Source: Agarophyton chilense (lineage: Eukaryota; Rhodophyta; Florideophyceae; Gracilariales; Gracilariaceae). Taken from it: a stretch of 64,000 bases of DNA. The position numbers and the translations under genes were made by a program. The stretch covers positions 186,001 to 250,000 of the forward strand of contig JARGXX010000002.1 in the NCBI GenBank assembly GCA_030374765.1. The letters run 5' to 3'. This document shows, one piece after another, positions 1-64,000 of this stretch (positions within the stretch are counted from its first letter, which is position 1; each line of letters opens with the position of its first letter). Below the pieces are notes generated by a model. That model was not told the origin of the DNA. It worked only from the letters and a program-made list of their open reading frames with translations, and made no database searches.

Positions 1-1301
1 GGCGAAGAACCATCTCAAGTGTAGAAACGACTTGAGGTTAAGAACAGACCAAGCGGCTCAAGAATTGTCAAAAACGCAAGCGCGTTACAAACCTAATATG
101 GACGCCCGACGGCGAAGACAGTCGTCAGATATCCGGGTAGGAGGATACGCATTTGTTCGCGTGGAACGACTTGAAAAGCAGGATGGACCAAGTCACAAAT
201 TGCTACCCGTAGAATCCGGACCTTTCAAGGTAATGGAGCTCACCGATGACACGGTAGTTCTGAAGACAGGAAAGGAATTTGAACGATTTTCGCGCGATCG
301 TGTTTAAACTGCACCCGACAACTCTGAACCCCAGGAAACTGGGAAAGGAAGAGCTGTTTATCGGCAGGAATAGGAGCTACCCGTTGAATCAGACGATCCA
401 CCTGCCGTGGTACACGGCGCTGACACGGCTCGTGATCTCCCGCTGCGCGGCAGTACAGTGGCATTCCACGGCAATTCTCCGAAAAATCGGAATAAGCCCC
501 GTGGCAAGAGCCAGCACTCTGGTGCGACCACAATACCTGAAGATAGGAAAGATATTTTCAAATTTTGTCCAATTAGATGCGGTCTAGAAGCGGCTGCACA
601 CACGCCATTACCCATTCAAGTTGAATCTTCATGTAAAACAACACTCGCTGAGCGATCGCGCTTGGCAGCCGACGAAAGAGAAGAAGGCGAAGATGAGGCT
701 AAACCTCCATTATTGGTGGACGCACCTCCAACCGAACCTTCGGCGAAGAAGCCCAGTTTGGCTCAGGCCCCTAAGAAGGAAAGAAAGAACACGCAACCTG
801 TAGAAGAACGGGTAACCGCAGCCTGGAAGACTATGCAGTCAGAAGCCGAGAACGGCGCTACAGTGGCACAAAAAGCCCTCAGCTGCACGCACAGACTATG
901 CAGGTTCAACCTGAAGATAAAGGGAGTTCCAAAGCGCTCTCTCGGGAGGTTCAAGGAAACAAAAACGTTGTCATATCCCGTCAGGATTCAAGTCGTTCGT
1001 TGTCAGACGGTAGAAGCCAGTGAACTGGAACCTCACGCCATCCACCGAAACGTTGGGAAATGCCCAGAAACACGTCATGGATCGCATCATTGATCACGGC
1101 GAAGACGAAAACAACCACAGACTACTGTATCTTATCCGTTGGTACGGTTTTCATCCAGAAGTAGATACGTGGGAGCCTATAACTCATATCCCGCGCTCGC
1201 AAGATGTGCGTTATCATAGCCGCATTCGACTACCACTCTCTGCGGAGATCGACACCGCGATGATGGTATTTTTAGACGCCATTTCGTGGAGCGACTGCTA
1301 A
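1..1301 (+). pseudogene. Element A: 3' end of gypsy pol (integrase tail plus chromodomain), broken
   Basis: Remnant of a Ty3/gypsy polyprotein that enters the window from the left. The first 307 bases encode the integrase C-terminal region: a basic ARYK/DARRRR stretch followed by a GPY/F-like module (SGPFKVMEL, then the D-D-T-V-V core). It closely resembles the same region of elements B and C. A stop at 305-307 and frame changes break the proline- and charge-rich linker at about 310-1015. A chromodomain is then readable at about 1060-1245, with the aromatic residues expected of the fold (YLIRWYGF and DTWEP), followed by a short tail ending at 1301. Chromodomains at the end of integrase are typical of chromoviruses and may steer integration to marked chromatin. 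No active protein can be made from this copy as read. Confidence 0.85.
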
Positions 1302-1459
1302 TTCCCTTTCCCTTCGGAAGAAGGATGTGAAAGAAGAAGACGAGAAGACTCGAGAAGAAGGAGAAATATTTAGGGAAACGTGAAGTCACGGAAACAGAAG
1401 AATTTGGTGTATATTGTCGCCTCAAGGGTGTTGACGACATCTAAAATCGGTCACAGAAC

Positions 1460-1901
1460 TCACTCCCTGGTATGATGATTCAGCATGGCGGTAAGCTCAG
1501 CACGATAGCCTTGCGGTTGTGTTTCTGGGAAACCTGCGTTTAAAAAGAATTGTCTCAATGGTCCCGAAAACGGATCCCCGCATCGCTCGGTTGTTGGGAG
1601 AACCTATGATAGTATCCCATCCACGGATTGACACCCGATTTCGTAGCCGTTGGTGGAAAAGCAGCCGTAACAGGCGCATTACCGAATAGTTCAAGTCCAT
1701 CCTCGAAATTGAGTTCTGCATCAGCACCCGGAGCTTTTTTATACTCCTGATCTGCAAACTCGGAAGGTGTGGACTGGAACACATATCCAGTACGCTGATT
1801 TGAAGAGAACTGCCTAGGATTCGCACGAAGGTCACGAGCCTGATCGGACGTGATTATCTGGCTGGTCCAGAGATTGTAACATACAAAATACCCAGCATTA
1901 G
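1460..1901 (-). pseudogene. Element A: C-terminal part of the antisense ORF, cut by element B
   Basis: Minus-strand coding remnant convergent with pol of element A. It matches the C-terminal quarter of the antisense protein of B and C: the FVCYNLWTSQIIT block corresponds to FVWYDPWTRQLIT in B, followed by the acidic PGADAEL region and the QQPS motif. A frameshift near 1570 separates a final LRQFFLNAGFP block that ends at a TGA at 1460-1462. The upstream part of the same gene lies beyond element B, at 12686-14024. Joining across the ATTAG target site keeps the reading frame, so the gene was open at that point when B inserted. Function unknown. Confidence 0.8.
1897..1901. repeat. Target site duplication, left copy (ATTAG), of element B
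   Basis: The five bases ATTAG directly precede the TGTAGTAT terminus of the 5' LTR and recur directly after the 3' LTR at 12681-12685. Five-bp duplications are usual for Ty3/gypsy integration. Confidence 0.95.
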
Positions 1902-2567
1902 TGTAGTATTCTACTGTGTCGGGGAATCCGATGGGTTGGTTTTTGGCGAAGTCGCGGTTGGAACTCATAAGTGAGTGATGTCATCAAATTGTGATATGAA
2001 ACGGCACACCGCGTAGGATGCCAGGAGGCAGGGTACACTGTTGGAACACGTGCTATCACGAGTGGAGTGGCTTGCAACGGCGCATGTAGTGGCGATCCAC
2101 GTGGCTGGTTATACTACCCTTTGTAGCTAGATGTCCATTAGGGACCGTACCCATACAGTGGTTTGGCTAAGTGGCTGACCACTGGGTATTATTTATATAT
2201 TTATTTGGGCACTCACCCTGGCACACAGTATATAGTGTACCAGAGATGAGCGACGACTCCAAGTAAAGGAGACAACATGGGCACCCTGACTATTCGGTTC
2301 CTCGCTTAGGATTCCTTAACCGGAGATCCGGACGAGCTATAATAGATAGTCAGCCCCCAACCACTTCACGAGCCGTCTCGCATTTACGTTCCATCAACGT
2401 TTCACAGTTGCATTGTTCACCCTCGCTGGCGAGTAGTGGCCTTACACCCCACTTCCAGCTCGCTGGAGTTGTAGCTCTACCACCCCTTTTCCTTCGCCTC
2501 AAGGGACCCATCGGCAGTCCGAACGCTGTAGCAGGTGTCTGCTATCTCCGTTAGAGCGGATAATACA
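1902..2567 (+). repeat. 5' LTR of element B
   Basis: 666 bp, starting TGTAGTATTC and ending GATAATACA. It is the partner of 12014-12680 and a close relative of the LTRs at 52058-52724 and 58492-58853 (inverted), and more distantly of 14050-14706. A TATA-rich block lies at 2188-2206 and a second TATATA at 2229-2234. On the minus strand the LTR carries an upstream ATG (at 1968) opening a short ORF beginning MSSNRDFAKN that is kept in all B/C-type LTR copies. Confidence 0.95.
2188..2206. promoter_or_regulatory. TATA-rich core of the LTR, readable on both strands
   Basis: The block TATTATTTATATATTTATT contains TATA boxes on both strands and is unchanged in the B and C LTR copies. On the plus strand it precedes the sense (gag-pol) transcript. 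In the 3' LTR the same block, read on the minus strand, lies about 200 bp upstream of the antisense ORF. Promoter activity in either direction is inferred from sequence only. Confidence 0.45.
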
Positions 2568-2592
2568 AGTGGTCTGCCGACTTAGAACCACT
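2568..2592 (+). other. Leader hairpin / candidate primer-binding region of element B
   Basis: Directly after the 5' LTR, AGTGGT is followed 13 bases later by its inverted copy ACCACT. A primer-binding site normally starts TGG at this place, and TGGTCTGCC begins at 2570, but I could not match its complement to a normal tRNA 3' end. The hairpin may be chance or may relate to priming. Confidence 0.3.
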
Positions 2593-2782
2593 GTGGTCAG
2601 CTACACTGAACAATTCGTTCCTGGAACGCGAAATCGATATCGATACTTGGAAGAAGTGGAATCACTACAGTTATTGTTTATCGAACCACCTCGGGCAATT
2701 GCGGAATTCATCGTGGTTGAACACGTGGTCGAAAAGTCGAAGACACCATTTGGTTCGCACCTGGACTCAAGTTTGGTCTAGG

Positions 2783-4936
2783 ATGCCGAAGACCCGAAGC
2801 CAGTCGAGTACTGGTCGCCCCAGTCCTGCGGGATCACCCCCGAAACCGAGGCTCGCGTCATCTGTTGAAGCCGGAGAGCGGCTGTATCGTCAAGCGATGT
2901 CGCGCTCACGCTCGGTGAATGATGAACGAGATCTCTCGGATGTACCGGCCCCTGTGGCAGCGGCAGTCACGCCCACCGCGGAAGCCGTAGTTGACCCTGA
3001 GGTCGTCGGACCTCAAGAAGAGGATGATTTGCGCAGGGAAGTGCGTCGTCTCATGTCTGAGTCAAGCAATTCCCGTCTGCGCATGGTTGCGTTGGAATCG
3101 CAGATCGCTGCTCTTATCGCTGATGTCGAATAATTACGCAGTGCGCATCAAGCACTCGTTCGTCAAGACGATGGGAAGCAGGTCTCTGCATCAGTGAAAA
3201 CACTACGTGAAGATTTGAACCATCTACTGGAAAGGTACGGAAATACGCCCGATGCGCTACCCGGCTTAACCGTGGATGTAGAGGAAGTCCTCACCCGAGG
3301 TAACCTTCGTTTAGAAGGCCTGAAGGCGGACTTTTATGCGCAGACTGCTTCTAAACTAGTCGTGCTGGAAGAGGAAGGAGCTCCTTTGGAGGAAGCTCGT
3401 TCGAAGAAGTCGAAGTCACGACCTAAGAAGCGGAAGTCCGCACGTGATTCGAGTGATGAATCGTCAAGTACGGAGGGTTTCAGTTCCAGTACTGATGATT
3501 CTGATGATTCAGATACGTCAGATGACGACGACAGTGATGACGGTCATCGAAGGGCCCGATCTCGGAAGAAGAACACGTCTTGGTGGTTAATGAGAAAAAA
3601 AGACTCACCTTATAGAGGATTGAAGGTGCTCCCGTGCACGAATCCGCTTTATTGGAAGGTCCTGAATTACGGGGACTACCGTCTGAAGGTGAAGAGCAAG
3701 AAGCGCTGAGGACGCGTAACCGCGAAGGTGAAAGATAACATCAAACGATTGAAGATCAGCCTTAATGATTTAACATTTGACGGGAAAACCTCCATTCTCG
3801 TTATCGAGTTTCTCACTCGATTCGTTGCCGAAGCAGACACTCTAGAGATGAGTGAACCACAGGCATTTGTGTCTTTACCACACTTCCTGAAGGGTTTTGA
3901 TTTAGAGCAATATCGTTCCCTATGCGGATTATTGACAGCCGATGAAGGCGGCGTTACCTCACGGCCAGAGGCGGTGCAGTATTTGCTGCGCAGTTACGCC
4001 AGTTCAAACGCGATACGTCAGGCGATCCTGGACCTAAGGGATGTGACCCAAAAGCCTGAGGAGGGCGAAGCTGAGTACAGCTCAAGGCTTAACAAAGCTT
4101 CAGTCCGCTGTGGAAACGTCCACTCGACGGAGGACAAGATTACCTCGTACATCGACGGGCTGGACCCGAGCATCAAGTCGTTGGTAGCTTGATATCGAGA
4201 GAAGCATGGAAGAGTCTCCTTTTTGGAGTTAGTTCAGTTTTCGAAAGCTGAAGGAGACGCAGCCAGAGCGCGTGGTAGCCCCCGGCGTTCAGTGGCTTTT
4301 GGAACCTCAATGGGTAAGGAGAAGATCTCCGCCAGAGATAATCAGCGCAGCAAACTGCTACGTCCGGAATCTCCAGTTGACTCAAGAGATTCGTCGGTGG
4401 CAACCAAAGGGAATGACTCGCATGAGGAGGCGGTCCATTTAATGGAATATACGGACTCTTCTTTACCTACAGTGGATCTCCCACACTCGGAGTCTCAGGA
4501 CGAGGAAGCCCTAATGGCTATGTAGGGCCGTCGCCCTATGTACCGGCCCTACACGGTGCCACCACAAGGAGGTTTTAAGAACGGGAAACCCGGATGGGTG
4601 GATAATTGCACGGCATGCCGTTCACAATTTATGTTGACCAACCGTCGTGACGGTTTGATATGTTATTCATGTCATGGAAAACACCATTTGAGTGCAGAAT
4701 GCACGTTTCCTGCAAAGGATCTGAGTCGTATCATGACGAATTATGAAGCACTCTCAGAAGAGGAAAGGAGCCGCGTACTGGCGGGCATGTATTGGAAAGC
4801 CAAAAGTTGGTTTTCTCAGACACCAATGCGCCGGACGGACAAGCCGGTTGCTCAAAATGCTGAAGTGTTACAACCCGGAACCCCGGTAGGAAGAGGCGCC
4901 TTTAAGGCGAATAAGCCGGTGCAACCGGAAAACTAA
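2783..4936 (+). pseudogene. Element B gag (capsid/nucleocapsid), four in-frame stops
   Basis: One continuous reading frame apart from stops at 3131 (TAA), 3707 (TGA), 4190 (TGA) and 4523 (TAG). I chose the ATG at 2783 because the frame runs from there through all later gag parts. Order: serine/proline-rich basic N-terminus, a helical segment, a long acidic serine/aspartate stretch at about 3435-3545, a capsid-like helical region at about 3730-4190, a linker, and a nucleocapsid with a CX2C pair followed by the CCHC knuckle CYSCHGKHHLSAEC at about 4660-4700. The capsid-like part resembles gag of element D weakly (shared RCGNV motif). Gag would form the particle and bind element RNA. Non-functional as read. 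Confidence 0.85.
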
Positions 4937-4950
4937 GTGAGGGAGCCCCG

Positions 4951-7900
4951 AGGGGGTCGGCTCTAGTCGATCCCGTAGTGCTGACCAGAGAGAGCTCGCC
5001 TCCCTGCTCCCGAGATTGGAAGCCCAAGATTCTCTTGAGGCCTCCCAAATTTCTGCCGTACGGAATCAATGCGCCGGACGGAAAGCGAGTACAGTTTGAT
5101 AGTGAGTTACATTGTCCTTGGAGACGTTATACTTGTCCGTCAAAACGGGAAAGCTACCTCATGGTAGTGCCTAAAAGAAACTATAAGGTCTATGCCGACA
5201 TCGGCTCGGACAGGAATACTATCCTGGACACAGGTGCTGGTCCGAACTTTATACGGGAATCGTAGCTCTCTCCTGCTGCCTTAGAACGTATTCGATACGG
5301 TTCTTTACCGGATATCCGGGATGCCAACAAAAATGCTGTGAAGAAACTGGGAACAGTTCGACTCGTGGTGCGTTTGGGATGCTTTGTAGTCCTAGTCGAC
5401 TTCATCGTCTGTAAGACGTTAGCTGCACCAGTGGTACTGGGATGTGATTATTGCGACAAGTTTGTCGAAGCCATTCGCCCGCGAAGAAAACTAGTCGAAC
5501 CAGATGATGGATCAATGGTACCCATTGTTCGCAAGCCAATGCGTCGTTGCTCTGAAGCACCTCCACTTCCACCATCTATGAAATACGGGAAATCCAGAGG
5601 ACGTGTCTCACCGAGGATTCGAGTAGCGAAGAGTGCCATGCTAAAGGCGCAAACCCTAACTTGGGTTCAAGTAAGAACAGAACGACACGGACTCGTGGTA
5701 ATTCAACCGAATACTCGGATGTACGAATCCCGTGGATTGCTAGTCGCTGACGGCATTGTTCAGGTTGATCCTGGTAGCCCCTTTTGGATACTAGTGAGTA
5801 ACTTCACCGATAACGATTATCAGATACCGAATAATCAGGTTGTTGCAACAGCTTTGCCTCATCCCACAGTGGTGGTCCCTACTCTTATTTCTAATGCAGA
5901 AGTATAGGGATTAACCCATGTCGGTGACACAGACCAAGAACTGCAAACTCCATCTGGAGATCAATTGCAAACGGCAAAGGATCCAGAGAGCCTGGTCGAT
6001 CAGCTAGACTTAGCACATGTGTCGGAACACTACAGAACAAAGATCAGGTCTATGCTGAAGAAGTATACATCCATTTGGAGTGGAAAACTAGGAGAGATCT
6101 CCGCTACAGAACACCACATTGATTTGGTCCCAGGGTAACGACCCATCTCCCAACCACACTACAGAGCGGGACCGCGAACTTGCCAAATCGAGGAGAAGAA
6201 TGTCAGCAAAATTATGGAAGAAGGAGTAATCGAAGCAGCTCAATCTGCTTGGGCCTCACCAGTGGAGCTAGTTCCAAAACCTGATGGTTCTTTACGATTC
6301 TTTATCGATTATCGAAAACTGAACGCAGTTACAGTTCGAGATACATACCCGTCGCTTCGAATGGACGAATGTATTGACAGCTTAGGAGAAGTGAACGTGT
6401 TCACCACGTCGGACGCCAACTCTGGCTATTGGCAGGTGCCTGTAGCAGAAGAAGACAAAGATAAAACCGCATTTGCGTGTCACGATGGTCTCTACCGTTT
6501 CAAAAGGATGCCCTTTGGCCTAACAAATGCACTGGGTACTTTTCAGCGTACTCTAGACGTCTTGCTCTCAAGATACAAGTGGAAGACTTGTTTAGTCTAT
6601 TTGGACGATGTGATCATCTTTTCCCAGGATGTGGAAAGCCATTTACGGCATGTCGAGGAGATCCTCAAAGCACTACAGAGCGCAGGTATCACCTTGAAGT
6701 TCAAGAAATGCGAATGGTTCGCTGGCACCGTCCGGTACTTAGGACACGTGATCAAGCCGGGACAGCGTTCCATTCAAGAGACACAAACAGCGGCTCCCCG
6801 CGAAGTACAACCTCCGTCGATACAGAAGCAATTGCGTTCTTTCCTCGGCTTCTGCAACGTCTACCAACGATTCACGCCGCGATACTCGCATATAGCGGCA
6901 CCGCTCAACGCAAAGCTGCATAAAGGACCACCAGTACAGCTGGAACAATTCAGACAAGCTGAAGTGGAAGCGTTCGACACGCTGAAGACAAAGATTATTA
7001 CAGCCCCAGTCTTGGCGCTGCCCCTCCCCAACCTGCCATACTCAGTGGATACCGACTCTAGCGAGTACCAAGTAGGGTGTGCCCTTTTTTAAACACACCC
7101 CGATGGTGAACGAAAACCCATTGGATACTGGTCAAGATTGCTGAACGCAGCTGAGAAGAAGTATTCAGTTTCAGAAAAGGAATGACTTGCAGTCGTTTGG
7201 GCTCTAACCACATTGCGACCGTATCTCCAAGGAGAACGTTTTACCGTCAACACGGATCATTCGTCTCTACGATGGTTACTATCCATTACAGACCCGCCTG
7301 GTCGTCTCACACGATGGCGCTTACGCCTTTCTGAACGATTTCGAAGTGAAGTATAAGAAGGGATTGGCCAATGTCCAAGCTGACGCGCTATCGCGACTCA
7401 AAACACTGGGCGAAACCCAAGGCGAAATCGATGAAGAGATACCTTGCTTCTACATGGAGACCCATCCACCATCTTTTGAAGAAGAGGAACAAGAGACCCT
7501 TGATGATTATTCGGATGCAGACCCGTTCCTTTCATTAGCAGACACTGACCCTTCAGTTCAACTCGAGCGAATCTCGTGCACTGAGCTCCTCAATGAGCAG
7601 CACGCCGATACGTTTTGTGCGTCGATACGCTCTCGTCTTAACGGGGGGGAGGAGCTCCCCTTTTCACTCGATTCACGAGGAATACTGTTAAGACATGTCG
7701 AAAAGCATGATCAAATCGTGATTCCACACGTCTTGAAGAGTCGAGTACTCCATCTGGCACACTACAGCAGGCTGTCTGGTCATCCAGGAGGAACGAAGTT
7801 GTTCATGACTCTAAGAAGAGATTTTTACTGGCCTATTTTGGCAATGGAATGCCATGCTACAGTGAGGTTGTGTACAACATGTGCGAAGAATCGCGTGAAG

Positions 7901-9735
7901 CTTTACAGGAAGCGGAAACCGATGAAGTTATTCCAGGCGAAAGCGCCTTTACAATACGTCAGTATCGACATCCTAGGGGAATTGATTCGCTCAAGGCGAG
8001 GTTATCGCTACCTATTGGTAATCACCGACCGCTTCTCGAAGCTAGTGCGGACTGTGCCGCTGAAGCGTATAACTGCAACCGTAATCGCACAGGCGTTTAT
8101 CAAACACTGGGTATTTATATACGGACCACCAGAAGTTCTGTTATCAGATAATGGGAAGCAATTCGTTGCGAAGTTCTTTCAGAATGGTTGCCGCATTATG
8201 GGCATTCGAAACGTGTTTACCACGACCTATCATCCGCAATGCAACGTTCAGGTGGAGCGTTTCAACCGCACGCCGATAGCAGCACTACGACACTACATCG
8301 CGGACCACCCGAAAGAATGGGAAATGTTTACAGATACTCTGTGCTACGCGTACAATACCCAAGTGCATACCTCTACAAAGACGGCACCGTTCGACCTCGT
8401 GCTCTCACGTAACCCTCCGGCTTTATCGGTTGCGCTCGACGACGAGACAGAATTGGACGCGACGACCCCGGCTGAGTACCATCTAAAATGGAGGAATGAC
8501 CTGAAGGACAGAGTGGAAGAAGCCGCTAAAGAGTTATCGAAAACGCAAGCTCGCTATAAGCGAAACTATGACGCCAGAAGGCGAAGAGGAAATCCGGCAA
8601 TCCGAGTAGGAGGTCACATCTTCGTGCGAGTTGAAAGACCGGACAAACAGGAAGAATCTCGTCATAAGTTGTTGCCGATAGCGGCTGGACCCTTCAAAGT
8701 GGTGGACCTTGATGAAGACACAGTGGTCATCAAGACAGGTGAGGACGTTGAACGTGTATCGCGCGATCCCGTTGAAGTCGCACCGACCCGCAAGTGGAAG
8801 TCCAGGTATCTAGTAGAACTAAGGAGGCAAGTGCGACGGAACGTCAAGGCAAAAGCCCATGTGACTCTGGGGAGAGTGAACCGCCACCAATGGCTCGAGC
8901 GGAGGAGAAAGCTCCTGATCTCCCACCGCCGGCGGTTACGTACGCCAATCACGGACCACTTCCGAAATATCGGGATATGCCCCGTGGCACGCACACACCC
9001 GTACGTACAGAAATGGAACCTGAAAGCAGGAAAGATGTTTTGGAATTTGGCCCCAAGGACTTGGAAACGAGTGCACGCGAACACGCGCCGTTGCCGCTTC
9101 AGGCTGAACCGTCAGGTGAAGCGCCACTCGCTGTTCCGCCGATATCAGCTCCCATCTCTCGTGGGCAGGAAGAAGAAGAGGTATCGCCTCCTGTCGTGGT
9201 GCAAGCACCATCGTCCACCGAACAGCGGTCAGAATCGGATAAACCGAAGGAAGTTCATCCACGAATGGAATTGAGAAGTAGCAAGAAGTACGCTTCTATG
9301 GAACCTGGAAAACAGGATAGCACTTTTTCTGAGAAAGGTTCTCAAGGAATGAGTACACTGCACCTGCGGGCATAATGAAAGTTAGTCGACGAGCGAACGC
9401 TTAGCGACGCTGAGACTGCTAACACAGAGACGCTTGGGTCAGCCCTAAGGCATTTTAAACCTGTTAACAGGAGTCTCGCGCCAACAGCGAAAGCATTCGG
9501 AAATGCCCAGGAATATGTTATGGATCGCATATGTGAACATGGCGAGCATGAAGATACTAGAGAATTACTGTATCGAGTCCGTTGGTACGGTTTTCCTCCG
9601 GAAGTGGATACGTGGGAACTAATAGCTCATATCTCCCGTTCGCAACTCGTGCGATATCATCGACGCATGCGACTACCTCTCCTCAGGGAGATCGACTCCT
9701 CGACGGTCGGGCTCATGGGCACATCCCATTTCTAA
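4951..9735 (+). pseudogene. Element B pol: protease, RT, RNase H, integrase, chromodomain; broken
   Basis: Pol lies in frame -1 relative to gag. Domains in order: aspartic protease (ILDTGAGPNFI near 5225), reverse transcriptase (FFIDYRKLNAV, YWQVPV, YLDDVII near 6600), RNase H (VDTDSSEYQVG near 7050), integrase zinc module (H-H-C-C, ending LCTTC near 7880), DDE core (YVSIDILG near 7965, LLSDNGKQF near 8140), GPY/F module (AGPFKVVDL) and C-terminal chromodomain (YRVRWYGF, DTWE near 9570-9620). Breaks: stops at 5263, 5905, 6136, 7090, 7183 and 9373; a 2-base loss near 7335 and a 1-base loss near 8788, both judged against element C. These enzymes copy element RNA and insert the DNA. Inactive as read. 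Confidence 0.9.
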
Positions 9736-9848
9736 GTATGGGCTACAAAGATAGTAAAAACTCGAAAGGCGAGAAGAAAACAAGAAATCATGAAGAGGAA
9801 ACGTGAAGACACGCAAGCAAAGGACATTTACTGATTATCACCTAGGAC

Positions 9849-10050
9849 AAACTCGAGAAGCGAGAAGAAGAATTGAAGAACTCGAGAAGCGAGAAGAAGG
9901 ATTGAAGAACTCGAGAAGCGAGAAAGAAGGATTGAAGAACTCGAAAAGCAAGAAGAAGGATTGAAGAACTCGAGAAGCGAGAAGAAGAAGATAAGAACTC
10001 GAGAAGCGAGAAGAAGAAGATAAGAACTCGAGAAGCGAGAAGAGATGAAG
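9849..10050 (+). repeat. 29-bp purine-rich tandem repeat between the convergent ORFs of element B
   Basis: Seven units with consensus AACTCGAGAAGCGAGAAGAA followed by GGATTGAAG, the last unit shortened to 26 bp. Element C has four units at the same place (54680-54792); element A shows only a degenerate single stretch near 1340-1380. The repeat sits in the spacer between the end of pol and the end of the antisense ORF. Confidence 0.95.
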
Positions 10051-10153
10051 ACTAGAAGATAAGAAGGGAAAGTGAAGACACGAAGTCACCGGAGTTTTAT
10101 TGCTATCAAGATACCACCGCAAAGGTGTTGACCAGGAGTCTTTTCTGGGATCA

Positions 10154-11989
10154 TCAAAGAGACGTGCGAGCACGCAGGTTCGCAAGAAGCTCTGCGCGAT
10201 CACCCTCAACTTGGTCCACGGGAAAGCCCGCATCTAAGAGGAACTGCCTCAGCGGATCCAAGCCTGGATCTTCGACCGGCACTGCACTCGGTTGTTGGGT
10301 AAACCCGTGAAAGTACTCTTGAGAAACTCCGGCCGCTGCGGAATGATCGACGGAAGTCGCTACGCCTGCCAGCTCTGGATCGTCCTCGTAACCGAGTTCA
10401 GCCTCAGCTCCCGGCGCTTCCTCATAAGGTTCCTCTCCGTTCTCGGATGGAGTAGCATCGTACACGTATCCAGTAAGCTGGTTTGGTGGCATGTCACGCG
10501 GGTTCTCCCGAAGAAAGCGAACCTGCTCGGGGGTGATCAACTGGCGCGTCCAGGGGTCGTACCAAACGAAATCTCCAGCCCTTGCTGTTCGTCCAGGAGA
10601 ATGGTCGTGGTGTCTTGCACGAGTTCTGCGAGGGGATTGATCAGCTGGCACTCCAGACCAATCGACGCTGTCGATCAAATCCACAAGATGGAGGAAGTCG
10701 GCATGGTTCGCACGGGATCCCAGGACAAGGGACAGTTCGAGTTCTCTCGCATACTTTCGCGCTGTGGGCGACATGTACCAAACTCTAAAGGTATCATAAG
10801 CATCCCAGAGGAGGAAGACGGCCATCTTGGCGATAAACTCGGTATAAACCACCGTCCAATATCCCGAGAATGGGTCGTTAACCAACGCGGACCCGATGTA
10901 GGAGATCGCCGGTGGGAGCTCCACAGGGCAACCACGAGGACTCTCGATCGCCGCCCAATGCTCCGGAATACCGATGTAGCGCCCGAAGCGCGCGTTCCGC
11001 CGGATGCGGTCGATCTCGATCATTTGATACGGCACCAAATAGCCCAAACTTCATCGAGTACGACGTTCCCAACAGGGATAATCCCAATAGGGAATGTCAC
11101 GCTTTCGAAGGAAGCGGAACTCCGCACGGAGAAGAGGTTGCTGAAAGCAGAGAGCTGCATCACGCACACCGCGCACACCGCGCACACCGCGCCAACCGCT
11201 GACATCTACTTCAACGAGTGTCTCGATATACGAGTAACCTTCACCCTCGGTACGGGCTTTCCAGGTATCTAGTTCCCAGTCCTGCGGGAGGAGAACCGAA
11301 CTGATGAATCGGTGAAGACGCTGGTAAATCAGCTTGGTGAACCGCGTACGGGCTTCAGACGAGGTTTCCGTTGAATATCGCGCAATCGCGTTGTCTGGCA
11401 AAGCAATATGGCTCACCCAGTCGTCGCTATAAATCGCGTGTTCCAGAATACCGTCGGGGAACTACCCACCGTGTACATACTGTTGTATCAACGCGTCATC
11501 GCGGATAGCAACTGGATCAAACGAGGGCGCTTGCGAGAAAAGTTCAACGTTGTCGAGAGAATCTCGTCCATAGAAATCCGCAGGGTGCGGGGAGCTCCGC
11601 TGAGCACGACGAGAAGGAGCTCGAATTACACCCGCAGAGGCGACGTAAGCCGCATTCGGCATCGGAGCCACGGTTGGCTGAGGTGACGGTACTGACTGGA
11701 ATCCGGTGTACGGTGTGGGGAACGAACGGTATGGACCGAGTTAAGCAGTAGGCTGCGACGCATAACCAGCATTGTTGGACGGAGCCCCAGAAGGCACATC
11801 CTCAGAGGAGGGCTGAAACGGGTTGGACCCGGCGTTCGGATTCATCGCGAGAGATCGAGCCGAAGAGCGGTGAGGAACATAATGCTGTTGAGAACTGTAA
11901 CAGTTGGTCGGGCGGCGAGGAATTCGTGAGGACGATGAGTACCCGGAACACCGGTCCGACTGCGTATAAACGCTTCTTGCGTCCCCCAT
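10154..11989 (-). pseudogene. Element B antisense ORF, about 611 codons, unknown function
   Basis: Minus-strand gene lying wholly between pol and the 3' LTR, convergent with pol. The start ATG at 11989 sits in a strong ACCATGG context 25 bp inside the LTR. All parts lie in one frame, with stops at 11738, 11459 and 11048. Parts in order: a serine/proline-rich N-terminus of about 120 residues; a first block (NAAYV..AGVIRAPSRR, DDALIQQYV, ALPDNAIARYS, a helix with RLHRFIS); a second block (YLVPYQMIEIDRIRRNARFG, SGYWTVVYTEF, RVWYMSPTARKYAREL); a FVWYDPWTRQLITPE block; an acidic tail. I recognise no known domain, zinc finger, signal peptide or transmembrane segment. Copies exist in A, C and, diverged, in D, so it is a standing part of these elements. 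Additional ORFs, some antisense, are known in plant Tat-lineage elements, but I see no evidence of homology to them. Confidence 0.85.
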
Positions 11990-12003
11990 GGTTAGCGCTT
12001 AAC

Positions 12004-12011
12004 GAGGGGGG
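12004..12011 (+). promoter_or_regulatory. Polypurine tract of element B
   Basis: GAGGGGGG, two bases before the 3' LTR. It primes plus-strand DNA synthesis in LTR elements and fixes the element's orientation as plus, so the ORF at 10154-11989 is truly antisense. The same tract stands next to the 3' LTR of element C, inverted. Confidence 0.8.
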
Positions 12012-12013
12012 TA

Positions 12014-12680
12014 TGTAGTATTCTACTATGTCGGGGAATCCGATATGTTGGTTTTTTGCGAAGTCGCGGTTGGAACTCATAAGTGAGTGATGTTATCAAA
12101 ATTGTGATATGAAACGGCACACCGCGTAGGATGCCAGGAGGCAGGGTACACTGTTGGAACACGCGCTATCACGAGTGGAGTGGCTTGCAACGGCGCATGT
12201 AGTGGCGATCCACGTGGCTGGTTTAACTACCATTTGTAGCTAGAAGTCCATTAGGGACCGTACCCATACAGTGGTCTGGCTAAGTGGCTGACCACTGGGT
12301 ATTATTTATATATTTATTTGGGCACTCACCCTGGCACACAGTATATAGTGCACCAGAGGTGAGCGCCGACTCCAAGTAAAGAAGACAACATGGGCATTAT
12401 GACTATTCTGTTCCTCGCTTAGGATTCCTTAACCGGAGATCCGGACGAGCTATAATAGATAGTCAGCACCCAACCACTTCCCGAGCCGTCTCGTACCTAC
12501 GTTCCATCAACGTTTTACAGTTGCAATGTTCACCCTCGCTGGCGAGTAGTGGCCTTACACCCCACTTCCAGCTCGCTGGAGTTGTAGATCTGCCACCCCT
12601 TTTCCTTCGCCGCAAGCGACCCATCGGCAGTCCGAACGCTGTGGCAGGTGTCTGCTCTCTCCGTTAGAGCAGATACTACA
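12014..12680 (+). repeat. 3' LTR of element B
   Basis: 667 bp, TGTAGTATTC to GATACTACA, partner of 1902-2567. The terminal eight bases are exact inverted copies. Read on the minus strand it lies directly upstream of the antisense ORF, so it is the natural place for that ORF's promoter. Confidence 0.95.
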
Positions 12681-12685
12681 ATTAG
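12681..12685. repeat. Target site duplication, right copy (ATTAG), of element B
   Basis: Same five bases as 1897-1901, directly after the 3' LTR. Confidence 0.95.
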
Positions 12686-14024
12686 CTGTGCGTCCCGGCC
12701 ATTGATCTCGATGACGCTCTCTTGTGCCTCTAGCTGATTGCTCGAATGGAAACCCATGCCAGTCGATACTGTCGATCAAGTCTACCAAGAATACGAATTC
12801 GTCATAATTCGCACGTGACCCCTGCAAAAGGGAAAGTTCGAGTTGTCTTGCATATCTCCGCGCTGTTGGAGACATGTACCAAACACGATAGGGTATGGTA
12901 TGAATCCCAGAGAACATACGCTGCCATCTTCGCAATGAACTCGGAGAACACCACCGTCCAGTATCCCGAGAAGGGGTTGTTAATCAACTCGGAACCGATA
13001 TAGGTTACGGCAGGAGGAAGCTCCACCGGACACACACGAGAGCTTTCGATCTCCGCCCAGTGTTCTGGCAGTGCGACATAGCGTCCGACGCGAGCATTCC
13101 GCCTAATTTGATCAATCTAGATCATTTGGTATGGAACCAGGTACCCCACGCGGGATCTCATACGTCGTTCTCAACGAGGATAATCCCAACAAGGAATGTC
13201 CCTCTTTTGAAGGAAGTGGAAGTCCGCACAAAGCAAGGGCCAGCGAAAGCAGAGTGCAGCGTCGCTTACATCGCCTAAGCCGCGCCATTCGTCGACGTCG
13301 ACATCGTATAAGGTCTCGATGTACGAGTATCCTTCGCCATTCGTGCGATCCATCCAGGGATCCAGATTTCAATCTACAGTGAGAACGACCGTGCTAATGA
13401 AACGGTGCAGATGCTGGTATATCAGCTTTCTGAACCGAGTTCGGGCTTCGTTCATACTTTCATTGGTATACCGGGCAATTGCGTTATCTGGCAAAGCAAA
13501 GTGAGTAAGCCAACCGCATCTGCGGATAGCTACATAAAGAAGTTCATCTGGGAGGTGACCGCTGAAGACGTATCGGCTGATCAACGCGTCATCGCGATGA
13601 GCGACTGGGTCACACCAGGGAGCCTGCGCGAAAAGGTCAGCATCGTCGAGAGGGTCTCGTCCCACCAAGTCTGCGATATGTGGAGAACTGCGTTGAACCC
13701 GACGAGACGGCGCTCGAATGATCCCAGCGGAGGATACATAAGCTGCATTAGACATCACAACTAAAGCAGAAGGCTGAAAGGGCAAGAATTAGAAACCCAC
13801 GCGAGGAGACCGTTTTGATCAGAAGACCGAAGGAGCTGCAGATTGAGATTCGACAACACTGCTGGCGTAAGGACCCTCAGAAAGTACCTCTCCGTGGTTG
13901 GAGTTGTGCGGCGCGTATGGGTTCATCGCGGAGCACTTCGAAACAGATGTTACTTTCGTGGAAACGAGGAAATTTCGGAATGCCGATGCATGCTCGGGTA
14001 TATAAGGACGTTTTGCGTCGCCCG
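12686..14024 (-). pseudogene. Element A: N-terminal and central part of the antisense ORF
   Basis: Upstream part of the gene whose C-terminus is at 1460-1901. Readable pieces, in the order of the protein: a GDAKRPY start region near 14015 where the expected ATG is changed; an NAAYVSSAGIIRAPSRR block near 13740; ALPDNAIARY near 13480; a GEGYSYIETL piece near 13340; a YLVPYQMI piece near 13130; and RVWYMSPTARRYAR near 12880, followed by VDLIDSIDW. Several stops and frame changes interrupt it. By eye the first block is roughly two thirds identical to that of B, clearly more diverged than B is from C. Last bases join in frame with 1901 across the B insertion. Confidence 0.8.
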
Positions 14025-14049
14025 TGCTTTGCGCTTAACAGAAAGGATG

Positions 14050-14706
14050 TGTATTATTCTACTACTGTCGGAATGCCGATGGAATATTTTTTTGTCTTAG
14101 TACGATGATACTCATAGGCGAGTGCAACGGCTGGGATGAATTTATAAAGCGGCATTTCGCAGATAGCCAGCGAGGTCGTTTGTCACACGTGGGATCTCGA
14201 TCTGCAACGGCGCACCCGATTCGACCCTTTGTAGGGAAATACCGGATTGGCAACGGCGTATATAGTGGGTAGCCACGTGGCAACCAAGCCTACCCTTCGT
14301 AGGCAGAAGCCGATTTAGAGCTAGTTATCCCGTACTGTAGAGGGCTTAATTGGCTAACCAAGTTTATATCTAGGTATTATTATGTGCGGCGCTGACCCCT
14401 GTGCACAGTATATATGAGACAGAGGGGAACGCCGGCTCTAAAGTAAAGGACACAACAATGGATTTACAAACTATCTTGTTCCTTGTTCCGAATTTCTTAG
14501 CCGGAGATCCGGACGAACTACAACAATTATTTATCTTTTTAATAGTACCAACCACCTTCATTGGCGAGTGGGGCCTTACAAACCCCATTCATTCTAGCTC
14601 GCTAGTGTTGTGCTCTAGCACATCTTCCCCACAAAAGCAAGCACCCATTCGGCAGTCCCGAACACTGTCGCATGTATCTGCTCTCTCCTTCAGAGCGGAT
14701 AATACA
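14050..14706 (+). repeat. 3' LTR of element A
   Basis: About 657 bp, from TGTATTATTC to GGATAATACA. It shares the B-type LTR plan (terminal motif, CACGTGG stretch, AT-rich TATA block near 14370, a GTGCACAGTATATATGAG stretch, and AGCCGGAGATCCGGACGA near 14500) but differs at many positions. A purine-rich AGAAAGGA stretch at 14040-14047 is a weak polypurine tract. The 5' partner LTR is outside the window. Confidence 0.85.
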
Positions 14707-15740
14707 TATAAATGATCTTTTCTTTAAAAGAAAAGAAAAATTTGATGTCGTTTGCGACAAAACATGAAAAGAAATTGGTTATTGTAATCAAAGTACTTCA
14801 TATGTGGAATACTTAAGAGCTCAATAAACCGGAGAAAAAAAGATATTGTACAATTTAGTGAAAGGAGAATCTTGAAGAACAGGCGATGTATCCTGCTGGA
14901 CTGCGTAGGCGACGGCTATGTTGCAGTTCCAGGGTGTAATGCGTGTGGTATAATCAGTATGGTGCCAAGTACAATTGAAAACCAACGATTAGCGTAGTTT
15001 GCCGCCACCCAAAACTCAATTGAATAGAAAGTGTAGAGGCGCTCGCAAAAAACTTAAAAAGGCCGCAAGCGGCGAACTATGCGAAGAAAAAACGATCAGG
15101 CGTTTGAATGAAATTCCTCAAGCCTTTCGACTTCCAGCTTCAACACGAGCGGGATAAGAAAGTGTTGTACGTAAGGTTTGGTTGAAATTCAAGCTGTGAA
15201 GATGAATTCGAGCTATGAGGGAGTTCGAACTGCGCGCCAGTTCGGCGGCCACCGCAGCCAAGACGGTGGCAGTCTCCCAATGGCGGAGAAAGAGCGAGAG
15301 CTCCAGATGGGTGCGAACGGGGGATTGGGGGCGAGCTCCGATTTGCTGTACGCATATGCGGTCGTAAGCTACCATTGAGGTGGGTCACACCGGCATGTTG
15401 AGTTGGGTCTCTGTAATTTTATTGGTCCATATTTAATCTATTTGATACATACGATACGCCGCGTAGTTTCGCCATGGGCCGTGTGTGTGGACGTGTGCAT
15501 ACCCGGCGTCTCTACAGGCACGCGTCGTTTTGTTTGCGGCAAGCTGTCGCGCAACCGCCTGCAATTCCAACCCGCTCGGTTTCATCATCGTTCGAAACGA
15601 CGCTGTTCACCGCTGCCACCACCGTGCGCCACCCTTTCCCGCCTCATCTTCTTCGTCGCCCGCCGTCAGCTCGCTTTGTAAACGTGCCTACTGCCCCCGT
15701 CGTACTTACTTTGCCGTGCTATTGAATTCGAAGAGTCAGA
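14707..15740. other. Intergenic: edge of the retrotransposon block and UBC13 upstream region
   Basis: About 1 kb without a supported gene. The first 400 bases are AT-rich. ORFs at 15118-15388 overlap on both strands, lack recognisable motifs and look like chance. The last 200 bases are pyrimidine-rich and probably hold the UBC13 promoter and 5' leader. Confidence 0.5.
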
Positions 15741-16299
15741 ATGGCTTCGCTACCAAAGCGTATTATGAAGGTATCTTACAGTGTTTCTTCTGCATGCGTC
15801 TCCCTCCTTCCGCTTTGTGTCTTTTGCCTTTCCGAGTCTAACCGCCATTGCTCCCGGGTTTCACCCGTCTGTACAGGAGACCGAGCGACTCCAAAGCGAA
15901 CCGGTTCCGGGTATCAGTGCTGTCCCAAGTGATTTCAATGCCCGTCTCTTCTCCGTTGTCATAATTGGTCCGGAGGAGTCCCCATATGCCAGCGGTTGTT
16001 TCAAGCTCGAGCTTTTCCTCCCGGAGGATTACCCTATGGCCCCGCCCAAAGTTCGCTTTCTCACCCGCATATACCATCCAAACATCGATCGTCTCGGTCG
16101 AATTTGTCTGGACATCCTCAAGGACAAATGGAGCCCAGCCCTGCAGATTCGAACTGTGCTACTTTCCATCCAGGCCCTTCTTTCAGCTCCAAACCCTGAC
16201 GACCCTCTCAACAACGACGCTGCAGAGCTTTGGAAGACCAACGAGGTGCTCGCCATGCAGACTGCTCGTGACTGGACCAAGCAACATGCCTTGGAATAA
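15741..16299 (+). CDS. UBC13: Ubiquitin-conjugating enzyme E2 N (UBC13)
   Basis: Two exons: 15741-15770 and 15877-16299, with a 106-bp GT-AG intron after residue 10. The product is 150 residues, close to the usual 152. It is a one-domain E2: helix 1 ([10 protein letters not shown], then ETERL), the [20 protein letters not shown] core, the YHPN motif, and the active-site cysteine in [12 protein letters not shown], followed by the [17 protein letters not shown] stretch typical of UBC13. The enzyme carries ubiquitin as a thioester and, with a Uev/MMS2 partner, builds lysine-63 chains in DNA damage tolerance and signalling. The AUG at 15741 gives the standard N-terminus. First gene of the island after the transposon block. 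Confidence 0.95.
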
Positions 16300-16529
16300 C
16301 TCCCTTCTTTTTTCTATACATTCTCCTCCATTCTCTGCGTCTTGTGCCTACTCACGCCCATTTCTCGCTTGCAATGATTCTACCCATACTGCTAAAGCTA
16401 CGTTTTACACCCTCTTCGTCGCCGCACCCTTTGCTACGTACACCTACGTACATCTTGAAACGCATTACCGCCGCAGCCGTCTTCTTACGACAGCTCTTGC
16501 GAGGAATGCCATTTTTCCGGTTTAAATAC

Positions 16530-18192
16530 TCAGCTATCACCACTTTCTACAAAGTTGTCACGCCCAGAGACCATCTTCACCGATTCTATCCTATCCCCAA
16601 CTTCAAACTGTGGAAGGAATTCTTTACCCTTATCCACGTACCCAAAAGTGGACAGGCTTCCGGTTAACACACTTCCGCCAAAAGACCTGGCCTGATATGA
16701 CGTTGGATCAAGCATGAAAAAGTAGAACTGTGAAGAAGCGTCATTTGCATCTTCCACACTGTGTACCATTACCATTGCGCCGAATGCAGAAACAGGTAGA
16801 ACAGGTTGTAAATCACCTATCCCAAGCTCGTCTAAAGTTGCACCGTATGCAGGTGACGATTCCCCGTCCACTAGGATTTCAAGAGGAATTTGTCTTCTCT
16901 TTCCTGACTGCGGGTCTTTGAAGCCCTCAACGTTGTCATCTTCTCGTTCTCCCATTTGAACGAAAAAGTCCTTTTGCTTCGCCAGAATTCTTGTGTTGTC
17001 ATAGTATCCACGGCGCGCAATGTCTACAAAATTACCACAGGTCAGCGGCGCTGAAAACCCGTCCAGAACGACAGTCATTGTTAGGTCCTTTCCAAGTGAT
17101 GTCAAAGTCTTTGGATCTCTCCATGTTGCATCTCCTCCTTTTTTCATGTTGAGCTGCATGACAGCTCTGCCAACAAGGCGTGGAAAGCTGCACGGGACTC
17201 GTCCGCCAAAAAGCAGGTTAGTTTCGAAGTTAGCAGGAGCCAAACAAAATGCATGGCAATTCATGCGTTGTTGTCTGTCAATGGAATGTAGACGTACGTG
17301 TTATACCGACGTGGAATCTTGAAGGGCAACCCAATGCCTTCCACAGCAAGTTGCTCAATGTTCGCAACATGGTCCAAAGCTTTTTGTCTGAATTCTTCCA
17401 CTAAAGTAGCTGGGAAAACAATGCGCAAAAAGAAACGCATGGTGAGAATGCGAGGAATGTGCGTGTCGCAATTTGGGAAAGCAAAAGATGTCCAAAACAG
17501 AGGAGGAACATACCATCGTAATTCGTCTTCTTGGACATGGAGTTTCGCCGCTCAAATGCATCGGATAGGGTTTCTTGAACTCTAGAAAGTTGAGGGGGAA
17601 ACAAGTTGCTGTTTGCGGGCGCAGACGAAAGCTGTAGTTCTTCTTCAATTTCGGATACACAGCTCTCCAACGCGGAGAGAGATTGGGCTGCTACTTGTCG
17701 TTTGCTGGCGGGCACATCCAATAGTACATCCAATCTAGCTGCAGTCAATAGATCCCGGAGTTTTTGCACATCTCTTCTACCGGAAATTAGCCCCGCTGCT
17801 CCACGGGAGCGCAAATCAACTCCTAGGCGCTCTAGTTGTTCTTGGATTCGACGAATCGGAATGGCATCTGTTGAATAGCGTTCGCTGGGTATCGGGAGTG
17901 AGTAGCGAAGGATGGCGTCTGAATCCGTAATGAGATAGCGACGGAATATGGTATTGGTCGATAGCAAGCCTTTTGCTTGTGTGCTGGAAGGGGGTAACAA
18001 CAGCAAAGCCGCTGCTGCAGTAGCTGCTGTGGCTGCTGCGATTGCAGTGCGGTGCGATGGAGACCGTGAGGAACAACTTGGAGCCGTCGGAGAAGAGATT
18101 ACAAAGCGAGGCCGCTTGACAATGGGTACCGAAGATCGGTAAAGAAAAGCGACTGCCGCTCTCGACGATTGAGACGCATCAGATGTTGGCAT
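16530..18192 (-). CDS. CYP38: Thylakoid-lumen cyclophilin-type protein, CYP38/TLP40 family
   Basis: Three exons (18192-17514, 17409-17307, 17187-16530) joined by introns of 104 and 119 bp give 479 residues. The N-terminus is Ser/Arg-rich (plastid transit-like), followed by a hydrophobic Ala/Leu run ending STQAKG, like a lumen signal with a cleavage site. A helical region covers residues about 110-270, then a cyclophilin-like domain (VLDGFSAPLTCGNFVDIARRGYYD, IPLEILVDGE, YGATLDELGIG, FGYVDKGKEFL, GDRIESVKMVSG). In plants CYP38 helps assemble and protect photosystem II; its isomerase activity is weak or absent. An earlier ATG at 18267 is possible, but its extra residues are acidic and not transit-like, so I prefer 18192. 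Confidence 0.9.
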
Positions 18193-18461
18193 TTCGGTGA
18201 AGTTGTTGGGCTTCTCTGCCTTTCGCTCGCGTGGCGATTTATTATGATGCCCGCAATCGCATATCATTCGAGCAAAAGCTTGGCATCTATTGTAACATTT
18301 GGCGTTAGTTGTGCATCATCAGCTATGGCAAAATCTCCATCGAGATTGCGTAGCGCAAGTGTCCAAAATGAACGGTTGGAGTTGAAGGGCTTTGAAAATC
18401 GGCTATTTTTTTATGTATAATAACAGTTATAGTTGCCCTCTATGTCAAGGAGAGCGACGTC

Positions 18462-18537
18462 AGCTGAGGTTCCGGGTTCGATTCCCGGCGGGCGTACATG
18501 AGCGCCTGTAGTCAAATGGTATGATATCAGCCTTCCA
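18462..18537 (+). tRNA. Circularly permuted tRNA-Gly (anticodon UCC)
   Basis: The 3' half comes first: 18462-18496 holds base 38, the 3' anticodon-stem strand GCTGA, variable loop GGTT, T arm CCGGG-TTCGATT-CCCGG, acceptor strand CGGGCGT and discriminator A. After a 5-base spacer (CATGA) the 5' half follows at 18502-18537: acceptor GCGCCTG, TA, D arm GTCA-AATGGTA-TGAT, A26, anticodon strand TCAGC and loop CTTCCA with anticodon TCC at 18534-18536. Read in the order 5' half, 3' half, the acceptor gives 7 pairs (two G-T), the anticodon stem 5 perfect pairs and the T stem 5. The break falls at 37/38, the canonical tRNA intron site. Flanks 18447-18454 and 18546-18553 are complementary over 8 bases. 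Neither half completes a normal tRNA in linear order. Confidence 0.88.
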
Positions 18538-18557
18538 AGAAGGCTCTCTCCTTCCCA

Positions 18558-18564
18558 TTTTTTT
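18558..18564 (+). terminator. RNA polymerase III terminator of the permuted tRNA
   Basis: A run of seven T, 20 bases after the 5' half of the tRNA. B box (in the 3' half) and A box (in the 5' half) occur in reversed order upstream of it, as expected if the permuted gene is transcribed as one precursor. Confidence 0.6.
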
Positions 18565-18673
18565 CCGTCTTTGTCTTTTTCGTTAGCGGGTTCCATCTTC
18601 ATGTAGTACGCCATCATCACTACGCACAAACCATGAAGATTCTTATGCAATAACAAACAGAGACTACTTTATC

Positions 18674-19999
18674 ATGCAAAAAACAGCCGAGTCCATGGAT
18701 TCGCCTGGGTGGGATCCTGGGGCGCCGCTATGGGGTGGATTAGATCATCTTCTTCGAAATGCGGGACCACTTTCCGCTGATCTCAGAGTTGAAGGTGCTG
18801 ATTCTACAGAAACATTTCTTCGTCAGCACTGCAAAGTTCTTATCATAGGTGCAGGTGGTCTAGGCTGTGAACTCTTAAAAGACGTTGCCCTTTCAGGCTT
18901 TCGCCATATCCATGTCATTGATCTCGATACTATCGATGTCACCAACCTCAACAGACAGTTTCTTTTCCGTTCGACTGACGTGGGAAAGTCAAAGGCAAAA
19001 GTTGCTGCAAAGTTCGTCAACTCACGAGTGCCAGGATGTTGTGTCGTTGCTCACCATGCTAACATAATGGATTTTGACAGTGACTTTTATCAACAATTCA
19101 ACATCGTTATTGCAGGACTTGATTCCGTCGAAGCACGTCGATGGTTAAATGCGTTGTTGGTTAGTTTGGTCCAGTACAATGCTGATGGTACAATTATTAG
19201 ATCTTCTGTCATACCATTGATTGACGGTGGCACTGAAGGATTTCAAGGTCAGGCGCGTATCATATTCCCGCGTTTTACATCGTGCTTTGAATGCACGCTC
19301 AACCTGTTTCCCCCGCAACAAAACTATCCATTCTGCACAATCGCAAACACCCCGAGACTACCTGAACATTGTGTCGAGTACGCCAACGTCATTTTGTGGG
19401 ACAAACTCAAGCCTTTTGGAGATGTCAAATTGAACATGGACAATATTGAGCACACGAAGTGGATGTACGAAACCGCAAAAGCTAGAGCCGAGCAATTTGG
19501 AATACAAGGTGTAACTCTGCGATTAACTCAAGGTGTTGCAAAAAACATCATTCCAGCTGTAGCCTCAACAAACGCAATTGTAGCCGCGGCCTGCGCTAAC
19601 GAGGCGCTCAAAATGATCTCCTGCGTAGCAACGAACATGGATAACTATATGATGTATAATGGAACGATTGGGGTATATACATATACTTATAAGAATGAAA
19701 AGAGGGCAGACTGCCCAGTCTGTGGAGTTCCGCAACCAAAGACCTTGAACGTTTCGGGCTCAGATTCTCTAGCTGAGTTCCTTGAGCAAATAGCGGCAGA
19801 CCCTGACATCCGCTCTAGGAAGCCATTCTTGCGTTCAAACACTGGTAAGACCCTGTACGCGTCCACTGCTCCACTCCGAGAGGCAACGCGACTAAACTTG
19901 GAAAAGAAGCTCAACGAATTGATAACTTCTGGCACAGAGGTTACATTAGCGGACAAAGATTTGCCCTTCATTCGAACTCTAGTCATTAACTACAAATAG
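18674..19999 (+). CDS. UBA3: NEDD8-activating enzyme E1 catalytic subunit (UBA3)
   Basis: 441 residues, no intron seen. The N-terminal ThiF/UBA fold has the ATP-binding VLIIGAGGLGCELLKDVALSGF motif (about 54-75) and the DLDTIDVTNLNRQFLFR stretch that contacts nucleotide. The catalytic cysteine lies in NYPFCTIANTPRLPEHC, exactly as in UBA3 of other eukaryotes; a zinc-binding cysteine pair occurs in ADCPVCG, partnered by CFEC. The C-terminal part is a ubiquitin-fold domain that recruits the E2 UBC12. With APP-BP1/AXR1 the enzyme activates NEDD8 for cullin modification. Starts about 110 bp after the permuted tRNA; ends about 130 bp from the convergent AP-3 delta gene. Confidence 0.95.
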   Translation: MQKTAESMDSPGWDPGAPLWGGLDHLLRNAGPLSADLRVEGADSTETFLRQHCKVLIIGAGGLGCELLKDVALSGFRHIHVIDLDTIDVTNLNRQFLFRSTDVGKSKAKVAAKFVNSRVPGCCVVAHHANIMDFDSDFYQQFNIVIAGLDSVEARRWLNALLVSLVQYNADGTIIRSSVIPLIDGGTEGFQGQARIIFPRFTSCFECTLNLFPPQQNYPFCTIANTPRLPEHCVEYANVILWDKLKPFGDVKLNMDNIEHTKWMYETAKARAEQFGIQGVTLRLTQGVAKNIIPAVASTNAIVAAACANEALKMISCVATNMDNYMMYNGTIGVYTYTYKNEKRADCPVCGVPQPKTLNVSGSDSLAEFLEQIAADPDIRSRKPFLRSNTGKTLYASTAPLREATRLNLEKKLNELITSGTEVTLADKDLPFIRTLVINYK

Positions 20000-20130
20000 C
20001 TACCTCGGCTATAATCAAGTTAGGTGCAAACGATTTCTTCGCCTTACGTTTTCCTATGCGGTATTCTAACCGACCCAAGCAAGTGCTCTCCCATGAGCAC
20101 GGGCATGCCAGGCCTTGATACTGAAACTAC

Positions 20131-23021
20131 TCAGATCAGAGACTCCGTCATGTTTGCTGACGTTTGTGCAGTAGTTATAGCACTCGATGAGTCAGGCTTC
20201 GAGGGAGAAGTTTCGAAGTCAATCAGGCTTTGCTGGCCAATGACTGTCTTCGATGCCCTCTTGCTCTTTGAATGCCCGTTAGCGCTTTCCTTTCTCTTCT
20301 TTTTCTTCTTCTTCTTGCGCTTGTCATCTTTCTTCAGTGTGCCACTCGTGTGTTGATCAAATGCTCCCTCGAAAGCAGTTTGATACCTCGTGTCACCCTT
20401 CGATGTCGTATCCTGTAAGTTGTCTTCATCACTCAGATCCAATCCCAAAGGATTCTCTTCCGAAATCACCACGGCCGCCTCTGATGATAGTTGCGTTGTG
20501 TCATACTTCACTTGAGGGATATCATCATCATCGTCCTCCACGTTCTTTCTTCGACAATTCTTTGACTTCATCTCAGAATTGCCGAGGTAGAACGGACTTT
20601 CGTCTTTAATTCCAGTCCCGTGATAATTGCCGAGAAGCGCTCCTTGCACACTATTAGCTGTAGATGACTGTATGCTGGCATTGTCCGTCATGTTCAACGT
20701 GCTGTTTCCGAAAGCGAACTCCTTGAAGAGATCCCCATCATCCTCTCCGGCAGCACTTTCCTCATCGACAGCACCGATTGTTTTCAGGAGATATGAATAC
20801 AGTGATTCGGCTCCTGTGTCAAGTAAAGGAGTGTCAAGATCAAGTTCAGGACTAATCGGTACTTTCAATTGGGCTCGATGATCCACTGGTATGAGCTTTC
20901 CTTCGAATAGCGAGGTCACCAAGCCTCTCTCGGATGCTTCTACCTCAGACAAAACAAAGCTGAAGAAAGAAGCACGCTCCTGAACCTCAGCAAACTGACT
21001 CCCAACCAAAGACTTGGCGTAATCCAAAACTATTTCTCGCAAATCCTCTGCGCCATCATCCGGGCATGTGGAATAGATTTTAACGCACGCAGTGAGAACT
21101 CGAACTTGCGCAGGGGCATCAAGATATTTTCTTGGAAATAAGGTAAGAATACTGCATGCCTGAGTATGGTTATCAACGAGCTCACAATATTCTCCTGCAA
21201 TCCAAGCGGCAGCGCCAGCAAGGTTCGCTGAGAGGACTGGTTTGCTTGATGAAACACTTCTTCTTCGCTTGGTCGCGTTCATACCGCCCACGGAAGCTTC
21301 CGAGTATTCTCCTCCGTGCGATTCTGACTGTTCTCCCTCGTGTGCTTCCGAATCCATTGTAGAATTGTATGCTTCTGAAGCAGGGCTATCCATGGATCCT
21401 ACTCGCAATTTTAGCAGGGATAGGGTTATCTTGAAACTGACCGGTCGAATAGCTTCGACTCGGGAAGTGATTTCCACCAATTGCTCTCCTATTATCTCTC
21501 TTACATCTTGGGGTAGCATGGAGATTTCGGCAAGACCTCCAAGTATGACACTCATGTACCATGCGAAGTCATCTCCTGATGAAAGCATCTCATAGCCTCT
21601 TTTGGAAGCATCAGAAGATCTTCTGAACTCTCCGGCCTTCAACAGTTCTTTCGCTAGTGCGCTTCGGTAAGGGGCCTCCTGATCGAATGGTGAGGACAAT
21701 GCAGGACTTTCCAGACCATCAAAACTGCCATTGTTATCGCCTTGGGGACTGGAAGTGGGGATCGGAAAGACATCCGCGCAGGCAATACGAAGCTTGCGGA
21801 GCAAAATACGGGAGACATCTCGAAGCGTTCGTTTCGAAATAAATTCGGAAACCAATTCCAAGGCTCGCATTCGGATACCAATGTCTTCGTCATCGAGACA
21901 GTCAATGATGTTATCTCGATGTTCGTTGGCCACCCGAGGTCGCTCTTGGATGAGTTTTCGCATGGACAGCAGCCCAAGATACTTTAAATTCTGATCCTTG
22001 TCGTTCATGAATTCTCCCAGTCTCTGAGCACACAATTCAACAGCTTCAGGATACGCAAGAAGACCAAGAGTTACCGTGCTGCAACACTCATACAGAAGAC
22101 TCTTGGCCCTTGTCGACCTCATTAATGTCGTTAAAGGCTCAACAAGCTTTTTCCCTAGCCTTGGCTCCAATGGTGTCAAAACACCCATCAACTTCACAAT
22201 CTTAATGAGCATCCAATTACTGCTCTCCTTGCTCATGAGAAGCTGGTACAGCATTGGTGCCAGAGATAAAAAGCTCTTTGGGGCTGCACGCGCAAGCTCG
22301 CAAGTCACAGTAACAGCGGCACACACGACGCTGGGATCTTTATCCGTGAGACGCTCTTTGAAACGAGCACTCACGACAGGAAGTGTATCCGGATGAACCA
22401 TAATCAATCGGTACAGTACGAGCAATGCCTTCTTTCGGATGTAAGGACGAGGACTGTTGAGCAGAAGTGAAACGTCATTTTCTAGATCACGACCAAGCCC
22501 CTCAGTTACGAGTTTGGCCAGGCATGTCAACGCCTGGGAACAATCTTGCATTTTGACGCTGGTCATATCCTTTTTGAACTGATTCGTCGTAAGCAATAAG
22601 ACGTCGGTGGTGGGAGAAAAAGATTGGGCGGCTGCAAGATAACCAATTCGCTTTGAGAAAAAGTCTGGACTACTCATGACCTCGACAATATGGAACGATG
22701 CAAAACCGATACTGTATCCCATCATTTGAAGCTGCACAGTTCCTCATGGTATATGAAAGACGTAAAAGTCAGTGATCAAGCTATAGAAAATCAAAGGTCT
22801 TGGAAGAAACTTGACGGAGCTTGACGTGCGCATCAGCAAGGACAACTTACATGCGTGAGCTTCAGAACGGCAGTAGCCTTCTTCGCGACGTCTGAGCTTC
22901 TACTTTCCTCCGCAATTTCGGAGATCTTCGAGCGAACAAAGTCCTCTTCATCTCGTCTGTGGGCGCGAATACCCTTGACTAGATCTTGAAGCGATTGCTG
23001 GAAAAGAATGCCGTTGAACAT
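20131..23021 (-). CDS. AP3D1: AP-3 complex subunit delta
   Basis: Two exons: 23021-22851 (57 residues) and 22731-20131, with a 119-bp GT-AG intron (GTAAGT donor). The product is 923 residues. It opens with the adaptin N-terminal solenoid: LQDLVKGIRAHRRDEEDFV, then VEVMSS..F..KRIGYLAAAQSF, PYIRKKALLVLYRL, NWMLIKIVKLMGVLTPLEPRLGKKLVEPL and DQNLKYLGLLSM, all diagnostic of AP-3 delta. After about residue 620 come low-complexity acidic segments and a lysine-rich KKDDKRKKKKKKKRK stretch, also typical of delta. AP-3 sorts cargo from endosomes to lysosome- or vacuole-like organelles. I see no separate C-terminal ear domain. Confidence 0.93.
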
Positions 23022-23454
23022 GATGAAAAGGAGTACTTTAAGAAAATCACCTATTCACGCGGACTTCAAAAGGCGTGTAGTAGAGTTCGGCGAGAATTTT
23101 GGCCAGTTTACAAGACACGGTTCGCATCGAATGACGTCTCTAAGAGAAGAGGGGAAGGACCTCTCCGCCTTCGTCTGTTTTACTCCCAGCGAACTGCGTC
23201 CCGGCGTTCGGATGCAATTTGTTGAACGCCTGGTGTGCCATGCTTGCGGAATGCTTATGGGTATCTTACACTATAAGCCGTTTCGAGTTTACACATGTAT
23301 AGGAATGTTCCTGTATGAATGCACATTGCCGTGAGCTTGTTATAAAAGACAAGATCACCCCACCGAAGGTGGCAGTCGCATCCCGCAATAGTTGTTGGCT
23401 CTAGAGGCAGTTTGCCAACAACAAAGTTCACCCGAAACGACTCTCCAACGATAA
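23022..23454. other. Intergenic, divergent AP-3 delta / bL33 upstream region
   Basis: About 430 bp between two divergently transcribed genes. ORFs present have no recognisable motif. Likely holds both promoters; no clear TATA box seen. Confidence 0.5.
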
Positions 23455-23625
23455 ATGGCCAAGGGGAAGTCCGTTCTAATTCGCCTGATGTCCAAGGCAG
23501 GCACCGGCTACTTCTACGTCAAGAGAAAGAATCCGAAAACAGTCCCGCACAAGCTAGAGCTCATGAAGTATGACCCAGTCGTTAACAAACACGTTCTGTT
23601 CTCCGAGCTCAAGTTCAAAAAGTAA
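23455..23625 (+). CDS. rpmG: Ribosomal protein bL33, mitochondrial type
   Basis: A small intron-free gene of 56 residues. [20 protein letters not shown] followed by YVKRKNPK and [16 protein letters not shown] is the bL33 signature. No CxxC pairs are present, so this is the zinc-free form. bL33 sits in the large subunit near the tRNA exit site. Red algal plastid genomes usually encode their own rpl33 (general knowledge), and no plastid transit peptide is visible, so a mitochondrial role is the better guess. The start codon is in an AAATGG context. Confidence 0.9.
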
Positions 23626-23748
23626 TCCTCCACACAGCACATTACAAATTCCTTCACCAATTTACTGCACGGTCTTTGAACAAACTTTTAACAAGTATGG
23701 TGAGCAAACCGATTGTGATATCTACTCGTTTATCCCAATTCCAATTTC

Positions 23749-24348
23749 TCATTTCTTGTACAACTCTTTTGGATCCATCAAAACATCCGCAATGATCTCT
23801 TCCTCACCGTGTGGTGGTCTGAATGCTTTGAAAAAGCATGATCGTCTACCTGTGTGACATGCAACTCCCAACTGATCTACCTTGAGTAAAATAGTATCGC
23901 CGTCGCAATCAAGCAAAACGTCTCGCACCAGTTGAATTTGGCCTGAAGTGTCGCCCTTTCTCCACTGTTGTTTTCTAGATCGCGAATAATATACCGCTCT
24001 ACCCCCTCGCATAGTTTCCACAATTGAGTCAACATTCATCCAAGCCATCATCAGTATTTCGCCTGTGTCCCATTGCTGCGCAATTGCAGGAATCAACCCT
24101 GCATCATTGAACTTTACATTACTGATCAGGTTTTGAGCGTCAACGTTTTCTCCATTCCACTCTTCATTCACGGTATCTGATTTCTTCGATTCTTGGTGTA
24201 GAGTTGACTTAATTGTGCGTTTACAGAGACGTTGTTGGTGGTGTACGCCAGGTCGCGAACATTTTGAGGTTGACAAAACGCCTAGATCTTTGGTTTGCAG
24301 AATAGAATATTTTCTCACACAAGGAGCTACCCAGGCGGCGTGTTCCAT
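23749..24348 (-). CDS. HISI: Phosphoribosyl-AMP cyclohydrolase (HisI)
   Basis: 199 residues from the ATG at 24348. The first 70 or so residues are basic and Cys/Ser-rich, probably an organelle (plastid) presequence. The catalytic domain starts near KFNDAGLIPAIAQQWDTGEI and continues with LMMAWMNVDSI, the ARG-type GGRAVYYSRSRKQQWRKGDTSG motif, the metal-binding DCDGDTILLKVDQ and the CHTGRRSCF cysteines. The enzyme opens the adenine ring of PR-AMP in the third step of histidine synthesis. In plants and bacteria such as E. coli it is fused to HisE; here no HisE domain follows, so it is a monofunctional HisI, as in archaea and some bacteria. Confidence 0.93.
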   Translation of the reverse strand: MEHAAWVAPCVRKYSILQTKDLGVLSTSKCSRPGVHHQQRLCKRTIKSTLHQESKKSDTVNEEWNGENVDAQNLISNVKFNDAGLIPAIAQQWDTGEILMMAWMNVDSIVETMRGGRAVYYSRSRKQQWRKGDTSGQIQLVRDVLLDCDGDTILLKVDQLGVACHTGRRSCFFKAFRPPHGEEEIIADVLMDPKELYKK

Positions 24349-24690
24349 TTCAATCGGCAATCGGGATTACGAGTTGAGATAAATTGACGTGAAACGGAAG
24401 GGTGGAGTGGGGGAGGGAAGGGGGAAAGGGTTGGAATGTAGTTTCGTAACTTTTAGGAAATAGCGGTGAAGATTGATCGCGTGACAAAAAATTGTGATTG
24501 CGCGAGGGTTGCATCTCAGCAGCTCGCATCGTGGTACCCGCGTACGCAAAACCTTTGATACCTTTCGTACGTCAGTCTCAGTCAGACGTAGTGTAGAGCT
24601 TCCAAAGAAACTTTCTATCTAGCAGGGTCAGCAGGCGTGTAGACCACGTTTCGATGCGTGGTATATGCAGATTGGAATAGTGGCTGGCCG
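24349..24690. other. Intergenic, HisI upstream / uL3 downstream region
   Basis: About 340 bp, G/A-rich at 24395-24430 on the plus strand. No gene or RNA recognised. Confidence 0.5.
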
Positions 24691-25539
24691 TCAGCTGAAT
24701 TCAATGGCTTCCACGAGACCGTCGTTTCTCCATTCAAGAATGCCTTCCGTACTGTTACGCAAAGGAGGCGGGGCTGGATCATTTCGTCGCAACTTTTTAA
24801 CAGCATCTCTCACGCGAACCCAATTGCCCGAGTTTCCTGGGACAGCACCACGGACGTAAATGAGATTGCGATCTGAATCCACTCTATACACCATTAAATT
24901 TTGTACGGTAACCTTGTCATTGCCCATACGTCCAGCCATTTTCTTTCCCTTGAACACGCGCCCCGGTTTTGTAGACATGCCAATAGAACCACCCTTCCGG
25001 TGCGTCTTGCTCGTTCCATGGGTAGCAGGGGCTCCAGAAAAACCCCAACGCTTCATGACGCCCTGAGTTCCCTTTCCGATGGAGGTTCCTGTGATATCCA
25101 CGAGTTGACCCACTGAGAAATGGCTTGAACGAATCTCAGTTCCCACATCAAGTTTAAACATTTCGTGAACGCCAAACTCGGCCAGCTTGTACTTGGGCTC
25201 CACACCCGCCTTGGCACAGTGATATCGCAGGGCCTTATTGGTCTTGTAGGGCCGTTTCGGACCGGCTCCGACCTGGATTCGCCAACGGTTTCGGTGATCG
25301 TTCGGGTTTGGGGGCGCAACGCTGAGGACGTGACAGCGGTCTATGCAAAGGACTGTAATAGGATGACGGGTCCCCTGGGCATCCCACAGACTCATCATTC
25401 CAACCTTGCGCGCTAGGGCGCCGCATGGACGATACTCGCCGCTGAAGCCGGGTAACGTTCTCGGCGGCTGGGCGTCAGACAGCGAGGTACAGAGAGAACG
25501 GGCAATCTGCCTCCATTTGGTTCCCAATGACGACAGCAT
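24691..25539 (-). CDS. MRPL3: Ribosomal protein uL3, organellar (probably mitochondrial)
   Basis: 282 residues from the ATG at 25539; the N-terminus MLSSLGTKWRQIARSLCTSL is basic and Ser-rich like a mitochondrial presequence. The body is a bacterial-type uL3: ARKVGMMSLWD near the start, then KLAEFGVHEMFKLDVG, FSVGQLVDITGTSIGKGTQG, the WGFSGAPATHGTSKTHRKGGSIG loop that reaches the peptidyl-transferase centre, and GRVFKGKKMAGRMGND followed by VTVQNLMV. uL3 helps begin assembly of the large subunit. The neighbouring bL33 (23455-23625) may belong to the same ribosome. The C-terminus has a short extra tail. Confidence 0.93.
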   Translation of the reverse strand: MLSSLGTKWRQIARSLCTSLSDAQPPRTLPGFSGEYRPCGALARKVGMMSLWDAQGTRHPITVLCIDRCHVLSVAPPNPNDHRNRWRIQVGAGPKRPYKTNKALRYHCAKAGVEPKYKLAEFGVHEMFKLDVGTEIRSSHFSVGQLVDITGTSIGKGTQGVMKRWGFSGAPATHGTSKTHRKGGSIGMSTKPGRVFKGKKMAGRMGNDKVTVQNLMVYRVDSDRNLIYVRGAVPGNSGNWVRVRDAVKKLRRNDPAPPPLRNSTEGILEWRNDGLVEAIEFS

Positions 25540-26199
25540 CAGGTGTGGTGCTGCGCGAACGCGATTGCAATGGGGCGAGTTCAATTACGAAGGTAGCTAG
25601 CTAGCTAGACGCTGGACTTGGTCAAAATCACGGCGAAGCACAATGCTTGAACGAAAGGGATCAGTGCGCTGTTGGTGGCGGGTCACAGCGGCCTTCCATT
25701 GCGGATTTGCTACCCTTGGTAGAAAAACAGCGCTACGCAAACTCACTCTCTCTTGCAGCATGACGAACAAGCTGCATAGCGACGCCCTTAGTCGAGCGAT
25801 CCCACACCAAGCCCGACTCGTTACATCTTTCCCCCCGTCATCATGAGCATGTTCTGAGGAAGTCGTCTGGGAGCTGAAGGCTTGGCCTCAGCATACATGC
25901 ATACAATGTGCCTTCATCAGGACGGGTTGGTATGCCCGGTGTTGTGCGTGCCTAAAGATGTATCTGTAATTCACCCACCAATTCACCAATTTGTCTAAGA
26001 GCTTCTGGCTTGCCCGCTGTAATGGCGCATATCTGCAAGGATACTGTTCGCCATTGTCGGGACTACTAATCTGCCCAAACCCCGCTTACCTCTCTGGTCT
26101 AGCTAGCATTCTACCAGTCTACCTACATACCATCTCACCGTCCTTCACGCCCATCGCAGAATCCAATCCTTCTCGTTCCGCAGTTAGTCGCAGCGCACC
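25540..26199. other. Intergenic, divergent uL3 / CDV3-like upstream region
   Basis: 660 bp between divergent genes, containing a CTAGCTAGCTAG run near 25597. No gene or RNA recognised. Confidence 0.5.
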
Positions 26200-26902
26200 A
26201 TGAGTGACCTCAACGATTTCTTCGCCAAAAAGGACCGCAAGAAGAAGAAGGCCGCCGCCAAATCTGCGCAAGCCGCCGCTGCCCAAGCCGTTAAACACCC
26301 CGAAATTCCTTCTGAGAATCCGCCGCCCCCGCCGCAAAAGCAGCCCGACGACGGTTGGATTGAAATCGAAGACGTGCGCGGGTCCCAAGTCAATACCGGC
26401 GGCCGAACCATCGTGCAGATGAGGCGGTACGATACATTATTCTTTCGTATTCCTTTCTTTTGCCACATCCTTATATTACTCACATATCATTTGTTTTCCG
26501 CCCCCTGTTTTTGGCGCGTTTTGCAGAGATGGTGAGGAAAAGGAATCTAGTGGCGATGGCAACGCCACCACGGAGAAGTTCAGTGGATGGGCTAAAACAG
26601 ATGCCGCCCCCGCGGACGGTATGTTGACCATTTCCGTATCTCCCTAATCATCTACGTATCTAACTAGTATCTTACTGCTACAATACCTCATTATAGAAGT
26701 CCTGGATACAGCTGCACAAGCTCCGAGTAGCGCGTTTCCTACTCTGGCCGACGCTGCGAAAGTGAAAACCATTGCACCCGCGCAGGCAAACACGCAACGG
26801 CCGTCGATCACAGCCCGCCGTCCACGATTCACCCTAGCAAATAGAGAGAAGTTGCTCAAAGCTCTAACAGCCGATCGAGAATCAGTCAAACCAACAAAAT
26901 AA
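26200..26902 (+). CDS. CDV3-like protein
   Basis: Three exons (26200-26426, 26527-26618, 26697-26902) with GT-AG introns of 100 and 78 bp give 174 residues. The N-terminus MSDLNDFFAKKDRKKKK matches the start of animal CDV3 (an FFAKRDKKKKK motif), followed by an Ala-rich stretch. A DDGWIEIED box and an FPTLADAAK motif, like FPSLQSTAK in CDV3, follow in the same order. The C-terminal 40 residues are basic. CDV3 proteins are small, mostly disordered and of unclear molecular role. The exons were joined by splice sites and by this motif order. Confidence 0.75.
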
Positions 26903-27037
26903 GTCACGGGTACAAATGTACAAATACACCATGCATATCAGTCATCGCCGTAACGCGCGCGTTGAATGAATCACGTCACACAGATTATTCGTCTACACTG
27001 CATCACATATACACAGAGAAACATGTGGCCTCTCTGG

Positions 27038-28336
27038 CTACCTTTTTGATCTTGATAAACGACCAGCTTTTCCACTATTTGCACGTTCCTTCACCAGTGC
27101 TTCTTTTGTTCTTGCTCTGTCTCCCGAATTAGCCCGTAGTACTTGGAAAACCCGCCGTTGTGTCATTTGTGTCTCATATGAAAGCGAACGAACCATGCGT
27201 CGAATAACATCTTTTCTTTGCACTATTCGAACTTCATCGTGCGCCGTGCGCTTTTCCTCACTCTTATGCTTCGCCAATGCTTTTGGTTCTGAAACGCGCC
27301 GCGTCTTTGCAGCACGCTGTTCTAAATTTGCCGGGCGTATCTCATCATCGCTTATGTCGTCATACCATCTTCGGACGGACTTTCTCTTTTTCTTTTCCTT
27401 GTGCACGGATGGTTCACTTGTTTCGTGCTTTAAAATACGTAAATGTATGGCCCTTTCTCTGCATTCTTCGATTGTTCGATCAGGTGGCAGTGATTTGCTC
27501 TTCATAAATGCTTTCCATGTGTCGAGGATAAACATATAATTGAGATCTTTCTTCCGCTTCTGAAGGCTGTTTTGAAGGGCATCGCAAATTCGAATGAGCT
27601 TTTCGTCTTCGTCGGGAGTCCAATTGTCAGGCGCTAATGAAGGAGAGGTTTCTTCCACAACAACTTTTGAATCTTTGTCTTGCTTCTCTGTGAGCTTCAC
27701 AGCTCGATGTTTGGCTGCTCGTCCTGAAATTGTTTCAACTTGGTTTTGTTGAGGTTGTTCATCGTCGTCGCTCACTGGGTGTAATTGTGGAGGAGCGCGC
27801 CGCGCAGACAAAGGTCGGTTTCTGTGCCTGCTTTCATAGGCGTTTTCGGTTTTGGTACCGGCAGCTGGGTGAGAAAGACTTGTTCGACGGCTCCGGGTTT
27901 GCGGTGACTGTTTGCCGTTTACACGATTACATTCTTTGGCTCTGGGGGTGTTCAAGCTGGTCTCTTTTGCAATGCTGACGCGTTCATACCGATGCGGGAT
28001 TCGAAAGTGTTCAATGTCAAGCAGCTTGCCCGCCTTGATGCAATCGTGGACGAAATGGACAGAGTATACTTGCGGACCATTCAGAGAAGGTTTCGATAGG
28101 GGATCAATCAGATACATGACGCGGGATTGTCCCTTTTTTATATCAGAAACTACTTCTCCGCCGTGCTCTCTTATTAATCGCTCGATGGGAACGCGTCCGA
28201 ATTTGTTCAGACCGACATAAAAGTAAAGCGGGCGACGAATTTGATGAGTGTCCAAGTTAATGGGCCTGGAAAATATTTCGGAAGGATCTGTGTCAGTCAT
28301 AGCGGGGGGGGTTGGGTGTGTCGGGGAAGGGGTCAT
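27038..28336 (-). CDS. BRCT-Myb-RCT protein, RAP1/TERF2IP-like telomere factor
   Basis: 432 residues from the ATG at 28336 (28300 is also possible). An N-terminal BRCT-like region at about 35-115 contains LYFYVGLN, LIREHGGEVVSDI and VYSVHFVHDCIKAGKLLD. A basic Ser/Gln-rich linker follows. A Myb/SANT-like helix set at about 240-305 includes NWTPDEDEKLIRICDAL, then DTWKAFMKSKSLPPDRTIEE, close to the WKAMEKSSLT pattern of human RAP1. A C-terminal segment at about 375-415 (IRRMVRSLSYETQMTQRRVF, then LRANSGD) resembles the RAP1 C-terminal domain. RAP1 binds shelterin TRF2 in animals or telomeric DNA in yeast. Land plants lack a clear RAP1, so this is notable. Orthology is inferred from domain order. 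Confidence 0.62.
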   Translation of the reverse strand: MTPSPTHPTPPAMTDTDPSEIFSRPINLDTHQIRRPLYFYVGLNKFGRVPIERLIREHGGEVVSDIKKGQSRVMYLIDPLSKPSLNGPQVYSVHFVHDCIKAGKLLDIEHFRIPHRYERVSIAKETSLNTPRAKECNRVNGKQSPQTRSRRTSLSHPAAGTKTENAYESRHRNRPLSARRAPPQLHPVSDDDEQPQQNQVETISGRAAKHRAVKLTEKQDKDSKVVVEETSPSLAPDNWTPDEDEKLIRICDALQNSLQKRKKDLNYMFILDTWKAFMKSKSLPPDRTIEECRERAIHLRILKHETSEPSVHKEKKKRKSVRRWYDDISDDEIRPANLEQRAAKTRRVSEPKALAKHKSEEKRTAHDEVRIVQRKDVIRRMVRSLSYETQMTQRRVFQVLRANSGDRARTKEALVKERANSGKAGRLSRSKR

Positions 28337-30421
28337 GAGAGCGGGTGGTGGAGCGCAAAGAGCGGGATGTGTGCAGATTGAAGGATGGCTGTCAACGTGG
28401 AGCTGCGCTTTTGCATAGAGAATTTGAAAGCAGCGGTTTGGCGCCAGTCCTCTAGCCGTTTCGGTTCGGCGGATTGAGCCCAAAATATTGCGAAAGGCGA
28501 ATTATTTTCATTTATCGACAGCCTCATGGAGGCACCATCTCTCTAGGTAGCTAGTAGAGAGCAACGTCACGTTGCCTGCCTGCTCTTATTTGTTCCTGCT
28601 AGCTAAAGGGTAGGGAACTAACCAAATGCAATGGCGAGCGGTACGTACCACTTAGAGCAGGATCTCAAACGGAACGCATTTCTATTGACAACGCAACTCC
28701 ACCTCATGAGACCAACCACAGACGACAACAAACAAGATTATTAAAGCGTGGCACCCCGCCACAACTCCCCGCTCTATCTAACTGCCGATCCACTCTAGCA
28801 GTGAGTCACAAATCATCGCGGTGATCGAGTCTATCCATATCCAAAAAGGCGCACCCGTGTCCCACGTCGTAACAGGAAACCATTCCCCGCGTGATGCGCT
28901 TCAAAACACACGTTTCAAAATTTTGAAAGCACTGTAACGTGCGCCGTGGGTGGCTGGTCCACTGGTCCTTTTACACTGGGGCGCAAAGCTGCCATATTCC
29001 AACCTCATTGCGTCCTGGGTGGAGTCTCTTCGCATCGTTTTCCATGCGCGAGCTCACTCGCATGGATGGGCATCCATGTACGACGCTTATTTGCGCGAGC
29101 TAAAATCAACACACTTCTTTGTCTTGTCTGGTGCCCACGCACTGTTCCACGTTTTTGTCTCCGTCGTGTGCGGTCGACGTTTCTTCCCCGTCTTGATCAT
29201 CGGCATTCAAATTCAGCCTACTCCCTGTATCAGTATACCTATTACCCGTTCCACGACCCCGGTTTCATATTATTCCATACTTTTACACCTATTGTACTGC
29301 CATTGGAAGCTTGATGCCTTGTCCACTGTAACCAATGTTGTTCGCCCGAGCATTGTGCAATATTCTTTGCTCACACACTGAATATTTAAAAAATGTTTGA
29401 CGTGATGTTTAACTCGATCTACCTGCCTTCCACGTTTATCTTCATTGTCGATATAATCTCCCGCTACCCACTCTCAGGCGTGTAGTATTGAGTTGATTCA
29501 AATGCGATCCCATCAACTCTTGTCAACCTCCATCAATTTTTTGACGTTTCATCTTGTTCTAAATGCAATAATGCATATTTCTCTCCCCTCACGTACGGCC
29601 AACGTTTCTAAATCGCCCGCATTGTTCATAGTCTGCAAGTCTCGACGAAAAAGAGGGGGCCGCGCCACTGCGTTTTTCTATTGGTAGTCCCAACACTACT
29701 CGCTGCATTTGAATGCCCGAAAAAGGTACCTATTAAAAATGCGCCAGAGAAAGGTGAACGAGCGCCGTTGAACCAATCGCTTGGAGTCATGTTTTTGTGG
29801 ATCAAAGGAAAACGAACGAAACCAATCATGCCTGCCTGTTTTTTTGGCTGCTATTCCATCACTTTGCAATCACTCTCAGTGCTTTGCTTGCAACCGCACT
29901 CTCAAGAGAGCCAGGCTGGCCGCTCTATGAGGCTCCTATTTGGTTGAAATGGCGCGGTGGTGCCAAACTTGAAGTCACAAGTGTGTCCACCAGCGAAATT
30001 GTTCCAATCTGAAACACTTGAGACTTGATGTTGTGAATCCGTTGCAGAGTAGACGCAATGATGGACAGATCCAACCACTTGTCGCCATTTGTGAAAAGTG
30101 GTTTAGGTACAACGTTCGTGGAAGTACCCTATTGTGTACATATCATTGCGTGAACGCGTTCTACAATCGTTCCATGTTCCATTCGCAATAACAACAACAG
30201 CAATATTGCGACAGACGTAAAGCGATGGATGCAAACCAAAAAAAAAAAAGGAACTTGTTTGTTTTTATGTGTTGCTGGTAGTTTGTTTGATGTGTGCTCT
30301 TAATCGGTTAATGAGTAGTTGGTCTGTGATTGTTGTTCCCGAAATATGTGAAACGGGACGAAAATCTAACAGTGTGTGTGCGTGAAGGAGAGTTGGTGCG
30401 GTGAGACAGATTTCTATTGGG
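28337..30421. other. Intergenic, about 2.1 kb
   Basis: No supported gene. ORFs at 28946-29381 and 29681-30012 overlap each other and have no recognisable motif or compositional support. Contains an A-run at 30240-30250. The first 200 bases probably hold the promoter of the RAP1-like gene. Confidence 0.5.
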
Positions 30422-31154
30422 TCAAGCAGCGACTTTATGCACGACAGTGGTGTGTCTCTGCAAATGACTCTTCTTCTTGAAACTTGCGGGACACCGCGTA
30501 CACTCAAAAGGACGATCATCAGAGTGTTTCATGCGCTGATGTTCAGTGAGTCCATTTCGAAACGGGAAAGAAGCGGGGCATTGGTTGCAAACAAAGTTTC
30601 GTTCCTTTCTATGAATGCTTCGCACATGTTTGTTGAGATTTCCACGTTCTCCAAAAGATAACGAACACTCATCACAGTGATAGTCTCTTGCCTTTTCGTG
30701 GACGGTTTTCTTGTGCTTTCTTACGTCGGCCTTTTGCGTGAATCTAGAAGATGTGGGGGAAAGATTTTTTTTTAAATAATAAAAAAAAAGAGTAAGTAGC
30801 TGAGAGCGGAGAAAAGGGGGCGGGGGGAAAGTACGTAGAGACGAGAGGATTTAGCGGAATATCTTACCTCTTGAGACATTGCTCGCATTCGTACAACTTG
30901 CTCTGTGAGGAGGAGGGCTGTGGGAAACGAATGGGGTCTCGAATTGGATCATTGAGAAGGGAAGAGATGGCGATGCGTTGGTTTGAAGTGGAGTGAGACA
31001 TGGCGGGCTCCTGCTTTACAGAAGAAGAAGCAGCAGCAGATTGAACGTCGAAGGAAGAGAATGGGGGGATGGAAGAGGGTGGGCGTCGGGACCTGGAGGA
31101 CTGCGGGGCAGAAGAAGACGAAGAAGAAGCAGAGGCATGGGCAGCGCGATGCAT
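30422..31154 (-). CDS. C2H2 zinc-finger protein, four fingers
   Basis: Two exons (31154-30868 and 30743-30422) joined by a 124-bp GT-AG intron that splits the first finger; 202 residues. The N-terminal 90 residues are Ser/Pro-rich and probably disordered. Four consecutive fingers follow: CEQCLKRF-, CDECSLSFGERGNLNKH-, CNQCPASFPFRNGLTEH- and CTRCPASFKKKSHLQRH-, each CX2CX12HX4H, separated by short basic linkers. Such arrays bind DNA; a transcription factor role is likely but the target cannot be told. The intron holds runs of T and A (30765-30790 plus strand), a possible source of sequence error but outside coding sequence. Confidence 0.85.
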
Positions 31155-32160
31155 GTCTTAAATAGAGGTAGGGAGTTGGGAAGTGATGGATAGCGATGGG
31201 CTTAAGGGATGGACAAGTCTCGCGTGAAAGAGTTGTGTCTGTGCGGCAGGGGAACGGGTGGGGGTTTTAAATGAGGTCATGCGACGGAATACGGCATAGA
31301 TACATGTTGAGGAAGCGCGCTCAAAGCCAACTGCGTTTGTCGCGTGGACTGGCGCGCTGATCGACGCTCATGCGCCGTGGCTGCGGCACGTGTCTTACAC
31401 GTGGGGGGATACCACACAGGTGGGGCATTTGCTTTTGTCTACCACGTGCCGAGTTTGGTTGCAAGCGGGGCAGCGGTCCGCACGCAGTACTGTTGTTAGT
31501 ATTTTTTTTTGCGTGTGCTGCGTGCCGACCGGTGGTGGTGGCTTGGGGGAAGTTGTGGCTTAAGCGGGGGAGTTTGTTGGCTGCCGTCGTTGGTTGTTCC
31601 GATATAGCTCGGTGCAGTTGGTGTTTGGCGCACGCCGCCGCCGGGATGGACGGACTCGCTCGCCGCCGTGTAAGCTCTCTGGCTGCCGAGCCCCCACCCC
31701 CCCCGCCCCCCCCTCTCTCCCCCACCCCTTCCCCCACCCCTTCCCCCACCCCTTCCCCCACCCCTTCCCCCACCCCTTCCCCCACCCTTTCCCGCACCCC
31801 TTCCCGCACCCTTTCCCGCACCCCTTCCCCCTCGCCTTGTCTGGTGCCGCGCCTGGCTGCGTGTGGCAGCCCCTCACACATGCAGCTTCACACACATTCA
31901 GCCCCCTCTCACACACCTGACGTGTCGCCGCTCTTCCGTGCTGCCGTACGCGTGGCACACGTGGAAACGTTCCCACGCGTGTCGTGTACGTGTACATTTG
32001 CATCCATTGCAACCTAATTACATCTTGTCCGACCCATTTGCAGTGCCACTCGAGATCTGCCTGCCCCTCACGCTCACCTCGCATGTAATGATCACCTCCG
32101 CGGCCCCCCCCCCGGTCGCTCCGCAGCCGTCTGCGCTATCAACCCGCGTTGCGCTTCACC
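31155..32160. other. Intergenic, divergent zinc-finger / S1-protein upstream region
   Basis: About 1 kb. It holds the C-rich minisatellite at 31690-31830. Long ORFs on both strands here arise from the repeat and are not credible genes. Confidence 0.6.
31690..31830. repeat. 12-bp C-rich minisatellite (CCCCTTCCCCCA)
   Basis: A C8-rich start is followed by about seven units of CCCCTTCCCCCA and then variant units with CCCGCA. The minus strand is runs of four or five G and can form G-quadruplexes. It lies about 330 bp upstream of the S1-protein start. Confidence 0.95.
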
Positions 32161-32590
32161 ATGGCGCCGTTTGCTTTCGCCGTTCATGTCGCCGCAACAA
32201 CGCTTCGATTTTCGTCTTTTACATCTTCTTCTTCTTCTTCTTCTTCTTCGTTGTGCACGCGTGTTCCGCTTCGCATCGCACTTCGCCCCGCCGAGCGCTA
32301 CGTCACCCTCAGACGTGTTACCGCTTGTGTTCAGCCACCACCGTCTGCAGACGCTCAACACGAGCTCCCCACCCCGCCGCACAATGAGCCTGACCATGCT
32401 CAGCCGCAGATCCACCCCGAAGCCGTCGCATCGGACACGCTCGCCACTGCACCGGCTGAAGCGGCTGCACCGGCTGAAGCGGCTGCACCGGCTGAAGCGG
32501 CTGCACCGGCTGAAGCGGCTGCACCGGCTGAAGCGGCTGCATCGCCCGAAGCTCACACTCAAACTGGTGGGGCTCAAGTCGAAGCCGAGG

Positions 32591-32621
<31 letters not shown>

Positions 32622-33387
32622 GCGTCGTCGCCGCCGCCGCACTCGCCAGAGACGTGATGTCACCATCACGCTCGAGGAAATGAAAGCGGGTATGGAATTG
32701 GAAGGCGTCGTCAAGAACGTAACGGAGTACGGAGCTTTCATAGGAGACACGGGAGCCCCTACCGATGGTTTGTTGCATGTTTCGCAGTTGGGAGACGGTT
32801 TCATTGAAAACGTCGCCGATGTCGTCAAAATTGGCGACAAAGTCAAAGTCAGGGTGCTTAGTGTCGATATCGACAAAGGCAACTTTTCGCTCACCATGAA
32901 AAGCGCCGAGCAACTTGGTAGTGGCGAGTCCAGAAGAGAAGCTTCAAAGGAGGCTGCCGCCAATCGCAAGCGCGAGTTGAACAAAAAATGGGATTCTTTT
33001 ACCTACGATGACAAGGTATATGTCGATGCCAAGGTCGTATCACTCACTGATTTCGGAGCCTTTTGTCGCCTAGTAGATGCAGATGGAAACACACAAGACG
33101 CTCCAACCGACGGTTTGATCCATATTTCGGAAGTCAGCAATGAAAGAGTCCAAAGTGTCGCCAGCGTCTTGAGCACGGGACAAAACGTAAAGGTCAGAAT
33201 TGTTGGAGCTGATCGTAAGAGAAATAGGATTTCCTTGTCCATGAAAGACCCTTCGGCCGCTTCAAGTGAACACCGCCACCAAACCGCTTCTGCCGAGGAC
33301 ATTGCAGAGGCTGAAAAGAATCAACCGCAGTTCAAGACTGCTTTCCAATTGGCGTTTGAAAAGGCTGAGACGGCGATCAGTCAGTAG
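32161..33387 (+). CDS. Plastid S1-domain RNA-binding protein
   Basis: 408 residues from the ATG at 32161 (ACCATGG). The N-terminus ([20 protein letters not shown] and a ten-serine run) looks like a plastid transit peptide. A low-complexity linker follows: five copies of APAEAA (18-bp DNA repeat at 32451-32540) and a glutamine run leading into RRRRRR. Two S1 domains come at about 174-252 ([21 protein letters not shown]) and 283-363 ([21 protein letters not shown]). In green plastids S1 domains of this type occur on the EF-Ts polyprotein and PSRP-7. No EF-Ts domain follows here; red algal plastid genomes usually carry tsf (general knowledge). Likely binds plastid mRNA or ribosomes. Confidence 0.82.
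32451..32540 (+). repeat. 18-bp tandem repeat coding APAEAA
   Basis: Five nearly identical copies of GCACCGGCTGAAGCGGCT in frame within the S1-protein gene, followed by a CAG-type glutamine run at about 32592-32622. Confidence 0.95.
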
Positions 33388-33599
33388 TTGCTTTTTTTTT
33401 ATCAAGTTTTTTTTTAACCCGTTTCTGTCAGTTTGCTTTTTCTATTCTAACTCATTGGCGAGATGTGCCATCATTTTGCATTCATTATCCATTTGATGTG
33501 TCTCTTCTCAGCCATGATCTCAACAAGCATGTTAAAAACAGGCATCGCGTTTTGAAAGCTGGCCCCGTTGCTCTTTACCCGTCTTTTTTCTCTCTCTCT

Positions 33600-35819
33600 T
33601 TACTTCGGCCCCCTGTTGTGCCATTGAGCCGAGAAAAATTCCTCCATCCTCATCCGGTCGTTTTCGAACATTTCATCCACATCTCGCGTTTCATCTTCCG
33701 AAATAAAAAACGGCTTCGATTCCGAGCGACTCTGTTTTCGAACAGATAACAAAACAGACTGTGGTGTAGGATTAAAGCCGCCTTCCGAATTTGAGAACGC
33801 TTTCGCCTTGAACACAATGCTCGTTGCACTCTTCGCAAGCCTAGAGCCACAGATCCCGGCAGCACATTGTTTCGCAATCTCTTGAACCTTCGGATGGAAC
33901 GAGCTCGCCAAACAAACTAATTCCCAAGCCGCACTTCTGCCTGCCATAGAGATATCGGGGTCATCAGTGTCCATGTTGAATTTCTGAACCAAACCTACGT
34001 CATCAATTATGCTCAGCTCGTTATTTTCATTCAGCTGACGGAATAGTGGAGAAACAATTGATGAAGGCATCAATGTCTGAGCCGCATACAGCAGCGCAAT
34101 GGTGCACGAATGAACGGGGGCATTTGTTGCTACGATGGCCAGTCTTCTTGCTAGCGCCGCACATCTTGCCACTGGCATGTCACGGAAACTCGTTGATGCC
34201 ACGACAGCTTCAATCGCGTCAAATGTGATTGATTCGTCTTCTCTTAGAGGCATTTCCGATGTGTAAAGCGCTCCTATAGAGATGTAAAGGGCCGTATCAA
34301 GTGCTCTTGTATCTCCAGTGAAAGAATCGGCACTAAGCTTCTGCGATCGAGCATGTATACCTAGAACAGCGTATGCCGCTGACAGGCAACGAAATCGACT
34401 GCTTAACGGTAATTGCCCGCTTTCAAGCAGTGGCGTTAAAGCCCCAAGAATTGCATCAATTATATCAGCGCTAATAAAAGTAGATATTCTCAACAACCCC
34501 TTTAACGCTGGCGAAAGTGCTGCAGGCGGTTTCCTTTTCTTGGGCTTGGGCTTATTGTTCTCCGTTTCTTCTATGGAATCGGCGTCACTCGAAGCCGAGC
34601 GGATAATGTTAAAGTATGCATGGCACACTGAATTCAACAAACTCTTCTTCGCATTGAAAAGTTCTTGTGGCGTGGCTTCTGCATCCCCTTCGCGCATGTC
34701 TTTCTCGACTTCCTTGTCATCGACTGCATGTTTCTCCATTTTCATCATGCGTTTTCGTTTAAATTTGCTCAGCCGCTTTGAGCCCTTGGACTCTTTCTTC
34801 GATTTGCTCGTGGTTGGAAGGCGAGCGAAATGAGCAAACTGGATTTCTGTGAGTGGAGCTACAAGCTCTGCCGGCGCTGATCGCTTTTTCTTTCCTGCAA
34901 CTTTTGCAAGATTCTTTGCGATCGAAACACATAATTCAAGAGTGTTTCCAGATGCTCGGTGAGCATTCTGCAAAACAGAAGAAAGCGCCTTGGATGACAG
35001 TTTTCGTATGTCAGCCTCTGAGCTGCACACATGACCACAAACTGCAGCCGCGATAATTTCTGCTTCGTTAAAGTGTGATGCGGAACGGAGAAGCTCTGAA
35101 AGCGCTTTGCATGATGCGAAGCGAACCACAGTCATGTTTCGACTTGCGGGGGTGTGTCGGGCTCCCGAGAATTTCCAATTGGAGAGATTGATGCATGACT
35201 TTACGAATCTTTGATAGTTCAGAAGAAGAGATTCTTCATAGTTTCGCAAATGTTTCGTCTCCTTAGACACTTTTGTTTCCGCTTCTTTCTCCGTTATGCG
35301 ACGTATTCTGTAACCTGGAATTACGTCCTTATAAACCTGCGACTCAGTAAGCAAAACGAGCGCAGCTATCTTTCCTTTAGAGTCACGCGCGATAGAACGA
35401 AGCTCTCGCAACAGCGATACGTTTTTCTCTGGGTTAGCAGTGATCTTGGCAGCTATGGAAGCAATGTTGACTTTGATCGACTCCAATTTCTCCATCTGCT
35501 GCACATACTTCTCGAGGGAGTGGCGAGGACGCTTTCGAGCTCGCTTTCTGCCCGGGTCTGCGTTCTCGCCGCCTTCTGGTTTTCTGACTTCTTCGACGTC
35601 CTCCAAGGCGTGTTCAAACACTACTTTCTTCTCTTTCTTTGTCTTTGCCTTGGCAACGAACTTTGGGCGATCTAATTGGGCCTTCTTGACTATTCCGTTT
35701 GCCTGAACGACGGGGAGTGGAAGAGTCTGGCGTTCCTGACTCGTAAACGTCCTGGGCACTTCCCATGAGGGTGCCACTGTGAGCTCTTTCTTGTTCTTCT
35801 TGCGTCTTTCGCTTACCAT
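33600..35819 (-). CDS. NOC3: Nucleolar complex protein 3 (NOC3)
   Basis: 739 residues from the ATG at 35819; no intron seen. The N-terminus is basic with KKNKKEL and RKRARKRPRHS nuclear signals. The NOC3 signature PGYRIRRITEKE, then KETKHLRNYEESLLLNYQRF lies at about 175-210. A helical middle part and a basic KSKRLSKFKRKRMMKMEK-like patch precede a CBF/Mak21-type C-terminal region (ISIGALYTSEMPL, ALARRLAIVATNAPVH, TDDPDISMAGRSAAWEL). NOC3 with NOC2 moves pre-60S ribosomes out of the nucleolus and also has a role in DNA replication licensing in yeast. Convergent with the S1-protein gene, about 210 bp apart. Confidence 0.9.
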   Translation of the reverse strand: MVSERRKKNKKELTVAPSWEVPRTFTSQERQTLPLPVVQANGIVKKAQLDRPKFVAKAKTKKEKKVVFEHALEDVEEVRKPEGGENADPGRKRARKRPRHSLEKYVQQMEKLESIKVNIASIAAKITANPEKNVSLLRELRSIARDSKGKIAALVLLTESQVYKDVIPGYRIRRITEKEAETKVSKETKHLRNYEESLLLNYQRFVKSCINLSNWKFSGARHTPASRNMTVVRFASCKALSELLRSASHFNEAEIIAAAVCGHVCSSEADIRKLSSKALSSVLQNAHRASGNTLELCVSIAKNLAKVAGKKKRSAPAELVAPLTEIQFAHFARLPTTSKSKKESKGSKRLSKFKRKRMMKMEKHAVDDKEVEKDMREGDAEATPQELFNAKKSLLNSVCHAYFNIIRSASSDADSIEETENNKPKPKKRKPPAALSPALKGLLRISTFISADIIDAILGALTPLLESGQLPLSSRFRCLSAAYAVLGIHARSQKLSADSFTGDTRALDTALYISIGALYTSEMPLREDESITFDAIEAVVASTSFRDMPVARCAALARRLAIVATNAPVHSCTIALLYAAQTLMPSSIVSPLFRQLNENNELSIIDDVGLVQKFNMDTDDPDISMAGRSAAWELVCLASSFHPKVQEIAKQCAAGICGSRLAKSATSIVFKAKAFSNSEGGFNPTPQSVLLSVRKQSRSESKPFFISEDETRDVDEMFENDRMRMEEFFSAQWHNRGPK

Positions 35820-36363
35820 TGGTGTTGGCCTTGTAAACAGACGGTGTAGAACGTTCAAACTCAAGGCGCACGGCTCTCCTTGTAGTCGAGAGCAATGAGA
35901 AATAGGTGCGAAACGCCGTTAGAGTCGTGATTGGTGTCTACACCTGGATATCGCCATTGCTCACATGGTCGACGGCGAAAGAGTAACTCAAACAAGAACT
36001 GCAGGGGTGTCTTATTTTTCTATTGTTTTTGGGCCCCTCAGTTCATAATTCAGAACAGAACATGAGTATTATTTGCATTTCCCGCTATTTTCTGCTCGTG
36101 CTTACCAGCTCCCCAATATCCAGAAGTGACTCACCCGCCCTACTACATCCAACTGATAAGCAAGCGAGGAGCTCTTCTCTCACTAACAACGTATCTACTT
36201 CCCCCTTGAGTCGAACAGAACTTGATTTCAATCCGAAAGAGGTAGGGACTTAAAAAGGACCCTCGTCATTCTCGCGCAAATCAAAGCATCAATCTGCTTT
36301 CTATTCCTGTATTCAAATTGAAAGACGAACTTCTTCCTTTTGTTTTCTCGTCTATTTGAGCTA
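35820..36363. other. Intergenic, divergent NOC3 / E(z) upstream region
   Basis: About 540 bp between divergent genes. No gene or RNA recognised. Confidence 0.5.
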
Positions 36364-38645
36364 ATGCAGCGGCGAAACCCCCCCAGGCCCGTTAATAGAA
36401 AATCTAGAAAGCAGTTGCTAAGTGAAATTCCTGACTTGGTAAGGTAAGCTCAAGAAGGCGACGGGGTCATTATTTCGACAGAGGTAATTTCTCGTTTCTA
36501 ACCTCAAATCCTTGTCCAATCATCAGCAAAATTCTGTACCAACATCATGAAGATTGTAGCGCATATGCCAGCAATATCATCGAAGAAGTTATTCGGGAAA
36601 CAACTCTTTTCGAATCGCTCAAACGTATCAGACGAGAGGCCTATTTGGAGGTAACGGAATGGAAACTGTCATCCAGAATGGAGTCGGTAAAAGAAAAATA
36701 CAGTCCTTGTACTGATTTTGTGGACCCGGGACTGCTCGCTTTGGATGCCATCATCGAAATATCGTCCAAGACGCAGAGGCAATCCCACAGAACAAACGGA
36801 CGGCGAGAAGGAAAATATGACAAAATGAAGGTGTCCATGCCATTCGTACATGCGCTTCCTAAGTACGACGCATGGATCCCCGTGAAGAGTAACTACTGGG
36901 TTGGAAAGGAATTAAATTTGGAACCATATATGCCCTTCTTAGGGGACCAGGATCAGGACTGTGAGCTGGCGTTCGAAGTATTTGAGGACATGACCGGAGG
37001 GGCAAACAAAGAGATTGACCTGAGTGACGGAGAAGTAACGAAAGAAGGAAAGTTTCGCATGCCTAAAGATGATGTGGAGCGCGTTGATTACTACTCGTTG
37101 GCGCAGTTGAGATGGCGAGAAGGTTCACGAAAAGCAATCCTAGCCGTTGTACACCAGTTTATCAAGTTTGACGATACAATGTGGCGAGTTCTCGCTATTG
37201 CGCTGGGCATAAAAGACGTGAACAGAATCAAGGCAATAGCAAAAGTGGCACAGAAGAGACGACGAGATCATGTGATGCGAATCCAACGCCGTGAACGACA
37301 GGGAGAAAAGCTCAAAGCGCATAACAAGGCATGGAAAGAGGGTGCTGGATGCGACCTAGTAGAAAAAGAGGAGGCAGAGCGTGGCACAGATTTTATCAAG
37401 CATTTTTGTTTGATTTGTCATATATTCGCATGCCCTCAGCACGAATCATTCAACCTGGAACCAATCATACCCATCCCGGACAAGCGAACAGTGGAAAGGG
37501 AACTCGTTCTGAAGACCAACAATGCAAAGCCATGTTCCAAGAACTGTTACATGAACAAACAGCGTCATGCGGTTGATGAGAGTGATGCCGATTGGGAAAC
37601 AGAAGAAATACTGTACATGAGGGAATGTATTGCGATTTTCGGACTGGATGCATGTTCACTGGCGGTGGGTGTAGGTTCAAAATCATGCCGGCAGGTGCAC
37701 GAAAAGCTGCATGATCCAATGGAAGCGGACGTGGCAAAACAGGAATTGGACAAGTCACGTCGCGTACGTCGGTTGGATGGAAAACAGGCAGACGGGGGGG
37801 GCAAAGGAAAGACAGACAAGGTAGCGGTGGAGTCATACGACCCTAATACGATAGATCAAGACTTTTCGCCGTGCTATCACAAGGGAGCATGTACTGAGGA
37901 AACATGCTCGTGCGTGAAAAAGGCGATGCATTGTGAGGCTACGTGCGGATGTAAATGCGGGCGGTTCGTGGAAGGTGGGGCGACGGGGGGCATTGTGTGG
38001 GAACCGTCGGCGGCAAAGGGAAAGAAGGGGGCGGTGCGGAGCTGCGAAAACCGTCACTACGGGTGCGGCTGCGTGAACGGTCCGTGCACGGACTCGAGGT
38101 GCATGTGCTGGGAGCACAACAGAGCTTGTTCGCCGGACTTTTGCGACTGCGACTGCGTGACACTGCCGTACCATGCAAAGATGTCCAATCACAAGTGCCG
38201 CAACATGCCGGCCAACATTGCGCAACACAAGCGCACGTTCATGGGCAAGTCCGATGTGCACGGCCTCGGGCTGTTCGCTGGCGAACGCTTCGAGAAGGGC
38301 GACCTGGTGGGCATGTACAACGGGCAGATGGTGGACACGCGGCTGGCGGACGTGATCGGCTTCCTATACGATGCGATGGAGCGCACGTACATCTTCAACG
38401 TAACTGAGTCGCTAGTGATCGATGGCGGGCTTTTGGGAAGCAAGGTGAAGTTTGTTAACCACACCAAAGCCGGGGATCAAGACAACTGCGGCAGCCGGCT
38501 TGTGCGCGTGCGTGGCGACGCCTACGTCGGGTTGTACTGCACGCGCCGCGTCGAAGCAGGCGAGGAGTTTCTGTTCGACTATCGTTTTACAGGTGCCGTG
38601 CCGAGCTGGGCGCAGCACGATGCCGCGCCGGGCGCGCGCCGCTAA
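36364..38645 (+). CDS. E(z)-type histone H3K27 methyltransferase (PRC2 catalytic subunit)
   Basis: Two exons: 36364-36443 and 36527-38645, with an 83-bp GT-AG intron; 732 residues. The first exon (MQRRNPPRPVNRKSRKQLL...) was found from the open frame upstream and a fitting phase. A SANT domain lies at about 375-420 (DWETEEILYMRECIAIFGLD). A cysteine-rich CXC (pre-SET) domain spans about 471-575 with repeated CxCxxxxxxC units. The SET domain (about 591-715) has GLGLFAGERFEKGDLVGMYN, KVKFVNHT with a few extra residues before the conserved Cys, and the FLFDYRF end. SANT-CXC-SET order is specific to Enhancer of zeste. It would methylate histone H3 lysine 27 in Polycomb repression, possibly including silencing of transposons around it. 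Confidence 0.9.
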
Positions 38646-39130
38646 CGACGACGAAGACGATCATTCATTGTCGGAGATGAGCTCGAGTGTCACCATCATC
38701 ATGCTCAGCAACACACGATGGGCGCCGCCGAGATGGCAATGATTGCGGTGATGCAAAAAATTGCATCGCGGCACGCGCCCAACCGGCGCGCGACACATGT
38801 CCGCGCGCCACGCCCAGTGGCGCGCTTTGGCGCAGATTTTTTGGGCGAATTAAAGTGGGCGTCGGTGATCACGTCGCGCGTCGCGCGTCGCGCGTCGCGC
38901 GTCCATGCGTTGTGAGGAGTGTGAGGAGTAGTTGCCTTTCGTGCGTTTCGCGGGCGCGGCATATCTCCGTTAGGCTGCTCAAACAGTCGCTCCTCGCCAC
39001 ACGACCCTTTGCGTTCTTGCCGCCTCATCTCGCTTTTGCTGCTTAATCCCCTCTCCACATCTTCTTCTTCCTCCATCCCTATCCCCGCTCCCTCCGTTCC
39101 CTCCGCACCCCTGTCGCTCCAGCCGCACCA
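38646..39130. other. Intergenic between E(z) and Mbb1-like genes
   Basis: About 480 bp, GC-rich, with a short tandem repeat at 38872-38903. No gene recognised. Confidence 0.5.
38872..38903. repeat. 7-bp tandem repeat CGTCGCG
   Basis: About four and a half head-to-tail units about 230 bp upstream of the Mbb1-like start codon. Confidence 0.9.
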
Positions 39131-42100
39131 ATGGCGCTCGCGGCCACTCGCGCTACGCCCCCCCCCCGAGCCCCGTACGGCTGCTATGTCGCCCGCTCTT
39201 GTTTCGTCCCCCCGCTATCCACCAGCGCCGTTCACGCTGTCACCCGCTCGTCCGCCTGTCCCGCTGCCGTCACCCGTGCGCTAGGCCCCCACGGTAACCG
39301 CTCTTTCGTCAACGGCTACAGCAACCTCTTCTTCCGCTCCGACAATATCTGGTCGCCCAGCTTCGACTCGCACCGCGGTGATCCCGTCGGCAACTCCGGT
39401 GGCACCGAGTTTGGCGGCCCTCGCGACGGCAACTGGGGTCTGGACAATAACAATTCTTTCTCTACTTTTCCGGGCGGCAGTTTGGAGTATGGCCGTCGAC
39501 GTGTGCGCGATGAGCCGTGTTCTAATCCAGTCGCCTCGCTTACTCTTCCTCCTCTTGCTTCGCACTTCTCCCCGTCTCCGCCAGTCTCTTCGTTTGACGC
39601 TTCTTCGTTTATTCACAACTCCTCCCCTCAGTCTACTGATTTTCTGGGGCCAAAGTCCCTTCCTACCACAAACCAGTACGACCAGTGGCGAAGCACCTCC
39701 CGATTTTATGACATTCCCAACGTTAGCTGCTCTTCCACTCTGCCTGTTTCCCCCGCTGACCAAAACTCCACCGTCGTCCCTAACAAACCCAAAACCGTCG
39801 GCGTGTCAAGAGCAGCATCGGAGCCCTCTGTTGGCATACGACGAAGAAAAAGGCCCACTGATTCGCCCTCTACAAAGTACAAAAACCCCCAGTCCAGCCA
39901 TGATCAACCGCGAGGCCCACCCCCTGGGTCCAACAAATCATTCTCTTCCAAACACAATGCACATCAGTATCAGAGCAAGCTCCGTCGGCAAGTCCGCACT
40001 ATTTTCGAACACGCAAAAGAAGAAGAGAGGAATGGAAACTTGAACGAAGCACGCACCTTGTTGCGCCAATGTCTTGATCTTGATAAACAGGACAGTCATT
40101 CCTGGTTGGCACTTGCAAGGCTTGAAGCCAGGGCAGGAGGTGTATCAATACGAAACTCTCCACCCAACAGCCACCAAAACGAAAACGACTCTGAACTCCA
40201 TTCTCACCCCCCGAGCGCCGCTCGTGGCACTGAGATTGCCCGTTCCATTTTCAAGCTCGGTCTTGAAGAGTGCCCTAAAAGCGTTCATCTCATCCAAGCT
40301 TGGGCTGTTCTTGAACACCGATGCGGAAATCGTGACACGGCGCGGGAGCTATTTGCGAGGGGTCTGGCATTGGAGCCTGACAATCCGTACGTGAGTCAGG
40401 CGTGGGGTTTATTGGAACAGAGAGTTGGAAACACTGAGAAAGCGAGGGAACTATTCCGACAGACCGTGTCTTTACGCCCGCATCCGGAGGTTTGCGCTGC
40501 ATGGGCTGTTCTGGAAGCCAGGGAGGGAAACATCCAATATGCCCGAGACTTATACCAAAAGGGTCTTAGAGCATGTAAAACGGCAGGCAACCAGTCATCC
40601 GCAGCTATCTACAGATCATGGGCAGAAATGGAGGAAAGAGTGGGTGATCTTCCAAAGGCTCGCGAACTTCTCAGCAAGGCAATCGCAACACAACCGCGAA
40701 TGACCGAAGCTTACGTCGCGCTTGCACGCCTGGAAGCAAGAAGAGGTGGTACCACTAGAGCTTTGGAGCTGATGCGTGCTGCCGCATCTCTGTCCCCAAA
40801 GCCACCTGCTTCAGTGTTCAACGCATGGGCCCAGGTTGAATGGATATGTTGCGGTCGAGTTGATGAGGCGCGCAAGCTTTTGAGAAGAGGCCACGATTGT
40901 CACCCGTCGGATCCCGCTATTCTGCAGAGCCTTGGAACGCTCGAAGAACGGTGTGGGAATCCAAAAGAGGCCAAGAGGCTTTTCTACGCAAGTGTGTGTG
41001 CGAGGCCGACAGCCCCAGCGTTCGTCGCATGGGCTCTGCTTGAAGAAAAAGACGGCAATCTCGATGAGGCAGAGCGTCTTTTCGAGGAAGCGCTCAGTAC
41101 AGATGCTCTGCATGGAGCCGCGTACAACGCCTACGGAATGATGGAGGCGAGACGTGGAAGTTTGAATCGAGCGAGAGGTGTGTATGAGCGTGGCCTAAAA
41201 GCACACGCTTCGGCATCTGTGTGGCACGGGTATGGCCAACTTGAACTGAAACAGGGTCGGAATCCTGATCGTGCTCGAGAGTTATTCCGACACGGTGTGG
41301 GGCAAACACGGGAGGATACGTCTTTCATATGGCACTCATTGGGGATGTTGGAGCTTCAACAACGTCAAGTACGTGTAGCCCGAAGGGTGTTTCACGATGC
41401 ACTGAAGCGATACCCTCGAAACTCAAGGGTACTAGTGGGAGCGGCTCTGGCACATGCAGCATCGTGCTCCCGCACCCATGCTGAGGAGGAAGAAGCTGTT
41501 GAGTTCTTTAAACGTGCTGTCGGGGCTGATCCGACTCATGCGCACGCGTGGCAAGCTTGGGGAGTGTTTGAACTGCGCCGTGGTCGTCCGGATGCCGCAC
41601 AAGCATTGTTTAAGCGAGGATTGCGGTTGTGCCCTTCTCATGGAGCTCTGTGGCAGGCTTGGGGTGTTTTAGAAACCTCGCGAGGAGACTTCTCCAAAGC
41701 TCGTCAGCTCTACGAGAAGGGTGTACATGCATGCCCGGCACATGTGCATTTGTTTCAGGCGTGGGCATGCATGGAGGTCAGGTCGGGAAACATCGACAAG
41801 GCCAGAAACTTGTTGGATCATGCTCTCAAGTTGGACGCAGGTCATGGTGCCGTTTGGAATGCATACGGATTATTGGAAGCTAGACACGGAACCTTGGCTA
41901 AAGCTCGGCAAAACTTCACAACTGGTATTCGTCGATCTCCTCACCACGCTCCGCTGTACAGGGCGTTTGGTCAAGCAGAGTCGCGCGCCGGTAATTACGA
42001 GAGAGCGAGACAATTATTCCAACAGGGTCTTCGCGCCGATCCGCGCCATGCGCCCTTGTACCATGCCTACGCGCAATTCGAAGCAATGCTCGGAAATCTC

Positions 42101-42301
42101 TCGGCACTCAATGGGCTAAAGAAAAAGGCCGAAGAATTCTTTGGATCTGAAGACCAGGCCGTTCAAATTTTGAATAACGGGGAGCCGGACGTCGTTCCTG
42201 AAGTCATCGAACATTCGGATGAAGGTTTGGAAGGAAAGTACTCCGCTATGATTACCCCGATGGAGCTCGCATTGGACGGAGGTGATGTGTACGATAAATA
42301 G
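39131..42301 (+). CDS. MBB1: HAT/TPR-repeat plastid RNA factor, Mbb1/HCF107 family
   Basis: 1056 residues in one exon, start in CCAATGG. The first 60 residues are rich in Ala, Arg, Ser and Pro (plastid transit-like). Residues about 60-285 are Ser/Pro-rich and probably disordered. From about 287 to 1015 there is a long array of 34-residue HAT (half-a-TPR) repeats with the pattern W..LE.R.GN...AR.LF..G: for example ELFARGLALEPDNPYVSQAW, then GLLEQRVGNTEKARELFRQ. Mbb1 of Chlamydomonas and HCF107 of plants bind the psbB-psbT-psbH transcript and shield or remodel its 5' end. The green-algal protein is near 660 residues; this one is longer by its N-terminal extension and more repeats. The exact RNA target is inferred. 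Confidence 0.82.
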   Translation: MALAATRATPPPRAPYGCYVARSCFVPPLSTSAVHAVTRSSACPAAVTRALGPHGNRSFVNGYSNLFFRSDNIWSPSFDSHRGDPVGNSGGTEFGGPRDGNWGLDNNNSFSTFPGGSLEYGRRRVRDEPCSNPVASLTLPPLASHFSPSPPVSSFDASSFIHNSSPQSTDFLGPKSLPTTNQYDQWRSTSRFYDIPNVSCSSTLPVSPADQNSTVVPNKPKTVGVSRAASEPSVGIRRRKRPTDSPSTKYKNPQSSHDQPRGPPPGSNKSFSSKHNAHQYQSKLRRQVRTIFEHAKEEERNGNLNEARTLLRQCLDLDKQDSHSWLALARLEARAGGVSIRNSPPNSHQNENDSELHSHPPSAARGTEIARSIFKLGLEECPKSVHLIQAWAVLEHRCGNRDTARELFARGLALEPDNPYVSQAWGLLEQRVGNTEKARELFRQTVSLRPHPEVCAAWAVLEAREGNIQYARDLYQKGLRACKTAGNQSSAAIYRSWAEMEERVGDLPKARELLSKAIATQPRMTEAYVALARLEARRGGTTRALELMRAAASLSPKPPASVFNAWAQVEWICCGRVDEARKLLRRGHDCHPSDPAILQSLGTLEERCGNPKEAKRLFYASVCARPTAPAFVAWALLEEKDGNLDEAERLFEEALSTDALHGAAYNAYGMMEARRGSLNRARGVYERGLKAHASASVWHGYGQLELKQGRNPDRARELFRHGVGQTREDTSFIWHSLGMLELQQRQVRVARRVFHDALKRYPRNSRVLVGAALAHAASCSRTHAEEEEAVEFFKRAVGADPTHAHAWQAWGVFELRRGRPDAAQALFKRGLRLCPSHGALWQAWGVLETSRGDFSKARQLYEKGVHACPAHVHLFQAWACMEVRSGNIDKARNLLDHALKLDAGHGAVWNAYGLLEARHGTLAKARQNFTTGIRRSPHHAPLYRAFGQAESRAGNYERARQLFQQGLRADPRHAPLYHAYAQFEAMLGNLSALNGLKKKAEEFFGSEDQAVQILNNGEPDVVPEVIEHSDEGLEGKYSAMITPMELALDGGDVYDK

Positions 42302-42617
42302 ATGTCGAAAAGTGCGAATTATGACGACCCGACGTGAATTAGGTCTCTTTTTCCGTTTATTACAGGAGATGCGGCCTACTTAAACAGTTATTTCTTGAAC
42401 ATCAATACAGAAACAAACTGCCCCAGATGTTTTGTTTCTATTAGAAGACAATGTTATGGACCATTGTTAGCAATCAGACCGGCTTTATTTGGGACGACTC
42501 ACCCGCCATCCAATAAACGATCAGTCTACAACACAGCTTGTCTCGAGATACATCTCGATTCCCTGCAGCCACCCCGCTAATAACTTATCTCATCCCAACC
42601 CTCCCTTTCTCCGTGCC
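42302..42617. other. Intergenic, end of the gene island
   Basis: About 315 bp between the Mbb1-like gene and the transposase remnant. No gene recognised. Terminal inverted repeats of the transposon were not found. Confidence 0.4.
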
Positions 42618-43229
42618 ATGCCGCTTTCCATGCGAAAGCAGACAGCGCGTCTGAAGCGGCAAAGCCGGAACCGTGCCGAAGAAGAAACCAACCGACAACA
42701 CGCATTCGAATTACTTGAGCAAAGCCTTCCAGTCCGCACCGTAGCGTCCACATGTAGTCTTTCCCGTACAACAGCGTATCGCATTCAACATGCAATGAAG
42801 ATTAATACAAATTAGCAGTTGAATCGCCTCCTACACCCTACCATCCGTAAACAAGGAAGACCAAAAATTCTCTCCCAATCAGAAGAAGATGCTATCGTCA
42901 AGCGCGCTTTATTTGCTGCCAGTCGGGACTTTGCACTTGACGCCCATGGCGTAAGTAGTCTAATTGCTGCCATTGCAGACGATTCGCAACCTGGGTATAA
43001 GACGCGTATACCCTCGGACGATACATTGAAGTCGTGTAGAGCCCGAGATCGTACGCTTTCATACCGCAATGCAAAACATATGTCGCACAAATATTTCAAT
43101 GGTGAAAATCTAGATCACGTCCAGACGCTTTGTGATAAACTCCAAGATCTGCAGTTTAAAGAACCACAGATATTTGCTGACCCAATTCGTGATTGGAGCC
43201 TCAAAGAGACCAGCGTATATGTCGTATAG
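42618..43229 (+). pseudogene. Truncated pogo/CENP-B-like transposase
   Basis: One frame with a TAG stop at 42813-42815. The first part is an N-terminal helix-turn-helix (HAFELLEQSLPVRTVASTCS, then LSRTTAYRIQ). The second part has a GRPKILSQSEEDAIVKRAL helix-turn-helix of the CENP-B/Tigger type and a run up to RDWSLKETSVYVV. In this superfamily that place normally reads N-x-D-E-T-G and gives the first catalytic aspartate; here it is lysine, and the gene stops a few residues later. So the DNA-binding half survives and the DDE catalytic half is lost. Superfamily assignment is from motif memory and moderately sure. Confidence 0.6.
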
Positions 43230-44292
43230 TAGCGGAAGGGCTGACCTTTGAGGTGTCAGAGACAGTAAGCTGACCTTGTAGGTGGGTGCGAGGAATCATC
43301 GGCCACGTGGCTTAGGGCGAGCTACCATCTAGGTGTTGTCAGCCACGTGTAGTGTTGACATGTACCTTCTGGTTGAGTAATTGTTAGTGATAGTAATTGT
43401 AATTATGCGTATTTTTGTACAGTAGTTGAGTGGCCACCTGGCACTGTAGCCAGTGCTGGCCAGGTCTCTGACACTAGGTCAGAGACCGTGCCTTGTTGGC
43501 ACCTCCCGGGTGATCTGGAGAGTGCATTCCACTGTACATGGGGAACTGCACCTCCCCCATCCTTATCTGATAAAGGCAGGCATCACTTGGGTCACGACTA
43601 TACCTTTTGGTTAAGTTTCTCAACTACCACACAGGCTTTCCCGCGCGTCGACGCCTATCATCTTTTACCTACACGGTATAGACTAGTCGACCCGCCGTTT
43701 GCCCCTGCGGGTTTTCACGGTGCCCTGTTACCATCGAGTTTTACTACGTCTACCTTCTAAGGTTGAGCGTCAACATGCTTCCTACGGTTGAGCGTCACTA
43801 CGCTCCCGATACAAGACAGTAGCATACCCCAGAGATGATTGTAAGACATTTTGGTCTTTCGACTTAAAAAGTATTTTTAGGTTTCGTCGTACCTTCACAG
43901 TTCATACGAGATTCCGAGAATGATTGGACGCTCGTACACCTATTTGGTTTCAGGAAATCCCGCAAAGCAATACAGGATACCACTATTGGTCAGAAATGGA
44001 ACGAACTAAAAGGAATACTCGTGGTGCGAGCGCCCCGCCAAGCCATTAAGGTCCTAAAGGAGCCCCATCGGCTCAACCGATTCTGGAAAACCCCGAGGAG
44101 GTGCTCCGGCACCCTGGAGACAAAACCGTAAAGGAACATGGTCCGCTGCTTATGGCAACGACCCCTCAAAGGTAAATACCAATTGAGGTTGCTGCGGAGG
44201 AGCTATGGCCTCAGATCGAAGAGCGAGCGAAAGCGCTCGTCACCCTCGCGGTCGAAGATGCATTAACCGTAAAGGAGAAGTCTGATACCCGG
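43230..44292. other. Non-coding stretch, probably 5' region of element D
   Basis: About 1 kb without a gene. It contains the inverted-repeat unit at 43254-43473, a hairpin at 43463-43487, and a GGTTGAGCGTCA repeat near 43762 and 43788. Some features resemble the B-type LTR layout (a CACGTGG stretch, an AT-rich block, then a CTGGCAC stretch near 43438), so it may be a diverged LTR, but I could not find a matching 3' copy. Confidence 0.35.
43254..43473. repeat. 220-bp unit bounded by the inverted repeat TGTCAGAGAC
   Basis: TGTCAGAGAC at 43254 and its inverted copy GTCTCTGACA ending at 43473. TG...CA ends fit an LTR, and the size also fits a miniature inverted-repeat element. Flanking 5-mers (TGAGG, CTAGG) do not match. 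Confidence 0.4.
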
Positions 44293-44517
44293 ATGGTTCC
44301 GCCCTCAATGGACGTCGATGCATTTACCCGTATTGTGGTTGACCGAGCAGTTCAAGAGCTATCGGAAAGGATACCTGAAATGGTGAAACAGTATCTATTT
44401 ACAGATGCTAGGGAGCATGTTTACCGCGCTGTGCAGGATCTTTGGGTTTCCGAGGGATTCGCCGAATCCCGACCTACACAGGTGAACATCGAAAAGAGCA
44501 TACCAGAAGGGTTCTAA
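44293..44517 (+). pseudogene. Element D pre-gag ORF
   Basis: 74 codons encoding a helical, charged peptide (MVPPSMDVDAFTRIVVDRAV...). It lies just upstream of gag in another frame and corresponds in place to the N-terminal helical part of B gag. It could be the N-terminus of gag separated by a frameshift, or a separate small protein. Confidence 0.4.
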
Positions 44518-44591
44518 ATGGGTCATTCCACCCATTACAAACATTTAACTACTGATAGTGAGTACCTACCCACAAGAAGCTCAGCTTCCAA

Positions 44592-45710
44592 ATGGGTGAC
44601 ACAACCTTCACAGGTACAGATCCTACTGCGATAATTGAGTTTCTACAGAAGTTCAAGCTTTCATGTGACCAAAATGGGTTTTCCGAGGGCGCTGCAATGT
44701 GGCTATTTCAGTTTTATCTTAAACGACAAGCATACTACTTGCTGCAGGGTTGGCTCCGCGGCAACATCTTAGTGATGGATGAGGATGACACGGAGATGTT
44801 GGAGTCATACCCAGAAGTGGTCAATTTCTTTTTGGAAACGTACGCCATCGATGAGGTTATCCAAGAGGCTGACTCGGAAGTCCTCGCTCACCATCAAAGG
44901 TCTGGGCAAACTGAATCGGATTTTTCGCTCGCGCTTTGGAATCTGGCAACCCGTTGTGGTAATGTGTTCACTACCTCGAGGTTAAAGTCGCTATTTGCCG
45001 ACAATGTCGACAAAGCGATCCGTTCCCAGGTACGCAATTACCTGGCCACTAACCGAAAGGTAGACTACAATGGCCTGGCTCGATACTCCCAGGGCCTTGG
45101 AGATACCCTTCGGCTGGGAAAGAGACCAGCCATGCCTCCAACCTCGAAGGATAAACCGAAAAGGCCAATCTTGGAAATTGAAGACACAACAACCTCAGAG
45201 GGTAGCTCGCACATCGAAGTACCTACAGGAACCGCTATCCACTTGGTGGCGACCCAGGGGCAGTTCTCGAAACCGTCGACGGTAGGAAATTGGTCGTCAA
45301 CGCGTATACCAAACTCGGTACAATCGCCGCCAGGTTCGGTGAGCTCGCACAGGATGCCAGGAGCGAGCTCCCATAGCTCGCCCGCCACCTCCTACGCCAC
45401 TGCCCCTACCAACCAGGTTTCGAAGCCCCTTTCATTGGTAACACGAGACCCTCAAACTGAAGGCCTCGTTTGCTGGTTTTGTCTCGCGACAGACCATTTG
45501 GAAAACAATTGCGCTAACTTACCTCCAGGGATGAGAGACCAGTTGATTCAGGCTCGCATGCAGAATCACCAGCGCCTCTGTGGGTCTTCAACGCAAGCAC
45601 CAAATAGGTTCCAACCCCGTACACCGGTACAGGTCAATACGATCGAGGAAACACCCAACTTGGACTCAACCCCTCCCGTACAGGAGGAAAACACCGAGCG
45701 GTTGGCGTAA
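44592..45710 (+). CDS. Element D gag (capsid and CCHC nucleocapsid)
   Basis: 372 residues, open from ATG to TAA. The first 190 residues are helical and capsid-like (AIIEFLQKFKLSCDQNGFSE; FFLETYAIDEVI; SDFSLALWNLATRCGNVF). A Ser/Pro/Thr-rich linker follows, then the knuckle CWFCLATDHLENNC (CX2CX4HX4C) near residue 295. The stop TAA overlaps the pol ATG as TAATG at 45708-45712, which suggests that pol is reached by stop-restart coupling or by a -1 shift. This is the only gag in the window without an internal stop. Confidence 0.85.
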   Translation: MGDTTFTGTDPTAIIEFLQKFKLSCDQNGFSEGAAMWLFQFYLKRQAYYLLQGWLRGNILVMDEDDTEMLESYPEVVNFFLETYAIDEVIQEADSEVLAHHQRSGQTESDFSLALWNLATRCGNVFTTSRLKSLFADNVDKAIRSQVRNYLATNRKVDYNGLARYSQGLGDTLRLGKRPAMPPTSKDKPKRPILEIEDTTTSEGSSHIEVPTGTAIHLVATQGQFSKPSTVGNWSSTRIPNSVQSPPGSVSSHRMPGASSHSSPATSYATAPTNQVSKPLSLVTRDPQTEGLVCWFCLATDHLENNCANLPPGMRDQLIQARMQNHQRLCGSSTQAPNRFQPRTPVQVNTIEETPNLDSTPPVQEENTERLA

Positions 45711-48165
45711 TGGCCGAACCCAACCTGAAATCGGAAGGCCAATCGATACCCAGAAGCTTGAAGGTGGAAGAGAACACGTCACAACCAGTTCCGGTTTGTC
45801 ATATGAAGTACAACAACTATAAAGTACGTGCTTCAATGGGTTCCTCCGATGGCCTTGCGGTTCCGGTCACCTGCGTGCTGGATACGGGGGCCAGCCCAAA
45901 CTTGCTGAACTCCCGCGTCATACCTGAGGCGGTGCTTCGGAACTTGAGCCGAACTCCCGACAACAACCCGCTGGTGGATGCAAATGAGCGCCCATTAAAC
46001 CTTCGAGGTATGCTCACCACTGTGGTGCAGCTCGGACACCTCAAGGTAAGACTGAAATTCTTTGTTGTCGACCGTTTACCGACAGACTGCCTACTCGGTA
46101 CGAACTTCATTGACAGACATGTCAAAGCAATCCTTCCTGGTTCCCATACAGTCGCCCTACGTCAGGGGGGACGAATTGCCATTTTAGGTAGTACGGAAAC
46201 CAAACGGGGATGGTTCGTCAAACCGAAGAAGACGATATCTACCGAAACGGTCTCCAACAAAGTGCGCATTACCAAACAGTTTGTTATCCCGCCAATGCAC
46301 CAAATATTGGTACCGGTGTCGTGTGCGACCCCCGGACTGATCATATTACGAAGCCATCCGAGGTTAGCACATCGACACCTCACCTTGATGGCTTACGGGA
46401 TTGTCGACAACATCCCAAATCAACCCTTTAAGGTGTGTCTCAGCAACTTCAGCAGTCATGACATGAAGTTGCCGAAAAATACCAATGTTGGCATCGCACT
46501 ACCGGCACCACAAGGGGTCTTCACCGTAGCTCACACTGATCTCTGCGAGGTCGCCCTCGATAAGGAAGGGGGGTGCGCAAATGCGTCCACAACCACAAAG
46601 TTATCGATAAATACCAACTTGGAAGGGAAAGTAACCGATAAGGCATCGGTAGACAAAGAAAAGAAACCGGACCCTGAGAGGCAATGGCAAGATACAGTCC
46701 AGATTGGTGAAGAAAACGGCCAACTGCGGGGCCGTATTAACGACCTTCTGGAGGAGTTCGAAACCATGTGGTCAGGCCATCTGGTCCAAATTAAGGCCAC
46801 ACAGCACCGCATCGAGCTCCTCCCTGAATCGAAGCCGATTTACCAGCAACCATCTCGAGCAAGTCCGAAGGCGAGAGAGATAGAACTCAAAGAAGTAGAG
46901 CGAATGCTCAAAAAAATGGGTAATTGAACCAGCCAACTCAGATTGGGCTAGTCCCGTGGTTCTGGCTCAGAAGGAAGGGGGATAACCGTGTGAAGTTTTG
47001 TGTGGACTACAGGAGGCTCAATAGCGTGACGATCAGGGATTCGTACTCGATACCTATAATGGATGAGTGCATCGACTCCTTGGGAGATGCGCAGATTTTT
47101 ACCACGTTGGATGCCAATTATGGTTATTGGCAGGTACCCGTAGGTGAAGAAGATCGAGACAAAACGACCTTCACGTGACATGCAGGGTTGTTTCGCTTCA
47201 CGCGGATGCCTTTCGGGTTGCACAATGCTCCAGCCACCTTTCAAAGGGCGCTGGACATCATCCTTTCGAAGGTTAAATGGACAACGGCCTTGGTATACAT
47301 CGATGATGTAATCATCTATTCCAGATCGGTAGAAGAGCATTTTGCACACGTACGCACCGTACTAACCCTCCTAGCTGAGACGGGGGTGACGCTGAAGCTA
47401 CGCAAATGCGTCTTCTTTACCAGAACGGTTGAATACCTGGGACACATCATAGGTCCTGGTACCCTAGAGGTTGCGCCAAGCAACATTAAAGCCGTACAGG
47501 AGGTCAAGTTGCCACGATCCCAGACAGACGTACGATTCTTTATAGGTTTATGTAACGTCTATCGTCGCTTCGTGAAGGGATTCGCGAAAATAGCGGCTCC
47601 CCTCAACAAGAAGCTCCAGAAAGGTGAACCTGAATGGTTTGAGAATCTATCGAACGAAGAAATGGACACCTTTGAGAAATTTAAACGAGCGCTGTTGTCG
47701 CCGCCAATCTTAGCGTTACCTAAAACAGGTCTACCATACACACTGGATACAGATGCATCCCATGCCCAAATTGGTTGTTGTCTCATGCAAAAGCAGCACA
47801 ACGGATACAAATTACCTATAGGATACTGGAGGCGCGCTATGAATAAGGCGGAGCAAAACTACAAGGTAACCGAGAAGGAATGTCAAGCAGTAGTGTGGAG
47901 CATTTTGATGCTCCGTCCATACCTTTATGGTGAGCGCTTTACGTTGCGCACGGACCACGACGCCTTAAGGTTGATCCTCGGACTCGCAGATGCGTCTGGT
48001 AGACTTTCCCGTTGGAGGTTGAGACTCTCGGAGTTTGAATACGACGTACAGTACCTTCCAGGTATCAAGCACAGTATAGCTGTTGCTATGTCACGCTTAA
48101 ACACTTCAGGGTTAGAGACAGAACCGGTGGACGATGATATCCCTTGCTTTTTGGTGTCATCAAAC
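45710..48165 (+). pseudogene. Element D pol: protease, RT and RNase H, integrase missing
   Basis: Starts at the ATG overlapping the gag stop. The protease has VLDTGASPNLL near 45880. Reverse transcriptase motifs are readable: IEPANSDWASP, KFCVDYRRLNSV, YWQVPV and YIDDVII (near 47300). RNase H follows (LDTDASHAQIGC near 47750; LRTDHDALRLI). Two single-base shifts near an A run (46911) and a G run (46976) and a TGA at 47176 break the frame. After DDDIPCF (48140), the point just before the integrase in B, the element runs straight into the antisense ORF. Confidence 0.88.
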
Positions 48166-49670
48166 CAACGTCTGAGCAAATGCTTTGCCTACAGGACTTT
48201 CGGTTTCGACAATAACCTCGCCAGAAGGAATATTCTTTTGGGCGACCGGCGGTTTATACGAGAGCTCATCCTGAGGAGCAGCGCCTGGAAGAGCTGGAGG
48301 AGGGGAAGTAGTCGGCAATACCGCAGCGGACTTGACCGGAGGATGAACACTCTCTACGGGTAGGACAAAGGGATCTTCACCGAAGGATTCTCCGTAGGAC
48401 ATACCAGCAGGAACTAACGGCGTGGCTTCCACATCAAGCTCGGAGCACAGAAGATCGAAACCAATGGCCTTCGGATAATAGTCGGGCACATGACGCCTCA
48501 GAATGTCCGATGGTTGATTCCTCAAAGGCTTTGCGGGATAGGCACGAGCGTCGTCCCGACCCTGATGATGCAGGGGAATCGGCGTGAATAAGTCGGTATC
48601 CCAGTCATACCAAAGAAACCAGGGAGTCTCGCCCCACTCCACCTGTAGGACATGATCCAAAAGGGCCTCGGTCTCCTCGACGTCGAACTGAGTCCCACGG
48701 AAGATATTATGGATGCCCAGGTTTCTTAGGAAGCGGATCATGATGTCCGGGAGTGGGATTAGGCGACCTAGAGGACCGGGTATGTTCTCATCGTACCACA
48801 CCCTTCAATCCTCCAAACGGACATTAACACGGATTCCGTACTTCGCGGTATCCAGAAAGGCCATAAGGGAAATCCCGCCGAACTCAACGACGAGTATCTG
48901 CCAGGACAGCCACGACCTTCGGTCATTGTCATGGCCCATGAGTTGGGACGAGTGGTACTCCACCATGGACAGCGTGAGAACCTGAAAGAGCGACGAGACA
49001 CGGCAATACATGGCCCATTGGTTCTCATCCACGTGGGGTAGCGAGAGGTACAACGGAAGGCGTTTGTCTGCGCTCATGTCGTGAAACTCTACTTGGTGCC
49101 AACAAAAAAGAAGAACCCCAGGGATTGACGCAGATGACCATCGGGCTCGTGCAGCTCGTTCCAATAGACCCGGTTGGACATACAGAACAAGCGGTCATAC
49201 GGCGGCCCGAAGCACATAAGCGCCAAAAGGTTGTGACCAGCTGGAAGAAAGCGCACATGAGGCGAGATGAAACCCGTGTATAGATCCGAGAGGAGTTTGG
49301 TCACCCTGAACTGGTATTCGGCTTCCTCCTCGCAGCGGAAGTATAGCATGTCCGCTTGGATTAGGGTGCAACATCGCGTCGCCGAACGCGGATGCACAGG
49401 ACAATGCAACCATCGGTTATACCAAGAGACGCTGCGGGCGTTCTTGCTGCCCCTCTTGAAATCGGGTATTTTTGCAAACCTTCGGGCGTCGAGATACGTA
49501 TGACAAAACCGCCGGTACTCTTCCACAGAGGACGGGGGAGTGGCATGAAGCAGTGCCCGCGGATTCCGTCCGATGGTATGATCATAGCGGTCCCAGGGAC
49601 GTTCGTAAGCCACTTGGTATCCCGAGGAGCTCCCCGTTTGGTTGTTCGAAGCCATGGTGTTGCTTCCCAC
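48160..49670 (-). pseudogene. Element D antisense ORF, homologue of the A/B/C antisense protein
   Basis: About 500 codons on the minus strand, start ATG 49670 or 49655, stop TGA at 48160-48162 overlapping the pol tail. A frameshift in a T-rich run near 49110 and a TGA at 48802 interrupt it. By eye it matches the B protein in order: GRNP...YRRFCHTYLDARRF against GRDP...DDALIQQYV; EAEYQFRVTKLLSDLYTGFI against EARTQFTELMYQRLHRFI; WQILVVEFGGISLMAFLDTA against WTVVYTEFIAKMAVFLLWDA; RVWY shared; FLWYDWDTDLFTPI against FVWYDPWTRQLITP. The C-terminus is Pro-rich. Function unknown. Confidence 0.78.
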
Positions 49671-52057
49671 AGGCTGGTCCGCCGGGAAGTGAATAAAACG
49701 ACCGACAGAAGCAATAAAGTCCGGAGGGAGAACGGCATATGCGACGGGCTTATAGCGAAGCGCGGAGATCCGCGAAAGGAAGAAAGGAGACTAAGGAAGA
49801 AGCCAATGGACCATATCGGCAACGCGACGCGAGGAATACGCCGGTGATGCTCCTATGGCCAGCTCTCACGGCGCGTGAGAGTTCCAATCCTTAGGCAAAT
49901 TAATTGCCATTCGGCGCCAATGGTCAGCTCACGCTTCCCCGCATCCCTGCAGGCGATGACGACGCGATGTCCCGTCGCGCCCAATGGTACCGGGAGCAAC
50001 AAAGCGCTCGCGTCCCCTGGGTCAATCAAGAGGCCATCTGGACTTCGCCGTGACGGCCGAGTCCTAAGGAAGGAGATATGTGAAGGAGCGATGATAACGG
50101 TTGAGCCCTATAAGCCGCCGGGCCCTGAGGTCTCTTACAGGCGACACGTGGACGGGTCGACCTCAGGTGGACTCATGTAGATTAATAATTTGTTTCAATT
50201 AGTGTAATAGACTAGCAGTACAGTGCTAGGGAGATCCCAGCGCCTTTCCAGTACTATTTACTTGGCTCGAGTGACGCTTCTCCCTAAGAGTACGGTAGGC
50301 ACCGTTAGGATACTAAATAACCCCCTTTTCTGTATTAGTTCCACCCTTTGGTCTTCAAGCCATCGTTTCCGTAACTTCAACCTGTAGGACTACGCAATAA
50401 ACGCCAGCCCATTGCACCCAAGTACTCTAGGAGTGCCGCCGTCAAGGATTCGAACCTCAGAACCTGCTCTACCACGCTACCACCGGTCGCAAACCGTACG
50501 CTGATCCACCCGTCATTGCCTTACAGAGTCGTGGAGAGAAGAATTCTCATGATCAGGAATAATTTTCTTCCAAAGAATTCTCGTACTCAAGCCGAATGAT
50601 GTTCCAAAGAGTTTAATCTGGTTCTACAAATTGGCCGGATCAAAAGTGCTCTGTAGCTGTTTTTCTGGCAGCAATAGTATGTTCAATAGCGCAGACTTAC
50701 TTTAACCAGTAATTTGGAGCTTTAATGACGTCTTATAATGAAACATTGTCATTATCGCTTACAGAGTTGTCATTTGGAGGTAATGGGTTGTCTGATTTTA
50801 AAAACTATGCGTTGAACTGATTGAACTTCTCTATCTGTCCACCTTCATCTGGTATAATAAGCAATTGGAACTAATGCGGAACGTATTGTTATTAAAAGCA
50901 CTCGGTCAACCATTCGCAGTCGATTTAAAGTTCCGTCGTGGACGTATCGACTAGAAATGGGTCTAAAAAGTGGCTAAATTCGAGGAAAGAAGAAAAGGTA
51001 CTAAGTGAAGTAAAATTCAAAGTTTCTAAAACAAAATGAATACCCTGTCTCTTTCTACGTGGTATCTTGTAGTTCCAATCTCTGAGCATTAGAATGACCA
51101 GAGTCCGTGATAAGACGATTATTATCATCATTCACTGGTAACAGTTCAAATGCGCAGAAAGATGGGTGCTTACATTTGCGCATGTTGCTTGGAGGTGAGT
51201 TTTGAAGTCGATGTTGTCAACGCTGAGACCTGTATATTGAGGTGAAACTGAAGCGAATGTTACAGAAGCTGCAAAAGACGATGATAAAGAAATGAGTCTC
51301 AAGCACTTCTGTAGAATCATGGGGGTTTTGTGTGTAAATGGCTTGAAAATAGCGTGATTCAAGCAGCGTTGCCTGAAACTTCACATACTGGCGGCGTGAA
51401 ATCACGCATGGTGGCGTTAAATCTCAACATTAACGCAAATTAACGAGTATTGATGCCTGATGAAAAAACCAAAAAAATTGGATGAGGCTTCTAGCTGGTG
51501 TTCAAATTGAAACTCGGGAGAAGGCAGGCTTTAGATTCCATGAACCTTCAAATATCAACATAAGTTTCTTTTGAACCTCTTTACATACTGTGGTACAATG
51601 CCGTGAAGTAAAACAACCCCAAAGATGTTCCGATATCCCGCTCAAGAGGTTAAGTCAGCAAACGAAGCCTCTCCAGCGGAACACGAACGACTCGGAGTGT
51701 GAGTCTGAGGCTCAACTTCACGACCACAAGGAGGGTAAAGAAAAACCGGTAGAAACGTGCAACGTGAGTAAGGTACTCTCCGATGAGGTCACGAGTCTGT
51801 CGTAGTCGTACCGAAAATGACAAGGGGTCGGAATGCTCGCGCCTTGAGAGCAAGGAAAACAACTACGTATTGTAGTCATCCTTATTTAATGGTGAAGTGC
51901 AATCCCTTCGGGGATGATTTCTTTAGACTTTGTTATTCTTCGCAGATGTGCGAATTATGAGAAGTGCCACTGGATACTTCAAGGCGTCTCAGGGCGCCTT
52001 CCTTGCCAAACTCCGCTCCCGAGACCGACGATCGGCGAAAGAGTGAGAGTACCTGAA
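49671..52057. other. Non-coding block between elements D and C
   Basis: About 2.4 kb. The first 500 bases (a purine-rich AAAGGAAGAAAGGAG at 49780-49795 and the GC-rich stretch to about 50170) may be the 3' end of element D. A tRNA-like remnant lies at 50433-50490. The rest is AT-rich, and its short ORFs have no recognisable motifs. Confidence 0.4.
50433..50490 (-). pseudogene. tRNA-like remnant without anticodon arm
   Basis: On the minus strand a good A box (TGGTAGCGTGGTAGAGC) and an exact B box (GGTTCGAATCC) stand only 9 bases apart, so the anticodon arm is gone. Acceptor ends pair only in part. A tRNA pseudogene or the head of a tRNA-derived SINE. Confidence 0.5.
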
Positions 52058-52724
52058 TGTAGTATCCGCTCTAACGGAGAGAGCAGACACTTGCGACAGC
52101 GTTCGGTCTGCCGGTGGGTCGCTTGCGGCGAAGTAAAAGGGGTGGTAGAGCTACAACACCAGCGAGCTGGAAGTGGGGTGTAAGGCCACTACTCGCAAGC
52201 GAGGGTGAACAGTGCAACTGTAAAACGTTGATGGGACGTAGGTATGAGACGGCTCGTGAGGTGGTTGGGGGCTGACTATCTTTTATAGCTCGTCCGGATC
52301 TCCGGTTAAGGAATCCTAAGCGAGGAACAGAATAGTCCTGATGCCCATGTTGTCTCCTTTACTTGGAGTCGGCGCTCACCTCTGGTGCACTATATACTGT
52401 GTGCCAGGGTGAGTGCCCAAATAAATATATAAATAATACCCAGTGGTCAGCCACTTAGCCAAACCACTGTATGGGTATGGTCCGTAATGGACGTCTAGCT
52501 ACAAAGGGTAGTAAAACCAGCCACGTGGATCGCCACTACATGCGCCGTTGCAAGCCAGTCCACTCGTGATACCACGTGTTCCACTAATGTACCCTGCCTC
52601 CTGGCATCCTACGAGGTGTGCCGTTTCATATCACAAGTTTGATGACATCACTCACTTATGAGTTCCAACCGCGACTTCGCGAAAAATCATCCTTTCGGAT
52701 TCCCCGACATAGTAGAATACTACA
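52058..52724 (-). repeat. 3' LTR of element C
   Basis: 667 bp, same length as the B 3' LTR; ends TGTAGTATCC and GAATACTACA as seen on the plus strand. The TATA block at 52418-52437, read on the plus strand, lies about 220 bp before the antisense ORF start. Confidence 0.95.
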
Positions 52725-52726
52725 TA

Positions 52727-52734
52727 CCCCCCTC
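52727..52734 (-). promoter_or_regulatory. Polypurine tract of element C
   Basis: CCCCCCTC on the plus strand, that is GAGGGGGG in element sense, two bases from the LTR. It lies in the 5' leader of the antisense ORF. Confidence 0.75.
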
Positions 52735-52748
52735 GTTAAGCGCGAACC

Positions 52749-54576
52749 ATGGGGGATGCAAGAAGCGTTTATACGCAGTCGGACCGATGTTCCGGGTACT
52801 CATCGTCATCACAAAATCCTCGCCGCCCGACCAACTTTTACAGTTCTCAACAGCATTCTGTTTCTCACCGCTCTTCAGCTCGATCTTTCGAGATGAATCC
52901 GAACGCCGGGTCCAGCCCGGTTAAGCCCTTCTCTGAGGATGTGTCTTCTGGGGCTCCGTCCAACACTGCTGGTTATGAGTCGCAGCCCATTGCTGAACTC
53001 GGTCCATACCGTTCGTTCCCCACACCGTACACCGGATTCCGGTCGGTACCGTTACCTCAGCCAACCGTGGCTCCGATGCGGAACGCAGCTTACGTCGCCT
53101 TTGCGGGTGTGATTCGAGCTCCTTCTCGCCGTGCTCAGCGGAGCTACCCGCACCCTGCAGATTTCTATGGACGAGATCCTCTCGACAACGTTGAACTTTT
53201 CGCGCAAGCGCCCTCGTTTGATCCGGTTGCTATCCGCGATGACGCGTTGATACAACAGTATGTCCACGGTTGGTACTTCCCTGACGGTATTCCGGAACAC
53301 GCGATTCATAGCGACGACTGGGCGAGCCATATTGCCTTGCCAGACAACGCGATTGCGCGATATTCAACGGAAACCTTTTCCGAAGCCCGTACGCAGTTCA
53401 CCGAGCTGATGTACCAGCGTCTTCACCGATTCATCAGTACGGTTCTCCTCCCGCAGGACTGGGAACTAGATATTTGGAAAGCCCGTACCGACAGTGAAGG
53501 TTACTCGTATATCGAGACACTCGTTGAAGTCGATGTTAGCGGTTGGCGCGGTGTGCGCAGCGTGCGTGATGCAGCTCTCTGCTTTCAACAACCTCTCTTC
53601 TCCGTGCAGAGTTCCGCTTCCTTCGAAAGCGTGATATTTCCTATTGGGATTATCCCCGTTGGGAACTTCGTACTCGATCACGTTGGGCTATTTGGTGCCG
53701 TATCAAATGATCGAGATTGACCTCATTTGGCGGAATGCGCGCTGCGGGCGCTACATCGGTATTCCGGAGCATTGGGCGGCGATCGAGAGTCCTCGAGGTT
53801 GCCCTGTGGAGCTCCCACCGGCGATCTCCTACATCGGGCCCGCGTTGGTTAACGACCCGTTCTCGGGATATTGGACGGTGGTTTATACCGAGTTTCTCGC
53901 CAAGATGGCCGTCTTCCTCCTGTAAGATGCTTATGATACCTTTAGAGTTTGGTACATGTCGCCCACAGCGCGAAAGTATGCGAGAGAACTCGATCTTTCC
54001 CTTGTCCTGGGGTCCCGTGCGAAGCATGCCGACTTCCTCCATCTTGTGGATTTGATCGACAGTGTCGATTGGTTTGGAGTGCCAGCTGATCGATCCGCTC
54101 GCGGATCCCGTGCAAGACACCACGACCATTCTCCTGGACGAACAGCAAGTGCTGGAGATTTCGTTTGGTACGACCCCTGGACGCGCCAGTTGATCACCCC
54201 CGAGCAGGTTCGCTTTCTTCGGGGGAACCCGCGTGACATGCCACCAAACCAGGTTACTGGATACGTGTACGATGGTACTCCATCCGAGAACGGAGAGGAA
54301 CCGTATGAGGAAGCGCGGGGAGCTGAGGCTGAACTCGGTTACGAGGACGAGCCAGAGCTTGCAGGCGAAGCGACTTCCGTCGATCAATCCGCAGCGGCGG
54401 GAGTTGCTCAAGAGTACGTTCATGGGTTTACTCAACAACCGAGTGCAGTGCCGGTCGAAGATACAGGCTTGGATCCGCTGAGGCAGTTCCTCTTAGACGC
54501 GGGCTTTCCCACGGACCAAGATGAGGGTGATCGCGCACAGCTTCTTGCGAACCTGCATGCTCGCACGTCTCTTTGA
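52749..54576 (+). pseudogene. Element C antisense ORF, unknown function
   Basis: Closest relative of the B antisense gene. It starts at ACCATGG (ATG 52749), 25 bp inside the LTR. The first 280 codons are open: Ser/Pro-rich N-terminus, NAAYVAFAGVIRAPSRR, DDALIQQYVHGWYFPDG, ALPDNAIARYSTE, RLHRFIS. A 2-base gain near 53590 and a 1-base loss near 53680 (both judged against B) shift the frame, and a TAA at 53923 replaces a Trp codon. The last part (53956-54576) is open: MSPTARKYAREL, FVWYDPWTRQLITPE, acidic region, QQPS, and LRQFLLDAGFP before the stop. The ORF ends about 330 bp from the pol stop of this element. Plus-strand reading here is antisense to pol. Confidence 0.85.
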
Positions 54577-54679
54577 TGATCCTAGAAAAGTCTCCTAGTC
54601 AAGACCCTTGCGGTGGTATCTTGATATCAATAAAACTCCGGTGACTTCGTGTCTTCACGTTCCCTTCTTATCTTCTGGT

Positions 54680-54792
54680 CTTCATCTCTTCTCGCTTCTC
54701 GAGTCCTTAACTTCTTCTTCTCGCTTCTCGAGTTCTTCAATCCTTCTTCTCGCTTCTCGAGTTCTTCAATCCTTCCTCTCGCTTCTCTAGTT
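54680..54792 (-). repeat. 29-bp tandem repeat of element C, four units
   Basis: Same unit as 9849-10050 on the opposite strand; four copies here against seven in B. Confidence 0.95.
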
Positions 54793-54906
54793 TGTCCTAG
54801 GTGATAATCAGTAAATGTCCTTTGCTTGCATGTCTTCACGTTTCCTGTTCATGATTTCTTGTTTTCTTCTCGCCTTTCGAGTTTTTACTACCTTTGTAGC
54901 CCATAC

Positions 54907-57900
54907 TTAGAAATGGGATGTGCCCATGAGCCCGACTATCGAGGAGTCGATCTCTCTGGGGAGTGGTAATCGCATGCGTCGATGATATCGCACGAGTTGC
55001 GAACGGGGGATATGAGCTATAGGTTCCCACGTATCCGCTTCCGGAGGAAAACCGTTCCAACGGACTCGATACAGTAATTCTCTAGTATCTTCATGCTCGC
55101 CATGTTCACATATGCGATCCATAACATATTCCTGGGCGTTTCCCAATGCTTTCGCTGTTGGCGCGAGACTCCTGTTAACAGGTTTGAAATGCCTTAGGGC
55201 TGACCCAAGCGTTTCTGTCTTAGCAGTCTCAGCGTCTCTTAGCGTTAGCTCGTCGACTAATTGTCGTTCTGCCCGCAGGGGCAGCGTACTCATTCCTTGA
55301 GAACCTTTCTCAGACAAAGAGATATCCTGTTTTCCAGGTTCCATAGGAGCGTACTTCTTGCTACTTCTCAATTCCATTCGTGGATGAACTTCCTTCGGTT
55401 TATCCGATTCTGACCGCTGTTGGGTGGACGATGGTGCTTGCCCCACGACAGGGGGCGATACCTCTTCTTCTTCTTTCTCACGAGGGATGGGAGCCGATAT
55501 CGGCGGAACAGCGAGTGGCGCTTCACCTGACGGTTCAGCCTGAAGCGGCAACGGCGCGTTTTCGCGTGCACTCGTTTCCAAGTCCTTGGGGCCAAATTCC
55601 AAAACATCTTTCCTGCTTTCAGGTTTCATTTCTGTACTTACGGGTGTGCGCGTGCCACGGGGCATATCCCGATATTTCGGAAGCTGTCCGTGATCGGCGT
55701 ACGCAACCGCCGGCGGTTGGAGATCAGGAGCTTTCTCCTCCGCTCGAGCCATTGGTGGCGGTTCACTCTCGCCAGAGTCACTTGGGCTTTTGCCTTGAAG
55801 TTCCGTCGCACTTGCCTCCTTAGTTCTACCAGATACCTGGACTTCCACTTGCGGGTCAGGCGCGACTTCAACGCGATCGCGCGATACACGTTCAACGTCT
55901 TCACCTTTCTTGATGAGTACTGTGTCTTCATCAAGGTCCACCACTTTGAAGGGTCCAGCCGCTATCGGCAACAACTTATGACGAGATTCTTCCTGTTTGT
56001 CCGGTCTTTCGACTCGCACGAAGACGTGACCTCCTACTCGGATTGCCGGATTTCCTCTTCGCCTTCTGGCGTCATAGTTTCGCTTATAGCGAGCGGGCGT
56101 CTTTGATAACTCCTTAGCGGCTTCTTCCGCTCTGGCCTTCAGTTCATTCCTCCTTTTCAGATGGTACTTAGCCGGGGTCGGCGCGTCCAATTCTGTCTCG
56201 TCGTCGAGCGCAACCGGTAAAGCCGGAGGGTTACGTGAGAGCACGAGGTAGAACGGTGTCGTCTTTGTAGGGGTATGCACTTGCGTATTGTACGCGTAGC
56301 ACAGAGTATCTGTAAACATGTCCCATTCTTTCGGGTGGTCCGCGATGTAGTGTCGTAATGCTGCTATCAGCGTGCGGTTGAAACGCTCCCCCTGACCATT
56401 GCATTGCGGATGATAGGATGTAGTAAACACGTTTCGAATGCCCATAATGCGACAAACATTCTGAAAGAACTTCGCAACGAATTGCTTCCCGTTATCTGAT
56501 AACAGAACTTCTGGTGGTCCGTATATAAATACCCAATGTTTGATAAACGCCTGTGCGACTACGGCTGCGGTTATCCGCTTCAGCGGCACAGTCCGCACTA
56601 GCTTCGAGAAGCGGTCGGTGATTACCAATAGGTAGCGATAACCTCGCCTTGAGCGAATCAATTCCCCTAAGATTTCGATACTGACGTATTGTAAAGGCAC
56701 TTTCGCCTGGAATAACGTCATCGGTTTCCGCTTCCTGTAAAGCTTCACGCGATTCTTCGCACATGTTGTACACAACCTCACTGTAGCATGGCAGTCCATT
56801 GCCAAAGTAGGCCAGTAAAAATCTCTTCTTAGAGTCATGAACAACTTCTTTCCTCCTGGATGACCAGACAGCCTGCTGTAGTGTGCCAGATGAAGTACTC
56901 GACTCTTCAAGACGTGTGGAATCACGATTTGATCATGCTTTTCGACATGTCTTAACAGTATTCCTCGTGAATCGAGTGAAAAGGGTAGCTCCTCCCCCCC
57001 GTTAAGACAAGAGCGTATCGACGCACAAAACGTATCGGCGTGTTGCTCATTGAGGAGCTCAGTGCACGAGATTCGCTCGAGTTGAACTGAAGGGTCAGTG
57101 TCTGCTAATGAAAGGAACGGGTCTGCATCCGAATAATCATCAAGGGTCTCTTGTTCCTCTTCTTCAACAGATGGTGAATGGGTCTCCATGTAGAAGCAAG
57201 GTATCTCTTTATCGATTTCGCCTTGGGTTTCGCCCAGTGTTTTAAGTCGCGATAGCGCGTCAGCTTGAACATTGGCCAATCCCTTCTTATACTTCACTTC
57301 GAAATCGAATTCAGAAAGGCGTAAGAGCCATCGTGTGAGACGACCAGACGGGTCTGTAATGGACAGTAACCATCGTAGAGACGAATGATCCGTGTTGACG
57401 GTAAAACGTTCTCCTCGGAGATACGGTCGCAATGTGGGTAGAGCCCAAACGACTGCAAGGCATTCCTCTTCTGAAACTGAATACTTCTTCTCAGCTGCGT
57501 TCAGCGATCTTGACCAGTAACCAATGGGTTTGCATTCACCATCAGGGTGTGTTTGAAAAAGGGCACACCCTACTTGGTACTCGCTAGAGTCGGTATCCAC
57601 TGAGTATGGCAGGTTGAGGATGGGCAGCGCCAAGACTGGGGCTGTAATAATCTTTGTCTTCAGCGTATCGAACGCTTCCGCTTCAGCTTGTCTGAATTGT
57701 TCCAGCTTTACTGGTTGTTCTTTACGCAGCTTTGCGTTGAGCGGTGCCGCTATATGCGAGTATCACGGCACGAATCGTCGGTAGACGTTGCACAAGCCGA
57801 GGAAAGAACGCAATTGCTTCTGTGTCGACGGAGGTTGTGCTTCGCGGAGAGCCGCTGTTTGTGCCCCTTGAATGGCAAGGTGTCCCGGCTTGATCACATT

Positions 57901-58491
57901 TCCTAAGTACCGGACGGTGCCAGCGAACCATTTGCATTTCTTGAACTTCAGAGTAATACCTGCGCTCTGTAGTGCTTTGACGATCTCCTCGACATGCCGT
58001 AAATGGCTTTCCACATCCTGGGAAAAGATGATCACATCGTCCAAATAGACTAAACAAGTCTTCCACTTGTATATTGAGAGCAAGATGTCCAAATTACACT
58101 GGAAAGTAGCCGGTGCATTCGTTAGGCCAAAGGGCATCCTTTTGAAACGGTAGAGACCAGCGTGACACGCAAATGCGGTTTTATCTTTGTCTTCTTCCGC
58201 TACAGGCACCTGCCAATAGCCAGAGTTGGCGACCAACGTGGTGAACACGTTCGCTTCTCCTAAGCTGTCAATACATTCGTCCATTCCAGGCAATGGGTAT
58301 GTATCCCGAACTGTTACTGCGTTCAGTTTTCGATAATCGATACAGAATCGTAAAGAACCATCAAGTTTTGGAGCCAGCACCACTGGTGAGGCCCAAGCAG
58401 ATTGGGCTGCTTTGATAACTCCTTCTTCCAGCATTTTGGTGACATTCTCCTCCTCGATTTGGCGAGTTCGCGGTCCCACTCTGTAGGGTGG
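54907..58491 (-). pseudogene. Element C pol: RT, RNase H, integrase, chromodomain; nearly intact
   Basis: Open from the deletion junction to 54907 except for one TGA at 57763-57765 in the RT/RNase H connection. Motifs: FCIDYRKLNAV, YWQVPV, YLDDVII (near 58035), VDTDSSEYQVG, the integrase zinc module (H-H ... LCTTC near 56770), LLSDNGKQF, NGQGERFNR, GPFKVVDL, and chromodomain RVRWNGF/DTWEP near 55020-55060. The first integrase aspartate is changed: YVSIEILG, with a GAA codon at 56674-56676 (plus coordinates), where B has YVSIDILG. So the best-kept integrase in the window probably lacks a catalytic residue. The linker between integrase and chromodomain is about 270 residues, Pro/Glu-rich. Confidence 0.9.
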
Positions 58492-58853
58492 TTGGAGTCG
58501 GCGCTCACCTCTGGTGCACTATATACTGTGTGCCAGGGTGAGTGCCCAAATAAATATATAAATAATACCCAGTGGTCAGCCACTTAGCCAAACCACTGTA
58601 TGGGTATGGTCCGTAATGGACGTCTAGCTACAAAAGGTAGTAAAACCAGCCACGTGGATCGCCACTACATGCGCCGTTGCAAGCCAGTCCACTCGTGATA
58701 CCACGTGTTCCACTAATGTACCCTGCCTCCTGGCATCCTACGCGGTGTGCCGTTTCATATCACAAGTTTGATGGCATCACTCACTTATGAGTTCCAACCG
58801 CGACTTCGCGAAAAGTCATCCTATCGGATTCCCCGACATAGTAGAATACTACA
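58492..58853 (-). repeat. 5' LTR fragment of element C
   Basis: Matches 52363-52724 at all but five positions by eye. It joins pol at the shared bases TTGG (58492-58495). Confidence 0.93.
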
Positions 58854-61776
58854 AAATGGTTGCCAGCATTGTGCGATAGTTTAGATATTTACCCTAATAA
58901 TTTTACAAGTAGTTCAGGAGATTAACTACAGTATTATAGAGCGTCCCGGTAATTCGCCTGAGAAAACAAATAAAACTATCAAACAAGGATTACCGGCTCT
59001 GGACTTGATCGCCGGCGTGTGGACACATACCCTCCAGAAGGTACACTGCGTAGCATATCACCTGACTTTCTCTTTGATTCAACAGGAATTTTACCGATAC
59101 TGTGGACGGTTTACCATAAACACATGTGGTGCAAATCCGATAGATCAAGCGACACGAAAGCGATCCGGGTCTTCCTCGCTTGGAGTTGGCACAAAAATGG
59201 AGCCTCTCTGAAAATGGACGACGATGTTGGGGTGCAAGTCCGAGCCAAACAGGTACGACAAGCGGAGAGAGTGAATGAGAAAATTTGAGTCCAAAGGTAA
59301 TGGTCCAAGGAGATAGGCAGCTACAGGAGTGAGAAAAAGAAAAGACATCTCACTTAGTGGCCCGAATGGGTACTACGACATAGAGGAAAAAGAAAACAAA
59401 AAAGAAACGATCCTATACATGGGCGAGTACATGACAGGTAGTAAATAACTTACGCCAAATGCGGGAGTAGTCTTCTGAAGAACGCAGGATGATTATGTCT
59501 ACAGTGGGTAATTGGGTTTTACTTTCCAAGAGAATAGTAGCACCCGAAAGCAGAAAAGACTTAAAACTACAAAATCCGGTTGAGGAAGATTTTATGAATG
59601 GCAAGAAGCGTTCGTCGATTTTCATTATGGAGTAGAATATTAAATTAAACTACCTTCTTCAATAGAAATAATGCAGATAAAATAGGCAGACTAACCAGCA
59701 TGGCTGTGCTCACTACTGTACAAATCGATCTCAAGACCAGTGAGTTGAGAAATGATGCTAAGCTAATAGAGATAAAATTAATAACAACACGCAAGCGGTA
59801 AACTATCTAAGTCGTAAGAAACCACTATGACGACGGTTGCACTTCAACATAGATTATAGATTTTCACTTTAGTATTTGGTGTAGTTTTCTCGTTTATAAT
59901 CTCCATTTTTCTTTTCTACACTAGTGCCACTCTCCAGATTTCTTTTTTTAATTTCTTGGTGATTTTTAAATTGTTTGTTGAGCGTCAGTCTTTTGAAACC
60001 TTATCGTTGTCTTCATCACTACTGTACACTCATGAAATCACGAAAAAACATCTAACAAACGTACTGGGAACTTTTTTCCTTAGGTCATACTCTTTTTGAC
60101 TTTCGTGTAGCTGATTCTTAGACTTAAAAACCGACCTAGTCGGTTTTAACTAAACAGGCTCCACTTGCTGATTCACCTTATACAGTGGAAGAAACAAACA
60201 TTTTCATGACTGTCTTACCTTGACGCATTGTTGTTGAAACTTGAGCAAGAGCGCCTAGAGCTCGTCAAAGCGCAGGTTCAAACGAGCGCGGCAGAATCGG
60301 TGAGAGGAAAAATTGAGCGTGCGAAAGAAGCAGCTCAAACAATTGCAGAGAAGGAGTGAGCTGAAAAATACGAAGCATTTCACACGGATTAGATGCAAAA
60401 TTGGCCCGCTCGCTGGCACAAACGTAACCTAACGAAGACTGATTGTCGTCGAACAGCGCTTGAAAGAGCCATAAATGAAGAGAAAAAATCCGGAGTTACT
60501 CTGCGTTTTTGGATCAGAAATAAAGGCTCAACTCTAAATTTTTTATTTTCCTTTGCAGAGATAATGCTCTTTATAGAAATAGTGAGCTACGTCTTTTGTT
60601 GTGAAATACCAGAGCTACTCACTGTCGTTATTGCTTGAGACTCCTTGTACAGTTGGCAAGAGTGCATGTTATACATGATGTCCCAGGTGGGTAATGCTGA
60701 AGCTGTTGGGGAGGTATTTTTGTTTTTATAGTAAGGGATTTATGGGAAAAATTTCTTGTTACAATTTTCGTATACATGTGTACAGGTTTACCCGTAGAAA
60801 ATAGAAATATCAAACATATATTTCTATTTAAGCTGCAAATCTTTTGGTATACTTTCCGTATTGATAACTCTCGGAAGTACGAGATCCAGTACACAAGCTG
60901 TGACAGCGGTCTCACTGCTCATGCCGTCATATGGGTTCTTCGTACCGACCTATACGCCGTATACAGCGTTCAGCCGCCATAGCGCGTCTGTTTCCTTGCA
61001 CGATGACGTCAGACCATGCCTTGGACACCCTTCGTAGAGCAGAATGTTAGCTGCCCCGCCCAGTCGCAGCTCATGCGACACGATTTCCGCCACGCAGACT
61101 ATAATACATCTTCCCGGCAGATAAACAGTTGTCGCCGTTGCGTTAGTTTTTCATGCATGAGTTACCGCTGCTGTCTATATGGTACCGTCCACGTTTCAAT
61201 CTTTTATGCGCCCTAGTTTTAATCTCACAGCTGCCAATATCGCAGGTCCATTCATTGTGCACCGGATCGTGCAGACGCTCTTATTTATTTCTGCGGGCTT
61301 AGCCGTTGATGCAATCGGACCACATCTGTGTTTAGGAATTGAATTCACTGTCACAGCAATAGCCATCCCTCTTCTGCCGCTTATCACGTCTTTGCGCCAG
61401 GTTGTCTTGCGTTAAACACGGGCTCACCAGGATTTTTGGGGGTCTGTTTGCAATTTTGTTGAAAGTTTCATCGTTATTGGTTTTCTCTCCGAAAGGCTAG
61501 GATGGCGTCTCACCAGCGTGCTGTTTTCTTTGAGTGCTACTCTACGTATTGTGCCTCTGATCTCCTACTTTCTGAAAGAGAATCCGTCGTACCCACGTCG
61601 AACTTGGATTCGCATACTCTTAGAGCACCTCAGCACAAGGCTTACATCTTTACCTTTCATACGACCAATACCTCGTTCTAGCCTTCAAAGTTGTTTGCAA
61701 TCTACACATCCAGGCCGATCACAAGAATAACTAACAACTAAACCACAGCCAATGCTCGCAACCCCTTCTGCACATT
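58854..61776. other. AT-rich non-coding block
   Basis: About 2.9 kb with no supported gene. A short coding-like stretch near 60243-60356 (Glu/Lys/Ala-rich, coiled-coil-like, ended by TGA) and a hydrophobic ORF at 61196-61415 may be remnants. Nothing else recognised. Confidence 0.4.
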
Positions 61777-62085
61777 ATGTTGGATTGTCTTCTCTTATTT
61801 CTCACTGAGGATTTTTGGTTCCCGTTCGATAGAGCAACCCTGTTCAGACAAGGCATCAATCTGGTTCCTCGTCAATCAAAACCTTCGGATGATCCTTTGG
61901 CTGATCGGTACAACAAGCTTTTTTTGGCGATCTTCGGCGTCATAGATGGCGTATCCTGCTTGCTTTTGCTTGATGTTTCTTTTCTATCGTTCCACACTAC
62001 CACTAGCGTGGTCAAGGTGATAACTTTTATTGTTCTCTGTATGTTAGGAGTCTCGAAGCCGCCATATAGGTACTCTCCCGTTTGA
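61777..62085 (+). CDS. Hypothetical small hydrophobic protein or fragment
   Basis: 102 codons with two hydrophobic stretches (ADRYNKLFLAIFGVIDGVSC, then LLLLDV; and VVKVITFIVLCMLGV) that could span a membrane. I do not recognise it. The hydrophobic ORF upstream at 61196-61415, in another frame, suggests a decayed membrane-protein gene. May also be chance. Confidence 0.25.
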   Translation: MLDCLLLFLTEDFWFPFDRATLFRQGINLVPRQSKPSDDPLADRYNKLFLAIFGVIDGVSCLLLLDVSFLSFHTTTSVVKVITFIVLCMLGVSKPPYRYSPV

Positions 62086-63075
62086 CCAACATCTTTTCGC
62101 TACACCGCCGTTTCAACAGCCCTCAGCGTCAGCAGTCGAATGTGCAATGCCTTTCGTCAAGCACGCAGCCGGCGAGCACACCAGCTCACCGGCAGATGTC
62201 ACCGCCGCCAAAACGATTACGAGCTGCTGTCTACGAATCTACGAAACCATCGACGCTCATCGCAGTCAACCAATAACGATGCCGCCGTCTCAACGCCCTC
62301 ACTGTCCAATCTAAGCCCACGATCCGCCTCAGAGCTCCAGGCCCAGGAAGGGTGCCCAATCAGATCGTTTCACCCGGTCCAGTCTTACAACGTTACGGTC
62401 AGCTATCGAAACCAAGTCATGCCCAAGAACCTCCAGTCGCAAGTGAAATGGCACTGCGCTTTTCGTTTCGCGCACAACACTTCATCAACAAAGCACGTAA
62501 CCTTTTGCAACAAATCAAACCACAAAATGATCTGCGTTGAGTTTTCCACCGCCAAGTAGTGCAACGTCTATCCAATCACCTAATTACATGTTGGCGCTGC
62601 GTCGCGGCTCAGATGGGGCATAGACGTAGAAATTATTTGGTTGGTACCCACTAAACGAGTTCGTAGATTAAATAAATGCATCGTACATAACAACACCGGC
62701 TGCCTCTTTCCATTTTCTTCGAAACCAATTGGTCTTTCATGCAGGATAAAGTTCTTTGAAACGCCCTCATGCCCCATTCAGGGGCCTGTCGGACTGCGGT
62801 TGCTTGCCGTATCATAATTAGTTCTCTCCCATGTTTCGACTTTGTTTCATCTTGAGCCGATTTGATCAGGAAATGAGTATTGCCCTCTAGCAAAATCAGA
62901 ATTTACCACACATCGATATCCATGCTTCCCATAATATTTATAAGAGCTTGTCATGCACTCCTCCCCATTCTGAAACAAATTTATCGTGCATTCTGACCTG
63001 GGCATTGAAAGCACAAGCAATAATGAGCCCATTGGGAGAAAACACCAGCATATTGGCAACGTAATGACTGTGGGT
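62086..63075. other. Region without a supported gene
   Basis: ORFs here (62140-62559 plus, 62847-63167 minus) have no known motif. The minus frame of the hypothetical protein upstream continues past its stop for about 45 codons (to about 62940) with plausible protein-like composition, so part of this stretch may be its decayed 3' end. Confidence 0.35.
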
Positions 63076-63741
63076 TCATTCATCGTAGAACCGGTTTTGA
63101 ATGATGAAGTCACCGCTTTGGTTAAATAGAAGCTTAAGGCCGTCTCCAACTGCATAAAAATCTTCAAGGGAATAGTATTTGTCCTGTATGGCTTGTTTAT
63201 ATTTTCCGAACTCTGTTTCGCTTAACATTCGAAAGACTGCATTGTAGTCAGTACTTTGTGCCTTCAGCACAAGACGAAGCCGAAAAAGTAAGAACAAACT
63301 GGCTAAAGAAGCCGTCAACCCGAAGAGCGTAAACAGCGTCATTGTAGAACCTATTTTACGGTGCCAAGCGAGAACCAAATTTAAGCATTGCATCGCGTTG
63401 GGGGCACGAGGTCTGCCAAGATGCCGTTGTCTCATAGGTAACAAACGTATAACACCATTTTCTGAATACGCAGTGTATCTCGAGCAATGTGACTCAAACA
63501 AAGAACAATGATATCGAAAAGAATGATGGCAAAACCGGTGAAGGTAATCAAGGACTGGTCGCCAGCAGAAAAAATAGAAACTAAAAGGACAGTTATTGGG
63601 CTGCTGTAAAACTTGACGTGTTAAACGACGAGCACGCTTCCTTAGTTCACCAGGGATAAGGTGTTTGCGTAAATCTATTTGTCTATAGCAACGCCGGCTA
63701 TCAAGGAGAAGAAGTGTCAAGAGGACGGAGATCAAGGGCAT
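63076..63741 (-). CDS. Hypothetical membrane protein, possibly a decayed gene
   Basis: 221 codons from the ATG at 63741. The N-terminus MPLISVLLTLLLLD is signal-like. A basic, aromatic and Cys/His-rich middle part follows, then a clear transmembrane segment (TLFGLTASLASLFLLFRLRL) at about residue 140 and a polar C-terminal region (SETEFGKYKQAIQDKYYSLE). I recognise no family. The frame stays protein-like for about 45 codons beyond the TGA at 63076, so the stop may be a mutation. Confidence 0.35.
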   Translation of the reverse strand: MPLISVLLTLLLLDSRRCYRQIDLRKHLIPGELRKRARRLTRQVLQQPNNCPFSFYFFCWRPVLDYLHRFCHHSFRYHCSLFESHCSRYTAYSENGVIRLLPMRQRHLGRPRAPNAMQCLNLVLAWHRKIGSTMTLFTLFGLTASLASLFLLFRLRLVLKAQSTDYNAVFRMLSETEFGKYKQAIQDKYYSLEDFYAVGDGLKLLFNQSGDFIIQNRFYDE

Positions 63742-63860
63742 CGTTTGGAGAGCAGCAGTTATTTCTGAGTGCTGATTGTGTGTGGCAGCCAGCCTGATAG
63801 GTGGAGAAGTGCTTGACAATTTAATCGCACGACTAAAATAGTAAGTCGTACCAGCATGGT

Positions 63861-63885
63861 ATCACGCCGGATGATCCGGCGTGAT
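63861..63885. repeat. 25-bp near-perfect palindrome followed by a T run
   Basis: Arms ATCACGCCGGAT and ATCCGGCGTGAT around a single G, followed by TTTTTA. Could form a hairpin or cruciform. About 120 bp upstream of the hypothetical protein start. No other copy seen in the window. Confidence 0.6.
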
Positions 63886-64000
63886 TTTTATCTGCGTGTT
63901 TCAGAGACGATTCGGCCACCGCACTTTGATAGCACTCAAAGTAGTCCTAAATTTGGTAATGCCCAAATTTCAATTTCAGGTTAAATCCAGTGGTACACCT

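Follow-up and report, generated by a model that had tools for sequence, protein, structure and literature searches.

The window, the whole stretch of 64 kb that was analysed, carries at 18462-18537 on the forward strand a tRNA-Gly(UCC) gene whose halves stand in reversed order: the 3' half (nucleotides 38-73 of the tRNA) comes first and is followed by a 5-base spacer and the 5' half (nucleotides 1-37). The 3' half (18462-18496) contains the 3' strand of the anticodon stem, the variable loop, the T arm with the B-box, the 3' acceptor strand and the discriminator A. The 5' half (18502-18537) contains the 5' acceptor strand, the D arm with the A-box and the 5' part of the anticodon arm, with the anticodon TCC at 18534-18536. 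Both halves were defined by their sequence and by a match to R2, a rotated covariance model, and both are identical in a second copy of the gene. The spacer CATGA (18497-18501), which reads CGCAA in the second copy, is expected to be removed by RNase P and tRNase Z. Its length of 5 bases at both loci falls within the range of 1-74 bases given for the intervening sequence of circularly permuted tRNA genes (PMC3978253). The rejoined tRNA keeps T8, A14, A15-T48, G18G19, T33 and TTCGA among the invariant bases, as read from the sequence with hand numbering, and its first acceptor pair is G-U.

On the same strand, a TATA-like element, TATAATAA (18416-18423), was picked out by eye 46 bases 5' of the 3' half and is a putative upstream Pol III promoter. 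The leader CAAGGAGAGCGACGTC (18446-18461), which runs from a presumed transcription start, is a putative intron-like part that would be spliced off; it contains a pairing arm, AAGGAGAG (18447-18454), followed by GACGTC adjoining the 3' half. The 5' half is followed by the trailer AGAAGGCTCTCTCCTTCCCA (18538-18557), in which CTCTCCTT (18546-18553) is the opposite pairing arm, and then by a run of seven T at 18558-18564. This Pol III-type terminator, already pointed out in the first-pass annotation, is present at that place, and six T stand at the corresponding place of the second copy.

The tRNA gene sits between a PsbQ-like frame of opposite orientation (17401-18267) and the frame 18674-19999, which begins 136 bases past the 5' half and encodes ThiF and E2-binding domains. 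The protein of the latter frame shows 69% identity to Chondrus crispus and 91% identity to Gracilaria domingensis, and because of this 91% identity the host is regarded as a multicellular florideophyte of the Gracilariales. The first-pass annotation had proposed that permuted tRNA genes would reach further across red algae if the host were a florideophyte, and the nearest protein relatives place the host there, so that the range of the trait among red algae is indeed wider. Elsewhere in the window, the long frames 6214-9274, 44592-48363 and 54907-57633 resemble, by eye, LTR retrotransposon polyproteins.

Neither ARAGORN nor an Rfam search at the gathering threshold reports a tRNA in the 64-kb window, and ARAGORN finds none in the genome-order sequence of the locus, with or without flanks. 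When the halves are rejoined, ARAGORN calls tRNA-Gly(tcc) with all four arms, which bears out the earlier claim that only the permuted reading gives a full cloverleaf. The minimum-energy structure of the genome-order 76-mer consists of the four permuted arms (-26.0 kcal/mol). For the model R2, linear nuclear tRNAs were found in the assembly by RF00005; ten of them, with no glycine tRNA included, were rotated in silico at 37/38 and aligned after rotation. Over both strands of the 64 kb, R2 gives a single match up to E 10, namely 18462-18537 (61.7 bits, E 3.2e-17). An earlier covariance model, R1, is not a fair test because the glycine genes were built into it. The permuted tRNA-Gly(UCC) with its 3' half first and a 5-base spacer, as initially annotated, is therefore confirmed by the sequence and by the sole R2 match in the window. 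The break at 37/38 is right to within one base: A38 can come from 18462 or from 18538, both of which are A.

A nucleotide search across the assembly (79.8 Mb, or more exactly 79.76 Mb, in 135 contigs) detected one other locus, C92:1271319-1271401, on a contig of 2.47 Mb. The order of the halves is the same and 71 of 71 tRNA bases are identical, while three of the five spacer bases differ. The non-tRNA bases common to both copies are GAYGTC before the 3' half and a single A following the 5' half, and the trailer of the second copy reads AACCCTTC. A BLASTN comparison of about 2 kb around each copy yields one strong match of 83 bases (79/83 identical), beyond which the flanks of about 2 kb align nowhere except for a 17-base match at E 0.54. 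Of the four differences, one is at the Y of GAYGTC and three are in the spacer, so that all of them fall among the 12 non-tRNA bases of the match; the chance of such a distribution, C(12,4)/C(83,4), is about 3e-4 as calculated by hand. R2, which was built without the second copy, scores it at 61.3 bits. Identical halves in diverged surroundings look like the outcome of selection on the tRNA halves, and gene conversion confined to the halves may be an alternative account of their identity. Because the second permuted copy has identical halves, a one-off rearranged pseudogene is argued against.

The first-pass annotation had named a linear tRNA-Gly(UCC) of identical sequence elsewhere in the genome, together with a lack of circular junction reads, as what would speak against a working permuted gene. 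Such a gene was looked for in the assembly and was not found. A search with the rejoined 71-mer against the whole assembly, with E up to 10, gives no linear match, although such a search might miss a strongly diverged gene; the 71-mer matches the two permuted loci only, as separate segments 1-37 (or 38) and 37-71 in reversed order. When the assembly was scanned for the anticodon arm, 13 places matched it with no more than 2 mismatches. Eight of the 13 were inspected, and the one tRNA among these eight is a linear tRNA-Gly(UCC) on contig C39 (227,691 bases), which is taken as the plastid genome from its size and tRNA content. A linear nuclear tRNA-Gly(GCC) lies on C37 (L102). The 36-base 5' half had no exact match in the viral or the bacterial/archaeal contig collections that were scanned.

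Further permuted genes were sought in a sample of places that carry the T-loop (B-box) motif, a search that permutations at 59/60 escape because they break the motif. R1 was run on the window and on 61 of 85 loci (all but L003, L004, L036, L052, L055, L068, L078, L084, L085 and the 15 on C132 and C133), and R2 was run on L002 and 17 stretches and then on 20 more. The best scores outside the two glycine genes are 35.8, 24.9 and 27.5 bits, compared with 61-76 bits for those two, and the 35.8-bit match falls on a linear tRNA-Lys(CUU) locus. No third permuted gene was seen by R1 or R2 in the sampled T-loop places, where the lower-scoring matches were inspected in part. The tRNA positions of C133 (53,277 bases) repeat, and this contig looks as if the mitochondrial-type C132 (26,735 bases) had been assembled about twice over.

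In a scan for TATAWAW in the 60 bases upstream (fewer at short loci) of 39 linear nuclear tRNA loci of this genome, 24 loci show a match at 6 or 7 of 7 positions, 14 of these 24 at -41 to -45; by way of background, at least 6/7 is reached by 547 of 4000 60-mers drawn at random from the window. The best scanned matches of the permuted genes are TATGTAT at -50 in the first copy and AATAAAA at -47 in the second, both 6/7. Seven T stand downstream of the first copy and six downstream of the second, and the 5-base spacers contain neither a TATA-like element nor a T stretch. For the permuted genes of Cyanidioschyzon merolae, the description is of a TATA-like element no more than about 50 bases upstream, a T stretch downstream, and neither of them in the spacer (PMC3978253). 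Both copies have the upstream and downstream signals of the C. merolae type, a 6/7 match alone being weak. As a guess from the CAAGG common to both leaders, transcription may start 12-16 bases before the 3' half. The TFIIIC B-block family has three matches of equal scores within about 31 kb (G000:C80:898432, 913027 and 929424), perhaps reflecting a local duplication of a TFC3-like gene. In C. merolae, homologues of TFC1 and TFC3 are stated not to have been identified in the account given by PMC3978253.

The flanks of the first copy had been proposed to form a helix for splicing. The 8-bp pairing between AAGGAGAG and CTCTCCTT is indeed present; however, the corresponding outer helix of the second copy, AAGG/CCTT, has only 4 bp, and shuffled leaders and trailers, with G-U pairs allowed, reach 8 pairs in 148 of 5000 cases and the 4 pairs of the second copy in 2895 of 5000. 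Because shuffles reach both helix lengths, the flank helix is weak evidence. The free fold of the first precursor has an energy of -44.6 kcal/mol, whereas forcing the cloverleaf gives -37.6 kcal/mol; the free fold places a hairpin, AGCCUUC-CAA-GAAGGCU, where the anticodon arm would be. The second precursor gives -32.3 as against -28.9 kcal/mol and uses other pairings at the junction. A possible central helix, GAYG/CUUC, has a Y-U mismatch and was not picked by the folding program. GAYGTCA is kept before the 3' strand of the anticodon stem in both copies, and this sequence would allow C32 to pair with G and a three-base bulge, UC^A, to form at the junction. Such a three-base bulge is the usual shape of the eukaryotic 3' splice site. 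As regards a possible BHB-type motif at the junction, both copies have outer helices, of lengths that shuffles also reach, and a possible C32-G pair with its UCA bulge, but the free folds adopt rival structures.

The assembly encodes a set of candidate splicing enzymes. It contains two tRNA-intron endonuclease catalytic domains (PF01974), one of which has its closest solved structures in archaeal endonuclease and Sen34 chains; the other is presumably Sen2-like, to judge from its motif. The Sen15 family, the Sen54 N-terminal family (PF12928) and RtcB each have a match above the curated cut-off. Sen15 has been reported as not found in C. merolae (PMC3978253).

The locus is very probably a functional permuted nuclear tRNA-Gly(UCC) gene with a 37/38 junction, one of two unlinked copies, and probably provides the nuclear-encoded tRNA that reads GGA codons. 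The order of the halves, the rejoined cloverleaf, the second copy, the lack of a linear match in the assembly searches, and the endonuclease and ligase genes are directly seen, and the steps of expression and processing are modelled by analogy with C. merolae. Pol III would start 5' of the 3' half from the TATA-like element and stop at the T run. The transcript would fold into a cloverleaf in which the acceptor end is closed by the 5-base spacer and the anticodon loop is open. The Sen endonuclease would cut after A37 and before A38, and an RtcB-type ligase would join 37 to 38 to produce a circular RNA, from which RNase P and tRNase Z would excise the spacer before CCA is added. The route described for C. 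merolae likewise runs from splicing into a circle through spacer removal to CCA addition (PMC3978253).

The two copies could instead be dead remnants of a tandem tRNA-Gly pair that lost its outer halves, with the remainder left unprocessed. Tandem duplication followed by loss of the outer halves is itself a proposed origin of permuted genes (PMC3978253), broken tRNA pieces do occur in the genome (for example L124, which lacks the 5' part of L123), and rival folds are available to both precursors. Against it, there are two unlinked copies whose 71 tRNA bases are identical while spacer and flanks have diverged, all arms and the main invariant bases are intact, and no linear copy was found that would do the work; this explanation is accordingly considered improbable. 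A tRNA-derived mobile or reverse-transcribed copy, originating from a circular or permuted precursor and inserted twice, is less probable again. Reverse transcription of a permuted or circular pre-tRNA has also been proposed as an origin of such genes (PMC3978253), and retroelement-like frames, recognized by eye, lie elsewhere in the window. Against this, only two copies were found in 80 Mb, their spacers differ and they share no alignable tail; moreover, a reverse-transcribed origin would not itself exclude function. A swap of the halves by misassembly can be given almost no weight: both copies come from one assembly, but they lie on two contigs with an identical order of the halves, different spacers and flanks, and a T run of their own. 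A functional permuted gene in two copies is thus the preferred reading.

Permuted tRNA genes have been reviewed as 34 genes from unicellular algae and one archaeon (PMC3978253); the same lineages are listed in PMC4033280, and such genes are also described in the green alga Auxenochlorella (PMC12633428). The closest parallel is a pair of Type II (37/38) tRNA-Gly(CCC) genes in C. merolae (Table 1 of PMC3978253). Like the two copies described here, the C. merolae genes specify a glycine tRNA, have a 37/38 junction and a very short spacer (7 bases there, 5 here) and are two genes with one mature sequence, and an upstream TATA-like element and a downstream T stretch are shared by most or all C. merolae permuted genes and by the present ones. 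The comparison was made by description and not by sequence, and the anticodon differs (UCC here, CCC in C. merolae), as do an intron in the T loop at 55/56, which is present in the C. merolae genes and absent here, and the host, which is multicellular here.

The genes of prasinophytes and of the Bigelowiella natans nucleomorph have the 37/38 junction in 20 of the 21 entries of Table 1, as here, and spacers of 5-64 bases, the spacer of 5 being found in B. natans; these entries cover Ser, Leu, Cys, iMet, Arg and Asn but not Gly (PMC3978253). Prasinophytes, the B. natans nucleomorph and Auxenochlorella belong to the green lineage and are unicellular, unlike the present host. In the archaeon Thermofilum pendens, the 3' half also precedes the 5' half with short spacers (7 and 1 bases), but the junction is at 59/60 and CCA is encoded (PMC3978253). 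Searches of the open literature on permuted tRNAs and red algae, covering mostly titles and the openings of abstracts, turned up no case from a multicellular organism, and the present gene is likely the first. The accessible text on Porphyridium and permuted tRNAs yields only a citation of a 2007 report, and a literature search on permuted genes with Gracilaria, tRNA genes and the nuclear genome found no report.

Linear nuclear tRNA genes of the same assembly show a second departure from the standard form. An insert of 11-18 bases in the D loop is present in 10 of 39 such genes (L086, L093, L098, L101, L107, L110, L114, L115, L119 and L122), which comprise Asp(GUC) twice, Lys(UUU) three times, Glu(UUC) twice, and Leu(UAA), Arg(UCU) and Arg(CCG). 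ARAGORN misses or misreads the insert-bearing genes; when the exons are joined, it reads the expected tRNA in nine of the ten (L115 was left out), the two Glu genes giving the same joined sequence. The inserts are probably ectopic introns that recall those of C. merolae, with splice sites ambiguous by a base or two. The exons of tRNA-Glu(UUC) are identical in L123, which has no insert, and in L101 and L122, which have two different inserts, and for this reason plain long D loops were rejected in favour of introns. A literature search for ectopic D-loop tRNA introns in red algae yields only PMC3978253. Canonical introns at 37/38 are present in four of the 39 genes: Ser(UGA), as called by ARAGORN, and Leu(CAA) (L090 and L120) and Arg(CCG) (L119), as recognized by reading. 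ARAGORN calls L090 and L120 Val and L119 Ile. The tRNA-Arg(CCG) gene L119 (G000:C105:19420-19640) appears to carry both a 17-base D-loop intron and the canonical 37/38 intron.

It is possible, though rather doubtful, that the nuclei of red algae have had permuted tRNAs, and introns elsewhere than in the anticodon loop, since early times, that a multicellular florideophyte has kept them, and that the two copies share an ancestral permuted gene with the C. merolae tRNA-Gly(CCC) pair. If so, the permutation would be as old as the split of the Cyanidiophyceae from other red algae. It would also need neither the loss of Sen15 nor that of TFIIIC, the florideophyte having homologues of all four Sen subunits and a TFIIIC-like protein. 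In a macroscopic seaweed, the only nuclear source of an essential tRNA may be a permuted gene, which would mean that permutation does not depend on a tiny, unicellular or extremophile genome. This gene and the D-loop introns found alongside it bring the long-standing choice between an ancient and a repeated origin of permuted tRNAs within reach of a test across red algal genomes. The present genes also suggest that tRNA genes of seaweeds may be overlooked when genomes are annotated with default settings. A codon-usage study of 2023 applied default tRNAscan-SE to four multicellular red algae (PMC10496412), and this procedure would be expected to miss permuted genes.

The 39 linear genes come from a sampling of the genome in which 63 of 3586 candidates received an RF00005 score, and the T-arm motif scans, which took only some T-arms, contributed 30 of 42 places as loci, 17 stretches from the first 100 of 474 and 20 from 81. 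Within this sample, L124 (G000:C116:470880-471100) is half of a tRNA-Glu gene about 14 kb from the intact L123 (C116:456800-457020); it consists of the 3' part and 3' flank of L123, and other sequence takes the place of the 5' part. The T-loop-like sequence GGGTTCAATTCCC recurs in every unit of a satellite of about 349 bases, which lies near contig ends (for example of C1, C2, C12 and C64) and also on C31 (L099).
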